DNA of 64,000 nucleotides from a virus: IMG/VR virus record IMGVR_UViG_3300028394_002328, positions 271,036-335,035 of that record; one strand, given 5' to 3'. The position numbers and the translations under genes were made by a program. Of the stretch, positions 1-64,000 are shown piece by piece (position 1 is the first letter of the stretch; each line of letters starts with the position of its first letter). The notes under the pieces are model-generated. The model searched no databases and was not told the origin of the DNA. It saw only the letters and a list, made by a program, of their open reading frames with translations.

Positions 1-16
1 TCAGGTTACCTTTACA

Positions 17-1054
17 TCATACCCGCGCTTTCAATGTAGCATTTACTCTACGAACACTGTGACTAATACCACAATACTGTGTACACTTTGACATGACATT
101 CCTTAAGTTATCGGTGCCATACCAAAATCTTTTCAAGTCACCGTATCTCTTTATTTTAAACCCAGGGAACTTATGTGAGAAGCATAAACGGGCAATCCCG
201 TCCATATCTACCATAATATTTCTGTCGAAGGAATTACAAATCAATTTTTCAGTACCTCGACCATTCCACCCAATAACCGCATCGTTGTTTTTGTGAACAC
301 TACGATGGTACATCTCAACTGTTTCAATCCATTCAGGATCTAAACTTAGATTATACTTTTCATTACAAGCATTTAGTATTTTAAACAACCCTTCATGATC
401 CCTAATGACATTGTTATCATAAAACTTGTCATCTCGCTGTTTGCCTTCTTTATCTAATAGTGTACCAAACATTGGTTGAAGCCAATTTAATTTTAACTTA
501 TCTGCTTTAAGGTCATTCAATACAAAGTCATAAAACTTATCTAAATCTCTGTAATTTTGCTCGCACATTATAGACATTGCGTATACAGGATTAGATTTGT
601 TTAATTCTTTTCTCGCTTGAAGTAATAGACGAATAGCATTAACAGCCATGTCAAATGATCCTACCATGCCTCTAGTTGAATCATGTACTTCAGGTATGTA
701 ACTGTTTAGTGATATAGTAATCTCAGTTGGACCTTCAACGATTAACTTTTTAGCCATTGACAAATCAGTAACCATTGTACCGTTCATCACTGATAAACAT
801 CTTAGTCCTAATTGGCGACAATATCTAGTAATTGGCCAATATCTTTCAGGATTCATTAATGCTTCACCGCCACATATTACTACTGCACCATGTGGATTTA
901 ATTCATGAAATTCCTGAATAATATTCCCGCGTTCTTCTATAGTGATATGAGTAGGTAATACAACTTCTTCCCTAGTCCAATACATGCAGGTTTTACATTT
1001 TAGATTACATTGTAAGTTAGTATCTAAGAATAGAAATTTTGGCGGGTGATTCAT
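17..1054 (-). CDS. Radical SAM protein with SPASM-like C-terminus
   Basis: Radical SAM enzyme, substrate unknown. A CxxxCxxC triad (C16, C20, C23) near the N-terminus would bind the [4Fe-4S] cluster and SAM, and a GGE motif follows at residues 62-64. The C-terminal part carries further cysteines (C273, C291, C324, C328) as in SPASM/twitch domains that bind extra clusters. At 345 aa it is complete. The start has no Shine-Dalgarno sequence; CATAAATA lies 5 bases upstream and overlaps the stop of the next gene upstream, so the message may be leaderless. SPASM enzymes often act on peptides or sugars, but nothing here fixes the substrate. Confidence 0.85.
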   Translation of the reverse strand: MNHPPKFLFLDTNLQCNLKCKTCMYWTREEVVLPTHITIEERGNIIQEFHELNPHGAVVICGGEALMNPERYWPITRYCRQLGLRCLSVMNGTMVTDLSMAKKLIVEGPTEITISLNSYIPEVHDSTRGMVGSFDMAVNAIRLLLQARKELNKSNPVYAMSIMCEQNYRDLDKFYDFVLNDLKADKLKLNWLQPMFGTLLDKEGKQRDDKFYDNNVIRDHEGLFKILNACNEKYNLSLDPEWIETVEMYHRSVHKNNDAVIGWNGRGTEKLICNSFDRNIMVDMDGIARLCFSHKFPGFKIKRYGDLKRFWYGTDNLRNVMSKCTQYCGISHSVRRVNATLKARV

Positions 1055-1059
1055 TAGTC

Positions 1060-1067
1060 TATTTATG
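1060..1067 (-). promoter_or_regulatory. Late promoter motif, leaderless type
   Basis: CATAAATA, then GACTA, then the ATG at 1054. By T4 late-promoter geometry (+1 about six bases after the motif) transcription would start on the A of ATG. No Shine-Dalgarno sequence fits between. Confidence 0.6.
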
Positions 1068-1731
1068 CAGGTTTATGCCCACTACTGTCAGCACCTGTTA
1101 ATATCCAAGATTTTTCATGTCCTATTTGTATTGTAGGATCTCCCCATATAGTATAACCTAATTTTTTTACCCTATGACAAAATCCTGTATCTTCTGATAA
1201 AAAGGTTTCTCTTTCACTATCAGAAAATACTAGAGGTTTGAACCACGGGAATGTCAATGATTCAAATACACCCTTTTGAACACCCATGAATCCCATGCCA
1301 GTTGCTAATAATTCAATTCGCTCGCCATTAACATCGACCTCATTCCTAGGCATCCAATTCATTGTGTTTTTTTCTTTACCTTCAACTGCCTGTGCGTATA
1401 TTTTATTATTATATTGAATATAAAATCCAGTTACAATTTTATGTTCGGGGTTACTAATTAATTTTTCTAAATCTTTAGGTGTCCAAACGCTATCACTATC
1501 AATCCAAACAATCCAATCGTATTTTACTTTTCCATTAAATGGCTTGAAATCTTTAGGAGGATATCCTGTTCCACCTAATAACCAATTACGGCAATTATAA
1601 ATTACAGGTGTATAAGTAGTGCTAACATTAAATGCTATACCTTCTTTGTTTAACCAAGTAACGGTATTAGTCCAACATGTCACCCACGTTCTACTAAATG
1701 ACATTCCAGGAAAACAAAATACTATATTCAT
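1063..1731 (-). CDS. Glycosyltransferase-like protein (GT-A type)
   Basis: Probable nucleotide-sugar glycosyltransferase. The sequence IVWIDSDSVW places a DxD-type metal/nucleotide-sugar motif at residues 78-80, and the C-terminal part has an acidic segment (LSEDTGFCHR) followed by a GDPTIQIGHEK stretch typical of phage GT-A-like proteins. Length is 222 aa. It lies just downstream of tRNA-Val and ends next to the radical SAM gene. No clear ribosome binding site precedes the ATG. The acceptor (DNA, virion or host glycan) cannot be told. Confidence 0.65.
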   Translation of the reverse strand: MNIVFCFPGMSFSRTWVTCWTNTVTWLNKEGIAFNVSTTYTPVIYNCRNWLLGGTGYPPKDFKPFNGKVKYDWIVWIDSDSVWTPKDLEKLISNPEHKIVTGFYIQYNNKIYAQAVEGKEKNTMNWMPRNEVDVNGERIELLATGMGFMGVQKGVFESLTFPWFKPLVFSDSERETFLSEDTGFCHRVKKLGYTIWGDPTIQIGHEKSWILTGADSSGHKPA

Positions 1732-1745
1732 AATTATTATTAATT

Positions 1746-1820
1746 TGGTGCCTCGTGACAGGGTCGAACTGCCGACATTCGCCGTGTAAAGGCGCTACTC
1801 TACCACTGAGTTAACGAGGC
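1746..1820 (-). tRNA. tRNA-Val(UAC)
   Basis: Cloverleaf on the minus strand with acceptor GCCTCGT/ACGAGGC, anticodon loop TTTACAC, T-loop TTCGACC and encoded CCA. The top of the anticodon stem has a G-A mismatch. Confidence 0.93.
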
Positions 1821-1830
1821 TTTTTTACTT

Positions 1831-1959
1831 TTAACCTTGACCTCTATATTTTTTAAAACTTCTTTTTTCTGTTTTATTTAGAGTGCTAGTCTTAACCTTT
1901 CCACCTTGACTAGTTCGTTTAACAACCGATTTTGTAGTACCCTCAGATGCCTTAGCCAT
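1831..1959 (-). CDS. Small basic protein, 42 aa
   Basis: Short Lys/Arg-rich protein beginning MAKASEGTTKS and ending KKYRGQG, preceded by a good Shine-Dalgarno sequence (AAGGATATTAT before ATG). Small basic proteins with a similar KRTS...KRYRGQG pattern are, as I recall, seen in T4-like phages of aquatic bacteria; function unknown. It sits between tRNA-Val and an acetyltransferase-like gene. Its charge would suit nucleic-acid binding, but that is inference. Confidence 0.75.
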   Translation of the reverse strand: MAKASEGTTKSVVKRTSQGGKVKTSTLNKTEKRSFKKYRGQG

Positions 1960-2018
1960 ATAATATCCTTTTTAAAAATGTACAGTATTTACTTAGAATA
2001 CAGATACAGAAAAAAATA

Positions 2019-2456
2019 TTAAGCTAGGTATTCGTAATTGACAGTTTCAGTGTTATTTCTGAAAACACTAGCTCCATTTTTTAAATGAAATCTGCGAGCC
2101 ATTTCAGTTGGTGGACTTAGTGTTACAAAACGACTAATATGAGGTTTATTGGATTTAATATAACTAACAGCATTTAAAATTAAATCTCTACCAGCACCTG
2201 GCTTATAACTCCATATAGTATAGAATATAGCCATGTTAGGATTGCTATCATGATTGAACAATTCGCTTTCTGTTGTAGGTATTTGGTCTTGATAACTAAC
2301 ACAAGTAATTGCTTTTACTATGTTATTTTCATCTTTCAATACAAAGATATCTCTATTGTTACCTATTCTTATAGAATGAGGTATATTGGGGCGAACAGGG
2401 TCCTCAGCCAATTTAGTAAACAATTCGTCTTGGTCTGATTTAATCAAGTATAACAT
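2019..2456 (-). CDS. GNAT-like acetyltransferase, putative
   Basis: The protein starts MLYLIKSDQDEL; a longer open frame exists upstream but would run through tRNA-Leu, so the internal ATG at 2456 is chosen. The segment SYKPGAGRDLIL resembles the acetyl-CoA binding loop of GNAT proteins, followed by a C-terminal part RRFHLKNGASVFR that fits the last strand/helix of that fold. Length is 145 aa. AATAAATA lies 5 bases before ATG with no Shine-Dalgarno sequence, a leaderless arrangement. The substrate is unknown. Confidence 0.6.
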   Translation of the reverse strand: MLYLIKSDQDELFTKLAEDPVRPNIPHSIRIGNNRDIFVLKDENNIVKAITCVSYQDQIPTTESELFNHDSNPNMAIFYTIWSYKPGAGRDLILNAVSYIKSNKPHISRFVTLSPPTEMARRFHLKNGASVFRNNTETVNYEYLA

Positions 2457-2461
2457 ATTGC

Positions 2462-2469
2462 TATTTATT
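2462..2469 (-). promoter_or_regulatory. Late promoter motif, leaderless type
   Basis: AATAAATA, GCAAT, then ATG at 2456. A +1 six bases past the motif falls on the A of ATG. It lies just downstream of tRNA-Leu(UAG). Confidence 0.6.
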
Positions 2470-2494
2470 ATATGTAGATATAAAAGATATATTT

Positions 2495-2578
2495 TGGTGC
2501 CCCAGGTCGGACTCGAACCGACACGCATTTCTGCACTGGCTTCTAAGACCAGCATGGCTACCGTTACATCACCGGGGC
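2495..2578 (-). tRNA. tRNA-Leu(UAG)
   Basis: Class II tRNA with long variable arm, anticodon loop CTTAGAA on stem CTGGT/GCCAG, acceptor starting GCCCCGG, T-loop with TTCGAGT and encoded CCA. Confidence 0.93.
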
Positions 2579-2587
2579 TAATATAAT

Positions 2588-2661
2588 TGGAGCGGGTAGA
2601 GGGAATCGAACCCTCGTATGCAGCTTGGAAGGCTGCCGTTCTACCATTGAACTACACCCGC
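2588..2661 (-). tRNA. tRNA-Gly(UCC)
   Basis: Anticodon loop CTTCCAA on stem GCAGC/GCTGC, acceptor GCGGGTG, T-loop TTCGATT, encoded CCA. Confidence 0.95.
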
Positions 2662-2666
2662 ACTGT

Positions 2667-2756
2667 TGGTGGAAGCGGTGAGATTCGAACTCACGGACCC
2701 CTTTCAGGGCCTTTAGTTTTCAAGACTAACGCAATCGGCCTCTCTGCCACGCTTCC
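2667..2756 (-). tRNA. tRNA-Ser(UGA)
   Basis: Class II tRNA, acceptor GGAAGCG/CGCTTCC, anticodon loop CTTGAAA (UGA), long variable arm, encoded CCA. First gene after a 260-base structured spacer. Confidence 0.95.
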
Positions 2757-3016
2757 CTAATAAGGTGCTCTGCATCCCTCGGCGGTAATTATAGCGCATC
2801 AAGCATATGGACCTCAGAACAACAATTAGTTCTTACCACACACCATCACACACGCCCTCCACCCGCTCTCGACAGGGATCGTTATCGCATTGCCAGCGCC
2901 GGTTAGGTTAAACCGCATGTTACCATGTGAAGATATTACTCTTCAGAACCACCCGTACATATCACTGTACTTCATATCCTCTGGGTCAGAGTATCCGTTG
3001 ATTAGACGGAACGTCT
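2757..3016 (-). other. GC-rich structured spacer between two tRNA-Ser genes
   Basis: 260 bases without a convincing gene. Read on the minus strand it is richer in G+C than its surroundings and contains several short hairpins: GACG/CGTC, TCCGT/ACGGA, CTCTG/CAGAG, GAAGA/TCTTC and AAGAAC/GTTCT. The only peptide frame of note is about 10 codons (MKYSDMYGWF). It may be a processed non-coding RNA, a degraded tRNA segment, or only spacer. Confidence 0.35.
2788..2793 (-). promoter_or_regulatory. Possible -10 element before tRNA-Ser(UGA)
   Basis: A perfect TATAAT on the minus strand about 32 bases before tRNA-Ser(UGA). No good -35 element sits 16-18 bases upstream, so this is weak. Confidence 0.25.
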
Positions 3017-3104
3017 TGGCGGAGAGTATAGGATTCGAACCTATGCACCGATTTCTCAGCGACGGTTTAGCAAACCGTTGTATTAACCACTCTACCAACT
3101 CTCC
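3017..3104 (-). tRNA. tRNA-Ser(GCU)
   Basis: Class II tRNA, acceptor GGAGAGT/ACTCTCC, anticodon stem ACGGT/ACCGT around TTGCTAA, long variable arm, encoded CCA. Confidence 0.95.
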
Positions 3105-3109
3105 AATCT

Positions 3110-3187
3110 TGGTGCCTCCGGAGGGACTTGAACCCCCAACCAACGGCTTATGAGGCCGCTGCTACTAACCGATTGAGCTACAGAGGC
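3110..3187 (-). tRNA. tRNA-Met(CAU), elongator type (or Ile2)
   Basis: Acceptor GCCTCTG with a paired first base, so not an initiator. Anticodon loop CTCATAA. With a CAU anticodon it could be elongator Met or, if lysidine-modified, tRNA-Ile2 reading AUA; sequence alone does not decide. Confidence 0.9.
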
Positions 3188-3194
3188 ATATACT

Positions 3195-3280
3195 TGGTGC
3201 CCGGGGCCGGACTCGAACCGGCACGCCTTGTGAGCGAGAGATTTTAAGTCTCTTGTGTCTACCTATTTCACCACCCGGGC
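3195..3280 (-). tRNA. tRNA-Leu(UAA)
   Basis: Class II tRNA, acceptor GCCCGGG, anticodon loop CTTAAAA on GAGA/TCTC, variable arm, encoded CCA. First tRNA after the promoter at 3323-3351. Confidence 0.95.
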
Positions 3281-3322
3281 GTTAATTTTTAAAGAACTTC
3301 TAATTTCTCAGTGTATGTATAC

Positions 3323-3351
3323 ATTGTACACGACACCTGCATATTTGTCAA
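3323..3351 (-). promoter_or_regulatory. Sigma70-type promoter of the tRNA cluster
   Basis: TTGACA, a 17-base spacer and TACAAT on the minus strand, placed about 43 bases upstream of tRNA-Leu(UAA). This matches host sigma70 and suggests early transcription of the cluster from 3280 down. Confidence 0.8.
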
Positions 3352-3927
3352 TTATTTTAAGAGACTTTCTACCCGATCTAGAACTAGATCCCAATGCTCA
3401 GTAAACCTGTGACCACCGTTCTCCAAGATGGTTGTTGTTGCGTAAGGAAAGCCTTCTAGCATAGATTCATGGGGGATGACCTCATCATCTTTAGCGACAA
3501 ACAAACTCACCAAACTAGGGGAATAGATTTCACGGACATGTTTCCGCATACTATCTAGTTTATCTAAATGTGCTATAGAAACAAGAAATTCTTCACCAGT
3601 ATAATAGTTTTTGTTTGGTCCTAACTTCTCCTTAAGAGTCTCGCTGGGGGTAGAACTAGGATTAACTAACACAGCACAACTGTCATACAAGTGACCGAAA
3701 TAATTTGCGTAAAATGCTCCTAGACTAGTACCAACGAATACCAATTTTTCGTTTGGTTCTCGGGATTTCATAAAGTCACAGACAATACCGTCGACCAACT
3801 CACCCACTAGATCGGGGTCAAAGGGCAGATCGGGTGCGATTACCTTATCGTCACCGAACCGTTTTCTGAGAGCGGTGACCTTATCACTAGTGCCTGAACT
3901 CGCAAAACCATGTAAGTAAACTATCAT
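3352..3927 (-). CDS. YqiA/UPF0227-type esterase (alpha/beta hydrolase)
   Basis: Alpha/beta hydrolase resembling the short bacterial YqiA esterases. It opens MIVYLHGFASSG, the oxyanion-loop sequence of the family; the nucleophile serine is in FVGTSLGAFYAN (about residue 68), the acid in AKDDEVIP and the histidine in GGHRFTEH. The ATG at 3927 is chosen over a TTG four codons upstream because MIVYLHG is the family's usual start. A consensus sigma70 promoter lies 32 bases upstream and no late motif does, so early expression is likely. The substrate in infection is unknown. Confidence 0.75.
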   Translation of the reverse strand: MIVYLHGFASSGTSDKVTALRKRFGDDKVIAPDLPFDPDLVGELVDGIVCDFMKSREPNEKLVFVGTSLGAFYANYFGHLYDSCAVLVNPSSTPSETLKEKLGPNKNYYTGEEFLVSIAHLDKLDSMRKHVREIYSPSLVSLFVAKDDEVIPHESMLEGFPYATTTILENGGHRFTEHWDLVLDRVESLLK

Positions 3928-3958
3928 ATTGACGCCCAAAAGTCACTGTCTGAACTAT

Positions 3959-3987
3959 AGTATAGCAAACTATAGAATATTTGTCAA
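3959..3987 (-). promoter_or_regulatory. Sigma70-type promoter of the esterase gene
   Basis: TTGACA, 17 bases, TATACT on the minus strand. It overlaps the last codons of the next gene upstream. Confidence 0.8.
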
Positions 3988-4613
3988 ATTTTGGATACGA
4001 TATTGTCAGGAAGATGCTTTAAATCAAAGCCTAAATTAGATAATTTTTCTTTACCATTTGGACTTAATTTGACAAATCCAACTATTATCTTTTCATGCGG
4101 TTCGCCCTGAATTAATCTAGTATAATGATATCCATCAGGATTTAAATCTAATATCTTTTTACCAGTTAAAAACTCAGCATATTTATTGTCAATTGGTTTT
4201 GCGCCTGCTTTAAGCATTAATTTTTCAGCAGGTCCGCTTACTTCTGCCCATGCTCTTTTTGTTTTAATGTCATCTTTTTTGAGCATGTTATAATCTTTTA
4301 ATCCTTGTGCAGTGGCTTTATATTCACCTTCAGGATTAAGTTCTGTTTCAGTAGCACTAGCAATCATTTTAAAATTATCCGTATTAGATACTTGTTTATA
4401 AACACCTAATGCAGTTATATGATCACCACGGCGAACTACTTTCCAATAACCTAAATCATTTGCTAATTCTTCAGCACTATTAGCGCTTTTAAAGCCGCCA
4501 ATCTTTTTATAACTACGCTGAAGCATATCCCATATCTTATCCGCATACTTCATTTTTTGTTCAGGAGTATGTAGATTAAGAACCTTTTCAACTAATAATT
4601 GATGATAACGCAT
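3984..4613 (-). CDS. Conserved phage protein, GNAT-like fold possible
   Basis: 209 aa, family not recognised with certainty. The N-terminus (MRYHQLLVEKVLNL) resembles the leader of several T4-like phage proteins; the middle contains GYWKVVRRGDHITALGVYK, which could be the first strands of a GNAT domain, and then AWAEVSGPAEKLMLKAGAK. No cysteines, signal peptide or membrane segment. CATAAATA sits four bases before the ATG with no Shine-Dalgarno sequence. The gene is divergent from the paralogue pair at 4674-6469. Confidence 0.6.
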   Translation of the reverse strand: MRYHQLLVEKVLNLHTPEQKMKYADKIWDMLQRSYKKIGGFKSANSAEELANDLGYWKVVRRGDHITALGVYKQVSNTDNFKMIASATETELNPEGEYKATAQGLKDYNMLKKDDIKTKRAWAEVSGPAEKLMLKAGAKPIDNKYAEFLTGKKILDLNPDGYHYTRLIQGEPHEKIIVGFVKLSPNGKEKLSNLGFDLKHLPDNIVSKI

Positions 4614-4617
4614 CTAG

Positions 4618-4625
4618 TATTTATG
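4618..4625 (-). promoter_or_regulatory. Late promoter motif, leaderless type
   Basis: CATAAATA, CTAG, ATG at 4613. Part of a 60-base divergent promoter region shared with the gene at 4674. Confidence 0.6.
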
Positions 4626-4658
4626 CAATGCGGCAATATCATATCTACAATGGCGTTG

Positions 4659-4666
4659 TATAAATA
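4659..4666 (+). promoter_or_regulatory. Late promoter motif, leaderless type
   Basis: Perfect TATAAATA, then ACAATAT, then ATG at 4674. Predicted +1 lies two bases before the ATG. Confidence 0.65.
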
Positions 4667-4673
4667 ACAATAT

Positions 4674-5555
4674 ATGAACAATATTTATTTAGTTACGTTT
4701 CCAGGTGGCGGTGGTGGTGATTTTTTATGCTCTCAAATTTCTAAAGACATTAATTTTTATCCATTAGAATCAAGCATGAATACTGCGACTAATACATGTG
4801 AGTTAGAGAATCCATTTTTAAAATGGAATATTGACCTAAAATCTCATCATAAATTTAAGGTTTTAGAAATTTCTGATGTTATGTTAAAAGAAATAGAATT
4901 ATATTATAATGAAAAAGATTTAGTAGCACCTACTCATTTTTTCGGTAATCTTAGTGAAATTAAATTGCCTAGGCTTAAAGGAGTTCACCTATACACTAAA
5001 CAATTTTTTCCCCTTTTCTATTTGTTATATTGGATAAAAAGATTGTCTGGCCCGAAGCACTTTATAGATAAAGAGACTTTTTTAAGAAAGGTAACAGGTG
5101 CTAGTAGCTTACCCAATGATGCATATGCTAAATTCTTTAGAGATAAAATAGCAGATAATATATTGGCAAATAGAAATTTTGTATATGATTTTGAACTAAT
5201 AGCCGCAACTAGATTACTTGGTAATGCCATAGATTGCATTGAAAGGTTTTATAGATATTATTGTTTTATTTTTTCCTTTCCTAATCCTCACACCGTATCT
5301 AAAGATTGGATTCCATATAATATAGATAATCTCTATCTAGACCCAGTTAATAACTCAAAAGAATTTTGTCAACTGTTCAACATGGAAAAACCAATTAATC
5401 CCGAAATTATTGCATCATATTATTCCAAAAATTTACAGGTAATCGAAGAAACATTTGGCGAACCATATGAAGTTTTTATTCTCGGTGATTGGTTATCAAA
5501 ATTAAAAAAATGGATTGAACTTAAATGTCCAAATTCATATTCAATTAATTTTTAA
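4674..5555 (+). CDS. Paralogous protein A with Gly-rich N-terminal loop
   Basis: 293 aa, first of two tandem paralogues. It opens with a hydrophobic strand and a glycine-rich loop (FPGGGGGDFLCSQI), which looks like a nucleotide or PAPS phosphate-binding loop as in sulfotransferase-like proteins, though this is not proven. The C-terminal 80 residues (WIPYNIDNLYLDP..., ...YEVFILGDWLSKL) are nearly identical to the copy downstream, while the middle diverges. It is expressed from a leaderless-type late promoter. I cannot assign a reaction. Confidence 0.65.
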   Translation: MNNIYLVTFPGGGGGDFLCSQISKDINFYPLESSMNTATNTCELENPFLKWNIDLKSHHKFKVLEISDVMLKEIELYYNEKDLVAPTHFFGNLSEIKLPRLKGVHLYTKQFFPLFYLLYWIKRLSGPKHFIDKETFLRKVTGASSLPNDAYAKFFRDKIADNILANRNFVYDFELIAATRLLGNAIDCIERFYRYYCFIFSFPNPHTVSKDWIPYNIDNLYLDPVNNSKEFCQLFNMEKPINPEIIASYYSKNLQVIEETFGEPYEVFILGDWLSKLKKWIELKCPNSYSINF

Positions 5556-5572
5556 TTTTTATAGGAAAATCA

Positions 5573-6469
5573 ATGAACAATATCTATTTACTTGCATTTA
5601 ATGGCGGATCAGGAGGAGATTTTTTATGCTCTCAAATCTCTAAAGATAGTGATTTTTATCCATTAGAATATAAAATTAATCCTATTACCAATACCTATGA
5701 TTTAGAAAATCCATTTGCAAAATGGAATTTAAATACAAAAAACCAATTCATGCAAGATTTACTAGTTACTACCGACAATACATTAGAAAATATAGATTTA
5801 CATTATAATGAAAAAAATTTAGTAGCACCTATTCATTTTTTTAGTTATTTTAATCAAGCGCATTTAGATACAATATATAGATTACCTAGACTTAAGATAA
5901 TTAGAGTATATAGTAATCAATTAACTCCCCTTTTTTATTTATTACTATGGATAAAAAGATGGGTTCTCATACAAGAGTGTGAAAATAAAGAGATTTTTAT
6001 TAGAGAACAAATTTCAACGTATACCTCTAAATTCGATATAGCTGCTAGAAATAAAATACTTGATAGCATATTTGCTAATAGAAATTATTATTATTCATTT
6101 GAAATTTTAGCCATGTCAAATTTATTTAATAATTCCACGGATTTTGTTAAGAATTTTTTTTTAAAAAAATATAATTATTATAATACCTTCGTTCAAAATA
6201 ACACTGGTAAATGGATTCCATATAATATAGATAATCTCTACTTAGACCCAGTTAATAACTCAGAAGAATTTTGTCAACTTTTAAATATGGAAAAACCAAT
6301 CGATCCCGAAATTATTTCAAACTACTACTTTAGAAATTTACAGGTAATCGAAGAAACATTTGGCGAACCATATGAAGTTTTTATTCTAGGTGATTGGTTA
6401 TCAAAATTAACAGAATGGGTACAAATTCAGTGCCCAAATGCATATTCAGTCGATTTTAAAATTTTGTAA
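5573..6469 (+). CDS. Paralogous protein B with Gly-rich N-terminal loop
   Basis: 298 aa, tandem paralogue of the gene at 4674. Same opening (MNNIYLLAFNGGSGGDFL) and same C-terminal block (EETFGEPYEVFILGDWLS). Unlike copy A it has a Shine-Dalgarno sequence (TAGGAAAATCA before ATG), as expected for a second gene in an operon. The final 24 bases overlap the 3' end of the convergent Bug gene. Function unknown; a sulfotransferase-like nucleotide-binding role is a guess from the N-terminal loop. Confidence 0.65.
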   Translation: MNNIYLLAFNGGSGGDFLCSQISKDSDFYPLEYKINPITNTYDLENPFAKWNLNTKNQFMQDLLVTTDNTLENIDLHYNEKNLVAPIHFFSYFNQAHLDTIYRLPRLKIIRVYSNQLTPLFYLLLWIKRWVLIQECENKEIFIREQISTYTSKFDIAARNKILDSIFANRNYYYSFEILAMSNLFNNSTDFVKNFFLKKYNYYNTFVQNNTGKWIPYNIDNLYLDPVNNSEEFCQLLNMEKPIDPEIISNYYFRNLQVIEETFGEPYEVFILGDWLSKLTEWVQIQCPNAYSVDFKIL

Positions 6470-7414
6470 TATAGGAACCCATTGTTCTCTTAGTTGAGTC
6501 ATACTATTTTTAAAACCAGCAGGTGTTAATTCTCTTTCTTCTATAAACATATAATTTTGATCAAAAAACTTTTTGGCTTCAACAGATCGTATTGTACGAG
6601 AAAAGTTTCCCACATACCATTTAACTATGTCCTGATCAGTGCCTTTGGGCAATATGATACCCCAAGCTGCATATACATTCATTCCCGGCACCCATCGATT
6701 CATCAACGGAGCATCAATTCCTACTAAAGGTTTTTCTCCGCATATACTAATGAATTTAATTTTTCCACTAGATAACAATGTAGCGGCTACCGCAGTAGGG
6801 ACAATACCAAACTCAACATGACCTCCGGCAACGTCTTGTGCGGCTTGAGCAGGGCCTTTATATCCCACAGTCTTTACTAATTCACTAACTTTGACCTTTG
6901 TGGACATATATTCAAATGCTAATTTATGAGCACCGCTACCAGCAGCAAAAGTAATAGGTTTGTCAGTATTTTTAATTCTTTCTAATAATTCAGGCACACT
7001 ATTAACGGTGCTACCACTATAAGCAATAATAGCTAGCGGGCTTTTAGCAATAGTAACTACATATTCAAAATCATCTAATGTATATTTTACAGCTGGTTTA
7101 TTGAAGAATTCACTAGTGACCCAAATTCCTTGATGACTAGGCACATAGATATTATAGCCATCTGCGGGTTTTTTGATGAATTCATTCATGGCCACTACAC
7201 CATCTGCACCTGGCTTATTTTCAATAACAAAATTAATTTTAGGATTTAACTTTTCTAATATACTACTAACACCCCTAAAACTAATTTCATTACCCGACCC
7301 AGGTGCAAACCCTACAAGAACATTTATTGGTTTTGTAGGCTCCCAAGCATATGCTGATACCGACAAACAAGTTAATACAATTATTTTAACAATGTTACTA
7401 AAACATCTGACCAT
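6446..7414 (-). CDS. Bug/TctC-family periplasmic substrate-binding protein
   Basis: 322 aa extracytoplasmic solute receptor of the tripartite tricarboxylate transporter (Bug) family, very common in Burkholderiales. A signal peptide ends around SVSAYA. The family signatures are present: INVLVGFAPGSGNE, the ENKPGADGVVA loop and the TFAAGSGAHK segment. Known family members bind carboxylates in the periplasm and pass them to a TctAB permease, which is not encoded here. The start overlaps the end of the upstream sulfotransferase-like gene by 34 bases. It is very unusual cargo for a phage; a second copy lies at 19368. Confidence 0.88.
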   Translation of the reverse strand: MVRCFSNIVKIIVLTCLSVSAYAWEPTKPINVLVGFAPGSGNEISFRGVSSILEKLNPKINFVIENKPGADGVVAMNEFIKKPADGYNIYVPSHQGIWVTSEFFNKPAVKYTLDDFEYVVTIAKSPLAIIAYSGSTVNSVPELLERIKNTDKPITFAAGSGAHKLAFEYMSTKVKVSELVKTVGYKGPAQAAQDVAGGHVEFGIVPTAVAATLLSSGKIKFISICGEKPLVGIDAPLMNRWVPGMNVYAAWGIILPKGTDQDIVKWYVGNFSRTIRSVEAKKFFDQNYMFIEERELTPAGFKNSMTQLREQWVPILQNFKID

Positions 7415-7971
7415 TTGTTTTTTATCTCTATAGTTTGATTAAAGTTATATTCAATCCAACTTGTTGTAAAATAATTCCAAGTTAGATTATGTTTATATGC
7501 AAATTCTAATATATGAGAATTCTGATTACTTATCTCCCCTAACATATTGGTACTATTTTTATACCAAGTGTAATCGGGATATTTAATATTAAATCCACCT
7601 GCTTCATGCCACCAAGCATAACTAGACATGTCTGGTCTATAAATTAACATTATCCAATCATTAGGAAAAAATGTTTTTACGTCATCTAAGATATATGCCC
7701 AATTATGACTTTTGATTAGCCTTGTACCATCTAAACTCGACCATGCTTGATCTATATACTCAGCATCAAGTATTGCATCGAATTCCATGTGTCGCCCAAA
7801 GTATGCACCCTTATGTCCACTAAATCCATTATGACTATATTCTCTCTCAGAGGTGCGATCACTAATATTAAATCCATCAAGACTTTCAATAGTCTGCGCT
7901 ATTCCGCTCCACCGACTTCCAGGCACACCAGTAAAAAATATTCTTTTAGGAAGTTCTATGCCATTCTGCAT
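7381..7971 (-). CDS. Sulfotransferase-like protein
   Basis: 196 aa. The N-terminal RIFFTGVPGSRWSG (residues 10-23) matches the 5'-phosphosulfate-binding loop of sulfotransferases, and WIMLIYRPDMSSYAWW resembles the 3'-phosphate-binding segment (RxDxxxS). Small sulfotransferase-like proteins occur in aquatic T4-like phages. It overlaps the methyltransferase upstream by 26 bases and the Bug gene downstream, so all three are co-transcribed from 8.5 kb. The acceptor is unknown. Confidence 0.65.
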   Translation of the reverse strand: MQNGIELPKRIFFTGVPGSRWSGIAQTIESLDGFNISDRTSEREYSHNGFSGHKGAYFGRHMEFDAILDAEYIDQAWSSLDGTRLIKSHNWAYILDDVKTFFPNDWIMLIYRPDMSSYAWWHEAGGFNIKYPDYTWYKNSTNMLGEISNQNSHILEFAYKHNLTWNYFTTSWIEYNFNQTIEIKNKWSDVLVTLLK

Positions 7972-8479
7972 ACAATCTAGGCCTTGTTAAATGTTCATCT
8001 ATTTTTTCTACTGTTTGAACATAATTGTGCTTTTTGGCAAATACATTTAATTTATCAAATGTCCATGGGAAAAAAGGAATATCTAAACACTGTTTATTAT
8101 CGTGGTCACGACGACCTGGATTTAATCTCCAATATATTCTTGATGAAGGAGTTAAACAACTTACTACTTTTTCAATTTGGCGTTCAATGATTTCACTAGT
8201 GCCGAAATTAATACTACCTAAGCAAGTAGCAACATCAAACAACCTATTTGGTTCATATTCTTCTATGGTACATTTATAGTCAGCCTGAGCAAACGCAGGA
8301 TCTATACCTATAACATTTTTTACTAAGGACTTAAAAGGATTAGCCCCACATCCTACATCTAACAACCATTCATCATCATTGATGAAAGTTGATATTCTTG
8401 CAGGGCTAGTCAATCCTCTTGAGTCACCTGATACCCAATGTTTAGAAAAATATTCATTTAAAAATTTTTGATTATGCAT
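7946..8479 (-). CDS. SAM-dependent methyltransferase, class I
   Basis: 177 aa with motif I DVGCGANPFK (residues 41-50), a motif II acidic residue in VIGIDPAF, and FDVATCLGSINF as motif IV. Length and layout fit a small class I methyltransferase of the Methyltransf_11/23 type. First gene of a three-gene unit with the sulfotransferase-like and Bug genes. AATAAATA lies 26 bases upstream; the leader has no strong Shine-Dalgarno sequence. Substrate unknown. Confidence 0.78.
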   Translation of the reverse strand: MHNQKFLNEYFSKHWVSGDSRGLTSPARISTFINDDEWLLDVGCGANPFKSLVKNVIGIDPAFAQADYKCTIEEYEPNRLFDVATCLGSINFGTSEIIERQIEKVVSCLTPSSRIYWRLNPGRRDHDNKQCLDIPFFPWTFDKLNVFAKKHNYVQTVEKIDEHLTRPRLYAEWHRTS

Positions 8480-8505
8480 TTAATCATTTACCGCGATTAG
8501 AAAAA

Positions 8506-8513
8506 TATTTATT
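8506..8513 (-). promoter_or_regulatory. Late promoter motif
   Basis: AATAAATA on the minus strand, 26 bases before the methyltransferase ATG at 8479. Confidence 0.5.
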
Positions 8514-8541
8514 ATTTTATCTATACGCGGAAAATATTATT

Positions 8542-8605
8542 TGGAAGTGCGGGTGGGGTTCGCACCCACTGCAATCCGTTCTATTGGACTACGTTGGCAC
8601 CGCAC
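8542..8605 (-). pseudogene. Truncated tRNA-like sequence, no normal anticodon arm
   Basis: 64 nt on the minus strand. Acceptor halves GTGCGG/CCGCAC pair and a perfect T-stem GTGGG/CCCAC holds the loop TGCGAAC, ending near CCA. Between them there is room for only one arm (AGTCC/GGATT around AATAGAAC), without the T33 of an anticodon loop. This looks like a tRNA that lost an arm by deletion. Confidence 0.6.
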
Positions 8606-8611
8606 TATATT

Positions 8612-8649
8612 TGGCGCACCGTAGGGGACTTGAACCATCATGCATGATT
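8612..8649 (-). pseudogene. tRNA 3'-half remnant
   Basis: 38 nt ending GGTGCG-CCA with a T-loop-like GGTTCAAGTCC, but the T-stem barely pairs and no 5' half is found. It carries the perfect palindrome ATCATGCATGAT. It lies between tRNA-Asp and the truncated tRNA and is probably recombination debris. Confidence 0.5.
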
Positions 8650-8724
8650 TGGCGGTCCCAAGGGGTAACGATCCCCTTCTTTCAGCGTGACAGGCTGATG
8701 TGCGTCCATGAACACTTTGAGACC
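8650..8724 (-). tRNA. tRNA-Asp(GUC)
   Basis: Acceptor GGTCTCA/TGGGACC (one G-T), anticodon stem TCAGC/GCTGA around CTGTCAC, D-stem GTGT/GCAC, T-stem AGGGG/CCCCT with the atypical loop ATCGTTA, discriminator G and CCA. Its first base coincides with the last base of the HNH gene's stop codon. Confidence 0.85.
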
Positions 8725-9152
8725 TAACTCAATCTACTGCCAATGGGCATTCTACCATTACGAATGTCATTGCCCAACTTAGCAGCCTCTTTAATTCTTT
8801 GTTTGCCCTCGTCGCTAGCATTCTTGACACCCCAAGTTTCAGTTTGAGTATGACAATTAGGACAAAGATAACGATAATTTTCTAGTCTATCGTTTTTGTT
8901 GTTTCCGTCAATGTGGTCAATCTGAAGTCGTATCGGCTTGCCGTTATATTCAGATATACCACATTCAGTACATTTGTACTCGGTGAATCTTCTAAAATAT
9001 GAAAGTGCGTTTGACTTAGTGTAAATACCACTTTCAATCTTTTCTTTTAATACATGTTGTATACCACATTCATTACAGCAATATTTGCCCTTACTTTGAG
9101 AGGGGTGCCACATAAATTTGGTATCGCAGTTTAAGCAGTTCTTTTTCGGCAT
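8724..9152 (-). CDS. HNH homing endonuclease
   Basis: 142 aa. Two N-terminal zinc-knuckle-like pairs (C6/C9 and C25 or C26/C29) precede the HNH domain: CTEC at 61-64, QIDHIDGNNKNDRLENYR with the catalytic D79-H80 pair, and CPNCH at 97-101. This is the free-standing homing-endonuclease type common in T-even-like phages. It sits inside a tRNA cluster flanked by tRNA debris. Its Shine-Dalgarno sequence AAAGGA is buried in a hairpin that also carries a late promoter motif, so translation is probably blocked on early read-through transcripts and allowed late. Confidence 0.85.
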   Translation of the reverse strand: MPKKNCLNCDTKFMWHPSQSKGKYCCNECGIQHVLKEKIESGIYTKSNALSYFRRFTEYKCTECGISEYNGKPIRLQIDHIDGNNKNDRLENYRYLCPNCHTQTETWGVKNASDEGKQRIKEAAKLGNDIRNGRMPIGSRLS

Positions 9153-9190
9153 AGGTTAGTCCTTTGATAAAGTATTTATCACTCTAACCT
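9153..9190 (-). promoter_or_regulatory. RBS-sequestering hairpin with embedded late promoter
   Basis: Immediately before the HNH ATG: outer stem AGGTTAG/CTAACCT (7 bp), inner stem GATAAA/TTTATC (6 bp) with loop TAC, and the Shine-Dalgarno AAAGGA in the internal loop. GATAAATA (9173-9180) fits the late motif; a transcript begun about six bases further would lack both 5' arms and free the ribosome site. This is the arrangement known for T4 I-TevI. Confidence 0.7.
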
Positions 9191-9196
9191 AGAAAT

Positions 9197-9254
9197 TGCG
9201 CTAACGGTGCATATACTGACAGGCTTTACACCTGATTGGACATTTGCTAGCGCA
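9197..9254. other. tRNA-like or hairpin remnant
   Basis: A 7-bp closing stem TGCGCTA/TAGCGCA encloses a smaller CAGG/CCTG hairpin with loop CTTTACA (plus strand). Size and shape recall a tRNA without T-arm, but no strand gives a standard cloverleaf. It lies between the HNH gene and tRNA-Gln. Confidence 0.3.
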
Positions 9255-9281
9255 CTCAGTCTAATGTCTAAATCATCAACT

Positions 9282-9355
9282 TGGCAGGGGTATAGGGATT
9301 CGAACCCCAACGAACGGAATCAAAATCCGGTATGCTACCATTACATCATACCCCA
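9282..9355 (-). tRNA. tRNA-Gln(UUG)
   Basis: 5' TGGGGTA as in bacterial tRNA-Gln, anticodon loop TTTTGAT on CCGGA/TCCGT, discriminator G and CCA. Positions 1 and 72 read U-U rather than the usual weak U-A pair. Confidence 0.9.
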
Positions 9356-9362
9356 ATTGTCT

Positions 9363-9439
9363 TGGTGGGTCCACCCGGACTCGAACCGGGAACTCTCAGA
9401 TTAAAAGTCTGATACTCTGACCAATTGAGTTATGGACCC
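9363..9439 (-). tRNA. tRNA-Lys(UUU)
   Basis: Acceptor GGGTCCA/TGGACCC, anticodon stem TCAGA/TCTGA around CTTTTAA, encoded CCA. Confidence 0.95.
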
Positions 9440-9446
9440 GAAAACT

Positions 9447-9522
9447 TGGCTCCCCGGGGTAGGATCGAACTACCGACACCCTGATTAACAGTCAGGTGCA
9501 ACTACCGCTGTGCTACCGAGGA
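9447..9522 (-). tRNA. tRNA-Asn(GUU), copy 1
   Basis: Acceptor TCCTCGG/CCGGGGA, anticodon stem CCTGA/TCAGG around CTGTTAA, discriminator G, encoded CCA. A second Asn(GUU) gene lies at 10321. Confidence 0.95.
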
Positions 9523-9528
9523 ATAAAC

Positions 9529-9735
9529 TTACAACTCTACACGCTCACGAAAATAAGAGTCCCAACCCTCTTCAGGGGGAGCTCCTATTACACGAGTTTC
9601 AACAAAAAATCGATAATCTCCAAAAGTTACAGTGTATTCACGGGCGGCGTCAACTGCCTGTGAACGTGATTCATAGACACCAAGAACTTCTGTCCCTTCA
9701 GGACCTTCATCAGTGACTAGAACATATACTTGCAT
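9529..9735 (-). CDS. Small conserved-type protein, 68 aa, unknown
   Basis: Acidic protein (MQVYVLVTDEGPEGTEVLGV...) with strand-helix-strand character: YVLVTDE, then SRSQAVDAAREY, then YRFFVETRVIG. No recognised family. It has a good Shine-Dalgarno sequence (AAAGGAACT) and a near-perfect sigma70 promoter 40-70 bases upstream, and it leads tRNA-Asn, -Lys and -Gln, so it is likely an early gene. Its base composition is less AT-rich than its neighbours. Confidence 0.7.
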   Translation of the reverse strand: MQVYVLVTDEGPEGTEVLGVYESRSQAVDAAREYTVTFGDYRFFVETRVIGAPPEEGWDSYFRERVEL

Positions 9736-9776
9736 GATAGTTCCTTTTCTGTTCGTTTTTTCTCACTACAGAAACT

Positions 9777-9805
9777 ATTATACATACCTACCGATTAATT
9801 GTCAA
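9777..9805 (-). promoter_or_regulatory. Consensus sigma70 promoter
   Basis: TTGACA, 17 bases, TATAAT, a perfect match to the housekeeping consensus. It drives the 68-aa gene and tRNAs and probably reads through to the HNH gene. Confidence 0.88.
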
Positions 9806-9843
9806 ACGCTTGTTGCTAGTTGTTTTTTAGCAACAGTGATATT

Positions 9844-9919
9844 TGGTGCCTCCACTTGGACTTGAACCAAGGACTTCCACCTTATCAAGGTGATACTCTA
9901 CCAACTGAGTTATAGAGGC
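9844..9919 (-). tRNA. tRNA-Ile(GAU)
   Basis: Acceptor GCCTCTA/TGGAGGC, anticodon loop TTGATAA, T-loop TTCAAGT, encoded CCA. Confidence 0.93.
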
Positions 9920-9923
9920 AATT

Positions 9924-10001
9924 TGGTCGGGGATGCAGGATTCGAACCTGCGACCTTCTGCTCCCAAAGCAGACCGTCTAACCGGACTGACGTAATCCCC
10001 G
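9924..10001 (-). tRNA. tRNA-Pro(UGG)
   Basis: 5' CGGGGAT as in bacterial tRNA-Pro, anticodon stem TCTGC/GCAGA around TTTGGGA, encoded CCA. Confidence 0.95.
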
Positions 10002-10008
10002 AATTCTA

Positions 10009-10082
10009 TGGCTCCGGTGGATGGAATCGAACCACCACTAGCGGTTTTGGAGACCGCCGCACTGCCATTATACTACACCGGA
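10009..10082 (-). tRNA. tRNA-Trp(CCA)
   Basis: Acceptor TCCGGTG/CACCGGA, anticodon stem GCGGT/ACCGC around CTCCAAA, discriminator G, encoded CCA. Confidence 0.94.
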
Positions 10083-10088
10083 ATTGTT

Positions 10089-10174
10089 TGGTGGAGTGTA
10101 CTGGGATCGAACCAGTCGTGCCATAAAGACGGCGGATTTACAGTCCACTGCATCACCATTGATGCTTCCACTCC
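10089..10174 (-). tRNA. tRNA-Tyr(GUA)
   Basis: Class II tRNA, acceptor GGAGTGG, anticodon loop CTGTAAA on TGGA/TCCG, long variable arm, encoded CCA. Confidence 0.93.
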
Positions 10175-10240
10175 ATATTGAAACACACTTTTTAGTTCTT
10201 TCGACCTCTCCGCGTTCGGTAAAGGTAATGTGTTTTAATA
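10175..10240 (-). other. Long hairpin between tRNA-Tyr and tRNA-Arg
   Basis: The spacer folds end to end on the minus strand: ATATTAAAACACA pairs with TGTGTTTCAATAT (12 of 13), and inside ACCT/AGGT and CCG/CGG enclose loop AACG. It has no terminal T-run, so it is not a standard terminator. It may guide tRNA processing or be a small RNA. Confidence 0.45.
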
Positions 10241-10316
10241 TGGCGCGACTGGAGAGATTCGAACTCCCGACAGACCGGGTAGAAGCCGGATACTCTATCC
10301 ACTGAGTTACAGTCGC
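10241..10316 (-). tRNA. tRNA-Arg(UCU)
   Basis: Acceptor GCGACTG/CAGTCGC, anticodon stem TCCGG/CCGGT around CTTCTAC, discriminator G, encoded CCA. Confidence 0.94.
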
Positions 10317-10320
10317 AATA

Positions 10321-10396
10321 TGGCTCCTCGACCTGGGCTCGAACCAGGGACCAACGGATTAACAGTCCGGCACTCTACCAACTGAGCTATCGAGGA
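10321..10396 (-). tRNA. tRNA-Asn(GUU), copy 2
   Basis: Acceptor TCCTCGA/TCGAGGA, anticodon loop CTGTTAA on CGGA/TCCG, discriminator G, encoded CCA. Its first 10 bases overlap the 3' end of the upstream CDS. Confidence 0.94.
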
Positions 10397-11205
10397 AAAA
10401 ATTTTGTAAATGTGTTATTTAATAACGTTGTATTTAAACCTCTAAAACTTAAATATTCTATCAAGAAAGATAAACTATTATTATTTTCTTTAATACGCAA
10501 ATTTCTATGTATTCCTAAAACAAAACTGTTTTCATATATCTTTTCTAAGACTTTTTCTGTAGGCAATGAAGTTCGGTAATTCATAAACAACTTATTCATG
10601 CCGCTACTACAATGTAGTAATTCTGAATTAGGTAAAAACATATTATATAATGCAAACTCACTTGGCAATTCATCCTCAAAAAATAATGACGTATAATCAG
10701 TACAAATTATAGAATTGACTATAGATGTATTCATCTTATAAGGAGTCATGTAGTCAATATGAAGTTTTGGAATTTCTTTCTTATATTTTTTAGAAGTTTT
10801 TTCTAAAAAAACATCTACATCCATTCGTTTTTTGTTACCTTTATAATAAATGAACAAAGATCCATTACCGTGAGGTACATTCCAATCAGTAAGAGTGAAT
10901 GGCTTTATAAAAAAATTCTTACTATCTAATATCAAATAATTTTCAGTATTAATTTTTTTAGCAATTTCTAATTTTAGAATTTGCTGTTGCCGCCAGCCAG
11001 ATTGTAATACCAAATCATTTTGTATTAGTACTAATTTATGTCTAGTATAATACGGCGACAATGCCGATTGCCATTCACTTAATTCAATTTTAGTATCCTG
11101 AATTATAACGAAATGAGTTACATTGTCTATTACAAATTCCAAACTTGATGCTTGCAATAACATTGCATCAAAATCGGTACTAAAGGTAACAGTAACAAAA
11201 TTCAT
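10387..11205 (-). CDS. DUF6492-like glycosyltransferase-type protein
   Basis: 272 aa. The stretch SGWRQQQILKL (residues 69-79) followed by YLILDSKNFF (90-99) matches the GWxxQQxLKL...LDADN pattern of DUF6492, a family of putative GT-A glycosyltransferases; here the usual LDAD is LDSK, so the metal site is altered. There is no signal peptide. The stop codon lies inside tRNA-Asn copy 2, so the CDS and tRNA overlap by 10 bases. No clear Shine-Dalgarno sequence precedes the ATG. Activity and acceptor are unknown. Confidence 0.65.
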   Translation of the reverse strand: MNFVTVTFSTDFDAMLLQASSLEFVIDNVTHFVIIQDTKIELSEWQSALSPYYTRHKLVLIQNDLVLQSGWRQQQILKLEIAKKINTENYLILDSKNFFIKPFTLTDWNVPHGNGSLFIYYKGNKKRMDVDVFLEKTSKKYKKEIPKLHIDYMTPYKMNTSIVNSIICTDYTSLFFEDELPSEFALYNMFLPNSELLHCSSGMNKLFMNYRTSLPTEKVLEKIYENSFVLGIHRNLRIKENNNSLSFLIEYLSFRGLNTTLLNNTFTKFFPR

Positions 11206-11236
11206 ATTTAAATTACTGTCAGTAACGAGGGGCTAT

Positions 11237-11440
11237 CTATTTCATCAAAACCATTACTTTTTCAAAAGTTTCCTCAACTTCCCATGTACCGTGGGGAGGA
11301 GCAAACACAAAAGTAACTTCTTCTGATGTTCCATCTTCACGCAAGATAGTGCTTCTATGTACCGTTGCAATCAAATCTTTTCTAATTGCGACTTTTTTCC
11401 CTTTATGTGCGGGGTTAGCGTTGGTGAGTTTAATAAACAT
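11237..11440 (-). CDS. Small conserved phage protein, 67 aa
   Basis: Begins MFIKLTNANPAHKGKKVAI and continues as a mostly beta protein. From memory, similar MF(I/V)KLTN... proteins recur near tRNA genes of T4-like aquatic phages; function unknown. It lies directly after tRNA-Thr in the transcript direction, with only a weak A-rich ribosome site (AAAGAAAATACA). Confidence 0.7.
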   Translation of the reverse strand: MFIKLTNANPAHKGKKVAIRKDLIATVHRSTILREDGTSEEVTFVFAPPHGTWEVEETFEKVMVLMK

Positions 11441-11462
11441 TGTATTTTCTTTTAAAGTAAAT

Positions 11463-11538
11463 TGGTGCCCCCTGACGGATTCGAACCGCCGACCTACTGA
11501 TTACAAATCAGTTGCGCTACCAGCTGTGCCAAGAGGGC
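11463..11538 (-). tRNA. tRNA-Thr(UGU)
   Basis: Acceptor GCCCTCT with GGGGGC on the 3' side, anticodon stem ACTGA/TCAGT around TTTGTAA, encoded CCA. Confidence 0.94.
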
Positions 11539-11562
11539 GTGTTAATATTTAATTAGTATACA

Positions 11563-12123
11563 CTAACTCAATAAAATTCTACTATGTTTTGGTAATCCTG
11601 CTCTTAAATAATCCATCTGATCAGCCAAAATATTACGATTTTGTAATATCATATTTTCAAAATGGTTTGGCACATATGGAACATATAGTAGTTCCATTCT
11701 TGCCTCTTTAAGAGTTTTACACCCTTTCATAGCGTTACAATCTTTACATGCGGTAACTACATTCATCCATACATTTTCCCCACCTTTGCTTTTGGGGATA
11801 ATATGGTCTCTGCTTAGGCTGTTAACATTGGGAAAATAATCACCACAATATGCACAGATATGTCTATCTCTACCAAACAATGTTCTATTGCCTAGTGCTA
11901 CTTTACTATGCTTAGTTGGATTAAATCCATGTCCTTTGATAGCAATAATTGATTGAGTTTCAATGTAACTTAGTTCGCCATTGCGTTGAATTCCACCACG
12001 ATATTTAGCCACAATTTCACCCATAGTCCATGCAACACTTTTGGTTGCATGGTAAAGAATTGCGTTATCATATGAAATCCACTGTCGGGGCGTTCCCGAT
12101 ATATCCAGTGCTAAAACTGACAT
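11563..12123 (-). CDS. HNH endonuclease (CxxC zinc type)
   Basis: 186 aa. The C-terminal half is an HNH domain of the bacterial/cyanobacterial type: CAYC at 90-93, SRDHIIPKSKGG with D106-H107, N121 and CKDCN at 126-130. The N-terminal 80 residues (beta-rich, MSVLALDISGTPRQWISYDN) match the extension common in this family. It lies between tRNA-Thr and a 62-aa gene. It has a strong Shine-Dalgarno sequence (CAAGGAG) and a late-like GTAAATA about 20 bases before ATG. It could be a homing enzyme or a resident nuclease. Confidence 0.85.
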   Translation of the reverse strand: MSVLALDISGTPRQWISYDNAILYHATKSVAWTMGEIVAKYRGGIQRNGELSYIETQSIIAIKGHGFNPTKHSKVALGNRTLFGRDRHICAYCGDYFPNVNSLSRDHIIPKSKGGENVWMNVVTACKDCNAMKGCKTLKEARMELLYVPYVPNHFENMILQNRNILADQMDYLRAGLPKHSRILLS

Positions 12124-12144
12124 TAAAAACTCCTTGTTACTAAC

Positions 12145-12151
12145 TATTTAC
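12145..12151 (-). promoter_or_regulatory. Late promoter-like motif
   Basis: GTAAATA 21 bases upstream of the HNH ATG at 12123, followed by a CAAGGAG ribosome site. Confidence 0.4.
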
Positions 12152-12227
12152 AGTATGATCAATTTGGTAGAAATATCTATATGATACGTACCGCATTATA
12201 CTAAATATATCTACGCTATAGAATCCA

Positions 12228-12416
12228 TTAGCGCATACTATCAAGTTTACTTTCTGGTATTTTTTTAAGAGAATCTTTGCGAACCAAACAATCTCTTTGA
12301 GTACCATATTTAAACACACGCAAATATTCAATGCCATCAATCAACCTAATGTCGTTAGGGTTCTTGCATGAATATTTTTCTTTATTAACTAAATTTTCAA
12401 AATATGTTGTTTTCAT
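12228..12416 (-). CDS. Small conserved-type phage protein, 62 aa
   Basis: MKTTYFENLVNKEKYSCKNP then IDGIEYLRVFKYGTQRDCLVRKDSL. The pattern of a short beta-rich protein ending in a basic helix is common in T4-like phages; function unknown. It has a strong Shine-Dalgarno sequence (AAGGAGTAATC) and sits at the end of a roughly 200-base structured leader driven by a sigma70 promoter, so its expression may be regulated by that leader. Confidence 0.72.
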   Translation of the reverse strand: MKTTYFENLVNKEKYSCKNPNDIRLIDGIEYLRVFKYGTQRDCLVRKDSLKKIPESKLDSMR

Positions 12417-12429
12417 GATTACTCCTTAA

Positions 12430-12617
12430 TATGAACACTCTGGGGCCTCGCCTTACCAGGGCAAGCCTATGTCCGTCCCAAAGTGTGTAGTAAAACATAC
12501 TACATGTAATATGCTTTACTACTCGGTATTTTTCAAGCCACATTAGGCTTTTCATCCACCGCGCCGCCCGTTTCTCCGATTTATAGTGCGGAGTAGGTCC
12601 TCGTTACCTTACACTGT
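12430..12617 (-). ncRNA. Structured 5' leader or small RNA, unknown class
   Basis: From the predicted start near 12617 to the ribosome site, the minus strand is G+C-richer than its surroundings and folds into consecutive hairpins: CTCCG/CGGAG; AAGCC/GGCTT with loop TAATGT; a 13-bp stem GTAGTAAAGCATA/TATGTTTTACTAC; and a stem ACACTTTGGG/CCCAGAGTGT enclosing CTTGCC/GGCGAG. It matches no riboswitch I can name. A 52-codon frame (MKSLMWLEKYR...) runs through it but has no convincing ribosome site. Confidence 0.5.
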
Positions 12618-12623
12618 CTTTCA

Positions 12624-12652
12624 ATTGTATCTCAATCTTCCTTTTCTGTCAA
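12624..12652 (-). promoter_or_regulatory. Sigma70-type promoter of the structured leader
   Basis: TTGACA, 17 bases, TACAAT, directly downstream of the terminator at 12657-12683, so it starts a new transcription unit. Confidence 0.85.
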
Positions 12653-12656
12653 CCAT

Positions 12657-12683
12657 AAAAAAACCTCGGAATATTCCGAGGTT
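12657..12683 (-). terminator. Rho-independent terminator
   Basis: Perfect inverted repeat AACCTCGGAAT/ATTCCGAGGTT followed on the minus strand by seven T. It ends transcripts coming from the 12837-13439 gene. Confidence 0.9.
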
Positions 12684-12706
12684 CTGATAATTCGTATGTT
12701 TACTTG

Positions 12707-12802
12707 TTATCCAAACCTCGGAGTAGCCCTTCTATCAGATGTGGGATAGGCTGTCTCCAATGACCATGATTTAATATAGGTTGATAAGAAACAAGTTTTC
12801 AT
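12707..12802 (-). CDS. Possible 31-aa peptide
   Basis: Open frame MKTCFLSTYIKSW... ending DRRATPRFG, between the 200-aa gene and the terminator. Only a weak ribosome site (AGGGATAAATAGCTTT). It could be a real short peptide with a basic tail or chance. Its last codons overlap a repeat of the terminator sequence (ACTCCGAGGTTTGG). Confidence 0.3.
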   Translation of the reverse strand: MKTCFLSTYIKSWSLETAYPTSDRRATPRFG

Positions 12803-12836
12803 AAAGCTATTTATCCCTAATTATTATTTTAAATAA

Positions 12837-13439
12837 TTACCAACTAGCTAATACACAATATCTAGTATATACTTCTAATGGTAATGTCCAATCATCTTCT
12901 ATTTTAAATCCACGAGATACTAATTCTTTTATCAAAGGCTCGGTACTAGTAACAGTATTAATATGAGTATCTATTTGAAAATCTGTACTTTGTAAATAAA
13001 CATATCCTGATTCATACTTTTTAAAGTTTAACCAATCATAATTCATATGCTCACATGAGGTATTAACTATCAAGGTATTGTTCTTAATATTATCTTCCCA
13101 AGTATTACATTGCGTTGCATCGGCAATTATTGATTTAAAATCCCAATCATAGTTTAATTTTCTACTGAAATTAGCCCAAAAATGATCTAGTTCAATTCCT
13201 ATAGCACTTTTGATAATATCATGTTCATGTAACATATGGGGCAGCATACCATGCCACTGCCCCATAAAGATACAATAATAATCAGTTAAATTAGATAGGT
13301 GTTTAACCGCGCCAATCTTACTATGCAATTGTGAGTAAGTTAACCCATGTCTTAGATGCCTATGTGTGGCTTCATCAACATTTAAACCCCATTCACTAAC
13401 TTGCATGAGTCTCCCAATTGAATTGGCTAGTTTTTCCAT
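12837..13439 (-). CDS. Methyltransferase-like protein, putative
   Basis: 200 aa, no confident family. The layout suggests a reduced class I methyltransferase: YYCIFMGQWHGMLPHML in place of motif I, SAIGIELDHFW as a motif-II-like acidic turn, and LIVNTSCEHMNYDWL in the motif IV position. A glycine-rich motif I is missing, so it may be inactive or a different Rossmann protein. It is divergent from the methyltransferase at 13486, with a 46-base shared promoter region. TTAAATA lies six bases before ATG and there is no Shine-Dalgarno sequence. Confidence 0.5.
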   Translation of the reverse strand: MEKLANSIGRLMQVSEWGLNVDEATHRHLRHGLTYSQLHSKIGAVKHLSNLTDYYCIFMGQWHGMLPHMLHEHDIIKSAIGIELDHFWANFSRKLNYDWDFKSIIADATQCNTWEDNIKNNTLIVNTSCEHMNYDWLNFKKYESGYVYLQSTDFQIDTHINTVTSTEPLIKELVSRGFKIEDDWTLPLEVYTRYCVLASW

Positions 13440-13445
13440 ATACTA

Positions 13446-13452
13446 TATTTAA
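13446..13452 (-). promoter_or_regulatory. Late promoter motif, leaderless type
   Basis: TTAAATA, TAGTAT, ATG at 13439. Divergent partner of the motif at 13474. Confidence 0.5.
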
Positions 13453-13473
13453 TATATGAGCTAGGTTTAATAA

Positions 13474-13481
13474 TATAAATA
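13474..13481 (+). promoter_or_regulatory. Late promoter motif, leaderless type
   Basis: Perfect TATAAATA, TTGT, ATG at 13486. No Shine-Dalgarno sequence. Confidence 0.62.
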
Positions 13482-13485
13482 TTGT

Positions 13486-14157
13486 ATGCCAAAAATAAAT
13501 TATTTTTTAGATTCATACAAATATTTTTGCCAATTAAACCAAGATCCAATCACAGGTTCCGTATTAGACTATGGCTGTAACTATGGAATGTTTTTAGAAA
13601 GTAGCAGAAGTTTATTCTCTGAAAACATGTATACTGGTATAGATGTAGACTTAGAGGCATTGCAAGCTGGTAAGAAAATGTTTCCAAATGCAAAATTTAT
13701 TCATTATGACAAACATAATTTTATGTACAACCCAACCGGGTCTAGAAGCCTTTGGCCTGACATTAATGAACAATTTGATTGTATTATAAGTTATAGTGTC
13801 ATAACACATACCACAAAAGAAGACATGTTAGATGCTATTGCCTGGCTCTATACTAAGTTGAAATCAGATAAAAAAATGTTTATTACTTGGTTAGATCAAG
13901 AAAATAAAATAGCATTAGCTTACTTTTATCAAAAACGTATGAAAGATTTTGGTAGTTGTGATAGGATTCAAACAGAAGATTACGTTTATCTCATTGACAA
14001 TAAAACATCCAAAGTACCCAATGATGGGATGTTTTTAGCTTTTTACAAAAAAGAATATTTGGCTAGCTTGTTGTCCGATTATGATTTTTCTTTAGAGCAA
14101 TCACCTGATTTTACTAATAGATGTTTTCAAGACTGTATAATTATAAAGAAAATATAA
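13486..14157 (+). CDS. SAM-dependent methyltransferase, class I
   Basis: 223 aa. Motif I is VLDYGCNYGMFL, motif II acidic residue in YTGIDVDLEA, and FDCIISYSVITH is motif IV, as in Methyltransf_11/25 enzymes. First gene of a plus-strand pair: its stop TAA overlaps the next ATG (TAATG), so the oxygenase-like protein downstream is translationally coupled. Substrate unknown. Confidence 0.8.
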   Translation: MPKINYFLDSYKYFCQLNQDPITGSVLDYGCNYGMFLESSRSLFSENMYTGIDVDLEALQAGKKMFPNAKFIHYDKHNFMYNPTGSRSLWPDINEQFDCIISYSVITHTTKEDMLDAIAWLYTKLKSDKKMFITWLDQENKIALAYFYQKRMKDFGSCDRIQTEDYVYLIDNKTSKVPNDGMFLAFYKKEYLASLLSDYDFSLEQSPDFTNRCFQDCIIIKKI

Positions 14158-14690
14158 TGAAATATTATTTTAAAGTTAATTTTTTAGAGACTAGGAAGTA
14201 CACTGATTATTTTTTAAAATTAATTTCCTCGACAGTTTTTATTAATAACAGTGTTGCTTCGGTGTCATTTAATATTAATGATCCGATGATAAAAGAAATT
14301 TCTTCAACATTGAAAGAACTGCAATTACCTATGATTGGTCAATTTATATTTTTTAAACATCACCGTAATCAAGATATACACAAAGAAGATATCAGATGTA
14401 GTTTAAATTTGCCTTTAATAGGATATGAAAACTCATTGATGCATTTTTATCAAATTAATGCTTTACCTATAAAGAAAAAAAGTGCTTATTATTATAAAGA
14501 AACTGATGAAAAAACAATAATAGAGACTTTACCAGGTACAAACGAATGGGTTTTGGTTGATTCTTCCGTACCACATTGCATTGTTAACAGCGATTTTAAT
14601 AATCCTAGATGTACGATAGCCTTAAGATTTTTAGGAAACCCGACACTGGAAGAATTGAAATTTAAAATTGAACAATTACAGCAACATTAA
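14157..14690 (+). CDS. Fe(II)/2OG oxygenase-like protein (Asp/Asn hydroxylase type)
   Basis: 177 aa, start at the TAATG overlap; an upstream in-frame ATG lies within the methyltransferase gene. Likely double-stranded beta-helix oxygenase: IHKEDIRCSLNLPL gives the HxE/D iron ligand pair (H75, E77), VDSSVPHCIVN the distal histidine (H140), and RCTIALRF the 2OG-binding arginine (R151). The order H-x-D/E ... H ... R is shared with four other proteins in this window. Its 3' end overlaps the convergent radical SAM gene by 15 bases. Substrate unknown. Confidence 0.6.
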   Translation: MKYYFKVNFLETRKYTDYFLKLISSTVFINNSVASVSFNINDPMIKEISSTLKELQLPMIGQFIFFKHHRNQDIHKEDIRCSLNLPLIGYENSLMHFYQINALPIKKKSAYYYKETDEKTIIETLPGTNEWVLVDSSVPHCIVNSDFNNPRCTIALRFLGNPTLEELKFKIEQLQQH

Positions 14691-16145
14691 TTTTTCATAA
14701 TATTGATTTTTTAATATTACCGTTTTTTCATCTAATTTTTTACCAAATGATTCAAAAGTTAAAGTATCATCTTGTAGAAATTTAAATAAATCTTCCATAG
14801 TATATCCTAAATTAAGAATTCTTCCTACCCAAGTAGCAGCGCCAAATTTATTTTTCTTTTGAACTCTTGGGTCGTTTCTAATATCTTTTACTAAAGCAAC
14901 TGCTTCTTGAAAAGTCATATCATCATTTTCCCACGGACGATCCTTTTCTATTTTAAACCCGAATTTTTTAGGATCCCTATCTATTTTACTAGAATTTCTT
15001 CCATCTGGAGAGTCTCTAACAGTAAGAGGCAAAAATCCAAATACATCAAGAGGACAATCATCACTAACTAAGTAATCTACGCTAGCCAGTATACTTTCCC
15101 TACTTTCACCAGGAAGTCCGGCAATAAAAGTACTACTCGCAATAATATTATTTTTCCATAACTCATTACAATAACTTAAAGTTTCTTTAATTCTATTTGG
15201 ACCCAGTCCTTTACCTATTTTTTTACCTGCTTCTTCATTCAGTGTTTCTATTCCAAAGTGAAGACTTTTTGCACCGCTTTCTAAAAGGAGTTCCCTCATC
15301 TCAGGAAACTTCCAAATTAAATCTAATCTCGCATAACTAGTATATGTTAATTTAAACGGTAATGTAGTTAACACACTATGTATGAATTCCATTTTAGGAA
15401 CACTTTCATTGATTAGTTCATCAGTAAACATGTAATGAGTAGTGCCATATAGTTCATAATTTCTAAGTAATTCTGATTTTAAAGTTTCTCCATTTTTTTG
15501 CCAATCACCTGCTTTTTTACCTATCAGGTCAAATCTGCAAAATGCACAACTAAAAATACACCCTCTAGCTATTTCCACAGGTAGAGATTCACCATGGAAA
15601 ATAATATCATGGGGTTCATATATAATTTGACTATGAGCAAATTGTTCTTGAGTATAAAAATAATCATTTCCGTCAATGTAAATACATTGGTCCTTTTTCA
15701 TTATTTTTATATCATCGCCGTCTTTAAGATGTCTAATCAATTTAATAATAACATTATCGGCTTTGTTTAATATAATGTAATCAGTTCCTGCCCAATAACA
15801 ATAGTCAGTTAGTCTAGCACCACCTAAACAAATTTTAACTTTTGAGTTTTTAGATTTAGCATAATTGGCTATATTAGTAAATTCTTCATTAGGTCTTCCA
15901 AAATTCAAAACTTTTCCGTTAATTCGTTTTTCCATTAGGGTAGCACCAAACCCCACTAATAAAGTGTCTTTAGTGACAAATTTATCTATGATTTTTTCTA
16001 ATTGGTCATATTGATAAAAACTAAAAAGATCAACAACTTGACAAGTATAGCCATATTTTCGTATTTCAGTAGCTACTTTATAAGTACCTGCATATTTTCC
16101 ATATCCATATGTGTCAGCAACGTCAGTAAATAATATTATCTGCAT
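14676..16145 (-). CDS. B12-binding-domain-type radical SAM enzyme
   Basis: 489 aa. An N-terminal Rossmann-like domain (about 1-150, with VGFGATLMEKR and KICLGGARLTD) resembles the cobalamin-binding domain of class B radical SAM enzymes, though no DxHxxG is seen. The core starts at VEIARGCIFSCAFC (C196, C200, C203), followed by YMFTDELINE and LHFGIETLNEEAGK typical of the Elp3/MiaB/NifB-like barrel. Such proteins methylate or rearrange unactivated carbons; some act in lipid or antibiotic biosynthesis. Single gene, convergent with 14157 and divergent from 16215. Confidence 0.85.
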   Translation of the reverse strand: MQIILFTDVADTYGYGKYAGTYKVATEIRKYGYTCQVVDLFSFYQYDQLEKIIDKFVTKDTLLVGFGATLMEKRINGKVLNFGRPNEEFTNIANYAKSKNSKVKICLGGARLTDYCYWAGTDYIILNKADNVIIKLIRHLKDGDDIKIMKKDQCIYIDGNDYFYTQEQFAHSQIIYEPHDIIFHGESLPVEIARGCIFSCAFCRFDLIGKKAGDWQKNGETLKSELLRNYELYGTTHYMFTDELINESVPKMEFIHSVLTTLPFKLTYTSYARLDLIWKFPEMRELLLESGAKSLHFGIETLNEEAGKKIGKGLGPNRIKETLSYCNELWKNNIIASSTFIAGLPGESRESILASVDYLVSDDCPLDVFGFLPLTVRDSPDGRNSSKIDRDPKKFGFKIEKDRPWENDDMTFQEAVALVKDIRNDPRVQKKNKFGAATWVGRILNLGYTMEDLFKFLQDDTLTFESFGKKLDEKTVILKNQYYEKLMLL

Positions 16146-16214
16146 GTCATATTTCGATTGGTAAAAAGCCGTAGATAAATATACTTATCTACAGTAGCAG
16201 TTACAGATAATAAA

Positions 16215-16718
16215 ATGATAAAAATATTAGATCAAATTGAAGTAAGTAAAGTTTTAGAGGCATATTATGCTCTAGAAAACGGGATAGTTTGGACTGGATA
16301 TGGTCAGAATAGTAGACAGACAGGTCTTCAATATAAACTAAATGAGGATCCTTGGACAAGCGGTGTAGGTAAAAGTAAGGGACATGAGTTAGATTATGAC
16401 ATAATCAATCCCTTTTTTAAAGACACAATATTTGAAAATATTATTGAAAAGTATTCGTTAAAAAGAACTAGATTCATGTGGCTTGGGCCATATTCTTGTT
16501 ATAGTATGCATAGGGATTATACGATAAGGATTCATGTTCCAATAATAACAAATCCAGACTGCTATTTTGTTTTTAAATTAGGGGAAGTTATTCATTTGCC
16601 AGTTGATAGTGTTTACCAAGTTACTACTACTGAACTTCATACTTTTATTAATTGTTCCAATAGCTATCGATTACATTTAATAGGAATACCAACATTTGCT
16701 AATATTAGGTCAAATTAA
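16215..16718 (+). CDS. Aspartyl/asparaginyl beta-hydroxylase-like protein
   Basis: 167 aa. SMHRDYTIRIHVPI gives H99-x-D101 plus the R-x-H-x-P signature of the Asp/Asn hydroxylase family; ELHTFINCSNSYRLHLI gives the distal H142 and R152. All Fe(II) and 2OG ligands are therefore present. First gene of a five-gene plus-strand run (16215-19375) with a GNAT-like protein, two desaturases and another oxygenase. AGATAAATA lies about 40 bases upstream. Substrate unknown. Confidence 0.7.
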   Translation: MIKILDQIEVSKVLEAYYALENGIVWTGYGQNSRQTGLQYKLNEDPWTSGVGKSKGHELDYDIINPFFKDTIFENIIEKYSLKRTRFMWLGPYSCYSMHRDYTIRIHVPIITNPDCYFVFKLGEVIHLPVDSVYQVTTTELHTFINCSNSYRLHLIGIPTFANIRSN

Positions 16719-16723
16719 ATAAA

Positions 16724-17338
16724 ATGTTTACAACTAAAAGTGTTTTTGACCAAGACTATCACCTAAGTCATAAAGAACAATTATTGAATTATTTTATTGC
16801 GGCTTATCAGGAAAAAGATCATCCGGGACATATTAATATGTGGGATGAAAATTGGGAAGAAAAAAATTTCACTTTACCTTATTTAATTTACAAAAGTGAA
16901 AGATTTAGAAATGGACACGGTGACATGCATATTATACTTGATGAGCAAGATAATATTATTGCCAATGCAGGAGTCAACATATCTGATTTTGATCCTTTTG
17001 TAGCTTTATCCGGTGTTAGGTCTTGGATAAATAAAGAACATAGAACGCAACTATTAATTGGAAAATATATCTTACCCATACAGTTGAGTTGGGCAAAAGA
17101 AAAAAATTTAAAGACTATTGCTATATCATTCAATGATTATAATAAAAATTTAATAAAACATATTACAAGATCGGGTTTAGGAATTAAAAAAAGACGTGGT
17201 CCACATAGTATGTTTTACAATGGTCAATATGAAGTTGAGTTCCCAGTGACTATTAATTATACTAAACAATGGGTAGTATACCACAAAATAGACGAAGATT
17301 ATATCCCAAATTGGGAATTAATAAGGTATGTTGAATAA
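16724..17338 (+). CDS. GNAT-like protein, putative
   Basis: 204 aa. The middle has GDMHIILDEQDNIIANAGV (strands 2-4 of a GNAT fold would look like this), SGVRSWINKEHRTQLL at the position of the CoA loop, and LKTIAISFNDYNKNLIKHI as the C-terminal strand-helix. Lacks a clean Q/RxxGxG/A, so assignment is tentative. Its stop overlaps the desaturase start (TAATG). In operon with lipid-modifying enzymes, an acyl-group transfer is conceivable. Confidence 0.5.
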   Translation: MFTTKSVFDQDYHLSHKEQLLNYFIAAYQEKDHPGHINMWDENWEEKNFTLPYLIYKSERFRNGHGDMHIILDEQDNIIANAGVNISDFDPFVALSGVRSWINKEHRTQLLIGKYILPIQLSWAKEKNLKTIAISFNDYNKNLIKHITRSGLGIKKRRGPHSMFYNGQYEVEFPVTINYTKQWVVYHKIDEDYIPNWELIRYVE

Positions 17339-18096
17339 TGAAATATTTGGCCTCATCTGCACATAGTTTAAGTATAGTTCAATTATTATCTGTAATCCTA
17401 ACTATAATAGGGTTCAACTATTTTGATTTTAATTTAGTAAATTGCTCCTTAATATTTTTAGGTTATTTTATTTTTAGTGGTTTGGGTGTAAGCATGACAT
17501 TGCATAGATACTACTCTCACAAATCATTCGAATTTAGATATACATGGTTGAAATGGTTATTTACTATAGTAGCAGTATTAGCCGGACGAGGCAGCCCTGT
17601 TGGATGGGCTTATATACATCGATTACATCATAAATTTTCAGATACAGATAAGGATCCACATGGAGCTAAAACTGTAGGATGGAAAATAATATTCCCAAGT
17701 CTTGTAGAAAATTACAAAGATCCTATAGACAAAAAGGTTATCAAAGACTTCATGAATAAACCTCATATACTAATAAGTAGGTATTACATGGGTTTTATAA
17801 TATTATGGTCTGTTCTATTATTAATTCTGAGTCCTGCTATCTTTTATTTTTTGTATGTCATACCTGTGTTTTTGACTTTTGTAAGTCTAGATTTGTTTGT
17901 TTTATTAACACATAAATACGGGTACATTAGTCATAGTACCACCGACAACAGCAAAAATAATTGGTTTATATCATTGATTCTTTGGGGAGAGGGATGGCAT
18001 AACAATCACCATAACAACCCAAGAAAATGGAATTTAAAAGAAAATTGGTGGGAAATAGATTTATTATCATACTGCATAATGCTTGTAAAAAAATGA
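17338..18096 (+). CDS. Fatty-acid desaturase (acyl-CoA delta-9 type), copy 1
   Basis: 252-aa membrane diiron desaturase. All three histidine boxes are present: HRYYSH (56-61), HRLHHK (94-99) and HNNHH (221-225), with transmembrane pairs around 15-50 and 145-190. Bacterial members insert a double bond in acyl-CoA or phospholipid acyl chains and need electrons from ferredoxin or rubredoxin; a rubredoxin is encoded at 24702. Start overlaps the previous stop and its own stop overlaps the next start (ATGA), so expression is coupled. Shorter than most host enzymes of the family. Confidence 0.88.
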   Translation: MKYLASSAHSLSIVQLLSVILTIIGFNYFDFNLVNCSLIFLGYFIFSGLGVSMTLHRYYSHKSFEFRYTWLKWLFTIVAVLAGRGSPVGWAYIHRLHHKFSDTDKDPHGAKTVGWKIIFPSLVENYKDPIDKKVIKDFMNKPHILISRYYMGFIILWSVLLLILSPAIFYFLYVIPVFLTFVSLDLFVLLTHKYGYISHSTTDNSKNNWFISLILWGEGWHNNHHNNPRKWNLKENWWEIDLLSYCIMLVKK

Positions 18097-18860
18097 GTAA
18101 ACTTATCTCTAACAATACTCTAGTAACCCAACTATTTTTAATTATAGCAATTATAGGGGGAATCATTGGGCTCTATAACTATGAACTGACTGTAGACCAC
18201 ATGATGTTAATTGTTACTGGGTATTTTTTATATAGTTGCTTAGGCATAGTAATAACATTTCATAGGCAATTGACTCACCAAAGTTATAATACGTATCCTA
18301 TACTAACTAAAGTCTTTAGTTTTTTAGGTTGTATGGCCAATACAGGAAGTTCAATATCTTGGGTTGCTACGCATATTAAACATCATTTACATTCTGATAA
18401 ACCAGGCGATCCTCATAGTCCATGGATTTCAAAATGGAAAATATTCCTTCTTAATTACCCCAGTGACAGTGGAATAAAATGGAGAATGCGTAAACTTATC
18501 AGTGACCCTTTTCATTTATTTTTGCATAAATATTATAATCTCTTGATAGTATTATATAGTTCAGTGTTGTTTATATTAGGAGGTTGGAAATTAATGATAT
18601 TTTTACATTGGATACCAACTGTAGTAGTAGCGGTAATGAGCAATGTTGTAAACTATGCGGGACACAAAGATAACTGGTATGGATCATATAAAAACTTTAA
18701 GTTAAATGACCATAGTGCGAACAGTTGGGTATTCGCTATACCAAGCTGGGGTGAAACTTGGCACAACAATCATCATAGATATCCAAGAAATTATACCACT
18801 AGATATAATTGGTACGAATTAGATATATCTGGGCTAATTATTAAACTTATTAAAAAATAA
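18093..18860 (+). CDS. Fatty-acid desaturase (acyl-CoA delta-9 type), copy 2
   Basis: 255 aa; start taken at the ATGA overlap with copy 1. Histidine boxes HRQLTH (57-62), HIKHHLH (94-100) and HNNHH (about 224) are intact, with membrane segments at 10-30, 38-55 and 150-185. It is only moderately similar to copy 1, so this is an old duplication or two independent gains; different chain position or acyl carrier specificity is plausible. Followed three bases later by an oxygenase-like gene. Confidence 0.88.
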   Translation: MSKLISNNTLVTQLFLIIAIIGGIIGLYNYELTVDHMMLIVTGYFLYSCLGIVITFHRQLTHQSYNTYPILTKVFSFLGCMANTGSSISWVATHIKHHLHSDKPGDPHSPWISKWKIFLLNYPSDSGIKWRMRKLISDPFHLFLHKYYNLLIVLYSSVLFILGGWKLMIFLHWIPTVVVAVMSNVVNYAGHKDNWYGSYKNFKLNDHSANSWVFAIPSWGETWHNNHHRYPRNYTTRYNWYELDISGLIIKLIKK

Positions 18861-18862
18861 AA

Positions 18863-19375
18863 ATGGATTATTCAGATTATTTTACAATATTAAACATAGA
18901 TTTTCCAGTAAGGGAAAAACTGTATCATGAATTAAATTATGCTATTTCAAAAAATTTATTTTATATCAGTCCTACTGAACAAGTGCGATATAATATAAAC
19001 AAAGATTTAAGAAAAGAAATACAAGATATAATGCCGTTTAAAATTAGTGATTGTGGATTTTTTAAAAATGTTCCAAATTGGACCTATCCAGTTCATATTG
19101 ATGGGCAAAGACTTTTTGCAGTTAATATGTTAATGGTAGATGATCATGATGATTTTGAGGTAGTATTTTATGTAGATGATTCTAGTTTAGCAAATGATAT
19201 TGATGGCACTGATAAAGAAAAATTTCGCATCCCTTATGCAAAAGACCAACTTGTATTACTAAACACTAAGAAATATCATTCCGTGAGAAATATAAGTAAC
19301 ACTACAACAAGATATCTATTATCTATTGGTAATATAGATACTGGCTATCATGAAATTAAAAATAAATTTATTTGA
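18863..19375 (+). CDS. Fe(II)/2OG oxygenase-like protein
   Basis: 170 aa. YPVHIDGQRLFAVNML gives H78-x-D80, KYHSVRNI the distal H139, and TTTRYLLSIG R150: the complete H-x-D...H...R set of a jelly-roll oxygenase. Last gene of the desaturase run, starting two bases after the previous stop. Its end overlaps the convergent Bug gene by eight bases. The context (two desaturases) allows, but does not show, a lipid substrate. Confidence 0.6.
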   Translation: MDYSDYFTILNIDFPVREKLYHELNYAISKNLFYISPTEQVRYNINKDLRKEIQDIMPFKISDCGFFKNVPNWTYPVHIDGQRLFAVNMLMVDDHDDFEVVFYVDDSSLANDIDGTDKEKFRIPYAKDQLVLLNTKKYHSVRNISNTTTRYLLSIGNIDTGYHEIKNKFI

Positions 19376-20279
19376 TATTTAAATCGTTAAGAATTTTTTG
19401 ATGCTGTTTTAAGAATTTTATACTTTCAATTTTAGCAGCCTCACCAAATATGCCAATTGGGATAGACCCTTTACTTAGCATATCTCTTCTAGTCTCTGCT
19501 GAATTCATTTCAGTTTGAAAGTCATTGATAATTTTTTCTTTAACAGATAAAGGTAATGACTTATCAACAACTACCCCTAAAGTTAATTGCGTTGGAAATT
19601 TTTCTTTATACTCTTCGACCCAAGTATTAACCTTTACACCCGTAAAAGAAATATCGTGAGTAGAAATTATTAAATTTATTTTGTCATTATTGATGAAAGA
19701 GAGTATTGTAGGTAAATTTGCAAAATAGCAATCTACATGTCCTCCCAACAAATCAAGTGTTGGTTTATTTCCACCCGTAATATAGTTAACTATTTGATGA
19801 TCTTTGTTTATTTTATTAAAAAATATTTTAGAAGTTATTTCTTCTACCCCGTTAACAGCGGTACTTGCAAAATTCAAATCCTTTTTATAATTTGATATAT
19901 CACGAACATTTTTAAATCCCAAATCTGTCCTACATGCTAATACAGCCGGACTTGATGCAATTAATCCAATTATCTCAAGGTCATCTACATTGTAAATTAA
20001 ATTTTCCTTATATATAATTTTATTAGTAACAAATGTATTTTCCATGACAACGAATGACATAGATTTTTTTTCTTGCATTTCTCGTATACCAAGCTGACCG
20101 TTTGCCCCTGGTTTATTAGTAACCATATAATTTAATGATAACTTATTTTTTATCAATGCTCTAGCTATAATATCAGTATTACCACCAACCGCATACCCAA
20201 CAATTAGTTCTTGTTGACGATTAGCAAAGCTATTTGTTATTAACCCAAAAATTAAAACTAATTTAATTAGAACTTTCAT
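19368..20279 (-). CDS. Bug/TctC-family periplasmic substrate-binding protein, copy 2
   Basis: 303 aa. Short signal peptide (MKVLIKLVLIFGLITNSFA), then ELIVGYAVGGNTDIIARAL, the TNKPGANGQLGI loop and DLNFASTAVNGVEE, all family landmarks. It is quite diverged from the copy at 6446 and lacks part of the usual N-terminal strand. It overlaps the PP-loop ATPase gene upstream by 17 bases. Carboxylate binding in the periplasm is the family role; the ligand is unknown and no TctAB permease is present. Confidence 0.82.
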   Translation of the reverse strand: MKVLIKLVLIFGLITNSFANRQQELIVGYAVGGNTDIIARALIKNKLSLNYMVTNKPGANGQLGIREMQEKKSMSFVVMENTFVTNKIIYKENLIYNVDDLEIIGLIASSPAVLACRTDLGFKNVRDISNYKKDLNFASTAVNGVEEITSKIFFNKINKDHQIVNYITGGNKPTLDLLGGHVDCYFANLPTILSFINNDKINLIISTHDISFTGVKVNTWVEEYKEKFPTQLTLGVVVDKSLPLSVKEKIINDFQTEMNSAETRRDMLSKGSIPIGIFGEAAKIESIKFLKQHQKILNDLNIK

Positions 20280-21417
20280 TTTTCATTTTTCCTACTCTGT
20301 AAATTTTTTTAAATGATACGAGGCCCTCAGGACCGTTGTCATTTGTATACACATATTTACTAGCCATTTTAACCATAGAGTTTATTCCCTCTTTCCAAAT
20401 TTGGTAGGCTCTAGATTCTGTATGGTTGATTAAAAACCAATGGTCATACTCTCTATTCCAATCTAAGATTGGCTTATCAGCTTGAAACCAATTATTATTC
20501 CAAGTTGAATAAATTATATTTCTCAGCATTTTCTCATGAATAAGATTATAAACTTTAGTACCAATTGGTACAGTCCAAATTTTTTGATGTACAGGATTTA
20601 ACTCTAAGTATTTTTTAATAACATGTGCTTGTTTACATATTATTTCAAATGCATTTGGGTTCCAGTAAAAATACTCTACTGTTGCATTATCATATCCTTG
20701 AAGGTAATTTTCTACCCCCGAATTAGTAGCTCTATCGGTAAAACCAACAACAAAATCATTAAATTTATTAATAGCAGATCTAGGTTTACATACACCTAAT
20801 ATTACACCAATTTTTTGATTTTTATCTAAAACTTTTCTTACATCATCAATAGCAGCAATATCCCACCTGACCCCACTGACCGGGCTTAGTAATTCTCTCC
20901 GATTTTCAATCCATCCATCGTCATTGCTTTTTAAATAAGAATCAAAGACATGGTCAGTTAAATCCGATACCGTAATTTTTATATCAGGATATAAATTGTG
21001 AATATCTTTCAGCCTCGGTATTGTTTGTAAAACATGCTCAGAATATAATGAATTGGATGAAGATTGATCGTTTTTATCTAAGTTTTTTACTGAAACTGTT
21101 CCTTTTTCAAAATGAATAACTAGCAGTTCATCAACCTTTAAATTTTGACGAAGGAAGCTAGTTAACAAATTATGTGAGTCTGCTCCACCACTATATAGAA
21201 TTATAATATAATCATATTTTTCCCGCAATTCCTTGGCTCTTTTGTCATATAACTCATCAAGAGTTTGGTTAGGTTCTACTGTCCAATCAAATTTATCAAA
21301 AGCATTGTCATAAAACGCCCATTCTACTTCTTGATTAGTTTCGGTAGCATGAATGCAAGCTAAAATTTTATTAGTAAATGTTTTAGATCCTACACGGTAG
21401 TAGCTGTTATTTTTCAT
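20263..21417 (-). CDS. PP-loop (N-type) ATP pyrophosphatase
   Basis: 384 aa. IIILYSGGADSHNLL (SGGADS at 76-81) is the pyrophosphate loop of the asparagine-synthetase/QueC/TilS superfamily, which adenylates a carboxyl or carbonyl before nucleophile attack. No glutaminase domain. The remainder is not recognisable, so the acceptor is open. AATAAATA lies six bases before the ATG without a Shine-Dalgarno sequence. In an operon with the second Bug gene and divergent from a radical SAM gene. Confidence 0.7.
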   Translation of the reverse strand: MKNNSYYRVGSKTFTNKILACIHATETNQEVEWAFYDNAFDKFDWTVEPNQTLDELYDKRAKELREKYDYIIILYSGGADSHNLLTSFLRQNLKVDELLVIHFEKGTVSVKNLDKNDQSSSNSLYSEHVLQTIPRLKDIHNLYPDIKITVSDLTDHVFDSYLKSNDDGWIENRRELLSPVSGVRWDIAAIDDVRKVLDKNQKIGVILGVCKPRSAINKFNDFVVGFTDRATNSGVENYLQGYDNATVEYFYWNPNAFEIICKQAHVIKKYLELNPVHQKIWTVPIGTKVYNLIHEKMLRNIIYSTWNNNWFQADKPILDWNREYDHWFLINHTESRAYQIWKEGINSMVKMASKYVYTNDNGPEGLVSFKKIYRVGKMKNESSN

Positions 21418-21423
21418 ATTATG

Positions 21424-21431
21424 TATTTATT
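21424..21431 (-). promoter_or_regulatory. Late promoter motif, leaderless type
   Basis: AATAAATA, CATAAT, ATG at 21417. Sits in a 45-base divergent intergenic region. Confidence 0.6.
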
Positions 21432-21462
21432 GAGTAAATAATAGTAGTTTATATTTCATCGA

Positions 21463-22644
21463 ATGAATCCAAAAACCTGTATGTTTCCTTTCACTTCATT
21501 GAGTGTGTCGCCCCGAGGCGCAATCAGACCATGCTGCATGTATAATAGTCCTGATATGCCCACTTGGGAAAATATCAAAGACTTAACATCGGAAGTACCA
21601 TGGCCTAGCAAATCTATTAAGATACTTCAAGAAAAAATGTTGAGTGATCGCATAGAAGAATTAACTCCATTGTGCAACTCTTGTTGGGAACCTGAAAATG
21701 CAGGACTTGATAGTCATAGATTAAGATACCAAAGATTATTAGCACTTCCAAATGAAGAGTTAATTAAAACCCCTAAACTAACATTTTTAGATTTACAGTT
21801 TGGATACTTATGTAATTTAAGTTGTATTATGTGCCATCCCGAAGAAAGTTCACAGGTTCAAAAAACAATTTTCAAATTAATAGACAATACTTCAAATACT
21901 AAACAAAAAAAAATTTACCAATCTAAGGTAAATTTATATGACAACCATGATTGGACTGTAGATGAAAATTCGTATCAAAAAGTTTTGGAATTATGCCAGC
22001 CTGTCAAGAATATTAAAATATCAGGGGGAGAGCCATTTTTTAATCCAAAATTTAAACCTTTCTTAGAATTTTTATTATCAAAAAAAGTTCCAATTGAATA
22101 CTTGCATGTGACCACAAATTTAACTATATACGATAAAGACATTGTTGAACTGTTAAATAGATTTACTAATGTTAGATTTAGATTCAGTTTAGAATCAATA
22201 GGTAAAGAAGATGACTTTATAAGATGGCCTAGCAGATGGGAGGAAAAACAAGAAAATTTACATGCATATTTAAGTCAGTTACACACAAAAAACATTGTTT
22301 CTAGTACATGCATCCAAAGTTTAAATCTATTTTCTTTTTCAAATACTATTAAATTCTTGAAAAATTTACGTTATAATATCAATATTCAACAACAAATTGC
22401 TGAAAATTCATTAGCTGGGATTTATTACTCCGACAAACAATATATTGAACACTACTTAAAAAATAATGAAGCTAATTTTATATCTAAGTATTTAGAAAAT
22501 ATTATAACCCATATCAATGATCCTTCATTTCAAGTTAATTATTTTCTAGATATGGCCAAACTACAAAATAAAAATATACAAAACGAATTTCCAATTTGGT
22601 ATGAGTTTCATACCAAATATATTAGAGATTCAAATTCAACGTAA
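21463..22644 (+). CDS. Twitch-domain radical SAM enzyme
   Basis: 393 aa. The cysteine-rich N-terminus (C6, C24, C25, C71, C74) is a twitch/SPASM-like auxiliary cluster domain placed before the radical SAM core, and the core motif is FGYLCNLSCIMCHPE (C117, C121, C124) followed by ISGGEPFF. This permuted architecture is known in phage and bacterial twitch-domain radical SAM proteins of unknown substrate. It ends in a 23-base overlap with the convergent oxygenase-like gene. Confidence 0.85.
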   Translation: MNPKTCMFPFTSLSVSPRGAIRPCCMYNSPDMPTWENIKDLTSEVPWPSKSIKILQEKMLSDRIEELTPLCNSCWEPENAGLDSHRLRYQRLLALPNEELIKTPKLTFLDLQFGYLCNLSCIMCHPEESSQVQKTIFKLIDNTSNTKQKKIYQSKVNLYDNHDWTVDENSYQKVLELCQPVKNIKISGGEPFFNPKFKPFLEFLLSKKVPIEYLHVTTNLTIYDKDIVELLNRFTNVRFRFSLESIGKEDDFIRWPSRWEEKQENLHAYLSQLHTKNIVSSTCIQSLNLFSFSNTIKFLKNLRYNINIQQQIAENSLAGIYYSDKQYIEHYLKNNEANFISKYLENIITHINDPSFQVNYFLDMAKLQNKNIQNEFPIWYEFHTKYIRDSNST

Positions 22645-23338
22645 AGTTTGGATTTAGTGCGTGAAGATATTCGTAAAATGCATCATTTAATTTTGAATCC
22701 CGTTTTCTAAATGTAATAACTAATGCAATTCTTTTACCTGTTAAAAAATTAGCTCCATGAATAATATCGGTTCTAAAATAATACCAGGTTTTAGGTTTTA
22801 AAATCGTACTAGTTATTTCTTTATAACCTCTTATATCCCGTATATTTTTCATTGTTTCATGTTTATATAACGAGCTATTTGGATCATGATACCAACTTGT
22901 AATAATATTTTCACCGCCCAAATCTATAAAATATATAAGTTCACCGGCTCTTCCTTTATCAACATGGGGGGTTTGCCAACCATTTTTTTCCGTGGATTTG
23001 GGCCATGTTGTTTGAAGATGAATCATCCAATCGTCTCCGACCGAATCTTTATCCCCATTATATTTAAATTCAGAAAGTAAAGGAAAAGTGTTTTTAGACC
23101 ATTCAATCATAGGTTCTAATTCATTTGGATGTAGCTTATGATGTAAGAAATAAGCGACATTTGTAATTCTTCCATCATCAGTATCAACATATGGTCTTCT
23201 ATCAGGATCATTTATTTGATCTAATTCACTAGCTACTACTCGTTGCGGATCAGGTTCATAGTTTTTAGGAACAGGAGTCTCTAAATTTCGATTCCCTAAG
23301 TTCATATCCATATAGCAAAGAATTTTAGAATAGTCCAT
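22622..23338 (-). CDS. Fe(II)/2OG oxygenase (prolyl-hydroxylase-like)
   Basis: 238 aa. WQTPHVDKGRAGELIYFID gives H125-x-D127, DIIHGANFL the distal H194, and GKRIALVITFR R203; this is the clearest jelly-roll oxygenase in the window, close to phage 2OG-Fe(II) proteins. Late motif AATAAATA lies 18 bases before ATG. Divergent from the PP-loop protein at 23378 and convergent with the twitch radical SAM gene. Confidence 0.75.
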   Translation of the reverse strand: MDYSKILCYMDMNLGNRNLETPVPKNYEPDPQRVVASELDQINDPDRRPYVDTDDGRITNVAYFLHHKLHPNELEPMIEWSKNTFPLLSEFKYNGDKDSVGDDWMIHLQTTWPKSTEKNGWQTPHVDKGRAGELIYFIDLGGENIITSWYHDPNSSLYKHETMKNIRDIRGYKEITSTILKPKTWYYFRTDIIHGANFLTGKRIALVITFRKRDSKLNDAFYEYLHALNPNFTLNLNL

Positions 23339-23345
23339 TTTGTCT

Positions 23346-23353
23346 CATAAATA
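23346..23353 (+). promoter_or_regulatory. Late promoter motif
   Basis: CATAAATA on the plus strand 24 bases before the ATG at 23378, followed by a weak ribosome site (AGAGAAG). Confidence 0.5.
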
Positions 23354-23355
23354 TC

Positions 23356-23363
23356 TATTTATT
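23356..23363 (-). promoter_or_regulatory. Late promoter motif
   Basis: AATAAATA on the minus strand for the oxygenase at 23338; with the motif at 23346 it forms a 39-base divergent promoter. Confidence 0.5.
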
Positions 23364-23377
23364 ATAAGAGAAGTTGA

Positions 23378-24322
23378 ATGTTTTTTACTGGCCATAATAA
23401 TTGGTATCAATGGGGATATGACAATTCAAATTGGTTAGGGCGACGGACATCAATAGATCAGACATTTTGTAGTAGATATGTCATTGACAAAATAAAATCA
23501 ATGACATTTGCAGAAGCTTTGGATTATAACTTAAAGACCTTTGTTAATGACTTTCCAAATGAAAAATATGCTTTATTATTATCTGGAGGATCAGAAAGTG
23601 AAACGGTATTTCGAACATTTATAAAAAATAAAGTTGACTTTACTCCATATATTTTTCGTTATGAAAACGACATAAACATTTACGATGTATCATACGCTAT
23701 TACACTGTGCGAATCACATGAGAAAAAATATAGGTTAATTGATCTAAATTTAAAAAAATTTTTTGAACATGGTGCCGAAAAAATAAGCGAATATGCTCAA
23801 ATTGACAACCCCCGTTTGTTACCACAATTAAAGTTTTTAGATTATATTGATGAAATGCCAATTGGCTGTCACGGTGAACCGAGCTGGCATAGGCTTAATC
23901 ATAGTTACGAAGAGCCTGGTATATGGGTTAATTCTGAATTTGAATTTGAAATGGGATGGGACAAATATATTCAACGCACCAATCGAACATCTATAATGTT
24001 ATGGTTTAAATATACCCCCGAACTTGCATTAGCATATAACCAAACACCGTGGATTAATACGTTAATAAATGACGGATTTTATGGTAAGCTTGGGCCTAGA
24101 AGTACAAAAATTCAAGCATATAAACAAGTTTACCCTGAAATGCTTTTTAGAAAAAAACAAACCGGATTTGAAAAAATTGAATTCGTTATTGACGAATTTG
24201 AAAAATTTTTATATCAAAAGTATAATGGATTTTTATACCGAGGAATAGTACAACGATCTAGAGAGGAAGTTTTTAAAATATTATTGAAAAATGTAAATAC
24301 TTTTATGACGTTACTGCCGTAA
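23378..24322 (+). CDS. PP-loop ATPase-like protein (variant loop)
   Basis: 314 aa. YALLLSGGSESETVF (SGGSES, residues 69-74) is a pyrophosphate loop in which the usual Asp is Glu. Otherwise like the asparagine-synthetase C-terminal fold in length, with a C-terminal RKKQTGFEKIEF segment. It may adenylate a substrate or be an inactive relative of the PP-loop protein at 20263. The 3' end overlaps the convergent 108-aa gene by 20 bases. Confidence 0.55.
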   Translation: MFFTGHNNWYQWGYDNSNWLGRRTSIDQTFCSRYVIDKIKSMTFAEALDYNLKTFVNDFPNEKYALLLSGGSESETVFRTFIKNKVDFTPYIFRYENDINIYDVSYAITLCESHEKKYRLIDLNLKKFFEHGAEKISEYAQIDNPRLLPQLKFLDYIDEMPIGCHGEPSWHRLNHSYEEPGIWVNSEFEFEMGWDKYIQRTNRTSIMLWFKYTPELALAYNQTPWINTLINDGFYGKLGPRSTKIQAYKQVYPEMLFRKKQTGFEKIEFVIDEFEKFLYQKYNGFLYRGIVQRSREEVFKILLKNVNTFMTLLP

Positions 24323-24629
24323 CTAATTGATGCGTAATATTATTTTCCAAACAATAAGCGTCTATTAAAGATTCAAATCTTGCCAAACCTAAAGGATCCG
24401 ATTTAAAGTTTAGATATTGCTCTTCACTTTGCCAAATATTATGCATAGTAAGAGTTAGATTATCTTCTGAATATTCAAACTGTGAGGTTAACCAAAACAT
24501 AGTCTGTACATAATTATTACTAAAGTTTATACAGTATTCAATTTCCTCCGGTGAAGAAAATGACCATTGTGGTATATAAAAATTTACTGAAGTGCTAGGT
24601 CTTACTTGAGTTCTTGTCACAGTGTACAT
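24303..24629 (-). CDS. Small phage protein, dimeric alpha/beta barrel possible
   Basis: 108 aa, unknown. The pattern of two strands around helices (PSTSVNFYIP..., NLTLTMHNIWQSEEQYLNF, LGLARFESLIDAYC) resembles ABM/DUF-type ferredoxin-like barrels but this is weak. Has a ribosome site (GGGAG) and a late motif AATAAATA 20 bases upstream. Confidence 0.5.
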   Translation of the reverse strand: MYTVTRTQVRPSTSVNFYIPQWSFSSPEEIEYCINFSNNYVQTMFWLTSQFEYSEDNLTLTMHNIWQSEEQYLNFKSDPLGLARFESLIDAYCLENNITHQLVTAVTS

Positions 24630-24649
24630 ACTATTCTCCCATTATAATG

Positions 24650-24657
24650 TATTTATT
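24650..24657 (-). promoter_or_regulatory. Late promoter motif
   Basis: AATAAATA, about 20 bases with GGGAGAATAGT, then ATG at 24629. Confidence 0.55.
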
Positions 24658-24667
24658 ATAATTAGAA

Positions 24668-24694
24668 TTAAACCTTTGGTAACCAAAGGTTTAA
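24668..24694 (-). terminator. Hairpin terminator after the rubredoxin gene
   Basis: Perfect 12-bp inverted repeat TTAAACCTTTGG/CCAAAGGTTTAA with a 3-base loop, right after the rubredoxin stop. The T-tail is interrupted, so efficiency is uncertain. Confidence 0.65.
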
Positions 24695-24701
24695 TAGTCC
24701 A

Positions 24702-24839
24702 TCACAGAAGTTCGTAGTCCTGTTTACCTACTCCACATTCAGGACAAGCAAAATCATCAGGTAAATCTTCCCAATGACCTTCTAGTTCTTCATTGTGGAC
24801 ATGACCACATACGATACAAACGTGTTCTTGATTAGCCAT
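24702..24839 (-). CDS. Rubredoxin
   Basis: 45-aa one-iron electron carrier: VCIVCG (C8, C11), WEDLPDDFACPECGVGK (C32, C35), the complete rubredoxin signature. The start lies within the last codons of the rubrerythrin gene (8-base overlap), so the two are coupled. Rubredoxins pass electrons to rubrerythrin and to membrane diiron enzymes. Together with 24832-25290 it looks like a rubrerythrin whose C-terminal rubredoxin domain is encoded separately. Confidence 0.93.
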   Translation of the reverse strand: MANQEHVCIVCGHVHNEELEGHWEDLPDDFACPECGVGKQDYELL

Positions 24840-25290
24840 GAGTTAACTCCTCCAATTTTTGTAGATAGGCGGCCGCATGACGTTCTTCAACTCGCTTAAG
24901 AGCGGCAAAACGTTTTTCTGCCTTAGCTAAAATTTGTGCAAATTGTTCGGCATGCTCTCGGCTTTCTTCAATTTGTTCACCAAATTCTTTGACTGCATGA
25001 CCATACATTTCATCGGATGCTTGTCCTTGGAACGTTGGATACATTTCCATGTATTCGTAAGTTTCCCCTTCAATGGCTTTAGTTAAACATTCTACAGTAT
25101 TGGGCTTGCCAATAAGTAACTCAAGATGACCCCAAGCATGTTTGAGTTCTTGATCCGCTGTATGCTCAAAATGTTGGGCAATATCTTCATGCCCTTCTTC
25201 ACGGGCGATCCGAGCAAAATAGCGATATTTAATATGAGCCATTGATTCGCCTGCCAATGCGCTCTCTAAGTTCTTAAGTGTGTTTGACAT
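24832..25290 (-). CDS. Rubrerythrin (diiron domain only)
   Basis: 152-aa four-helix diiron protein. Helix motifs E15, E48-LK-H51, then GETYEYMEMYP and EESREHAEQF supply the iron ligands. The C-terminal rubredoxin domain of classic rubrerythrin is missing; a separate rubredoxin gene overlaps the 3' end. The family reduces hydrogen peroxide in the cytoplasm. Strong ribosome site (AAAGGAGACATT) and a late-like CTAAATA upstream. Oxidative-stress protection during infection is the likely role. Confidence 0.9.
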   Translation of the reverse strand: MSNTLKNLESALAGESMAHIKYRYFARIAREEGHEDIAQHFEHTADQELKHAWGHLELLIGKPNTVECLTKAIEGETYEYMEMYPTFQGQASDEMYGHAVKEFGEQIEESREHAEQFAQILAKAEKRFAALKRVEERHAAAYLQKLEELTHG

Positions 25291-25322
25291 AATGTCTCCT
25301 TTGTGTGTGATGTTATTTAGTC

Positions 25323-25346
25323 AAAAAAGGCCGTGCGGCCCTTTTT
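25323..25346 (-). terminator. Rho-independent terminator after the barrel gene
   Basis: Minus strand AAAAAGGGCC-GCAC-GGCCTTTTTT: 10-bp stem with one wobble, tetraloop and T-tail. Confidence 0.85.
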
Positions 25347-25362
25347 ATCATTTTAAATTAGT

Positions 25363-25917
25363 TTAAAATGAGTGAGTGTACGCTAGGTTATAGCTGTGAT
25401 TGAAACTGTCACCACGAACTAGGTCATAACGAAGACCAACACTATCATGTTTGGTAATAGCATAGCTAACACCGGCACGAGCAGTATGGGTAGTGTCAAG
25501 ATCACCATTGTTACCAAAACCATTACGGAAACGATAACCAACCTTGGCAGTTAGCTTGTCAAACATAGTGTATGTAACGCCCGGCTCGACACTGTAGTAA
25601 CCAAAATTAGCGCCATTAGTGAACTTTTCACCTGTAGCAACACGGGTGTAAACACCAACTGGGCCAACTGGTAGTGAACCAGTTAAACCAACTTCAAGAC
25701 GGTCGCTAAGTGCTTTAGTGCCAGCCTGTTGGTAAGCTGTAAAGCCAATATCACCGGCAAACATTTTGCCAAATGATTCTTTAACGCTGAGTTGATAGTT
25801 GCTGCTGTCGCGGGCACCACGATCACCCTTTTGGATTTGATCTTCAAGGGTAATGCTAGCTGCATTGGCTAGACCAGTAACAGCCGCTAGTGCTGCGATT
25901 GCGAAAACTTTCTTCAT
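25363..25917 (-). CDS. Outer-membrane beta-barrel protein (porin-like)
   Basis: Start set at 25917 (MKKVFAIAALAAVTGLANAA signal peptide) because a strong Shine-Dalgarno sequence AAAGGAGATATCT precedes it; a longer frame begins nine codons upstream. The mature chain alternates in the beta-barrel manner (YQLSVKESFG, LEVGLTGSLPVG, LTAKVGYRFRNG, HTARAGVSYAI, VGLRYDLVRG) and ends in Phe after LAYTHSF, the C-terminal aromatic signal for the BAM machinery. About 165 residues, so perhaps 8 strands. Transcribed from a promoter with both sigma70 and late elements. Confidence 0.78.
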   Translation of the reverse strand: MKKVFAIAALAAVTGLANAASITLEDQIQKGDRGARDSSNYQLSVKESFGKMFAGDIGFTAYQQAGTKALSDRLEVGLTGSLPVGPVGVYTRVATGEKFTNGANFGYYSVEPGVTYTMFDKLTAKVGYRFRNGFGNNGDLDTTHTARAGVSYAITKHDSVGLRYDLVRGDSFNHSYNLAYTHSF

Positions 25918-25946
25918 ATAGATATCTCCTTTAAAAAGTTTCATAC

Positions 25947-25975
25947 AGTATATATTTATTCTAAAGTGGTGTCAA
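25947..25975 (-). promoter_or_regulatory. Composite sigma70 and late promoter
   Basis: TTGACA, 17 bases, TATACT on the minus strand; the spacer itself contains AATAAATA (25953-25960). One site could serve both host polymerase early and the phage-modified enzyme late. Confidence 0.75.
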
Positions 25976-25999
25976 TATAATTTTTACCCATAAAAAATG

Positions 26000-26007
26000 T
26001 ATAAATA
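26000..26007 (+). promoter_or_regulatory. Late promoter with Shine-Dalgarno leader
   Basis: Perfect TATAAATA, 17 bases including AAAAGGACAATAT, then ATG at 26025. The classical arrangement, unlike the leaderless ones. Confidence 0.7.
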
Positions 26008-26024
26008 TTAAAAAAGGACAATAT

Positions 26025-26651
26025 ATGAGTGAGATTGTAATACCTTCAATTCGTGAAACATTGCGTATACAACGTTGGGACGATCATAGATATTATCATC
26101 ATAGCAGAATTAATCAATTCTTACATTTGATTTCGGCTACTAGTTTCTTAGTAGCATATGTATATTTGTTTGTCAACCCCGTAATCTCATCTTACATTGC
26201 TTGGTTTGTAGCTATGACTACACGCCAAATTGGGCATTTCTTTTTTGAACCCGATGGTTACGATGAATATAACAAGGCCACTTTTGAATACAAAGAAAAG
26301 ATAAAAGTTGGATTCAATCTCAAACGTAAACGAGTGTTACTAGCATGTTGGGCAGCAGTACCTATACTAGCTTACTTTGATGCCGAACTTTTTAACTTTA
26401 TCATGCCCGATGCTAGCCCAGATACACTGTTTAATCGTATTGGGTGGGGTTGGTTATGGTTGGGTGTAGCAGGTGTAGTATTTAGAATGATTCAACTTAC
26501 TGCTATTGAAAGTCGCCGTACTGCTATCACTTGGTGTATTAAGATCATTACAGATCCATTCCACGATGTCGTTATCTATCGTAAAAGTCCACTATATTTA
26601 ATGCAGGGACAACTCATTGACCCCGACTTAAGACAAGACTACGAAGATTAA
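26025..26651 (+). CDS. DUF962/Mpo1-like membrane protein
   Basis: 208 aa. HHSRINQFLHLI (H25/H26, N30, H34) and RQIGHFFFEPDGY (H71, E75) are the conserved histidine signatures of DUF962/Mpo1, a membrane Fe(II) family whose yeast member oxidises 2-hydroxy fatty acids. Four hydrophobic segments (about 33-50, 53-67, 108-120, 142-160). It ends DLRQDYED; the same eight codons and stop recur at 27256 behind the next gene. With the two desaturases it suggests acyl-chain remodelling. Confidence 0.7.
   Translation: MSEIVIPSIRETLRIQRWDDHRYYHHSRINQFLHLISATSFLVAYVYLFVNPVISSYIAWFVAMTTRQIGHFFFEPDGYDEYNKATFEYKEKIKVGFNLKRKRVLLACWAAVPILAYFDAELFNFIMPDASPDTLFNRIGWGWLWLGVAGVVFRMIQLTAIESRRTAITWCIKIITDPFHDVVIYRKSPLYLMQGQLIDPDLRQDYED
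26625..26651 (+). repeat. Direct repeat, copy 1 (3' end of DUF962 gene)
   Basis: Encodes DLRQDYED and stop. Copy 2 at 27256-27282 encodes the same residues with different synonymous codons at the first three positions. Confidence 0.85.
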
Positions 26652-26668
26652 TTTTCAAGACTTAGATA

Positions 26669-26675
26669 TTAAATA
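26669..26675 (+). promoter_or_regulatory. Late promoter motif, leaderless type
   Basis: TTAAATA, ACTG, ATG at 26680. No Shine-Dalgarno sequence. Confidence 0.5.
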
Positions 26676-26679
26676 ACTG

Positions 26680-27252
26680 ATGTACTATTTAGAATTGCCT
26701 AATTTTCCAACAGATGTGTTGACCGAGCAGTATCAACGTCCAGGCTCGTATGATATTAAAGTTAATTATTGGAATGTTAAAATAGAATTTTTTAAAAAAC
26801 AGATAATTGATTTTTTTGTAAGTCATAATCTAGAATTAAAAGATGGAGAAATATTTAAGAAAAGTCCCGGAATAATAGGTATTGTTCATACTGATGTTGT
26901 TTGGGATAGTTTTCAATCTGCATGGACCCGTTGGCATTGTGCTGTTAATATTAACCTTGACAACACTAATTCATTGATGTATTGGTTTTCAACTACCGAT
27001 ACTGAAGTGTATCCCATGCCAGGAGCAACTGGATTAAGAGGAATTCATTATGGCACTAAAAATAATAACAACTTTCATGACCGTGATGAATATACAGTCC
27101 TCGATAGTTTTTGCATTAATGGTCCAACGCTAGTAAGAACCAGTGTTCCTCACTTGGTTAAGAATTTAGATAATAAAGATCGGTGGTGCCTTAGTCTAAG
27201 ATTTAAGGGAAACCCAACTTTTGAAGAATGTGCTAAGAAATTGCTCCTTTAA
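26680..27252 (+). CDS. Fe(II)/2OG oxygenase-like protein
   Basis: 190 aa. IGIVHTDVVWDS gives H70-x-D72, RTSVPHLVKNLD the distal H158, and DRWCLSLRFKGNP R168; the ending RFxGNPTxEE matches the protein at 14157, so they form one subfamily. It lies alone between two copies of the DUF962 3' end, as if inserted there, and has its own leaderless-type promoter. Substrate unknown. Confidence 0.6.
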   Translation: MYYLELPNFPTDVLTEQYQRPGSYDIKVNYWNVKIEFFKKQIIDFFVSHNLELKDGEIFKKSPGIIGIVHTDVVWDSFQSAWTRWHCAVNINLDNTNSLMYWFSTTDTEVYPMPGATGLRGIHYGTKNNNNFHDRDEYTVLDSFCINGPTLVRTSVPHLVKNLDNKDRWCLSLRFKGNPTFEECAKKLLL

Positions 27253-27255
27253 AGT

Positions 27256-27282
27256 GATCTACGCCAAGACTACGAAGATTAA
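27256..27282 (+). repeat. Direct repeat, copy 2 (relict DUF962 3' end)
   Basis: GATCTACGCC... encodes DLRQDYED-stop in no functional frame context. It shares an exact CAAGACTACGAAGATTAATT with copy 1 at 26625-26651. Probably left by a recombination that placed the oxygenase gene here. Confidence 0.8.
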
Positions 27283-27632
27283 TTTTTAGACATTGACCCA
27301 ATTTTATTGGGTACATTCATTCTGTCTTCAATAACAGCAATATGCTGACGATTCTCAGCAATCATGTCACGGTTACGTTGAATCTCTTTTTCGAGGTCTT
27401 GACGTAACTTTTCACGGGCAAGTTCTGCTCCTGAATTGTTGGCCTGTTTGTTATCGCTAGTAACTACTAGAGAAATCTTACCATTCAATATGGTAACGTC
27501 ATGACTGAGGTTCTGTAGGGCACTCATTAGGTACACTACACATGAGAATAACAACGGTAATAGTGCAAAACTAATCTTTTCAATTAGTTGGCTTTTGGCG
27601 TGTGCTTGATCAACTTTTTCCTGCATATCCAT
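27279..27632 (-). CDS. Membrane-anchored coiled-coil protein, 117 aa
   Basis: N-terminal amphipathic start, one transmembrane segment (ISFALLPLLFSCVVYLMSAL, about residues 20-39), then a Gln/Glu/Arg-rich coiled coil to the end. Family unknown, but such proteins recur in T4-like aquatic phages. Ribosome site GAGGAGATT and late motif AATAAATA 16 bases upstream. Downstream gene of the 27.3-32.1 kb set. Confidence 0.65.
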   Translation of the reverse strand: MDMQEKVDQAHAKSQLIEKISFALLPLLFSCVVYLMSALQNLSHDVTILNGKISLVVTSDNKQANNSGAELAREKLRQDLEKEIQRNRDMIAENRQHIAVIEDRMNVPNKIGSMSKN

Positions 27633-27648
27633 AATCTCCTCTTTTAAC

Positions 27649-27656
27649 TATTTATT
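27649..27656 (-). promoter_or_regulatory. Late promoter motif with Shine-Dalgarno leader
   Basis: AATAAATA, 16 bases including AGAGGAGATT, ATG at 27632. Confidence 0.6.
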
Positions 27657-27667
27657 AAAATAGTATA

Positions 27668-28288
27668 TTATTTACCAGCCAGTGGGTTGTCCATGGCTTT
27701 TTGAATCTTTTGATCAACTTCACGCTTTAGTGTTTCCACTTCACGATTGATTTCTCTACGGGCAGTAGTAAACTCTGAATTAATCTCTTTACGAGTTTGT
27801 TCCATATCTTTGCGTATGGTAGCAGCCTCACTACGGGCTCTTTCTAAATCTTCACGCACTGCTTTACGCATATCACGCATTTCTTGTTCAGTTTCACGCT
27901 GTGCTTGTTTAACGCTGCGTTCTACTTGTTCTGTAACACTTTCATTACGACGGATATCATTCTTTAAATCGTTTTTGATATCTCTAGTATAGTCACTGGT
28001 CTTGCCTGAATTTTCTTCCATCACGGCCAATCGTTTATCAAAGCCCGACAGATCAGGAGCAGTGTATTCAGAAATCTTTTTCTTCATACTTTGATAGTCT
28101 TTATATACTTCAAAACAGCCATATAAGCCACCCAATGTACTACTAACAATAGTAAATGCTACCATAAGTTTAGCAGGGGTAAATTCATAGCCACCAATAC
28201 TAATTACAGTATCTTTGCTAGCATATTTTTTTACTGCGGCTTCGGCGTCATCAATCTTAGCGTCTACGCTTTTAATTTCTTCAGTCAT
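27668..28288 (-). CDS. Membrane-anchored coiled-coil protein, 206 aa
   Basis: One hydrophobic segment (LMVAFTIVSSTLGGLYGCFEV, about 41-61) followed by about 130 residues of highly charged heptad sequence (TEQEMRDMRKAVREDLERA). Unknown function. Starts two bases before the upstream gene's end with ribosome site AGGAGATAAT, so it is co-translated with the 793-aa protein. Confidence 0.65.
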   Translation of the reverse strand: MTEEIKSVDAKIDDAEAAVKKYASKDTVISIGGYEFTPAKLMVAFTIVSSTLGGLYGCFEVYKDYQSMKKKISEYTAPDLSGFDKRLAVMEENSGKTSDYTRDIKNDLKNDIRRNESVTEQVERSVKQAQRETEQEMRDMRKAVREDLERARSEAATIRKDMEQTRKEINSEFTTARREINREVETLKREVDQKIQKAMDNPLAGK

Positions 28289-28289
28289 A

Positions 28290-30671
28290 TTATCTCCTAT
28301 ACTGTTGTTCTATCATCTGTTGATGTAAACGGTCTGTTGATAACTGTCTTAACGCTCTAGCATTATCAACTGGGGTTTGGTTCTTATAGATTTCTTTTGG
28401 CTCATACATTTTGCCATCTTTAAGCATCAAATTAGTGTAGTTACTATAGCCAATTGGAGTAGTAGCCATCTTATTAATATCCACATTACCTGCTAGTTCA
28501 TTTGCTGCGACATTAGTTTTTACTTTTTGATTTGACTCCGTAGTAGAATTTGTAGTTACAATTGGTTTTGTTTCAACTACTTCATTAAGTGGGTCTGTGC
28601 GATTAGTCATAAAGCCTGCCGTACTGCTAACCTGTTCTACTTCTGTTTGTCTAGTAAAACTCACTTGCTGTGATGTGGTCTGCTGCTGTTCAACAGGTGC
28701 TGCTGCCATAGCATAAAACAAGGTGTTCTGCGGTTGTACATAGGCAAACGTCATAAAAGATTGTTGATCGGTTGAAGATTGTGAAAATACAGGTGTATTT
28801 GATGTAGTAATGATTGGAGTTACTGCGGTCGCCACTGTTGTATTAGCAGATTTGTTAGGTTGCGGGGGTAGACTACTTGTTACTGTAATTTGAACAGGTT
28901 GAGTTGATTGTACCCTGTTAAAATAAGTTTGAGCAGCAGATATCATGCTATATTGTGAATCATTAGCCGTTGTTGTAGTAGATGACACAGTAGTAACTAC
29001 GGGTGTAGATACTCTCAATGGGGCGGTTTGAACAGTTGTTGCCACAGTGGCAGATTTATTTTCGTTATTAAGGGGTGCTGCATTAACCATTGATAGACCT
29101 GATTGCGCTTGGCTAACAGGCGCACTCGCAGTGGCAGTGTTGGTTTGTCTTTGAGTCTGTACTGATGCATTGGACAGTGTTTGGCTCATTGTAACTGCGG
29201 CTGTAGCAACTGACACAGCCTGTTGTTGAGCCTTGTCACCGGCCGCTGTTGCTTCTGTTGTAGCCATTTGTACTGCGGAATTTTGTATTGCCTGTTCACG
29301 CTGTTGATTCTTAGCAATTATACTTAATGCTGCTGCTACAGTTTTGGATTGAGGACTGCCTTTGGCTGCTGTAGTATTGCTTGTTTGCTGTGGTGTTGAT
29401 TGAGCAATATTGGCAGTGGTAACAGCAGAAGTACTAGCTGTGGGTGGTTCCGCTATTGGAGTGGATGTTGTATTACTGGTACTAAGTTTGGCAGCCATTG
29501 CTTGAGCAAAGCCACTACAATCGGGACTATATAGTGGGTTCTTAACACAAGGATCTGGTGTATAAATCAGACTCATTGAATAATTGCCAATTGAAGAACC
29601 TATACCAGATGCCCCACCTGAAAGTCTAATATTACCAAGTGCGGATTGATTCATGCTACTTGATAGTAGTAGTTGTGAATTTACTGTTCCACTAGTGCCT
29701 TCACTATTGAAACTATGATTTCTTGAAATTATGGTTTGATTACTGCTATTGGTCATTGAGGCACTAGCACTGACATATGCTGGAGTGTTCATCACCCAAC
29801 TACACCCATCTTGATTCCAAGCAGTACATCCAAAGAACCCTTGCCCCACTGTATAATCAAATTTATAATTAAAGCCATGTACTGTAGCACCAAACCCAGC
29901 ACTTTTTAATGCTGTGTTAATAGCAACTACTTGAGTCATTGAAGTAGATACAGCATCAGGATTTGGGGCAAGATTACCGGTAGTTATTATGTTACCAAAT
30001 CCCGAGCAAATAGAACTGTAAGCAGGATTTAATTTACAAGGATCTACAGTGTATAGTAAATTAAAGCTATCAACATGTACTCTAGGCCCATAATATCCTG
30101 CCCAGTTGTTTTGATCCTTACCAGTAAAACTAACGGTTATACTACTAGCTGAGGCGATATCGTAGCGATTATTAAAAAATTGTGTACCCGAAAAAGTAGT
30201 AAAGTTTGGCAAGTTTTGATTATAGTCATAATTGAAACTTTCTACAATGTTACCAGTACTACCTTTTAAGGAAACGTTGCCGGTTAAAGTTCCTCTATTA
30301 CCCTGATAATTATTGAGGTCATTATTGATTTGCCACTGATAACGATATCCACTAAGTTGGACTCCTGCTCCAGAATTTGCCAATGCCTGATTAATCGCAA
30401 TTGTTTGACTTACTGTACGAGGAGCATTGCTAAAAATAATATTACCCGTCGAGGGATTATATGCGGGTGTAGGTCCACCACTCGTTCCACCTGCCTCACC
30501 AGTAACGGTATTGTTCCAAGGTAGTCCACCGCCCAAATTCAGTATATTGTTAGTACTGTTTAGGTTTAGACCTGTAACAGGGTCTATATTTTGACTATTA
30601 GTGGAAGCCGAATAACTTGAAAGCAACAATGCCCAACAAGCTACCGAGACCAATTTTCTTAAGGGTGTCAT
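28290..30671 (-). CDS. Exported two-domain protein with long low-complexity tail, 793 aa
   Basis: Signal peptide (ACWALLLSSYSAST), two related beta-rich domains of about 170 residues (near 85-225 and 235-385), each closed by YTxDPCxxNPxYSxxCSGF (residues near 210 and 370), then about 400 residues rich in Ala, Thr, Ser and Gln. The repeat motif with paired cysteines suggests disulfide-bonded exported domains. It overlaps the Asn-rich gene upstream by 74 bases. Virion or envelope role likely; function unknown. Confidence 0.65.
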   Translation of the reverse strand: MTPLRKLVSVACWALLLSSYSASTNSQNIDPVTGLNLNSTNNILNLGGGLPWNNTVTGEAGGTSGGPTPAYNPSTGNIIFSNAPRTVSQTIAINQALANSGAGVQLSGYRYQWQINNDLNNYQGNRGTLTGNVSLKGSTGNIVESFNYDYNQNLPNFTTFSGTQFFNNRYDIASASSITVSFTGKDQNNWAGYYGPRVHVDSFNLLYTVDPCKLNPAYSSICSGFGNIITTGNLAPNPDAVSTSMTQVVAINTALKSAGFGATVHGFNYKFDYTVGQGFFGCTAWNQDGCSWVMNTPAYVSASASMTNSSNQTIISRNHSFNSEGTSGTVNSQLLLSSSMNQSALGNIRLSGGASGIGSSIGNYSMSLIYTPDPCVKNPLYSPDCSGFAQAMAAKLSTSNTTSTPIAEPPTASTSAVTTANIAQSTPQQTSNTTAAKGSPQSKTVAAALSIIAKNQQREQAIQNSAVQMATTEATAAGDKAQQQAVSVATAAVTMSQTLSNASVQTQRQTNTATASAPVSQAQSGLSMVNAAPLNNENKSATVATTVQTAPLRVSTPVVTTVSSTTTTANDSQYSMISAAQTYFNRVQSTQPVQITVTSSLPPQPNKSANTTVATAVTPIITTSNTPVFSQSSTDQQSFMTFAYVQPQNTLFYAMAAAPVEQQQTTSQQVSFTRQTEVEQVSSTAGFMTNRTDPLNEVVETKPIVTTNSTTESNQKVKTNVAANELAGNVDINKMATTPIGYSNYTNLMLKDGKMYEPKEIYKNQTPVDNARALRQLSTDRLHQQMIEQQYRR

Positions 30672-32124
30672 CTTCTTTTACCTCTACTGCCACTGGCATT
30701 TTTTCTGGGTTGGCTTCCCATGCTGCTCGTGCCGCATCTCCAATTTTACCTTCATACGGGCAAGGTGTGCCTGCGCTCCACATAGCATCAAACACACGGC
30801 GATCCTGACACATTGTGGCAACTGCTGCTACCTTCATACCCATATCGTAAAGTGTTTTGGCTAACTTTAGTCTTTCGCAATTAACATCTCTAATAGTAGA
30901 ACCACTACTAACACCAAAGATTTGTGTTTGAACAGCACCACTTACACCAGTGGTACATAGGTCAGCATTACCACCACTCATCATAGTAGGAGCGATTGCT
31001 GTAGGAGGGGGTTGTATAACTCTTTGTGTAATCTCTGACGAATTAATATTTCGGTTAGTCATGTCACCAGTTTGTACATTTTGGTTGACATTGTTACTAT
31101 TATTAGTATTACTACTAGTACTTGAACTTAAACTAGTGTTTACATTGTTATTGTTGTTGGTCATTGTACCTGAGTTAATGTTATTATTGGTATTAACATT
31201 ACTGTTTGTGCTGGTGCTGTTATTAATATTTCTATTAGTCATGCTGCCACTAGTGATATTATTGTTAGTATTAACAGCAGTGCTAGTGCTTGCATTGTTA
31301 TTGTTATAAGTCATTGTGCCAGTATTAACATTCACGTTTCTGTTAGTACTTGTGCTGGTACTAACATTATTATTGTTATTGGTCATCGTACCATAATTGT
31401 AATTGGTACTGTTATTAGTATTGACATTTCTGCTTGTACTAGTATTAACATTTTTATTGACATTATTGCTAGTACTAGCGTTATTGTTATTGTATGTCAT
31501 TGTACCGCTGTTGATATTGTTGTTGGTATTGACATTGTTACTAGTACTAGTGCTGGTACTGGCATTATTGTTATTGTATGTCATTGTACCTGAATTAATA
31601 TTGTTATTGGTATTGACACTGGTACTTGTGTTGGTATTGATATTACGGTTAGTCATATCACCACTATTGACATTATTGTTGTTATATGTCATTGTACCAC
31701 TATTAACATTGTTATTGGTATTAACACTAGTACTAACGTTATTATTGTTGTTAGTCATTGTTCCAGTGTTCACATTGTTATTGTTATAAGTAACAGTTCC
31801 GCTGTTAACATTGTTATTGTTATTGTTATAAGTAACAGTTCCGCTGTTGACATTGTTGTTGGTAACCGTACCGCTTTGGATATTATTATTTGTATTAACG
31901 CTGGTATTGACGTTATTGCTGTTGCTGTTTACTGTACTAGTGCTCGTACTATTGCTGCTACTAGTACTGGTATTTGTTGTATTGACACTGCTGGTACTAT
32001 TACTAGTGCTATTAGTATCCACCAAAGTTTTAGAATCATAACTACCTTGATTAATTAAAGTTTGACTATAGGCCGTACCCGTAAAAAAGACGATACTGGT
32101 AGATACCAATATTTTTTTAAGCAT
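30598..32124 (-). CDS. Asn/Ser/Thr-rich exported repeat protein, 508 aa
   Basis: Signal peptide MLKKILVSTSIVFFTGTAYS, then about 310 residues built from Asn, Thr, Ser, Val and Gly in loose repeats such as NINSGTMTYNNNN and TSTSVNTNNN, then a globular end (residues about 370-490) with cysteines in DLCTTG, DVNCERL, MCQDRR and GTPCPYEGK, and a final hydrophobic segment (IGLGSLLGIVAFKLFGFH). I recall a related C-terminal domain in cyanophage-type T4-like proteins. The Asn repeats are exceptional and may form a beta-solenoid or an adhesive layer. Confidence 0.65.
   Translation of the reverse strand: MLKKILVSTSIVFFTGTAYSQTLINQGSYDSKTLVDTNSTSNSTSSVNTTNTSTSSSNSTSTSTVNSNSNNVNTSVNTNNNIQSGTVTNNNVNSGTVTYNNNNNNVNSGTVTYNNNNVNTGTMTNNNNNVSTSVNTNNNVNSGTMTYNNNNVNSGDMTNRNINTNTSTSVNTNNNINSGTMTYNNNNASTSTSTSNNVNTNNNINSGTMTYNNNNASTSNNVNKNVNTSTSRNVNTNNSTNYNYGTMTNNNNNVSTSTSTNRNVNVNTGTMTYNNNNASTSTAVNTNNNITSGSMTNRNINNSTSTNSNVNTNNNINSGTMTNNNNNVNTSLSSSTSSNTNNSNNVNQNVQTGDMTNRNINSSEITQRVIQPPPTAIAPTMMSGGNADLCTTGVSGAVQTQIFGVSSGSTIRDVNCERLKLAKTLYDMGMKVAAVATMCQDRRVFDAMWSAGTPCPYEGKIGDAARAAWEANPEKMPVAVEVKEDDTLKKIGLGSLLGIVAFKLFGFH
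31060..32000 (-). repeat. Degenerate coding repeats of AAT/AAC-rich units
   Basis: Imperfect tandem units of 30-40 bases around ATGACTTATAACAATAAC, encoding TMTYNNNN. Their mirror frames on the plus strand give false Leu/Val-rich ORFs. Confidence 0.8.
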
Positions 32125-32158
32125 AAACTTTTCCCCTATTGTTAGAGAAGTTACTTAA

Positions 32159-32165
32159 TATTTAC
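32159..32165 (-). promoter_or_regulatory. Late promoter-like motif
   Basis: GTAAATA 34 bases upstream of the Asn-rich gene, with GGGGAAAAG as ribosome site. Confidence 0.4.
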
Positions 32166-32175
32166 TCGGTTACCA

Positions 32176-33177
32176 TTAACATTTATCTACTAAGTTATCT
32201 CTAAATATACGCCAACACTCTTCCCAACTCCAACGTAGACTAGCTTCTTCTACACGAACACGATCTAATCGCAAACATTGGTCAATAGCAGTCTTTAAAT
32301 CCTCATCCATATAACCTGTTAGTCCCTGATCTATAACATCTTTAGGTCCAGTTACTGGATATGCTGCTACTGGTGTGCCACAAGCCATAGCTTCAATCAT
32401 TACTATACCAAACGTATCCCAATAACTAGGGAATACGAATACATCAGCATCGGCGTAATACTTAGCTAGTTCTGCCCCACGTTTTACTCCTACGAATTCA
32501 ACATCAGGATATTCACGCTCCATACGACGGCGGCATGGACCATCACCTACGACTATTTTGGTAGCACTTGGATAGTATAATCTACAAAAATCATCTAAGT
32601 TTTTTTCTTTGCTGACACGCCCTACATTTAACAATATGGGCTGTGATAGTTCTGTAGCAGTTCTAGTGCTGCTGCTAAATATGGTACGATCAACCCCGCG
32701 AGTCCAAGGCTTGATGTCGGTTCTAAATCCACGACTAGCCAAATCATCAACCATGCTTTGTGTAGTGGTCAGTACACGACCACTATGTTTATGAAACCAA
32801 CGCAAGTAACGATAACTCCAGTCAGTGGGTATGCCTGCAATTTTGTTTATGGCTTCGGGGAAACGAGTATGGTAGCTAGTATTATAACGCCATCCCCAAT
32901 AGTCCATCCAGCAACGGGCAGCAAAGCCCACTGGACCTTCTGTAGCAATGTGTATGTAGTCGGGATTTACTTTTTCAATAATCCTGCCAATGCCCCAGGT
33001 CCAACTAAGTTTGATTTCACCATAGCCAGGACAGGGAATATTAACAAACTGCCGGGGATCAAGATAAACAAAATCATAGCCATCCCGCTCAGCCAAAACT
33101 TCCAGGTTATGAAAGGTAGTAACAACACCATTAACCTGCGTTGGTTCATTGTCGGTTATGATTAATACTGTCTTCAT
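32176..33177 (-). CDS. Glycosyltransferase, GT4-type
   Basis: 333 aa, GT-B fold. The N-terminus has the donor-acceptor loop ITDNEPTQVNGVVTT, the middle NVGRVSKEKNLDDF, and the C-terminal domain YADADVFVFPSYWDTFGIVMIEAMACGTPVAA with the family EX7E-like motif. The ATG at 33177 is preferred to a GTG two codons upstream. It overlaps the LpxH-like phosphoesterase gene by about 30 bases; this pair occurs together in proteobacteria, where it is thought to act on membrane lipids. The pair is less AT-rich than neighbours, suggesting bacterial origin. Confidence 0.85.
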   Translation of the reverse strand: MKTVLIITDNEPTQVNGVVTTFHNLEVLAERDGYDFVYLDPRQFVNIPCPGYGEIKLSWTWGIGRIIEKVNPDYIHIATEGPVGFAARCWMDYWGWRYNTSYHTRFPEAINKIAGIPTDWSYRYLRWFHKHSGRVLTTTQSMVDDLASRGFRTDIKPWTRGVDRTIFSSSTRTATELSQPILLNVGRVSKEKNLDDFCRLYYPSATKIVVGDGPCRRRMEREYPDVEFVGVKRGAELAKYYADADVFVFPSYWDTFGIVMIEAMACGTPVAAYPVTGPKDVIDQGLTGYMDEDLKTAIDQCLRLDRVRVEEASLRWSWEECWRIFRDNLVDKC

Positions 33178-33931
33178 TTTCACGCACCTCTGCCCATGTT
33201 ACGATTTCCCAGCGACCATCCCAATGTTCAACTAGTGCTGTACAACTTTCACACCAGTCACCATCGTTCATGTAGATTACGCCGTTGATTTCTTTGATTT
33301 CAGCCTTATGTATATGCCCACAGATCACACCATCGTAGCCCTTCTTTTTGCAATAACCGGCTAGATTTTGTTCAAATTGAAACATAAAGTCTACCGCTTT
33401 TTTGACCCGGTGCTTAAGGTACAAGCTAAGGCTCCAGTAGCCAAAACCCAAACGATGACGAATCCAATTGAATTTAGTATTGATATTGAGTACGCAGTCA
33501 TATGCTTTGTCTCCTAATATGCTGAGCCAAGGGGCCAGCCTAGTAATACCATCAAATAAATCACCATGAACTACAAGATACCTTTTTCCATCTATACCGG
33601 TGTGAATAGCCTGATTACAGATTTTAATACGACCAAAACTAACACCATATGGTATAAGTGGGCGTAAAAATTCATCATGATTGCCTGCCACATAAACTAC
33701 TTGTGTTCCGCGTTTGGCATGACCTAATACACGGCGAATTACATTGGTATGACTTTGATGCCACTTTAGAGTGTTCTGTTTCATTTTCCACGCATCTATA
33801 ATATCGCCTACTAGATACAACGTTTCGCAACTATTATGTTTTAAAAAGTTGTTTAGATAGTCTGCTTTACAGGCTTTAGTACCGAGGTGTACATCACTAA
33901 TAGAGATTGTACGGTAAGTTGTTTGCGGCAT
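33146..33931 (-). CDS. LpxH-like UDP-2,3-diacylglucosamine diphosphatase family phosphoesterase
   Basis: 261-aa calcineurin-like phosphoesterase: SDVHLGTKA, YLVGDIIDAW, VYVAGNHDEF, LVVHGDLFD and ICGHIHKAE supply the dimetal site. Closest in layout to the UDP-2,3-diacylglucosamine hydrolase group (lipid A pathway) but longer than E. coli LpxH. Starts from a leaderless-type motif (TTAAATA five bases before ATG). In operon with the GT4 gene; a role in modifying host envelope lipids or glycans is inferred. Confidence 0.82.
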   Translation of the reverse strand: MPQTTYRTISISDVHLGTKACKADYLNNFLKHNSCETLYLVGDIIDAWKMKQNTLKWHQSHTNVIRRVLGHAKRGTQVVYVAGNHDEFLRPLIPYGVSFGRIKICNQAIHTGIDGKRYLVVHGDLFDGITRLAPWLSILGDKAYDCVLNINTKFNWIRHRLGFGYWSLSLYLKHRVKKAVDFMFQFEQNLAGYCKKKGYDGVICGHIHKAEIKEINGVIYMNDGDWCESCTALVEHWDGRWEIVTWAEVRENEDSINHNRQ

Positions 33932-33936
33932 AATAC

Positions 33937-33943
33937 TATTTAA
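33937..33943 (-). promoter_or_regulatory. Late promoter motif, leaderless type
   Basis: TTAAATA, GTATT, ATG at 33931; predicted +1 is the A of ATG. Confidence 0.5.
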
Positions 33944-33978
33944 TGTTTAATATATTACAAAGCTGTTACAATCATAAA

Positions 33979-34000
33979 AAAAGAGCCATATGGCCCTTTA
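33979..34000 (-). terminator. Rho-independent terminator
   Basis: Minus strand AAAGGGCCATATGGCTCTTT followed by further T; palindromic stem and T-tail. Ends transcription of the 226-aa acidic gene. Confidence 0.8.
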
Positions 34001-34061
34001 GTGCTGGTTACGAGCGTCCAGCGATCCCTCTATCTTGGGCCCGTTTTAAACAAACTACTAA

Positions 34062-34080
34062 ACCAGCGTTTTGCGCTGGT
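34062..34080 (-). terminator. Second hairpin, terminator-like
   Basis: ACCAGCG/CGCTGGT stem with 5-base loop two bases after the stop at 34083. Tandem with the terminator at 33979. Confidence 0.55.
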
Positions 34081-34082
34081 AA

Positions 34083-34724
34083 TTACTTTCCCAATAAACT
34101 ATCAACCTTCGCTTCAGCAACATTCAACCGATGCTCAATATCATCTAGTGCAGGATCTGCTGGAGCGGAAACTGCTTCAAATATTTGTTGATGAACTTCA
34201 GAATTAACTGCTTCTCCTGTTGCTGTTGAAACAATATGAGCTACCGCAGCGGCAATTTCTTCTGTACCTGCAGTTGGTGCAGGCATTTCAGCAACTGCTG
34301 CTGTAATAGCGGCTGTAATTGCTTCAGGGTCTGTGACAACTTCAGGCTCTGCTGTAACAACTGCTAGTACCGCTGCTTTTACAATATCAGCAACTTCAGG
34401 GTTAACAATTGCATCTGCTTCGTGTTGAGCAGCTACTACATCGCCAACAATGCCTGCGGCTTCTGCATGGTCAGCACTTGGTGAAAGTGCTAGTACATCT
34501 TCAACAGAAACTGGTGCTTCATCAGCTACGGAATAAACAATGGCGTCAATATGGCTCTCAGTTTTTTCAGCGATCAAATGATCAACTTGAACTTCAACAA
34601 CTGACAATCTGGTGTCTAGTTCTTCAATGCTTGTGGCATAATCTGTGTTAACTTCTGTGCCAGTTAGTGTTGCTAACTTAGCTTCTACTGCTACTAATCT
34701 TGCGGCTAAATCTTGTAATCTCAT
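34083..34724 (-). CDS. Ala/Glu-rich acidic protein, 213 aa
   Basis: Start chosen at 34724 because AAAGGAGCAACCC precedes it; the longer frame has no ribosome site. Both ends carry heptad repeats (LAARLVAVEAKLATL and IEHRLNVAEAKVDSLLGK), while the centre is Ala/Val/Glu-rich and helical (AITAAITAAVAEMPAP). No cysteine, no membrane segment. Its less AT-rich codon use differs from neighbours. A structural or scaffolding role is possible; family not recognised. Confidence 0.65.
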   Translation of the reverse strand: MRLQDLAARLVAVEAKLATLTGTEVNTDYATSIEELDTRLSVVEVQVDHLIAEKTESHIDAIVYSVADEAPVSVEDVLALSPSADHAEAAGIVGDVVAAQHEADAIVNPEVADIVKAAVLAVVTAEPEVVTDPEAITAAITAAVAEMPAPTAGTEEIAAAVAHIVSTATGEAVNSEVHQQIFEAVSAPADPALDDIEHRLNVAEAKVDSLLGK

Positions 34725-34770
34725 GGGTTGCTCCTTTAGGTTAGGTGAGTGAATCATGTCCACTCACCCT

Positions 34771-34777
34771 TATTTAA
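34771..34777 (-). promoter_or_regulatory. Late promoter-like motif
   Basis: TTAAATA about 46 bases before the ATG at 34724. Confidence 0.3.
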
Positions 34778-34809
34778 CTGCTACTATATTAAAGTATTAT
34801 TACAAAATA

Positions 34810-36384
34810 TCAGAAACTCAATAATAGTAGCTGTCCACCTTCAATTAATTCAGCAGCATTAGCACCAGTTGCTGCTTTGTGATTTTGATCAACCAATAAG
34901 AAGTAACGCTTGCCATCAGTACGACCTAAGATACTGGTGATTTCAATGATACCACTGGATTCTTCGTCATTGGTCTCAGTTCCAACAACACCTGTGTAAT
35001 AATCACCAAACAGCTTCTCATCATGTTGAGCAAGTAGTGTTAGTGCCTTGGTAACAGGATTGTATCTCCAAATCTTACCATTGTGATTGTTACCACCCAC
35101 ATCTTCTTGTAGAATGATTGTGCCATCGCTAGCAACAGTCATGTTGTCAAACATCTGTGTGCCATGAACACGACCGGCAACAGTAACTGTTTCAGTACCA
35201 TCGAGCACCATTTCAAGGATACCACCCGATTCAGGACGGGTTAAATCAGTAAATGTCATGCTCCAAAGGCGTGTGCGACCAACTTGAGCAGTATTAGTAA
35301 TACTGGTATTGATCTTGCCCCCGGTGTTGTCTTTAGCAGCATCTACTGTGTTGGTTGTTACAAAGTAGTAGCGGTTCTTGTTAACTGTATCCCAAGCACC
35401 ATCTTCTGGACGCAAGAAACTTGTACCAGCAACACCAGTTACAGGAACATTGGGAACAAAACTAAATGTAGCAGTCTTGTTGACTAGTCCTAAACCAGCA
35501 TCAGTAGCAGTGGTTTCATTAGCAGCAACACCACCAACATTGACCACAGCACGATACAGCGTACCATTGGTTAGGCCTGCTTTATCAACTTCAGTAGCAC
35601 CAGTCTTGTTCTTAGTGCCGACATACATATAAACACCATTGCTGCCACTGTCGCTATTGGCCATAACAATGGTCTTATCGCCGCTGTTAGGATGTGCGAT
35701 TAGATTTTCCCAGCCTACACCAAATGTGGTAAATCCACCAAAGTGTGGGAGAATGTATGCTTTGCCTTTGTCTGCTCCACTAGCCACAATAGCAACACCC
35801 CGACCCATTGTAACAGTACCGTTAGCGGTTTCTTCACCAGTCATAAACATTTTAACCGAAGAACCATTGCCTGTTGCTGAGTTGAAGAAAGCGCCGGCTG
35901 CTGGTAGATCGGCTGAACAGAAACGCTGAAATGCTACAGCAGTTTGCTCGGCCCAAGCACCATTGACCTGTGCATAAACTTTTTTCATTAGGTCACTACC
36001 GCTCTTGACCTGTAGAGTAGTTTTATCAATAACCCACTCACTAACAAAAGCACCAATACCACCATGAGCACGGGCAATACCAACAGTGTTGGCCAGTTCA
36101 TGAGCCATTAGCACGGTGAATGTGTTGTCACCATTGTCGTAAGCACCTAGCCCATCCGGGATACCTACCATGCGATAAGTGCCAACAGCGTCACCAACGG
36201 TTAAGATACTGGCAACTTTTACGCTGCTGTCAATTGGTGTGATATAAGGATCTGCTGAACTACTAGTTGCTTTGCCTGATGTAAAACCAGTAACTTCTTT
36301 GGGTGCTGCTACAGTGGTGTCATCGCTACCACATGCTGTTAATAGAGCCGTTGCTACGGCTACTGCTAGAACGGTATATTTCAT
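34810..36384 (-). CDS. phoX: PhoX-family alkaline phosphatase, lipoprotein
   Basis: 524 aa DUF839 protein. N-terminal lipobox LLTACGSDD marks a lipoprotein. The beta-propeller carries RPEDGAWD (about residues 331-338) and DNMTVASDGTIILQEDVGG, the Ca/Fe-binding acidic motifs of PhoX. PhoX enzymes release phosphate from organic esters in the periplasm or at the surface and need Fe3+ and Ca2+. Located 25 bases after pstS, so both are read from the Pho-box promoter. A good Shine-Dalgarno (AAAAGGAG) precedes the ATG. Confidence 0.82.
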   Translation of the reverse strand: MKYTVLAVAVATALLTACGSDDTTVAAPKEVTGFTSGKATSSSADPYITPIDSSVKVASILTVGDAVGTYRMVGIPDGLGAYDNGDNTFTVLMAHELANTVGIARAHGGIGAFVSEWVIDKTTLQVKSGSDLMKKVYAQVNGAWAEQTAVAFQRFCSADLPAAGAFFNSATGNGSSVKMFMTGEETANGTVTMGRGVAIVASGADKGKAYILPHFGGFTTFGVGWENLIAHPNSGDKTIVMANSDSGSNGVYMYVGTKNKTGATEVDKAGLTNGTLYRAVVNVGGVAANETTATDAGLGLVNKTATFSFVPNVPVTGVAGTSFLRPEDGAWDTVNKNRYYFVTTNTVDAAKDNTGGKINTSITNTAQVGRTRLWSMTFTDLTRPESGGILEMVLDGTETVTVAGRVHGTQMFDNMTVASDGTIILQEDVGGNNHNGKIWRYNPVTKALTLLAQHDEKLFGDYYTGVVGTETNDEESSGIIEITSILGRTDGKRYFLLVDQNHKAATGANAAELIEGGQLLLLSF

Positions 36385-36409
36385 TTTAAAACTCCTTTTG
36401 TATGTTTGT

Positions 36410-37390
36410 TTATTTGACTAACTTTGCCCAATCGGCACGAACTTGATCCTTAACCTTTTGGGGTAATGGAACATAATCTAGGTCTGTAGCGTCCTTGTCA
36501 CCCTTTGTATAGACCCAATCAAAAAATTTGGTAACTTGTTTTGTTCGCTCTCCAGTAGGATATATGAGAATAAATGTAGCGGCAGTAATAGGCCATCCAT
36601 CTAAATCATTGAGATTAACTGCCATGTTGGGCACTGACCAGTCAGCAGTCTTGGCACTTTCAGCAAATGTTAAGTCATCTGGTTGAACTACAGCACCTTT
36701 GCGGTTCTTCATGGCCACATGAGTTAGTTTGCTCTGTTTAGCAAATGCGTACTCAACATAACCAATTGATCCTGCCAGTTGTTGAACGTTGGCAGCAACA
36801 CCAGCATTGCCCTTACCTGCTGACAAGTTTGTGGGCTTCCAAGTAACTGTTTTACCCGTACCGGTACCTGCTTTAAAATCAGGATTTACTTTGCTTAAGT
36901 AATCAGTAAACACAGCAGTTGTACCTGATCCATCAGCACGAACCACTACGTTGATAGCAGCATCAGGTAATGCTAGACTTGGATTGAGTTTTGTAATAGC
37001 AGCATCGTTCCACTTGCTGATTTTACCTTGATAAATGTCGGCTAGTGTCTTGCCATCAAGAATCATTTTACCTGGCTCAATACCTTTGATATTGATTACA
37101 GCAACAACTCCACCGATAACTGATGGGAATTGATATAGCCCAACTTCTTTTAATTTATTGTCTGGTGTAGGATCATCACTTGCACCAAAATCTACGGTTT
37201 TAGCAATGATTTGAGCAACACCACCGCCACTTCCGATTGGATTGTAGTTAACAGTAGTACCAGTTTCTTTGTTGTAGGCTGCTGCCCATTTTGAATAAAT
37301 AGGAGCCGGGAAAGTTGCCCCGGCTCCAGTAATCTGTGCTTGTGCAGCAAATGCGGCTGCGGCTAATAGAATTCCAACAATTTTCTTCAT
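36410..37390 (-). CDS. pstS: Phosphate ABC transporter substrate-binding protein PstS
   Basis: 326 aa with signal peptide MKKIVGILLAAAAFAAQA. Family landmarks: ITGAGATFPAPIYSKW, NPIGSGGGVAQI, VDFGASDDPTP and VVVRADGSGTTAVFTDYL, all phosphate-contacting loops. Binds periplasmic phosphate for the host PstCAB permease, which is absent here. Phage pstS is known in cyanophages; here it is paired with phoX and preceded by a Pho box at 37446. Length is normal. Confidence 0.95.
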   Translation of the reverse strand: MKKIVGILLAAAAFAAQAQITGAGATFPAPIYSKWAAAYNKETGTTVNYNPIGSGGGVAQIIAKTVDFGASDDPTPDNKLKEVGLYQFPSVIGGVVAVINIKGIEPGKMILDGKTLADIYQGKISKWNDAAITKLNPSLALPDAAINVVVRADGSGTTAVFTDYLSKVNPDFKAGTGTGKTVTWKPTNLSAGKGNAGVAANVQQLAGSIGYVEYAFAKQSKLTHVAMKNRKGAVVQPDDLTFAESAKTADWSVPNMAVNLNDLDGWPITAATFILIYPTGERTKQVTKFFDWVYTKGDKDATDLDYVPLPQKVKDQVRADWAKLVK

Positions 37391-37445
37391 TTGATTTCCT
37401 TTAATAATATGTGCTCTTGCACAATTATTATTTAATAATAATTAT

Positions 37446-37463
37446 GTTACAGGAATATTACAA
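37446..37463 (-). promoter_or_regulatory. Pho box (PhoB site) upstream of pstS
   Basis: TTGTAAT-ATTC-CTGTAAC: two 7-base direct repeats each matching 5 of 7 of CTGTCAT, with the exact 4-base spacing of the PhoB consensus, 56 bases before the pstS start. An AT-rich -10 region (TATTAT/TTAAAT) follows. The leader also holds a GTGC-AAGA-GCAC hairpin. Confidence 0.7.
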
Positions 37464-37494
37464 GGCGCCCAAAATGAATAATATTTTTAAAACT

Positions 37495-37878
37495 TTATTG
37501 AACAGTCCGTTTTGATTTGTAATCTTCTATTGCCGATTTAATCGCATCTTCTGCTAAGATTGAGCAGTGGATTTTGACTGGCGGGAGAGCGAGTTCTTCC
37601 GCAATCTGTGTGTTTCTAATTGTTGCTGCCTCGTCGAGGGTTTTGCCTTTAACCCACTCTGTGACAAGACTTGAGCTAGCAATCGCTGACCCGCACCCAT
37701 ACGTTTTAAATCTAGCATCTTCTATTACTCCATTCTCATTTACTTTAATTTGAAGTTTCATCACATCTCCGCATGCCGGGGCTCCGACTAGTCCGGTGCC
37801 TATTGTATCGTCAATTTCAAATTTTCCAACATTGCGTGGGTTTTCATAATGATCAACTACTTGAGGTGAATAAGCCAT
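37495..37878 (-). CDS. iscU: IscU iron-sulfur cluster scaffold
   Basis: 127 aa, full-length. The three cluster cysteines C36, C62 and C105, the D38 next to the first, and the LPPVK chaperone motif (98-102, bound by HscA) are all intact. IscU assembles [2Fe-2S] and [4Fe-4S] clusters received from IscS and hands them to apo-proteins. No other isc gene is present, so it must use host IscS and HscAB. Strong ribosome site (AAAAGGAGAACAAC). Many Fe-S enzymes of this phage could be clients. Confidence 0.95.
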   Translation of the reverse strand: MAYSPQVVDHYENPRNVGKFEIDDTIGTGLVGAPACGDVMKLQIKVNENGVIEDARFKTYGCGSAIASSSLVTEWVKGKTLDEAATIRNTQIAEELALPPVKIHCSILAEDAIKSAIEDYKSKRTVQ

Positions 37879-37898
37879 GTTGTTCTCCTTTTCTTTAT

Positions 37899-38426
37899 TT
37901 AATCGTTTTTATCAGATTCAAAAACTATCCAACCCAATTTAAATAGGTCAGATTTAATCTCTTCTGTGACTTCACCTTCTCCAACATAGCCTTTTGAACC
38001 GTCTTCGTCACCGTTACCAAGGCCACTGCCCATGCCAGAACAATACCAATCCATGTAATCACCCTGTTGTCTAATATCTGCTACAATTCCACCAGCATAT
38101 CGCCAACTACAACTCCATTTTTTCTCATTAAGTATAGGCCATACTTCATTCTTTATAAATTCATTGTTGCACAAGGCAGCATAAAGACTCTGAGCATATC
38201 TATCATCTTTGCACTTTTCTGCTATCCAATCAGAAGTTAACAGATCGTACTCCATATTGTTTTCTTGCCACATAGGATCTAACTCATCCTCTTTTCTTTT
38301 TTTAATCATGTTTTCCCACATGTCAAGATATTCTTGATTAGGAGTTTGATTTTCTTCCTTGCATCGTTTTATATAACTTGTTCGTTGGAAAGAATACTTG
38401 TTAGGACTAGAACGAAGTTTAGACAT
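37899..38426 (-). CDS. Conserved phage protein, 175 aa
   Basis: Unknown function. The C-terminal half (WSCSWRYAGGIVADI, then GDYMDWYCSGMG, then GEGEVTEEIKSDLFKLGW) matches a pattern I recall in several aquatic phage and bacterial hypothetical proteins. Basic N-terminus, acidic centre, no membrane segment. Starts one base after the upstream stop region and lies between the lysis-like genes and iscU. Confidence 0.6.
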   Translation of the reverse strand: MSKLRSSPNKYSFQRTSYIKRCKEENQTPNQEYLDMWENMIKKRKEDELDPMWQENNMEYDLLTSDWIAEKCKDDRYAQSLYAALCNNEFIKNEVWPILNEKKWSCSWRYAGGIVADIRQQGDYMDWYCSGMGSGLGNGDEDGSKGYVGEGEVTEEIKSDLFKLGWIVFESDKND

Positions 38427-38741
38427 TTACTTAAAATAGATAAGTACCAATGCCATTGCTTGTAGCATAAATCCTACACCAATAGTAGCGATATTAAGTA
38501 AATCTTTGAGCAAAATAGCACGAAAGAATAACAAACATAGAGCGGACCACAACATCAAAACAACATCTACATTGGGTGCTTTGTCAGTTAACCCTGTCAT
38601 CAAGGCTAAAAACGAAGGTAGTGTAGCCGCATGAAGCGCAATATTAGCTAACCACCCTAGCGTGTCCGCAGAAATTTTGTGTAACTTAGTGGTAAGAAAT
38701 TCAATTAAAAATGTATAAAGGTCTACTAACTTGGTCATCAT
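38427..38741 (-). CDS. Small membrane protein, holin candidate
   Basis: 104 aa with three hydrophobic segments (about 31-50, 57-73 and 81-101) and charged ends. Start overlaps the stop of the SleB-type hydrolase (adjacent ATGATG). Size, topology and position next to a cell-wall hydrolase fit a class I holin, but no family is recognised. It could instead be a generic membrane protein. Confidence 0.5.
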   Translation of the reverse strand: MMTKLVDLYTFLIEFLTTKLHKISADTLGWLANIALHAATLPSFLALMTGLTDKAPNVDVVLMLWSALCLLFFRAILLKDLLNIATIGVGFMLQAMALVLIYFK

Positions 38742-39286
38742 GCTTTATCCTTGTAAAAAATATGGTTACCGATTTTGTTGATTTTTTGATATGGCCATGC
38801 CGGGTGAACATATACAGCATGATAATACAATGCATCATGTAAACTGTCAAGTCTAAACCCTTCTAACAACACTTTTTTGGCTACCGCATAACTTTCTTTA
38901 TATGCTTCGTCCGTGGGTTTAGATTTAGTCTTACCTATGCAATACCAGCTAAATTGACATACTACTTTTTCCATGATGACGTTCTTTTGGTAAACTACAG
39001 CACATACATCTTTAGGAAATCTAGGATCGTCTACACGGTTAAGGGTCACTTGAGCAACCGCAACCTTACCTTCAAATGATTCCTGAGCCGCTTCTTTGTA
39101 AATATTCATAGCCAAACAATCTAATGTTCTGTCTACATTTTTTGCTGACACATATGACCGTGGTTTGTCCAAAGCAACTTCTTGAACAGAACCAAACTTA
39201 AAAGCGGTTACTGCATTAATAAGTACAGCAAGTAATAGCACGCCGAAAATGCTATTAATCGTTCTGATTGAAAATTCCATTTTCAA
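38738..39286 (-). CDS. SleB-type cell wall hydrolase, endolysin candidate
   Basis: 182 aa of the Hydrolase_2 (SleB) family: NIYKEAAQESFEGKVAVAQVTLNRV with catalytic E65, then VVCQFSWYCIGK and YYHAVYVHPAW. A single N-terminal hydrophobic segment (about 10-29) suggests a signal-anchor (SAR-like) protein exported by the Sec system. SleB enzymes are lytic transglycosylases. Overlaps the holin-like gene. It is the best lysin candidate in the window. Ribosome site AAGGAGTTG. Confidence 0.78.
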   Translation of the reverse strand: MKMEFSIRTINSIFGVLLLAVLINAVTAFKFGSVQEVALDKPRSYVSAKNVDRTLDCLAMNIYKEAAQESFEGKVAVAQVTLNRVDDPRFPKDVCAVVYQKNVIMEKVVCQFSWYCIGKTKSKPTDEAYKESYAVAKKVLLEGFRLDSLHDALYYHAVYVHPAWPYQKINKIGNHIFYKDKA

Positions 39287-39360
39287 CTCCTTTTAGTAAA
39301 AGTAACTCGTTGGATGATTATATCATCCTTTCTATATCCACGCAATAGAAACGGGTTAGG

Positions 39361-41112
39361 TTAGTCTATCCAACAATCGCAGTTGCACTTGATAACTTCT
39401 TCAATTGCATCTGCTACATTGTAGACTGATGGTGACAAAACTGATGCGGTCAATGCCGCATTTAGATTTGGTGGAATAATATTGCTGGCATTTGAACCAG
39501 CTAGACTTCCTGGTACAGCAGGGCCCCCAATATCAAGAGGCGTACCCTGCGAGCTTGGCCCATTAGTTATAACTGCAATGGGTTCTAATCCAGCTGGTCC
39601 GGCTTCTAAAATCGCAGATACTAACCCGGGTCTAGGGTTAACTGAGGGTTTAGCGATTCCATTGGCAGTAGAAGTTGTAGGTGATATGATTGGTTGAGCT
39701 GGTCCAGTTCCATTCTTAGCTGGCCCTAATAAATTTTTATTATTAGGATTACTTCGTGCTGTATTTAAAATCTGTTTAATAGGCGATATAGTCTGAGTTG
39801 TTGCTAATTTAAATTGAGTAGTATTAGGATCGTAATAGCCAATTGGCTGAGCAGATGAGTTGCTAGGCAGAGTAAAAGTAGTTGATGGATTATCCATGTC
39901 CCCGTTGATACCCGTAACTGTAATTCCCTCTATACCTGTAGGTAGTGTTCCATTAGAAATTAAAATTTCTACCTCTTGTTGATCCAATTCACCTGGTATA
40001 TTATTATCCAATTCTATACCAATCTCTTGTAATCTAGCACCATTTCTTTCCTGTCTCATCATTGCTACAATACTCTGACCACCAACTGTGGTTAGATCAC
40101 TGATAGCTTCCAATGTTTGAGCATACATGTGGGGTAACGTACTTTTTGCAATAGTAGGGATCGAGTCAACAAATACATACTGACTAGTTGGATACAAATT
40201 TAACCAAGTATCACGAGTAGGACTAGGTACCGGGGGTATTCCTGTATATCTACTTCGTTGTTCTATTGTAAGTTGTGTGCCAAATGCATCATATATAGTA
40301 TTTAAATCTACGCTAAGTATAGGATTAATAGTTCGTATAACTGCTATCTCTGCATTAGCAGCATCAATATAATATTGTACTGCTGTATTCATTCCAGGCC
40401 ATCCTGCACTACCATAAGTAGTTGGAGGATTGGCTATTGTTCCTGTAGGCACTACTACCGTAATAGGACCAGCTGAAGTTAATGCAACGGAAGTTATTCT
40501 GCCGTAAGTAGCTACATCATTGGGATCCGTACCAATAGTAGTACTACCTGTCCCGCCATTACTCAATGTAATGCTAGGTGCGGCTGCACCTTCTCTACCA
40601 TACCCTCCACCTGAATCAACTAGTGTGATTCCTGTAACTGTGTAATTCCCAAACCCATCATTAGTATATTGAACAGAAACAGTACCAACTTCCCACGTAA
40701 CCGCTAGATATAAATTTTTATAAGTGTTGACTAGAGTAGTAGTTTGTAATGATTGAATGCCTGATTGAATATCATTCCATGCATATGGTAACCCACTCAT
40801 ACATCCTAAAAAGTCACTCATAGTATATGCGCCATATGGTCCACTTCCTAATGCAACTAAGTTGTACGCTGTTGTAGATAAATCAGTATTAGTTGGTACA
40901 TTTGTACCATTAACTTGATCTAACCCTTTTGTTGTTTCAATATTAAAAACTACTTGAGAAAATTTTTCAAAATCAACATTTCGGATGTTTCTAATTTGCT
41001 GCATAGTAGCAGAAAAGGCTCCAGCAGTTACAGCAATCTCGTCAGGTAATATTCCTGATAGATAGGAGCCAAAGCCTTCTTTTGCTACTTGAAAATTTAA
41101 TGTATCTGCCAT
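39361..41112 (-). CDS. Virion structural protein, putative, 583 aa
   Basis: Large protein with no signal peptide, Gly/Thr/Ser/Pro-rich C-terminal half (PAQPIISPTTSTANG...) and a short Cys-rich end (CNCDCWID). The segment SGGGYGREGAAAPSITLSNG resembles a repeated beta motif common in phage tail proteins. Located directly after the Hint protein and PAAR, so likely a tail or baseplate part. Family not recognised. Confidence 0.6.
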   Translation of the reverse strand: MADTLNFQVAKEGFGSYLSGILPDEIAVTAGAFSATMQQIRNIRNVDFEKFSQVVFNIETTKGLDQVNGTNVPTNTDLSTTAYNLVALGSGPYGAYTMSDFLGCMSGLPYAWNDIQSGIQSLQTTTLVNTYKNLYLAVTWEVGTVSVQYTNDGFGNYTVTGITLVDSGGGYGREGAAAPSITLSNGGTGSTTIGTDPNDVATYGRITSVALTSAGPITVVVPTGTIANPPTTYGSAGWPGMNTAVQYYIDAANAEIAVIRTINPILSVDLNTIYDAFGTQLTIEQRSRYTGIPPVPSPTRDTWLNLYPTSQYVFVDSIPTIAKSTLPHMYAQTLEAISDLTTVGGQSIVAMMRQERNGARLQEIGIELDNNIPGELDQQEVEILISNGTLPTGIEGITVTGINGDMDNPSTTFTLPSNSSAQPIGYYDPNTTQFKLATTQTISPIKQILNTARSNPNNKNLLGPAKNGTGPAQPIISPTTSTANGIAKPSVNPRPGLVSAILEAGPAGLEPIAVITNGPSSQGTPLDIGGPAVPGSLAGSNASNIIPPNLNAALTASVLSPSVYNVADAIEEVIKCNCDCWID

Positions 41113-41114
41113 GA

Positions 41115-42845
41115 TTAATTTAGAACCTCATTAACACCAATCACCAGTTTGACATTATGCGATACCAATCCTTCTGTCAAATAAGTATGAGCATCTGCTA
41201 CAGTAATTTTTACGACTTCTCCAAAAGAATGTGGTTTAGCATACTTCACCACTGCTAACTTATTATGAGCCGTAATAATATCACCTGGCATTAACCTTTC
41301 AATTTCAATCCAACCTTCTTCAGTTAACATTCTATGGTTAGGTGATCCAACCAATTTAATATCATCAATTCCGACTTCCCAACGATTAGCATCTTCAAAT
41401 GATACCGCAGTTACAGGGTAGTCCCCCCACTCTTTAGTTGTTTCGTGTTGAGTATAAACTAACATACCTTCTTTAATGTCTTTAGCAGGTATTGAAGTTC
41501 TATCTGCTAATGTAATATTGATCCACGGTGCAGGACATCCACCTCCCCTATACTGTCCAGTCGGCGCAGCTTCTGGCACAAATCGTTCAAGCGGAACTGC
41601 GGTTGGTGCTACTTCAGGTGGTATTGGGGTAGGAGGTTCTACTATAGCAGGAGGACCAGGTGGAATAATTACACCGATTTGCTCAACTATCGCAGGTGCT
41701 TCTAACCTAGAACTTACTGAACCATTATCAAATATAGGATAATATGTTTTAGCGTTAGTAGGACCAGGATTAGCATTGTAAATAGGCACAGTCAATGATT
41801 GATAACTATTTGGAAATAACTTCTTAATGTTTAGTAAATCTGCCAATGACTCTAATCCTTGAGTTTTGCAATTCAACGGTATTAGTATGTCAGCTAAATC
41901 CTGTCCTACAATAATTAAAAATGCCCCATATATCTGTTGCTCTTGTAATTTTGTAGGTGTTAACATTCTTCCACTAGAAATGTCATCTATATCTTGTGTT
42001 GAAAGTCCTGCTGATAATAAGGCTAATGATAACGATTGAGTAATAGAATTATATTTCTTAATAGTTTGCAATAGTACAGAAGGCATTCCAAACTTGAGTA
42101 TCTTAGATAAATCTATTACTTTACCTGCGGTAATACAGTCTTGACCAAATGCTTGTGTTGCTAGGCTTACCCCAGTTACATCAGCACTGATTAGATCGTT
42201 CATATTACTATAAGTGCCTTTAAGGAACTTAGTAGAACCCTGCAATGCGTTGATAGTAGTATTAGAATAGTCTATAAAATTTTGAGAGGCTAGGAAGCTT
42301 GACAAAAAATCTTTATATTCCGGCATACCTGAACCTGCTACGATGCCATTCCAATTAAATTCATTCCAAGCCTGTAATGCATACAATCTTAAAAAGCCCC
42401 ATTGGGTAACACTTTTATTATTGTTGGTCGTATCATATGGAATCCAAGTTGCACTTTGTCCATCACCAGTATCACTTGCAGTTGAATAACCAGTAGTAGC
42501 TTGTCCTTGCCATTGATTAGTAGGATCATCAGTAGTGTATCCAAGGCTTTTTGAATTACCTAATGCTGGAATAATATCCTTACCTATAGCAATTAAATTG
42601 TCATAGGTCGAAGTTCCAGCAGGAGTTTGAGAAACACTACCGTTATATGCTTGATTTATTGCGTAAGTTAATAATTTAAGGCATGTATTGTTGACTAGAC
42701 TACCCGGGGTATGACTAGCATTGGTCTTGCTAGTCCCTATATAGCCTTGATTAGTAGAATTAATGCATAGACCTATATTTTGTAACAAGGAACTATTTAC
42801 ATTGACACCCAGTGGACTTTGTTTACCTGTAGTACTCATGGGCAA
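41115..42845 (-). CDS. Virion protein with C-terminal Hint (intein-like) domain, 576 aa
   Basis: Residues 1-390 form a unique structural part, 391-430 a Pro-rich linker, and 437-564 a Hint domain: GGGC437PAPWINITLADRT (block A cysteine), GSPNHRMLTEEG with H504 (block B), and HTYLTEGLVSHN (block G, H563-N564). After N564 comes Val, not Cys/Ser/Thr, plus 12 residues, so protein splicing is unlikely; cleavage as in bacterial intein-like domains is possible. ATGA overlap with PAAR upstream suggests a spike-associated tail protein. No homing-endonuclease insert. Confidence 0.82.
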   Translation of the reverse strand: MPMSTTGKQSPLGVNVNSSLLQNIGLCINSTNQGYIGTSKTNASHTPGSLVNNTCLKLLTYAINQAYNGSVSQTPAGTSTYDNLIAIGKDIIPALGNSKSLGYTTDDPTNQWQGQATTGYSTASDTGDGQSATWIPYDTTNNNKSVTQWGFLRLYALQAWNEFNWNGIVAGSGMPEYKDFLSSFLASQNFIDYSNTTINALQGSTKFLKGTYSNMNDLISADVTGVSLATQAFGQDCITAGKVIDLSKILKFGMPSVLLQTIKKYNSITQSLSLALLSAGLSTQDIDDISSGRMLTPTKLQEQQIYGAFLIIVGQDLADILIPLNCKTQGLESLADLLNIKKLFPNSYQSLTVPIYNANPGPTNAKTYYPIFDNGSVSSRLEAPAIVEQIGVIIPPGPPAIVEPPTPIPPEVAPTAVPLERFVPEAAPTGQYRGGGCPAPWINITLADRTSIPAKDIKEGMLVYTQHETTKEWGDYPVTAVSFEDANRWEVGIDDIKLVGSPNHRMLTEEGWIEIERLMPGDIITAHNKLAVVKYAKPHSFGEVVKITVADAHTYLTEGLVSHNVKLVIGVNEVLN

Positions 42846-43117
42846 TATACATCCGAACTACCTTGTACAATAGGATGACCGCATGTATTACCTGAACCAG
42901 TACGAAGTACTGGTTCACCCTCAGCAAAAACAGTAGGACTACCTTCTGTAGTTCTAGCGGCATTGTGAGGAGGATGTGGTTTACCAAACGGAGCATGAGG
43001 TGTCATTACACTTACATGTAACCCTACAGGCATGCCATTAGCGAACACCGTGCCGGCGCCTCGCATGATTTTTCCGCCTGCTGAATTTGCATCACCCTGT
43101 CTGCTCAATTGCGCCAT
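42836..43117 (-). CDS. PAAR-domain tail spike tip protein
   Basis: 93 aa. Gly-rich beta repeats with conserved VFANGMPVGLHVSVMTPH and TVFAEGEPVLRTGSGNTCGH and His/Cys metal ligands (H43?, H54, C78, H80 region) fit the PAAR family, the sharpened tip of phage and T6SS spikes (T4 gp5.4 analogue). Overlaps the Hint protein start by ATGA. Confidence 0.85.
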   Translation of the reverse strand: MAQLSRQGDANSAGGKIMRGAGTVFANGMPVGLHVSVMTPHAPFGKPHPPHNAARTTEGSPTVFAEGEPVLRTGSGNTCGHPIVQGSSDVYCP

Positions 43118-43118
43118 A

Positions 43119-43415
43119 TTATCCTAAGATTAGTTTTTTATTAGGTACTGCAATTCCTGTTGTTGCTTGAGTGTATTTTGCTTTTATACCCTCGTCAGTT
43201 ATTCCATAAATTGCAATACTATTAGTATTTAGCTTTATTTCACCCTGGGGATCCGCGGTAAACAAGCTAGGAACTAATCCCATACCTTGCGGACCAGGTG
43301 CTACGGACACCGGGTCAAAAATAGTAATGTAATCTGTTTCTGATTTAATTACCTTAGCGATTAATTCTTCTCCACTGTTTAATTTAAACGTATAAATTTC
43401 ATCTGTATTAAGCAT
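43119..43415 (-). CDS. Conserved phage protein, Sm-like fold possible
   Basis: 98 aa beta-rich protein: YTFKLNSGEELIAKVI then YITIFDPVSVAPGPQGM and NTNSIAIYGITDE. A short barrel with a SGEELIAKV strand is reminiscent of Sm-like phage proteins, but that is a guess. Between glutaredoxin and PAAR. Confidence 0.55.
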   Translation of the reverse strand: MLNTDEIYTFKLNSGEELIAKVIKSETDYITIFDPVSVAPGPQGMGLVPSLFTADPQGEIKLNTNSIAIYGITDEGIKAKYTQATTGIAVPNKKLILG

Positions 43416-43423
43416 TATATTCC

Positions 43424-43648
43424 TTAAGCTGCTAATTTTTGTTTGAGTTCTGGAAACCCACCCACATACTCTTCACCAAGAAAAATTTGTGGCACTGTTC
43501 GGGCAGTTGGTACTGCCTCTAATAATTGTTCTCTTGTCCAACCTTCACCGATCTTCTTTTCTTCAAATTGTATTCCTTTACTATTGAGCAATGCCTTCGC
43601 TTGATCACAATTTGAACAATTGTTTTTACTCCATACTATAGCTTTCAT
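43424..43648 (-). CDS. Glutaredoxin
   Basis: 74 aa. Active site CSNC (C11-C14), cis-proline in RTVPQIF, and GGFPELKQKL at the end, all glutaredoxin signatures. Directly follows nrdB, so it is the likely reductant of the phage ribonucleotide reductase, like T4 NrdC. Ribosome site AAGGAGAAAA. Confidence 0.92.
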   Translation of the reverse strand: MKAIVWSKNNCSNCDQAKALLNSKGIQFEEKKIGEGWTREQLLEAVPTARTVPQIFLGEEYVGGFPELKQKLAA

Positions 43649-43662
43649 ACTTTTTCTCCTTA

Positions 43663-44766
43663 TTATACTTTAGGTAGCTGGTCATAGTCAAGTGATTCAC
43701 TCATCACGCCTAATACATAATTAGTACTTTCTGTTTCTTGAAGGGCTGACTGTTTTTTACTTGTATCGCTATGTTTATTAAACCATGGAATAGGAGTAGT
43801 TTTTGGAACATTAGTATTGATATATTTGATCCCAATATCTTTTAATGCATGTAGTGCAGTATAATCTACAAAATCTCTTAGGATATTAGGATTAAGTCCA
43901 ATTACAGGACCCATTTTAAACAAATAGGTAGCCCAATCTTTTTCTTCTCTAATAACATCCATATACATACTGTATACTTCTTGCTCACACTCTTGTTTTG
44001 CTTGAGCAAATCTAGGATCTTCTTTTACTACTTGATTAATCATCCAAGCAGTCCATTCTTTGTGCAAGAGTTCATCTTGTAGAATTAGGCTAATAATGTT
44101 ACCGTTTCCAATAAAGATTTTGTTCTCTACCATAGCAAGACTAGTAGCAAAACTAACCATAAAACGAAATGCTTCAAGGGCATAACTAGCATTGAGTGCT
44201 AACCAGATGGCCCGAATATGTACCTTTTCACTAATTGCCTCGCCAAGCTCTTTATGGCAATTAATCATATGCAATTGATCATAATAGTTACCCACACTAC
44301 TAGCCATGTCCACAATTTCTTTAGTGTCATGAATAGTGTTAAACACATCCTTTGGCACATTATAGATATTACGAATGATATGACTATAACTGCGACTATG
44401 TATGTTAGTTTCAAAGAAGCTCCAATTATACATTAGTGCTTCTAGTTCAGGTAGACTAACAACAGGTGTAAAAACCTGTGCTGGACCACGACCTTGAATA
44501 CTATCAAGTGCGGTTTGTCTTAATAAGTTACTAGTAAAGATATGCTTAACTGCATCACTGGCATCTTTAAAATCATTAGCATCTTTAGATAGAGAAATTT
44601 CTTCGGGTACCCAAAAGAATCCCCTAGCTGTTTGTTCTATCTTTTGTAATTTATTATACTTGACTTCTTCAAAGCGTTGAATTGTAACAGGACCTTCAGG
44701 GTCTAGAAACATTTTACGATTTATATAGTCTGTTTTAGTGTTTAGGTTGTATTGGTGTTTTGACAT
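43663..44766 (-). CDS. nrdB: Ribonucleotide reductase class I, beta subunit
   Basis: 367 aa diiron-tyrosyl radical subunit. Ligands align with E. coli NrdB: D88 in ALDSIQGRGP, E119 and H123 in FFETNIHSRSY, radical Y127, E in YALEAFRF and EXXH in LQDELLHKEW. Between E119 and H123 there is one extra residue (E-TNI-H instead of E-TI-H), which is unusual. The C-terminal tail (NYVLGVMSESLDYDQL) would dock into NrdA. In operon with nrdA and glutaredoxin. Confidence 0.95.
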   Translation of the reverse strand: MSKHQYNLNTKTDYINRKMFLDPEGPVTIQRFEEVKYNKLQKIEQTARGFFWVPEEISLSKDANDFKDASDAVKHIFTSNLLRQTALDSIQGRGPAQVFTPVVSLPELEALMYNWSFFETNIHSRSYSHIIRNIYNVPKDVFNTIHDTKEIVDMASSVGNYYDQLHMINCHKELGEAISEKVHIRAIWLALNASYALEAFRFMVSFATSLAMVENKIFIGNGNIISLILQDELLHKEWTAWMINQVVKEDPRFAQAKQECEQEVYSMYMDVIREEKDWATYLFKMGPVIGLNPNILRDFVDYTALHALKDIGIKYINTNVPKTTPIPWFNKHSDTSKKQSALQETESTNYVLGVMSESLDYDQLPKV

Positions 44767-44777
44767 AGTTTTCTATT

Positions 44778-45263
44778 TTAGTTATAATTATCGTCTTTGT
44801 CAAGCTCTATCCACGTATAGTCGCCTAACCATTTCACCTTGCATATGTACTCATAATGACTTGGTGGTCCGCTACTCCAATCATCAGGTCCATTATGTGT
44901 CAATATTGTGCATTTATCTATATGATTAAATGCTAGCCAATATATCTGCCCATGATATATTTGAAAGTTATATTTAGCACTATGTACTGATTCGGTAATG
45001 TCTAGTCTACGTTTAATACTGGCTGCTTGTTTCTGTAGTACATTAACCAAATCCATAATACGATTATATTCTTGTTGGGCGTGCATTTTGGCTACATTGA
45101 CCATAATGTCTTTTTGTTTTTCAACAGGAATCAAATCAAATTTAGGCCCACTAGATTCTGTAGGATAAGGAGTAATATTTCTATTGAAAAATTCAACCAA
45201 GCCTGTACTTAATTCAGCATCATAGCTCTCTCTGCCTTGTGCTAAATTACTTCTAGCGGTCAT
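44778..45263 (-). CDS. DUF2452-like protein
   Basis: 161 aa. Contains the DUF2452 pattern GPKFDLIPVEKQKDIMVNVAKMHAQQEYNRI... split as helices, then FQIYHGQIYWLAFN and SSGPPSHYEYICKVKWLGDYTW. Family occurs in T4-like phages and some bacteria; function unknown. Encoded between nrdA and nrdB. Confidence 0.7.
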   Translation of the reverse strand: MTARSNLAQGRESYDAELSTGLVEFFNRNITPYPTESSGPKFDLIPVEKQKDIMVNVAKMHAQQEYNRIMDLVNVLQKQAASIKRRLDITESVHSAKYNFQIYHGQIYWLAFNHIDKCTILTHNGPDDWSSGPPSHYEYICKVKWLGDYTWIELDKDDNYN

Positions 45264-45275
45264 TGATATGTCCTG

Positions 45276-45911
45276 TTATTCATTTTTTTCGTCAATAGTG
45301 TAAAACCAATCATCTCCGGCAATCCATTTGCGTGTGCCATCTACTGTGAAAATAGTCTGCGCGGCTTTGAAGTCTGGGAATTTTACTTTGCCTGAAATCA
45401 AACTTTGATCATACCATAAACATCGATTGTTAGGCTGACAAGCAAACTGACCGTTTTCTAGACGAATAAAATTAAATGACTTATGTTCTTCAGCAACCTC
45501 AGTAAAGCCAGTATCAACATCCATTCCGTCAGCACAAAAGTCTACTGTAAATAAATATATTCCGTGATGCCATGCACGATCTTTTCCTAAAAACTTAACA
45601 CCTAGATTACGCAGACCTATTTTTTCAATAATAGTAAAGCGATATCCCATGCAATCCCAAAGCTGTAAAGTATCTATAGGTAAATTTCCCGTATAGTTTT
45701 CTTGCCATACATAAGCGTGGATAGGTAGTTTATCATATAGTGCTCCGTAATTAGGTAATAATGATTCAATACGAAACACTTGCCCTCGTAGGGCTTTGAG
45801 GCTAACCCATATTGCAGGTTCTAACTCACCGTGACCTTTTTCAAAGTTATAAAGAAATTCTCTTTTAACAAAACATTTGATTGGTGGCAACGATCCGATA
45901 ATATAACTCAT
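45276..45911 (-). CDS. Conserved phage protein, 211 aa
   Basis: Unknown. Trp/Asp-rich with PPIKCFVKREFLYNFEKGHGE at the start and KWIAGDDWFYTIDEK at the end; the pattern recurs next to nrd genes in T4-like aquatic phages by memory. No membrane segment. Lies between nrdA and the DUF2452 gene, so may belong to nucleotide metabolism. Confidence 0.65.
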   Translation of the reverse strand: MSYIIGSLPPIKCFVKREFLYNFEKGHGELEPAIWVSLKALRGQVFRIESLLPNYGALYDKLPIHAYVWQENYTGNLPIDTLQLWDCMGYRFTIIEKIGLRNLGVKFLGKDRAWHHGIYLFTVDFCADGMDVDTGFTEVAEEHKSFNFIRLENGQFACQPNNRCLWYDQSLISGKVKFPDFKAAQTIFTVDGTRKWIAGDDWFYTIDEKNE

Positions 45912-45925
45912 ATTGTATGTTGTCC

Positions 45926-48244
45926 TTATAATTTACAGGCCAAACAATCTTCTTCATCATCAAAATTAATAGGGGCAAGAGGAGCCTCTTCTATAACTGA
46001 TTTACTTCCTGCTTTATTAATCAAACTATAGTAAAAAGTTTTTAAACCCCAAATATGAGCTTGCATCAGATTTTTAGCTATAAGTGTTGTAGGAACTTTA
46101 CGATCAGGGAAAAATGCCGGATTGTAGAAAGTATTAGTACTAATGCTTTGGTCTATATAAGCAGCCAATACAGCGGCGGTTTTGATGTAACCATCACAGT
46201 CTCGCTGATCCCACATTAGTTGATATTTGTTTTTTAGTTTTTGATATTCAGGTACTACTTGAACGAAAGAACCAGCTTTGCTTTCTTTTACAGAGATTAA
46301 ACTCATTGGCATCTCAATACCATTTGTAGAGTTAATAACTACTGAGGAAGATTCAACTGGTGCTATAGCCATTAATGTAGCATTACGAACACCGTGTTTC
46401 ATCATGTTTTCTCTGAGAGTTTCCCAATCAAGTTCAGGACTAAATTCTGCCAAATCGTTAACTGCTTCGGCTCGTAACTCCCACGGAAAGATACCTTGTC
46501 CATATCGTGTTCTAGCACTTTCTCTGCAAGGTCCACGTTCTTTGGCTAATTCTACAGTGGCTTCTGTTAGATAATATGCTTGATGCTCAACCCAAGTTTT
46601 AACATCTTGAAGTGCATCCTTTTCACCGTACTTGTAACCACGTTTGGCATGCCAGTAGGCCAAGTTAGTTACTCCAATGCCAAGTGGTTGAATTTCTTCA
46701 TTACTTAGTTTAGATTGGATACTAAGGTAGTCCTGATAATCAAGGATATTGCACAGGCTGCGCTGGAGAATGCGACAAGCACGACGCATATCCTCAGGAT
46801 TTCTGAACGCACCCCAGTTAATCGATCCCAAGGTACAAAGAGCGATACGGCCATCGCTGTCATCCAAACGCTTAAAAGGACGGGTAGGGAGTAGAATTTC
46901 ACAGCAAAGATTACTTTGGTAAATTGTATGGTACTCGGGATCAAATGGACCCTGCTTCATAACATTGTCAATGAACACTAAGTAGATACGTCCTGTATCT
47001 GTGCGTTCTTTTAATATGCCACTCTTAAATACTTCTTCAGCACTGATAGTTTTTTTACGAAGACCATCTTGGTGTTCGTATTTTACATAGAGTTTTTCAA
47101 AGAGTTCGGTGTTTTTGTAGAAGGCTTCGTAGAGGTCCGGTACTTGGTTTGGATCGAAGAACGTAATATTCTCTTTGTTCTTAAACCTACGCCAGAAGAA
47201 TGCTGAGAGTACGACACCATAGTCCATATGTCTGACTCGGGTTTCTTCTGTTCCTTGATTATTTTTGAGCACAATAAGGTCATCAAATTGGTGATGCCAA
47301 ATCGGATAGAACACAGTCGCCGAAGCATTTCTAATCCCTCCTTGTGAACAGGAGCGCAAGTCCCCAAACCATTTCTTTAAGAACGGAATCATGCCAGTAT
47401 GCATGATCTCGCCTCCCCTAATTGGGCTACCCAATGGGCGTAGCCTACCAATCTCTAAACCTATGCCAGCACGTTTACTAGCATACTTGGCCATCATTTC
47501 TCCACTAGCAAATATGGAGTCAAGATCATCATCACTGCGTATGAGAACACAACTAGAAAACTGCTTTGTAGGAGTCCCAAGCCCAGCAAGAACAGGAGTA
47601 GCGAGAGTAAATAACCCATCACTGGCTGCATTGTAATACTCCTTGATATATTTTAATCTTGCTGAAAGCGGTTCTTCTTTATGAAAGATTGTCGCGGCAG
47701 CGATCATATAACGAACTTGCGGCGTTTCATAAATTTCTTTTGAACTACGATTTCGTACCAAATACTTTTCAATTAATTGTTCAATTGCCGCATAACTATA
47801 TTGTTCATCCCTTCCATGATCAATAAAAGCTTCCATTTTATTCCAATCATCTTCACTATACCATTCTAATAATTCAGGGGTATATAAACCCACTTTTATA
47901 TTTCGTACAACAACATCATAGAGTTTAGGAACAGTATAGCTTCCGTAAACATCTTTGCGTAGCATACTTAAACGCTGTTTACCTGCAACATATTGGTAAT
48001 TAGTGTGACCTACATCAGGATTGGTCTCAACGTCAATCAAGTCAACAATAGCTCTTAATGTAATTTCATCAATTTCTTTAGTCGTTATGCCATCATAAAA
48101 ATGTGGTTGCGCTTTGATTTCTATCATACTTTGGCTTACATCAGCAATGCCTGTACATATATTTGCAATTTGCGCTTGCCATTTTTCTATTGTAAGGGGC
48201 TCTTTTAAGCCTGAACGCTTAACGACATTTATTCTCATGTTCAA
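45926..48244 (-). CDS. nrdA: Ribonucleotide reductase class I, alpha subunit
   Basis: 772 aa catalytic subunit. N-terminal ATP-cone (RINVVKRSGLKEPLTIEKW), active-site C in FSSCVLI, NLCCEILLPTRP (N, C, E of the catalytic centre), LCTLGSINWG with the second redox cysteine, FYYSLINKAG (radical transfer tyrosines) and C-terminal CLACKL. Reduces ribonucleoside diphosphates to deoxy forms for phage DNA synthesis. No intein or intron interrupts it. ATG overlaps the stop of the 146-aa gene upstream. Confidence 0.97.
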   Translation of the reverse strand: MNMRINVVKRSGLKEPLTIEKWQAQIANICTGIADVSQSMIEIKAQPHFYDGITTKEIDEITLRAIVDLIDVETNPDVGHTNYQYVAGKQRLSMLRKDVYGSYTVPKLYDVVVRNIKVGLYTPELLEWYSEDDWNKMEAFIDHGRDEQYSYAAIEQLIEKYLVRNRSSKEIYETPQVRYMIAAATIFHKEEPLSARLKYIKEYYNAASDGLFTLATPVLAGLGTPTKQFSSCVLIRSDDDLDSIFASGEMMAKYASKRAGIGLEIGRLRPLGSPIRGGEIMHTGMIPFLKKWFGDLRSCSQGGIRNASATVFYPIWHHQFDDLIVLKNNQGTEETRVRHMDYGVVLSAFFWRRFKNKENITFFDPNQVPDLYEAFYKNTELFEKLYVKYEHQDGLRKKTISAEEVFKSGILKERTDTGRIYLVFIDNVMKQGPFDPEYHTIYQSNLCCEILLPTRPFKRLDDSDGRIALCTLGSINWGAFRNPEDMRRACRILQRSLCNILDYQDYLSIQSKLSNEEIQPLGIGVTNLAYWHAKRGYKYGEKDALQDVKTWVEHQAYYLTEATVELAKERGPCRESARTRYGQGIFPWELRAEAVNDLAEFSPELDWETLRENMMKHGVRNATLMAIAPVESSSVVINSTNGIEMPMSLISVKESKAGSFVQVVPEYQKLKNKYQLMWDQRDCDGYIKTAAVLAAYIDQSISTNTFYNPAFFPDRKVPTTLIAKNLMQAHIWGLKTFYYSLINKAGSKSVIEEAPLAPINFDDEEDCLACKL

Positions 48245-48681
48245 CCTATTTTTTTAATTATTTTAGAAATATCTATTAATTTAGAAATTTTAAAATCTTG
48301 TAGACAACTATTTACTACCATATTGGGCCAGTAATTAAGTATATATTTTGCATCATCTACCAAAACCAACACAACATCTTCATTATTATAGTCTTTAGCG
48401 TGGGCAAAGTCAACACGATCTACGCCCAATAGTAGTAGAGTGTACACCATACCCAAACCACGAGCAATAGTACAGTAGTTATTTTCTGCTAATAATTCCC
48501 ATGGATTGGGCCAATCATTAATAAAATCAGTATGAAGGTAATGATTGACCAGTGGTGCATGTTGCCACCACCGATCAATTTCTACACAGGTAGTTTTTAA
48601 CTCTTTATCTTCTAATGACTGTCGTAGACGATACCAACTCTTTAATCTAGTATCATATGCTGATTGAAATACATTGGACAT
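48241..48681 (-). CDS. Conserved phage protein, 146 aa
   Basis: Unknown. Trp-rich central part (CVEIDRWWQHAPLVNHYLH, then DFINDWPNPWELLAENNYC) followed by a hydrophobic ARGLGMVYTLLLLGVD. Recurs beside nrdA in aquatic T4-like phages as far as I recall. ATGA-type overlaps on both sides. Confidence 0.6.
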   Translation of the reverse strand: MSNVFQSAYDTRLKSWYRLRQSLEDKELKTTCVEIDRWWQHAPLVNHYLHTDFINDWPNPWELLAENNYCTIARGLGMVYTLLLLGVDRVDFAHAKDYNNEDVVLVLVDDAKYILNYWPNMVVNSCLQDFKISKLIDISKIIKKIG

Positions 48682-49134
48682 TTATTTGAGTTCAACGCCA
48701 AATGACTCAAGTGCTTCTAATACTACATCATGGGTAACAAATGATTCAGCATTGAATTCACATTGTTCCCATAACCAAAATTGTTTTTCTCTTAGGTATT
48801 TTCTATCTTTAAGTAGATTAACATTTTCAGGGTGACCAAATATTACAGGATCGCTTTGGCCCCAAAGTACTATACCTGGTTTACCTTGATCCCAACAATA
48901 ATGTTGGAAAAAACTATCAATACCCATCCAAGTTTTACATTCTTTAATCAATTCAGCGAGGTCTTCTAACGATAAATTTTGTCTAAAATCAGCCACTAGC
49001 GGTACTTCACCTTCTACCCCAACTTGAACAATATGCTCTTTGACTTGAGCAATTACTTCTTCCCAATATGGATAATTTTTAGGATGTTGTTTTCCATTAC
49101 GCATTGTCTTTGCGTAGGGTGATAAAATAATCAT
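48682..49134 (-). CDS. GT9-like glycosyltransferase fragment-type protein
   Basis: 150 aa. MIILSPYAKTMRNGKQHPKNYPYW and MGIDSFFQHYCWDQGKPGIVLWGQSDPVIFGHP resemble the C-terminal half of heptosyltransferases (GT9), where the Asp and the GQSDP loop bind the nucleotide sugar. The N-terminal Rossmann half is missing, so activity alone is doubtful. Stop and start overlap with neighbours. Confidence 0.6.
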   Translation of the reverse strand: MIILSPYAKTMRNGKQHPKNYPYWEEVIAQVKEHIVQVGVEGEVPLVADFRQNLSLEDLAELIKECKTWMGIDSFFQHYCWDQGKPGIVLWGQSDPVIFGHPENVNLLKDRKYLREKQFWLWEQCEFNAESFVTHDVVLEALESFGVELK

Positions 49135-49622
49135 TTAAATGCTTCCACAGTTAAAAATAAATGAGCAGGATAATGCTCTAGGTATTTGCTAGCGGCAGGT
49201 AATCTATTTACTTTGTTAAACCCTGTCCACATCAGATGGGTACGGAGTTGGTCTTCAGTAAATAAAAACAAATGTTCCTGACCTTTAATCCAAGGCATTG
49301 AGAAAAAATGCCCATATAAATGTATTCTATAGTCAGGTGAGCCATTAACAAAATCTCTGCAACTTGCTAAGAAGTCAGGTGTTTCTAAATATAATCTACC
49401 ATTTGGTTTTAAAACCCTATGCCATTCTTTAAGTACATCTTTACCTTTATGCCAATCAAAGTGTTCAATAATATGAAATGCTTTTATTTCATCTACTGAA
49501 TTATCTTCATAGGGTATTGTGCTTACATCAAACCTAGCGTCAACTTTTCCATCATGATACAAGTCTACATTAACATATCCATCGATATAATCATCACCGC
49601 ATGCTAAATTTAACTTAATCAT
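49131..49622 (-). CDS. SAM-dependent methyltransferase, class I
   Basis: 163 aa. LNLACGDDYIDGYVNVDL is motif I with the acidic motif II, DEIKAFHIIEHF motif IV, and VLKPNGRLYLETPDF motif post-II, typical of Methyltransf_11 enzymes near surface-glycan genes. ATGA-type overlaps with both neighbours make it part of the 48.7-53.3 kb unit. Likely decorates the glycan made by the glycosyltransferases. Confidence 0.78.
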   Translation of the reverse strand: MIKLNLACGDDYIDGYVNVDLYHDGKVDARFDVSTIPYEDNSVDEIKAFHIIEHFDWHKGKDVLKEWHRVLKPNGRLYLETPDFLASCRDFVNGSPDYRIHLYGHFFSMPWIKGQEHLFLFTEDQLRTHLMWTGFNKVNRLPAASKYLEHYPAHLFLTVEAFK

Positions 49623-50602
49623 GTCTTATCCACATATAGTTTTCTAAATCCATCTTCCAAACTGCCTGTCCAATTCCATTGATCCATCTTCTGATAAACA
49701 TTGAAATGTTCAATTGCACCAAATAACTGTTTGGCTTCGGCTATACTTCTACCAGGAACAATGTCAGGATAGCAAGTAAAAATGATAGGATTTTTAATAT
49801 CAGGTAATACTTTCTTAAACACTATATGATCACCCATACCACAGTCTAATACAACTATAGTACTATCTCCAAGATTCATTATGTTTTTGAATATCTGTTC
49901 ATCATGCATGAACATTTCATAATGACCATCTCTTATACCACCATCTCTATTTTTTAAATGCCAAGTAACTGCATTTGGTACTATAAGATTTTTATATCCA
50001 CGCTGTTTTAGTGCATAGGTAAATAGAGTTTCTTCTCTATGTGCTATTCTACTTAAGCCCAAATGATAATCTGCTATTCCTGCTCTATATAAAAATGAAC
50101 AATGTAAATGGTCTACTTCTTGTTTTTCTTTAATATAATACCACTGTAAATTGCCTTCATTATAAATGTCTTCAATTTTACCAGTAGCCTGTATTTCTCC
50201 ACCTAATGGAGGTGTTAATACACTACCACCTACTCCACCAACATCATCCGCAGTATGTGAATATAATACTTCTAGTGTATTGGCTTCGGCAACTGTATCG
50301 TCATCCATGCGCCAAACCCATTTATATCCCATTCTATTTGCTTTGTCATGATTAAAATGTTGACCTTTCTTTTCAGCAAATAACCATTCCCATTGAATGC
50401 CTTTTTGATCTAGCATTTGAAAAATGTATAGATAATGCTGATGTTCTCTTACATCAATAGGTTCTACATTATCATCAAATACAATGAGTTTATCGGGCTT
50501 CAATGTTTGATTAACTACACTCATCATTGCTAATGGCAATGTAGTATCGTATCGACCTCTAGTAGAAATGGAACATAATATGTTTTTACTCATCTTTTCC
50601 AA
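49619..50602 (-). CDS. GT2-type glycosyltransferase
   Basis: 327 aa GT-A enzyme: SISTRGRYDTTLPLAMMSV, DKLIVFDDN and WVWRMDDDTVAEANTLEV with the metal-binding DDD. The last 80 residues (GDSTIVVLDCGMGDHIVFKKVLPDIKNP...) are not glycosyltransferase and resemble a GT9-like nucleotide-sugar domain, perhaps the missing half of the gene downstream. Overlaps the fusion gene upstream by 13 bases. Confidence 0.75.
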   Translation of the reverse strand: MEKMSKNILCSISTRGRYDTTLPLAMMSVVNQTLKPDKLIVFDDNVEPIDVREHQHYLYIFQMLDQKGIQWEWLFAEKKGQHFNHDKANRMGYKWVWRMDDDTVAEANTLEVLYSHTADDVGGVGGSVLTPPLGGEIQATGKIEDIYNEGNLQWYYIKEKQEVDHLHCSFLYRAGIADYHLGLSRIAHREETLFTYALKQRGYKNLIVPNAVTWHLKNRDGGIRDGHYEMFMHDEQIFKNIMNLGDSTIVVLDCGMGDHIVFKKVLPDIKNPIIFTCYPDIVPGRSIAEAKQLFGAIEHFNVYQKMDQWNWTGSLEDGFRKLYVDKT

Positions 50603-52575
50603 CGTTGGTTACAATAAGGAAGTTCTTTCCAATTAAATTTATTACCCAAATGATCTACTTCATACCAATATATTTGGTCTGATCTTAAATTAGTAAATCC
50701 AAATTCTTTTAGTTTATTTTCTATTATCTCTTTGCCTTTATAAGTAGGATGTAAGTCAGTATGAATTTCTAGCACAATTTCGTTAATTCTATTCATTTCT
50801 TCTTGAGTCGCATTTAAAATAATATCGTATTCAGCACCTTCACAGTCTAGTTTTAATAATATGTTATTACCTTCTATCATTTTTAATAATATAGGCAAAG
50901 ATAGACTACGAACCAATTCATGCTCAGTTGTAATATTATACATACTATTTGCACCGGCATTGTCATTATTAATGCTTACACTAATATATTTCCCATGCTC
51001 TGCTGCCACTACATTTTTTAATGCGATTATAGAAGATAAGCCTGATCGTTTTACATTAGATTGAAAAATGTTAAAAGTTTTAGAAACAGGTTCAATTCCT
51101 ATTACCTTTTTAGCTCCCATTGCTCCGGCTAGTAATGAAAAGGCTCCTATATTTGCTCCCACATCTATAACTGATCTACCTGTTAATTCTTCTTTAGTAA
51201 GATTGTATTGATTTGATTCAATAACTTCACGATGCATATTAGCATCTTGTTCTTTTAGCCAACTCAAATCTATAGTTTCATCTTTATCCCAAATACATAA
51301 CATTAAGTTTATATTCTCAGGGTCACCTCTTACTAAAGGATCGTCTAATAATCTTCCATCAGGTGCTATATATTTAAATTTAAAACTAGGGAAATATAAT
51401 TCATCTAACATATGTAGTTTATGATGTGGACCCCATTTACCCGGTGGCTCAAGCATAGGAACCGTTATCATTAATCTTTTACAATGCTTTTTTAGTCTTT
51501 CAACAATTTCTAATCCGTTTTCCAAATGCTCAATTACTTCAAAAGCAACTATAGTATCATACTGATATAATTCAAAATTATTAATATCAGCATTAATAAA
51601 CTGTGCATTATATCCCCAATCTTGATCTTTGGCTGCTTTAATTATATACTTGTCATAATCTAATCCAGTATATTCAATAGTGTTAGGAAAGAATTGAATT
51701 CCATAACCACTAGTGCATCCTAATTCAAAAACCTTAGTTCCTAATAGATTTTCTGCGGCCCACCGATATCTAGTTACTTCTCGGTCATACACAGGATCAC
51801 CCTTGAAAAATACAGCCCTCTCCCAATAATTTGAAAGACGCCATTTATACCAATCAGGATTATATTTTCTTGCTAGAGTTAATGAATTTTCTAAAAATAC
51901 ATCATTATAATCATTTACTAGTTTAGAATCGTGCATTGTGCCTTCACCCTTATGATATATAGGGAATTCGCCGATATGTAGATTAGTAGTAGTATCCCAA
52001 GATTTGTTAAGTACTTCACATACTTCAAACCCTGCATTTTCTGCTTCAATACAGAATTCTGTATCTTCTCCGCCACCTACACCATAATCCATGCTTAATA
52101 AACCAATACTATCAAACACTTTTTTATGAATCATTACACAAAAGAATACAGCAAAGTCTCTGCCTGCTGGCTCACTATGACCTTTAATGATACAACTAAT
52201 GCCGCATTTTGGATTACTAATAAAAGGACTTTCTAGTAAGTTTAGCCAACCATTTACTTCATGAGGTAATAATATTGCATCATTGTTTAACAGTATTATT
52301 AAGTCCGTCGTTGCTAATTTAATGGCAGGATTACATGCGCCTGAGTATCCAAGTGGTTCATTAGCCCATGCGATTTTAAAATGCTTTTTTAATCCTAAAT
52401 ATGTAAACTTTTCTGATAACGCACCCAAATACTCTAGCGTATTATCAGTACATCCATTAGCGCTGACTATTAACTCAATATCTTCTATGTTAGAATATGC
52501 TAGTATAGATTCAATACAAGGTTTTAATAAATCATCACAATGATTATAAGTGGGAATTACTATACTATATTTCAT
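50590..52575 (-). CDS. Three-domain fusion: GT2 glycosyltransferase, methyltransferase, FkbM methyltransferase
   Basis: 661 aa. Residues 1-240 are a GT2 domain (IVIPTYNHCDDLLKP, LIILLNNDAILLP). About 275-425 is a class I methyltransferase (KVFELGCTSGYGIQFF, DTIVAFEVIEHLENG). About 455-650 is an FkbM-type methyltransferase (SVIDVGANIGAFSLLAGAMG, LLKLDCEGAEYDIIL). The GT2 part is a close paralogue of the next gene upstream. A single polypeptide could add a sugar and methylate it twice, for example at a glycan cap. Starts at ATGA-type overlap. Confidence 0.85.
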   Translation of the reverse strand: MKYSIVIPTYNHCDDLLKPCIESILAYSNIEDIELIVSANGCTDNTLEYLGALSEKFTYLGLKKHFKIAWANEPLGYSGACNPAIKLATTDLIILLNNDAILLPHEVNGWLNLLESPFISNPKCGISCIIKGHSEPAGRDFAVFFCVMIHKKVFDSIGLLSMDYGVGGGEDTEFCIEAENAGFEVCEVLNKSWDTTTNLHIGEFPIYHKGEGTMHDSKLVNDYNDVFLENSLTLARKYNPDWYKWRLSNYWERAVFFKGDPVYDREVTRYRWAAENLLGTKVFELGCTSGYGIQFFPNTIEYTGLDYDKYIIKAAKDQDWGYNAQFINADINNFELYQYDTIVAFEVIEHLENGLEIVERLKKHCKRLMITVPMLEPPGKWGPHHKLHMLDELYFPSFKFKYIAPDGRLLDDPLVRGDPENINLMLCIWDKDETIDLSWLKEQDANMHREVIESNQYNLTKEELTGRSVIDVGANIGAFSLLAGAMGAKKVIGIEPVSKTFNIFQSNVKRSGLSSIIALKNVVAAEHGKYISVSINNDNAGANSMYNITTEHELVRSLSLPILLKMIEGNNILLKLDCEGAEYDIILNATQEEMNRINEIVLEIHTDLHPTYKGKEIIENKLKEFGFTNLRSDQIYWYEVDHLGNKFNWKELPYCNQRWKR

Positions 52576-53327
52576 ATTGTACCTGTGTGTTTATTTGCTT
52601 CATACCACTCTAGATTATACTTCTTAGCAAGCCTTAGTTCATTATTTCTAAATGTTTGATTCCAATTCTGAACTAGATTAGGATCATGAACAGTACCCTC
52701 ACCACGATGATATATGGGGAAAGTACCTACGTGTAGCATTGCTTCATTAGACCATACCATTTGAACAGGTTGAATAATTGAAAACCCTGCTAATTCTGCT
52801 TCCATACAAAATTCAATATCCTCTCCACTACCCGTACCATAATCTTCGTTTAATAATCCAATCTTATCAAATACTTTACGGTCAATCATAACACAGAAAA
52901 ATATTCCAAAATTTCTTTTTATTATTTCGCTATACTTTAGTAGTACTGCGGTAATTCCACAGTTACTATCATCAAATCCATTGTTAAGTAGAGTTAACCA
53001 ATCATTTTTATTTTGAGGTAGTAGTACTGCATCATTGTTAAACAATACTATTCTATTAGTTGTTGCAACTTTAATACCAGCATTTGTTGCTTTTGGATAA
53101 CCTAAGGGATTATTATCCCAAACTATCTTAAGATGATTTTCTAATCTAAGATAGTTGAATTTTTCTTTTAGATTTCCTAAGTATTCCAAAGTATTGTCAG
53201 TACATCCATTAGCACTGATAATAAGTTCTATATCTGTTATATTTGAATATTCAAATATAGATTCTATACATGGTTTTAGTAAATCATTGCAATGATTATA
53301 GGTAGGGATTACTATACTGTATTTCAT
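52572..53327 (-). CDS. GT2-type glycosyltransferase
   Basis: 251 aa, paralogue of the first domain of the fusion protein downstream (IVIPTYNHCNDLLKPCIESI is shared almost entirely). NRIVLFNNDAVLLPQ holds the metal-binding Asp. First gene of the glycan unit, with SD AGAGGAAAG and a near-late motif TATAAATT upstream, right after the capsid terminator. Confidence 0.85.
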   Translation of the reverse strand: MKYSIVIPTYNHCNDLLKPCIESIFEYSNITDIELIISANGCTDNTLEYLGNLKEKFNYLRLENHLKIVWDNNPLGYPKATNAGIKVATTNRIVLFNNDAVLLPQNKNDWLTLLNNGFDDSNCGITAVLLKYSEIIKRNFGIFFCVMIDRKVFDKIGLLNEDYGTGSGEDIEFCMEAELAGFSIIQPVQMVWSNEAMLHVGTFPIYHRGEGTVHDPNLVQNWNQTFRNNELRLAKKYNLEWYEANKHTGTI

Positions 53328-53371
53328 TTACTTTCCTCTGTTCTACTTATGACAGTAGATTTTAGTCAGTA

Positions 53372-53379
53372 AATTTATA
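53372..53379 (-). promoter_or_regulatory. Late promoter-like motif of the glycan/nrd unit
   Basis: TATAAATT (7 of 8) 44 bases before the ATG at 53327; lies just after the capsid terminator. Confidence 0.5.
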
Positions 53380-53391
53380 TTAGCCACAAAA

Positions 53392-53411
53392 AAGCGCACC
53401 GAAGTGCGCTT
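53392..53411 (-). terminator. Strong Rho-independent terminator after the capsid gene
   Basis: Minus strand AAGCGCAC-TTCG-GTGCGCTT followed by a T-run: 8-bp perfect stem with a UUCG tetraloop. Insulates the head operon from the glycan unit. Confidence 0.93.
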
Positions 53412-53456
53412 CCCTGTAACTTCCCATCCCGATTGAGAATTAAAGTTATTCCAATA

Positions 53457-54653
53457 TTATTGGAATGTAAGGTTAGAAACAGCAATTTCCCCAACATAGT
53501 CAGCCGCATTACCGAAAGAACTTGCGGTATTGGTTAATTCTATGTATCCGTAACGAGTCATAAATGACACGACTGGTTCGAATGTTGACGGATCAAGGAC
53601 AACACCAGAACTCATCAAAGGAATATATGGGCAATAGAACGCGGCTGCGTCTGTCTCGCTTGAACCTTTGTAACCGACTAGCACAGGAATGTTGTCAGCA
53701 GCATAACTGTCAACGAACACACGCATTGCACCGTTCAATGTACCAACGAACTTGGTGTTTGTTGGGGCTTCGAATGTGCCTTCTGTTGTGCGAGCAAAAG
53801 CAGAAGTTGTAGCACTCTGAAGAACTGTCAAGCTAGCAGAACTAACAACGGCCCAGTTACCAGCACCACGACGGGTACGCTGTGCAATCAAGTTAGCAAC
53901 ACGGTTGATTAGAACAGCTAGAGCAGCGTGTTCGTCACCAACGTATGTAGCTGTACCAGATACTGTAGCTTGGTTGTATGTATACTCTGTAGAAGCAAGA
54001 GTACGGAGTGACAAGAGGATCTCTTGGTCGATCTCAGCAGTGATCTCTTGTGCTAGAGCAGCCATGATTTCTGCTTCAACGTCAATACCATGCTGGCTTT
54101 GAGCGTCTTGTGCAGCTTCGAATGTCCAACGTGCCTGTAACTTGCGTGACTTAGCTTCAACAGCCTGTCTTAAGATTTGCACGGAAATTTGCTTACCGCC
54201 ATTACCTTCTAATGCTGCTGTATCGTTAGCAGTATAGTAGCTAGTAGAAGTAGCATCACCTTTAACTCTTGAGTAAGCCTGTGCAATTAAGAATGGGCTT
54301 AATGCTTCCTGACCAGCTGTTACGCTTGTCTGAGCAGCAGAGTTATCAGTTAATGACTGAGCATAACGGACACGTAGTGTATGGATCTGACCAACTGGGC
54401 CAGTCATTGGCTGAACACCAACCAACTCGTTAGCGATAACTGTTGGCATAACACGACGGATAACTGGAAGAATCACACGGTTTAATGTAGCGATATTGCC
54501 AGCTGTAGTTGTACCTGCGGTACTTTCAGCAAGTAGTTGCTTTTTGGTGTTTTCTAAGATAACACCCATTGTTGAGCGGCGAGTGCCTTTTAAGCCTTCT
54601 AACAGAGCTTCCTTGGTCTCGTCCCAACGGCTTTCTAATAGAACTTTTGACAT
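53457..54653 (-). CDS. gp23: Major capsid protein, gp23-like
   Basis: 398 aa. LNRVILPVIRRVMPTVIAN and LVGVQPMTGPVGQIHTLRVR are the T4 gp23 signature. Near the N-terminus LLAE43-STAG fits the (I/L)-x-E rule of the gp21 protease, predicting removal of 43 residues and a mature chain of about 355 aa. Last gene of the head operon, 46 bases before the terminator. Ribosome site AGGAGAAAAT. Confidence 0.96.
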   Translation of the reverse strand: MSKVLLESRWDETKEALLEGLKGTRRSTMGVILENTKKQLLAESTAGTTTAGNIATLNRVILPVIRRVMPTVIANELVGVQPMTGPVGQIHTLRVRYAQSLTDNSAAQTSVTAGQEALSPFLIAQAYSRVKGDATSTSYYTANDTAALEGNGGKQISVQILRQAVEAKSRKLQARWTFEAAQDAQSQHGIDVEAEIMAALAQEITAEIDQEILLSLRTLASTEYTYNQATVSGTATYVGDEHAALAVLINRVANLIAQRTRRGAGNWAVVSSASLTVLQSATTSAFARTTEGTFEAPTNTKFVGTLNGAMRVFVDSYAADNIPVLVGYKGSSETDAAAFYCPYIPLMSSGVVLDPSTFEPVVSFMTRYGYIELTNTASSFGNAADYVGEIAVSNLTFQ

Positions 54654-54682
54654 TTTTATTTTCTCCTAATCTATGTCTTAAA

Positions 54683-55792
54683 TTAAAGCCCTGCCAGACG
54701 CTTGATATCAATCACGTTATCACGCTCTTGGGTATCAATAATATCTTTTTTGGCAGATTTATCACCTGTCACTTCACTAATCATTTTTGATTCTGTAATT
54801 GTCTGCTTAGTAGCTTTCTTTTCAGAACCACTGTTTAGTACAGCCGGTAGATACTTTTCAAAAGCATTCTGTAACCTTGGGGTTTGAACGCTTTCTAATA
54901 AAGATAGCATTACCTTAGCCTTTTCTTCGTTCAATGGAGCAAGTAAATCACTCATTGTTTTTTCACGAAGATTAGATTCTTTGATAATACGCACTTCTTT
55001 CTCTTTGCTCTCAACTAACTGTTTAGCCTGTGAGATTAAACTCATAGACTCGGCTAGTTTTTGATCTTTCTCTTTTAACGCAGCCATTAACTTGCGTGTC
55101 TCAGCTTTTTCATTTAAATGAGTAACTGAAAACTCGCTAGCGAACGATTCAAATATTCTGCGACCGAAATTGTTTTCACGGGCGGCTTGAATATCTTCTT
55201 TAAGCTGGCTTAGTTCACCTTTAAGATGTTTAGTAACAACAGCATTCATTCTCTTAGCACTTTCTGTGACAAATTTTGCCTTTAGTGCTTCAAGTTGTTT
55301 GCGTCCTTCTGCAACTAATTTAACCTTAGCTTCAACAACTGCTTTCTTGTCCTGTGAGAATTCTTTGATTTCACGGGCAAGTGCATGAACAATAAATTGC
55401 TCTAGCTTTTGCTGACTTTCCTGCTGAATCTTGCGATCACTACGCAATTCTTTGATTTCTTCGGCTAGTTTAGTAACCATGAAATCATTGAATTTTGATG
55501 CGCTTTCACGAAGTTTCACTTGGCTTTTTACACGGTCTTCGTTCATTGCTTTTCTTTCATTATGAAATTCTTGAATTTCTTCTGAAAGATTGTCTGTTAC
55601 CATACGATCAAGGGCTTCAACCATAACGCTTCTGTCATGCTCATACTTTTGTGCAAACTCTTCTCTAAGTTCTGCACGAACCTGTTCACGAGCCTCATTC
55701 AACTTGGATTCCCAGGCTTCATTAATCTGTTGCCCTACGTCTTCATTAATAAGTCCGCTCTCAAGTAATGGTTTGATTATTTCCAATGTCAT
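54683..55792 (-). CDS. gp22: Prohead core scaffold, gp22-like
   Basis: 369 aa, almost entirely helical, highly charged coiled coil (EQVRAELREEFAQKYE, KLAEEIKELRSDRKIQ, LAREIKEFSQDKKAV in repeating blocks of about 37 residues) as in T4 gp22. It forms the assembly core and is degraded by gp21. Position between protease and capsid genes is the T4 order. Confidence 0.9.
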   Translation of the reverse strand: MTLEIIKPLLESGLINEDVGQQINEAWESKLNEAREQVRAELREEFAQKYEHDRSVMVEALDRMVTDNLSEEIQEFHNERKAMNEDRVKSQVKLRESASKFNDFMVTKLAEEIKELRSDRKIQQESQQKLEQFIVHALAREIKEFSQDKKAVVEAKVKLVAEGRKQLEALKAKFVTESAKRMNAVVTKHLKGELSQLKEDIQAARENNFGRRIFESFASEFSVTHLNEKAETRKLMAALKEKDQKLAESMSLISQAKQLVESKEKEVRIIKESNLREKTMSDLLAPLNEEKAKVMLSLLESVQTPRLQNAFEKYLPAVLNSGSEKKATKQTITESKMISEVTGDKSAKKDIIDTQERDNVIDIKRLAGL

Positions 55793-55803
55793 TGGACATC
55801 CCC

Positions 55804-56436
55804 TTATTTAATTTTGAGATCCTTGATGAGGCGTATGACTTCCTCTTTCAAGAATTTCTCTACTTTTTTGTCGCCTTTAGCGTCTTTTACAATACTCAAC
55901 AATCTATGACCATGCTTCATGTTCATTATGCCTTCATAAATTGCCTTTGGATATGCATTAGGTGCGCTTGGTTGAGCGACAATATCTACTGTGACTATTT
56001 CAAAGTCACTTACTTTGCCGTCCATGTCGTTTACATTACCTGATCCACGACTTGATACGCCTAGTTTCACACCACTCTCCAACATAGTCTTTACTAACTG
56101 ACCCATTGGAGTTGGTAATATTTTTAGTTTTCCGAATCCATTAGCTCCGTCCATCCACATACTAGTAATCATATGTGACACACGGTCTAAATTAATTTTG
56201 AGGTCATCAGGGTGATCTACTTCACCTAGAACTGAATGACCATCTGAAATTTGCTCATTAAGAGTTTGCACGGCATTTTCAATTTCAGACACGGGGTAAA
56301 TGCGTTCATTAGCATTTTTAACCCCGCCCTGAATGAAAATTCCCTTCATGTATAGGGACTTTCCGTTAGCGTCATCTAACGACTCGACCACCATTCCTGC
56401 GCGGTCAAATGTTAAATGTTCTTTGAGATAAGCCAT
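55804..56436 (-). CDS. gp21: Prohead protease, gp21-like
   Basis: 210 aa serine protease of the herpesvirus-assemblin-like fold (peptidase S77/U9). LGEVDHPDDLKI supplies the catalytic His, KLGVSSRGSGNV the Ser, and FEIVTVDIVAQPSAPNA the third motif. Cleaves gp22, gp23 and core proteins during head maturation. In T4 order 20-67/68-21-22-23. Confidence 0.94.
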   Translation of the reverse strand: MAYLKEHLTFDRAGMVVESLDDANGKSLYMKGIFIQGGVKNANERIYPVSEIENAVQTLNEQISDGHSVLGEVDHPDDLKINLDRVSHMITSMWMDGANGFGKLKILPTPMGQLVKTMLESGVKLGVSSRGSGNVNDMDGKVSDFEIVTVDIVAQPSAPNAYPKAIYEGIMNMKHGHRLLSIVKDAKGDKKVEKFLKEEVIRLIKDLKIK

Positions 56437-56451
56437 TTCTCTCAGATTCTC

Positions 56452-57336
56452 TTAGATTCTTCTTCTAGCAGGTTTTCTGCTTTCCATAACGCTCTTGTCG
56501 TTCTGTTGAACAGAACCACCGGCGCCAGCTTCTTTACCTTGTGGGGTCTTGTGACCAAAACCGCCTGGCACTTTTTCTTTGAATGATGACTTGCCTGCAT
56601 CTTGTCCTGGTGTGTTTTTAAACTGACCAGCACCCTTTACAGTTGTCTCACCCTTAGAACCGTAGTTGCTAGGAGCTTTAGGACTTGTTGGAACTGTCTC
56701 AGATGCACCAGAGAACTTTACTGGCTTGCTGTCCATTCCTGCTTGTCCACTGTTTTGTAGACCTGGGCTCTTTGTTTGTGCGCCATTGTCGCCGCCGATT
56801 TTAGAACCGTAAAGACCTGGAACATTCTTTAATTGAATTGCTTCCATCATTTCTTCAGCACCTTCTTCTTCATCGTCAAATTCTTCTTCGCCTTCTTCAT
56901 CACCCGTCATTTCTTCTTCGTCGCCGAAATCTTCTTCGTCGCCCATACCATCGTCATCACCGCCCATGATCTTTTCAAAATCAGCCATTAACTGGTCTAA
57001 TTTGTCTTCAATGCGAATAACCGCATCTTCAACTTCATCATCAGCTTCTTCATCATGCATATCGTCAGAACTAATGTCAATGACTTCTTCTTCGTCATCG
57101 AATCCAATATCATCTTCATCTTCTGTCATACCACCAGCTTCTTCTGCGCTGATTTCGTCCATTAGATCGCCGACTTGACCTCCCATGCCTTCTTCACCCA
57201 TCATTTCGTCGTCCATGATAGATTCGTAGATTTCACGGGATTTTTCTACTACGATATCGTGAAATAATTCACGGGCTTGTTCTTCATTCTCATTGATAAT
57301 CAAATCAATAAGTTGTTCAAATTTTCTATGATCCAT
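56452..57336 (-). CDS. Acidic prohead core protein, gp67/gp68-like
   Basis: 294 aa. A helical N-terminus (residues 1-40), a very acidic centre (runs of D/E to residue 165) and a Gly/Lys/Ser-rich basic C-terminal half. Location directly between the 75-aa gene and gp21 is that of gp67/gp68 in T4. Two motifs of the gp21 type (for example MMEAIQLKN) may be cleaved. A CTAAATA motif and SD CAGGAGAAC lie upstream. Confidence 0.7.
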   Translation of the reverse strand: MDHRKFEQLIDLIINENEEQARELFHDIVVEKSREIYESIMDDEMMGEEGMGGQVGDLMDEISAEEAGGMTEDEDDIGFDDEEEVIDISSDDMHDEEADDEVEDAVIRIEDKLDQLMADFEKIMGGDDDGMGDEEDFGDEEEMTGDEEGEEEFDDEEEGAEEMMEAIQLKNVPGLYGSKIGGDNGAQTKSPGLQNSGQAGMDSKPVKFSGASETVPTSPKAPSNYGSKGETTVKGAGQFKNTPGQDAGKSSFKEKVPGGFGHKTPQGKEAGAGGSVQQNDKSVMESRKPARRRI

Positions 57337-57372
57337 TATTGTTCTCCTGAAGTGAAATGGCTTTGTAATAAT

Positions 57373-57379
57373 TATTTAG
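57373..57379 (-). promoter_or_regulatory. Late promoter motif with Shine-Dalgarno leader
   Basis: CTAAATA 36 bases before the acidic core gene, which has SD CAGGAGAAC. Confidence 0.45.
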
Positions 57380-57444
57380 TGGGTATACCAAAAAACAGCT
57401 TATTAACTACTGTTTTTTTACGTTTTTGTAAAATATATACAAAA

Positions 57445-57672
57445 TTATAGGGTAGGAGCTGCTGCTTCTGCCTTAGGTCCGTATTGATCGTGGACTTTTT
57501 TTAGATGTTGTTTCTTTTCGTAGTTTCTTACATCAAGCATTTTTCTTAATTTTCTTATTTGCTTTAATGTAAGTTTAGTTTTTCTAGATTGTTTCCAAAT
57601 AGGTTTACTGTTATCTTGATCAACATCTTGATAACCTTCAACCGGCGGATCAAACATTTCTAGTAACTTCAT
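57445..57672 (-). CDS. Small basic head protein, 75 aa
   Basis: Basic protein with a KLTLKQIRKLRKMLDVRNYEK helix, seen in this position next to the portal in T4-like aquatic phages by memory. Probably prohead core or portal-associated. Starts from a leaderless motif: GATAAATA, ATTAC, ATG, no Shine-Dalgarno sequence. Confidence 0.7.
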   Translation of the reverse strand: MKLLEMFDPPVEGYQDVDQDNSKPIWKQSRKTKLTLKQIRKLRKMLDVRNYEKKQHLKKVHDQYGPKAEAAAPTL

Positions 57673-57677
57673 GTAAT

Positions 57678-57685
57678 TATTTATC
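57678..57685 (-). promoter_or_regulatory. Late promoter motif, leaderless type
   Basis: GATAAATA, ATTAC, ATG at 57672; predicted +1 is the A of ATG. Overlaps the stop region of the portal gene's 3' neighbour spacing. Confidence 0.6.
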
Positions 57686-59476
57686 TTATGCTGTTAAACC
57701 GCCGCCACCTGCTCCACCGGGAGGCATTGCGCCTGGTGCTGATTGCACAGGGCCAGCTACTTCAGGTCCTGCAGGCATTTCACCTTCAGCCGGTGCTTGT
57801 TCTATATCATCTGCTGTTTGTTCATCAGATTCTATATCACCTATGCTTACTCCAATGTTTCTTAAATCACCACCTTCAGGTGTGCGGTCTTCATCTTTGT
57901 TGTTTTCTTCACGCCAAAGTTGCTCATTCTTAGTAATTTCTTCTTCACTAAGACCTAAGAATCTTTCTAGTGCGAATCTTTTTGATATATAGGGAAACGC
58001 TTCCATTGCTTGGAATGTAGATACTCTAGCAGTATCTAACTCACTTTGACGATAAGCAGCAAAATTTTGTGGAGGATTAAACTTTAGTGAGAACAATCCA
58101 CTATCAATATTCAATCCTCTCCAACGCAAGAATAATTTAAATTCTTCGTCTAATTTTAATGCAATATAATTTTGTAAACGCTCACAATATTGATTAAATC
58201 TAAACTCTTGTATCATTGCTGTGCCAACACGACCATCACTTAATGGGGTAGTATTGTCATCAGGACCAGTTGGTAAATATGAACTTGGTACACGCAATCC
58301 ACGTGCCAATCTATTATTAAAATAGCGCAGGTCATCGATCTCGCCTAGATTCTGTCCACCTGGTAATAATTCTACGCTACTTCCTCTACCATCAGCAGTA
58401 ACAGGGAAGAAATAATCTTCGTTCATACTTAATGGATTATATGTAGCATCTACTATGCTTTGTCCACCGTATACTGAAGGGATACGTCTTTGATGAATTT
58501 CATTTTTAATTCTTTCAACAAACGCCATAGCCATATGACTTGGCATATTACCAACGTCAATCTTAAACATTCTACGCTCAGGCGCACGTTGTACACGATA
58601 GATTAATACCGCATCTTCTAACAATTCTTTTTGTTTATAAACTTTAAAGACATTTTCTAAAATACTTTGACCAAAAGGCCAAAATCTGTCAAGACCTTCT
58701 GTTAGACTTAAATGTACTACATGTTTAGCATCAACTGAACTTTCACTTTGTCCTAATGTAAACCTACTACCAGTAGTATTGTAAGGCATTGCTGGAACAG
58801 TGTACGGTGTGTTAGTACCGCCACCGGTTCCACCTAATCCAGTAGCTGGATTAGCTGCAAAGTCTGTATTAGTTTTTTGTGCTACTGACAAGTTCTGTAA
58901 GTTAATGTTTAAGTCTTTAATGACATATTGTTCAGGTTTCTTACCTTCACTTTCGTTAACAATAACCTTAATAACTTTTAGCATATCAATCCAATATAGT
59001 CTAAAGTTTTCAGGATCACGCAAAAAGACTTGATCTCCGTACTTAATAACATTTCTGAATATCTTAAATACGCGGGTATCAAATTCGTTTAGTTTACACC
59101 ATTGCTGCAATTGAGTTTTTAATAAGTCTACTTCATGGGGAGTAGGATCTTCTTTAAATTCAAAAGCAAATGGAGTTTTATTTTGTTCATTTTTTTGTGT
59201 ACTGAATTCTGATATAATGTCCAAACATGCGTTGATTTCAGCATCAACGTCCATCATTTCATATTGGTTATATCGTTCAATACGGTTTGGGTGACCTGTA
59301 TAGACTTCAGGAAGTCTACTCATATAGTTTTTATAGCCCCAATCTAGATTATTCCAACCACCAGTAGAACTACCATTTTGTCCTGGGCTACCGTTCCAAG
59401 CACCGGCGTTACTGTTCACACCGGATATAGGACTAGAAACTCCGCTCCTATTTATAAATCGTTTTTTGTAGGTCAT
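57686..59476 (-). CDS. gp20: Portal vertex protein, gp20-like
   Basis: 596 aa. NQYEMMDVDAEINACLDII, FRNVIKYGDQVFLRDPEN, and YFNNRLARGLRVPSSYLP are diagnostic of T4-type portals. Dodecameric DNA entry ring of the head. Slightly longer than T4 gp20 due to a Gly/Thr-rich insertion (about 215-245) and an acidic Pro-rich tail. Leaderless-type motif AATAAATA four bases before ATG. Confidence 0.95.
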   Translation of the reverse strand: MTYKKRFINRSGVSSPISGVNSNAGAWNGSPGQNGSSTGGWNNLDWGYKNYMSRLPEVYTGHPNRIERYNQYEMMDVDAEINACLDIISEFSTQKNEQNKTPFAFEFKEDPTPHEVDLLKTQLQQWCKLNEFDTRVFKIFRNVIKYGDQVFLRDPENFRLYWIDMLKVIKVIVNESEGKKPEQYVIKDLNINLQNLSVAQKTNTDFAANPATGLGGTGGGTNTPYTVPAMPYNTTGSRFTLGQSESSVDAKHVVHLSLTEGLDRFWPFGQSILENVFKVYKQKELLEDAVLIYRVQRAPERRMFKIDVGNMPSHMAMAFVERIKNEIHQRRIPSVYGGQSIVDATYNPLSMNEDYFFPVTADGRGSSVELLPGGQNLGEIDDLRYFNNRLARGLRVPSSYLPTGPDDNTTPLSDGRVGTAMIQEFRFNQYCERLQNYIALKLDEEFKLFLRWRGLNIDSGLFSLKFNPPQNFAAYRQSELDTARVSTFQAMEAFPYISKRFALERFLGLSEEEITKNEQLWREENNKDEDRTPEGGDLRNIGVSIGDIESDEQTADDIEQAPAEGEMPAGPEVAGPVQSAPGAMPPGGAGGGGLTA

Positions 59477-59480
59477 AATG

Positions 59481-59488
59481 TATTTATT
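59481..59488 (-). promoter_or_regulatory. Late promoter motif, leaderless type
   Basis: AATAAATA, CATT, ATG at 59476. Overlaps the stop codon of the upstream tail gene. Confidence 0.6.
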
Positions 59489-62400
59489 AAACTTTAGTGT
59501 ACTTCAATAAATCACTTTGGGTATTGTTGCTCTCGGATAACTCATTAATCATATCGTCTAATCTAGAAATCATTACATCAAATTTATCTGTAAGCATTTC
59601 TATTATCCTGTCATTAATGTCAGTTCCGGTGACCGTAGCAGTAGTAGTTGTGCTTTCTATTGGTTGAGAAGCGGGAGTCGTTGCTAATTTTTCTAATATA
59701 GAATTAGCGTCTAATGGAGCAGTAATTTCTCTACCATGATGTTCTACTGGATAACCTGTCATAGGTCCATCAAAGATACCTCCCAGTTCAGCTTGAGGTA
59801 TTTCACCTGATCGTAATTTGCCTGAGAAACCTTGTGCAAGTTGCATTCTTTTTTGTGTTTCGGCTTGTCCTCCGGCATATCCAACAGATTTACCAACTTG
59901 TTCAATATTACCAAGATCGACCCCACGAGATTGTTTTTCTTTAAAATATACAGCAGCTAATTTAGCCGCTATATCCGGGTCATTAGCTAAATCCGGATCT
60001 TTTACTAAATCAACACCTATAAGATTTCCATATTTTTCATAATTACTTTTACCGGTAAGTTGTATTAATCCTCGCCCTCTATATTTGTATCCTTCATCAG
60101 CAGCATTGCCCATTCTGCCGCCGTATATTACATTACCAACTGCTTCAGGGCCCTTATCTACTACACTTTGTGCTTCTTCTAATGATCTAAAACGAACTTT
60201 ATTTCCACTACCCGGACCATATAACCTAAGTAATGTTTGTGCGCTGTATTTACCAACATCTTCTGATCTAGCTTTAAAGCCAGATTCGGCTTGCACTTGT
60301 GCCATAAGATTAGAAACAGAACCAGTATCTGATATACCCTGTTTTTTTAATTCTGCTAAAAATTTGTTTTGTTGTTCGCCACTGGTCGCTGTTGGTTGAG
60401 ATCCTGATGACAATCTAGCACCCATGTTGCTAAAAAATCCACCTCCACTTGCACCACCAGTAGATCCACTTGCACCACCAGTAGATCCACTTGCACCACC
60501 AGTAGATCCGCCTGAACCCCCGGCACCTCCACTACCAAGCTGCCCTGTTACTACTTTTATTTGTTTAGTAAAATTGTTTAAATCAAAAAATGCGTTTTTA
60601 ACCCCGCCGGTAATTCCAGCTGTACCATCAACAAACTGTTCAAGTTTCTCAGTTTCTTCTTCTTTTAGTTCTAATTGTTCGTCTAGTTCTGTATTCCATT
60701 TATTAAGATTGCCTATTAACTTTTTTAGTATAGCGTCAGAATCTTTTAAATTCTTGTTAAACGCTTCAGTATTTTCTTTTTCTTCTTTACTATCTGCTGA
60801 ATTTTGATCAGCGTTATTTTGCAATCCATCAGGTAATTCTGTTTTTGATGATAAAGGGATCACTGCCTCGTTACCGTGTAATTCAACAGGATAACCAGAT
60901 TTAGGACCACTGAATATACCACCTTCAGCAGCTTTAGGTACTAGTTTGACCGCTTCTTGATTTTTCTTTTCTTGAGCAATTGCCCCATCTAAGGTTCTCA
61001 ACATCTCTTCGTAAGATTGTTTACTCTGTAGAGAATTGGTTCTTGGTCCTTTTTCTTCAAGTTTTTTTCTTTGTCTTTCAAGTTCTTCTATTTTTTCCTG
61101 ACCCTGTAACTCCCTTTCATTTTGTTTAACTGTAGAAGTGGTAGAAGCAGTAGATGCTAAGGTAGATGTTGTAGTATTAAATGATTTAGTCACTGCAGGA
61201 GGCGCTGCCGCTACATCAAAATTTGAATTAACTTTAGTTTTTTGTTCTAAAGAATTAATTGCTTTGTCCAATGAATTCATGGTTTCTTTCCATGATATTG
61301 CATCTTTTGTTGTATTAGTTTTAGGGCCTCTCTCTAACAGTTTTGCTCTGTCAGCTAACATTTTTTTAAGTTCAGTAGCTGGGTCAACTGCCGAAGAATC
61401 AGGTTGGTTCTCTGTTGGTTTCTGTTCAAAGGATGATGCCGGTCTATTTGACATTTTTCCTAATTCTGCTTTAGCCTTAGCTAACTCATCTATTGCTTTT
61501 TTCTGATCAGCCTCTCGTCCAAATCCCATTTTTTGAGTAAGGGATGCAGTTTCCATAGACTTTGCATATTTGGCTTCAGCTTCTACAATTTTTTGTTTGG
61601 CTTTTTGAATCGCCTCTTCTTTTTTAGCTTGAGCCTCTTTATTTTTTTCCTCTTTCTTTTGAAGCTCTTCTTCTTTATTTTTAATTTTTTCTTTTGCTGC
61701 TTTCTCTACTTCTAACTCTTTTAACTTCTCTTCCCAATATTTTATACCTCTGGCCGCTGCCGCTTTTTCCTCAGCAGTTGTAGCATTTTTCTGATCGGCA
61801 ATGGCAGCATCTTGTTTAGCCTTAGCATCTACTATTTCTTTTTCTTTTTCTGCAAGATCACTTTTTGCGGTATCTAGAGTAGATACTTTTTCACCAAGTT
61901 TTTCTCCTAGTAATTGTCCACCTTTACCACCTAACCAACCACCTAATGCACCGCCTATAGCAGTCCCTATACCAGGTAATATCGCAGTTCCGATCGCTGC
62001 ACCTATCAGTGTTCCAGATGCAGTTCCTGCACCTTCACCTAATGCGCCGCCTTTCTTTTTGTTAGCTTCTTCTTCGGTGATCTTTCCTTCTTTTAATTCT
62101 TTAGAAGCGTCTTGGTATCCGCTATAGGCTTGATATGCTCCCACAACTGCGCCCATTCCCGCTGTACCGGCAGTAGATCCTAATACTTTGCCAACCGATC
62201 CCAATGTTTTGGTTAATGCTGACATACTTGATGACAACGACGATGCAGCAGCCGTTGCTGCAGGTGCAGCAGCAGGTGCAGCGGCACTAGCAGGAATTAA
62301 CAGCCCACTTGCCGATTTTACAAAGCCAGATGCAGCAGGTGCAGCACCTGCTGCTCCGGGAAGTGCACCTGCTGCTGCACCTAACCGACCCATACCCGTA

Positions 62401-63986
62401 GCCTGAGCAAGAGCGTTAGTACCTGAGGCTACTAAACTGTTTCCAAATTTAGCAAGACCAATAGTTACTAATCCAGTTAATGCAGCACTAGCAAATCCAA
62501 TAGCTAGTGTCATTCTATCAAAGCCAGCAATTAAAGGATTTCCTGCAAGTACTATCTCATCAAACTTTGTTGCAACCTGAATTTCCGCAGTGACCATTTT
62601 GGCTCTGGTATCCTGCATAGGATCTTTACCAGCTTCTTTTTGTGCTTTGATTTTAGCTTCAGCTTCTTTTTTAGCGGCTACTTCATCTTTTTCTCTTCTA
62701 CCACCTAAAAATTGTAAAAATTCTTTAGAGTAACCAAATGATTCCCTTACTTCTTTGTTATGCATTGCAGAAACGCCAACATTCTGTAAGGTTTGATCAC
62801 CTTGTTTTTTTAGAGAATTCAAGAATTCTTGTGTTACATCTTCACCATTTTTTATGCGTCTTGCAAATTCCTCAATAGGCACGCCCATTCTTGCAAGCAT
62901 TGCACTTTCTTGGGTTACCGCGCCAGTAGCCAAGAATTTGGACATGGCATCGACCATCTTAGGATCTTTAACTTGGTTTTGAATACCTACCAATAAAGCA
63001 TCTCTAGCCTTTAGTTCTGCTTCTAATTTCTTTGCTCTTTCTTCATCTAACGGAAGACCTGTTTTGCGTAAACGATTGATTTCCATTTCCATTAAATTGG
63101 TTTGGATCAATGTTTCTTCCCTACTTAATGCAGCTTCATTTTCCTTCTTAATTGTTTCAATATCTTTTCCGCTTAAAGCACTAAGTGTTAACAGATTATC
63201 AGTATATTCTAATGAAGCTTTTCTTAAAGAGGCTTCGTCTTTATTTCGTGCGCTAAGATTTCTTCCTGAGATAGTCTGAAGTTTTATATAATCTGCTTGA
63301 TTTTGTATTAACTCCCCTTGACTTACACCTAATCTAAGATATTCTTCTCTTTGTTGATTAGTAATTGAAGTTAGTCTACCAAATGCTTTAGTGCCGTCAC
63401 CTACGGTATTACCCAATGAGACTAGACCTGAGCCCATACTTTGCAGTGGTCTAACTAATAAGTCTAAATTTTTACTAGTAACTCCAGATTGGTGTGCTAA
63501 CTTAAGTAATTCTTCACCGGTCATTGCACCGGCATTTCCAAATTTAGATAATTGATCAGAGGCTTTTAATACATTGTCCGCTTGAGTTAAATAAGCACTA
63601 CCTACTTTAGCAATGCCTTGCGTGAGTATTCCTAAGCCTTTGCCAAGCAAGCCAAAATTATTAAGTACACTAGTAGAACCATTTGCCAAGCTAGTTAATG
63701 TACTTTCATATTTAGAATATGACCTTTCCCCGCTAAGTACAGCTTTTGAAAATGACTCTACTGCGGCTTGTCCATGATCAAGACCAGCCTTAAAGTTAGT
63801 CATAGCCTCATTATATTTTTTAGCAGCTTCCTGACTATCTTGTTGTACTCGGGTATACCCTCGTGTAGCATTGCCTAAACCATCAAAAGCTTGAGCCTGA
63901 CCCTTAATATTATTCTCAAGGTTCATCTTTGCTAATTGCTCTTTAGGCACCATGGCCATGTTGAAAGTTAACAGAGAATTCAACAT
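59487..63986 (-). CDS. Large tail (tape-measure-like) protein with GH19 lysozyme domain
   Basis: At least 1499 aa; the frame stays open to the window edge, so the start may lie beyond it. Long helical N-terminal half, an Ala/Gly hydrophobic stretch (around residue 670, IGTAILPGIGTAIGGALGGW), a charged coiled coil (about 700-860), two GGIFxGPxxGYPVExHG repeats (near 1025 and 1405) and a GH19-type domain between them (AESGF, YKYRGRGLIQLTGKSNY, about 1220-1390) with catalytic Glu. This suits a tape measure that also opens peptidoglycan on injection. It lies next to gp20, which is not the T4 gp29 place. Confidence 0.75.
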   Translation of the reverse strand: MLNSLLTFNMAMVPKEQLAKMNLENNIKGQAQAFDGLGNATRGYTRVQQDSQEAAKKYNEAMTNFKAGLDHGQAAVESFSKAVLSGERSYSKYESTLTSLANGSTSVLNNFGLLGKGLGILTQGIAKVGSAYLTQADNVLKASDQLSKFGNAGAMTGEELLKLAHQSGVTSKNLDLLVRPLQSMGSGLVSLGNTVGDGTKAFGRLTSITNQQREEYLRLGVSQGELIQNQADYIKLQTISGRNLSARNKDEASLRKASLEYTDNLLTLSALSGKDIETIKKENEAALSREETLIQTNLMEMEINRLRKTGLPLDEERAKKLEAELKARDALLVGIQNQVKDPKMVDAMSKFLATGAVTQESAMLARMGVPIEEFARRIKNGEDVTQEFLNSLKKQGDQTLQNVGVSAMHNKEVRESFGYSKEFLQFLGGRREKDEVAAKKEAEAKIKAQKEAGKDPMQDTRAKMVTAEIQVATKFDEIVLAGNPLIAGFDRMTLAIGFASAALTGLVTIGLAKFGNSLVASGTNALAQATGMGRLGAAAGALPGAAGAAPAASGFVKSASGLLIPASAAAPAAAPAATAAASSLSSSMSALTKTLGSVGKVLGSTAGTAGMGAVVGAYQAYSGYQDASKELKEGKITEEEANKKKGGALGEGAGTASGTLIGAAIGTAILPGIGTAIGGALGGWLGGKGGQLLGEKLGEKVSTLDTAKSDLAEKEKEIVDAKAKQDAAIADQKNATTAEEKAAAARGIKYWEEKLKELEVEKAAKEKIKNKEEELQKKEEKNKEAQAKKEEAIQKAKQKIVEAEAKYAKSMETASLTQKMGFGREADQKKAIDELAKAKAELGKMSNRPASSFEQKPTENQPDSSAVDPATELKKMLADRAKLLERGPKTNTTKDAISWKETMNSLDKAINSLEQKTKVNSNFDVAAAPPAVTKSFNTTTSTLASTASTTSTVKQNERELQGQEKIEELERQRKKLEEKGPRTNSLQSKQSYEEMLRTLDGAIAQEKKNQEAVKLVPKAAEGGIFSGPKSGYPVELHGNEAVIPLSSKTELPDGLQNNADQNSADSKEEKENTEAFNKNLKDSDAILKKLIGNLNKWNTELDEQLELKEEETEKLEQFVDGTAGITGGVKNAFFDLNNFTKQIKVVTGQLGSGGAGGSGGSTGGASGSTGGASGSTGGASGGGFFSNMGARLSSGSQPTATSGEQQNKFLAELKKQGISDTGSVSNLMAQVQAESGFKARSEDVGKYSAQTLLRLYGPGSGNKVRFRSLEEAQSVVDKGPEAVGNVIYGGRMGNAADEGYKYRGRGLIQLTGKSNYEKYGNLIGVDLVKDPDLANDPDIAAKLAAVYFKEKQSRGVDLGNIEQVGKSVGYAGGQAETQKRMQLAQGFSGKLRSGEIPQAELGGIFDGPMTGYPVEHHGREITAPLDANSILEKLATTPASQPIESTTTTATVTGTDINDRIIEMLTDKFDVMISRLDDMINELSESNNTQSDLLKYTKV
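60451..60513 (-). repeat. In-frame tandem repeats of 21 bases (three copies)
   Basis: Repeat unit encodes GGASGST, a flexible Gly/Ser linker just before the GH19 domain. Likely length-variable by slippage. Confidence 0.8.
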
Positions 63987-64000
63987 CTCTGTATTACGAT

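Follow-up and report, generated by a model that had tools for sequence, protein, structure and literature searches.

The window analysed here, the last 64 kb (64,000 nucleotides) of a 335,035-base virus record, carries a gene whose product ends in a Hint domain. From its sequence and by analogy with characterized domains, we tentatively interpret this domain as a BIL-like Hint cassette on the C-terminus of a phage protein, and consider it quite possible that Lys564, two residues past the predicted cut site, acts as the splicing acceptor. The portal encoded in the window is ~52% identical to portals of T4-like jumbo phages (e.g., Agrobacterium phage Atu_ph07).

The open reading frame lies on the minus strand and begins either at a TTG (42845-41115, 576 aa) or at an ATG two codons later (42839-41115, 574 aa). 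The ATG is much the more likely start given its sequence context, as its overlap with the stop codon of the PAAR gene upstream gives ATGA, and alignments with homologues begin at the same Met. The 574-aa numbering was therefore adopted. In this numbering, C435, H502, H561-N562 and V563 (followed by K564) correspond to C437, H504, H563-N564 and V565 counted from the TTG, N562 and N564 being the same residue. An earlier note on this DNA, which counted from the TTG, described an intact core of C437, H504 and H563-N564, then Val and a 12-residue tail; all of these positions are exact, and translation and family alignment bear out the intact core.

Residues 1-395 (41655-42839) form a host protein domain, here called the N-half. 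A Pro-rich linker (residues 396-434; 41538-41654), recognized from the sequence and the family alignment, places Gly-Gly-Gly directly before Cys435. The Hint domain, delimited by alignment, profile, model and dN/dS, extends from Cys435 to Asn562 (41154-41537) and belongs to what we term the 'CPAPW' family, or Hint A. It includes the predicted thioester-forming residue Cys435 (41535-41537), the block B His502 (41334-41336) and the C-terminal cleavage motif His561-Asn562 (41154-41159). The 12-residue C-terminal tail, VKLVIGVNEVLN (41118-41153), begins with Val563-Lys564; the codon for Lys564, the proposed source of the acceptor amine, is at 41148-41150. All of these features are on the minus strand. 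Within the tail codons also lies a GAGG ribosome-binding site that serves the gene that follows. Retention of the tail solely for this purpose would fit the window, but not those carriers of a second Hint family (Hint B, below) that have the site past the stop codon.

Matches of the whole protein to known Hint models are weak (Pfam PT-HINT, E 0.025; TIGR01443, E 0.026; Mtu RecA intein, E 0.008). Scanned alone, the domain exceeds the TIGR01443 cut-off (16.7 vs. 15.6 bits). The PT-HINT gathering score of 27.7 bits is reached neither by the whole protein (15.3) nor by the domain (19.4); some relatives do exceed it. A profile of 17 family members matches a DnaX mini-intein (6e-13), the Tetrahymena BUBL1 BIL2 (5e-11), the BIL domain 2lwy (3e-10) and many other inteins. 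The AlphaFold2 model of the Hint domain has a pLDDT of 86, with the N-terminal flank and the tail disordered. A Foldseek search with this model ranked BIL2 (6y75) first (TM 0.81, E 8e-11), followed by the Npu DnaB, gp41-1 and Mtu RecA inteins, with Hedgehog lower. All 17 aligned members have Cys1, the block B His, an AHTY motif and HN. Comparison of the window with two relatives that have 88% identical Hint domains gives dN/dS values of 0.07-0.08 for the Hint and 0.07 for the N-half. By sequence and model the Hint domain is real, its predicted catalytic residues are intact and it is under purifying selection; chance is excluded.

The domain shares with type A BIL domains a Hint fold, an N-terminal Cys, block B His and C-terminal His-Asn, and no Cys, Ser or Thr at +1. 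Resemblance to the C. thermocellum BIL (2lwy) extends to the fold as a whole (TM 0.77; profile E 3e-10). Differences from that group are the location of the window family on phage proteins, the Lys at +1 or +2 of nearly all members and, in the window, a C-terminal placement in which GGG precedes the domain and a 12-residue tail follows it. The accessible BIL literature contains no statement of Lys as a BIL trait. Class 1 mini-inteins (Mtu RecA, Npu DnaB, Spl DnaX and phage TerL inteins) share the fold and the catalytic Cys, His and Asn, but have Cys, Ser or Thr at +1 and interrupt conserved enzymes, whereas the window Hint has Val563 at +1 and ends a variable structural-type protein that stops 12 residues later.

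Lack of Cys, Ser or Thr at +1 is, from the sequences compared, a family trait. It holds for 39 of 43 distinct domains in the Hint A set (distinct meaning 90% identity clusters); the remainder comprises three inteins and L235, which has T K. Neither Cys nor Ser occurs at +1 in any Hint A domain on a phage structural-type protein; Cys, Ser or Thr is present there in related inteins of TerL and of other phage genes. What the earlier note overlooked is the Lys close to this site. Lys occurs at +1 to +3 in 37 of the 39 distinct domains and at +1 or +2 in 35 (at +1 in 23, at +2 in 14), and is rare further along the tails. When residues were shuffled within tails (20,000 trials), Lys at +1 or +2 was found in 8.5 of the 39 on average and in 18 at most. 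Clustering at 60% identity leaves 18 of 20 clusters in conformity. The rule also holds in 19 of 20 distinct domains found after the idea was set down, and the alignment-based scan patterns left out the +1 and +2 positions. The two exceptions among the 39 are an L107 copy that has lost Cys1 and L214, with Lys at +4. The 39 domains are related by descent, and thus the count speaks for constraint rather than 39 independent events. Arg is found at +1 in one domain and at +2 in two. The near absence of Lys-to-Arg exchange favors a role as nucleophile over one of charge. Similarly, the residue stays Lys even as its position shifts among +1, +2 and +3, as would be expected of a long flexible nucleophile more than of a charge. 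The tail itself evolves fast, as in close relatives with 83% identical Hint domains that have QKAVIDTNVVLA and VKSTERTNMELF.

These observations bear on the statement in the earlier note that splicing needs Cys, Ser or Thr at +1. That requirement is overly strict. Even when no +1 nucleophile is present, type A BIL domains with HN can splice: they form a thioester, undergo Asn cyclisation and sometimes ligate by amine attack, with cleavage dominating (PMC4031507). BIL2 is likewise reported to splice without such a residue, by forming an isopeptide bond to Lys, and to be able to transfer its N-flanking domain to other proteins (PMC8616854). BIL2 is the best structural match to the window Hint, and so splicing should not be excluded. 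Autoprocessing by cleavage or thioester transfer, as the earlier note proposed, remains the natural expectation for a BIL-like domain. By analogy with BIL2, Lys564 may be the acceptor, in which case the tail would be joined rather than released.

In the proposed reaction, Cys435 would take the Gly434 carbonyl as a thioester, the Lys564 amine would attack this thioester in place of a Cys, Ser or Thr side chain, and cyclisation of Asn562 would let the Hint leave. The product would be a host protein ending in GGG, linked by an isopeptide bond to Lys564 and carrying the 12-residue tail. Hydrolysis, i.e., plain cleavage, would give a side or alternative product, and the activated GGG thioester could in principle pass to a lysine of another protein. 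The residues named are read directly from the sequence; every step of the reaction is proposed by analogy. The Hedgehog autoprocessing domain (1at0, 6tyy; TM 0.75) shares the fold and hands a thioester formed at a Gly-Cys junction to an outside nucleophile, as proposed here, although its acceptor is cholesterol and it lacks C-terminal HN cleavage. BIL2, from the Tetrahymena BUBL1 polyubiquitin locus (6y75, 6tmm), has the closest fold, but is eukaryotic and only ~20% identical to the window Hint, and sits on a ubiquitin-like host protein.

At least 222 IMG/VR stretches contain the N-half, and the gene order around it is almost always NrdB, glutaredoxin, small protein, PAAR, N-half, C-half, cell-wall hydrolase. 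In the window, the gene for the PAAR-repeat (spike-tip) protein (42836-43117) is directly upstream, as in 76 of 81 relatives. The C-half gene (39361-41112) is downstream, followed by the cell wall hydrolase (Hydrolase_2; 38738-39286) in the same position as in relatives; all are on the minus strand. The C-half begins Met-Ala, without an N-terminal Cys, and ends CNCDCW. No known family was identified for either half among Pfam, PHROGs, PDB sequences and annotated phages. AlphaFold2 modelled the whole protein poorly (pLDDT 47), and a fold search, which gave two uncultured-phage matches, therefore says nothing about function. We nevertheless infer from the sequence context that the host protein is a tail protein, because of the PAAR and hydrolase neighbors and because Hint A also ends gpJ-like tail proteins (Phage-tail_3, L095). 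A C-terminal Hint is likewise present in the L185 protein of Anaeromyxobacter sp. PSR-1, a cultivable host; this protein is closely related to the gpJ-like L095. The same designation in the earlier note is stated too firmly, as only locus and related carriers point to it. Several N-half proteins (L127, L130, L134, L140, L142, L137 and L124) have ~80-230 residues inserted near residue 75-100. Elsewhere in the window, PhoX-like, PstS-like and IscU-like genes (34810-37878; read by eye) adjoin the structural locus, a 1499-aa tape-measure-like protein (59487-63986) has an embedded GH19 chitinase/lysozyme domain, and two low-complexity, secreted-looking proteins, one of Asn/Ser/Thr-rich repeats, are encoded on the same strand (28290-32124).

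N-half and C-half form a single open reading frame in 28 distinct relatives and are separate in 48. Hint domains are confined to the separate form (25 of 48, leaving 23 distinct relatives without one) and are always at the N-half end. Hint-bearing relatives are over-represented in these counts because some were found via Hint searches. The N-half tree has at least two changes between split and fusion. An intein within an interrupted host protein was considered and rejected, since no relative combines a Hint and the C-half in one reading frame.

Two Hint families use the same site at the N-half end: Hint A, the window type, and Hint B (GGGGGCV...HHN), whose relationship is supported by hhalign (E 4e-8). 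In Hint B, Cys1 follows at least four Gly and HHN is kept; nearly all members have Ala for the block B His ('CSTTAP'). The +1 residue is mostly Val and Lys is absent at +1 and +2. The tail is 12-13 residues long and usually ends ...DKK or ...EKN, with Lys at +11 or +12. Hint B (GGGGGCV(V/A)LES...HHN) also occurs on several unrelated large phage proteins (L118-L167, e.g., L118:1969-6483). Relatives were identified in the isolates Xanthomonas PhiXhv-15, XacN1 and Stenotrophomonas DLP6. In Stenotrophomonas phage DLP6 (L170:3-1652), an unannotated open frame near neck genes encodes a C-terminal Hint ending YSHNVTKQIP. The main text of the XacN1 virion proteomics paper makes no mention of ORF231, the XacN1 protein with such a cassette.

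Sequence comparisons indicate that the Hint domain is a mobile cassette, and three observations lead to this conclusion. Hint A also terminates or interrupts unrelated phage proteins, most CPAPW-Hints being on proteins without a C-half-type partner gene. In close relatives the same gene may or may not carry a cassette: L074 (Hint B) and L066 (no Hint) have flanks 98% and 97% identical with 523 vs. 85 nt between them, and the window and L006 have flanks 86% and 83% identical with 530 vs. 130 nt between them. Well-supported branches of the N-half tree force at least four changes of Hint state, in which gain and loss are indistinguishable. The near-identical L066 gene does not have the Hint B cassette, and the host protein there therefore manages without it. 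These pairs make it improbable that the Hint is an obligatory maturation step of its host protein; judged by sequence, this is unlikely for the L066/L074 gene and less likely for the window gene. Hint A and Hint B occur in tandem on one N-half protein (L136:4111-6477), joined by KYTTGGGGG, and four Hint A domains occur in one protein of L104 (3331-6846; also in L107). Of the L104 domains, the first has Cys1 with RT in place of HN, the second has HN but no Cys1, and the last two are intact. Judging from their sequences, the first two seem to have decayed in complementary ways into a single unit of double length.

Several points count against Lys564 as acceptor. In BIL2 the acceptor is a Lys of the ubiquitin-like domain that follows rather than one at +1 or +2. 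Lys could help Asn cyclisation or form part of a binding motif. Hint B, which has no block B His and no Lys at +1 or +2, occupies the same site on the same protein, and no gain for the phage from joining a 12-residue tail is evident. The main rival, and the main prediction of the earlier note, is plain double cleavage, in which hydrolysis of the Gly434-Cys435 thioester and Asn562 cyclisation would free both Hint and tail, leave a GGG end and give Lys merely a supporting part in Asn cyclisation. Type A BIL domains react mainly by cleavage (PMC4031507; PMC7664689), and the disorder and rapid change of the tail are in keeping with it. By itself, however, it does not account for Lys, not Arg, at +1, +2 or +3 in 37 of 39 domains, and we consider it somewhat unlikely. 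Transfer of the GGG thioester to an amine of another protein, for instance another virion subunit or the N-terminus of the C-half (rebuilding a single chain), is appreciably less probable. The restriction of Hint domains to relatives with split halves, the Gly-rich stretch before Cys and the ability of BIL2 to conjugate its N-flanking domain to other substrates (PMC8616854) are consistent with such transfer. Yet the 23 distinct split relatives without a Hint indicate that rejoining is not required, L066 and L074 differ mainly by the cassette, the C-half offers Met-Ala rather than an N-terminal Cys, and most CPAPW-Hints have no such partner gene.

A chemically silent Hint fold, retained as a structural or binding unit, is very unlikely. 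Arrays in other phages do include copies without Cys1 or HN (L104), but these are exceptional, and few positions are as well conserved as Cys1, block B His, HN and Lys. Still less probable is a selfish mini-intein remnant that spreads among phage genes without benefit to the phage. The unrelated carriers, the recent presence/absence pairs and the changes of state on the N-half tree are as expected for such an element, whereas the lack of a homing endonuclease, the strong purifying selection, the fixed Lys and the constant position after a small residue, mostly Gly, Ser or Thr, are not. A pretoxin-type Hint that frees a C-terminal effector has the smallest probability of all. PT-HINT (PF07591) of polymorphic toxins is the best Pfam model for the window Hint and a PAAR gene is upstream, but only 12 residues and no toxin domain follow the Hint, and the next gene is the C-half rather than an immunity-type partner. 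The pretoxin reading was rejected on account of the 12-residue tail.

A BIL-like Hint cassette is of a known kind; phage-wide mobility with a fixed Lys by the cut site is undescribed in the open literature searched. No paper on C-terminal Hint cassettes of phage proteins was found in a search limited to open-licence literature. It is possible, although somewhat more doubtful than the reading of the window domain itself, that these domains form a phage-borne Hint class in which a Lys side chain beside the C-terminal Asn is the splicing nucleophile. Such a mobile cassette would cap structural proteins by isopeptide bonds or give a Gly-thioester to a partner Lys, and so act as an E1-free conjugation module. 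The same gene exists both with and without a cassette, and the function of a BIL domain thereby becomes testable. If the Lys rule reflects chemistry, nature offers, in these phages, a large collection of small domains for joining proteins via Lys without ATP or a Cys scar, a kind of joining otherwise known to us from one ciliate locus only (PMC8616854). Phages would then have a route for self-processing of their proteins apart from proteases and S74 chaperones.
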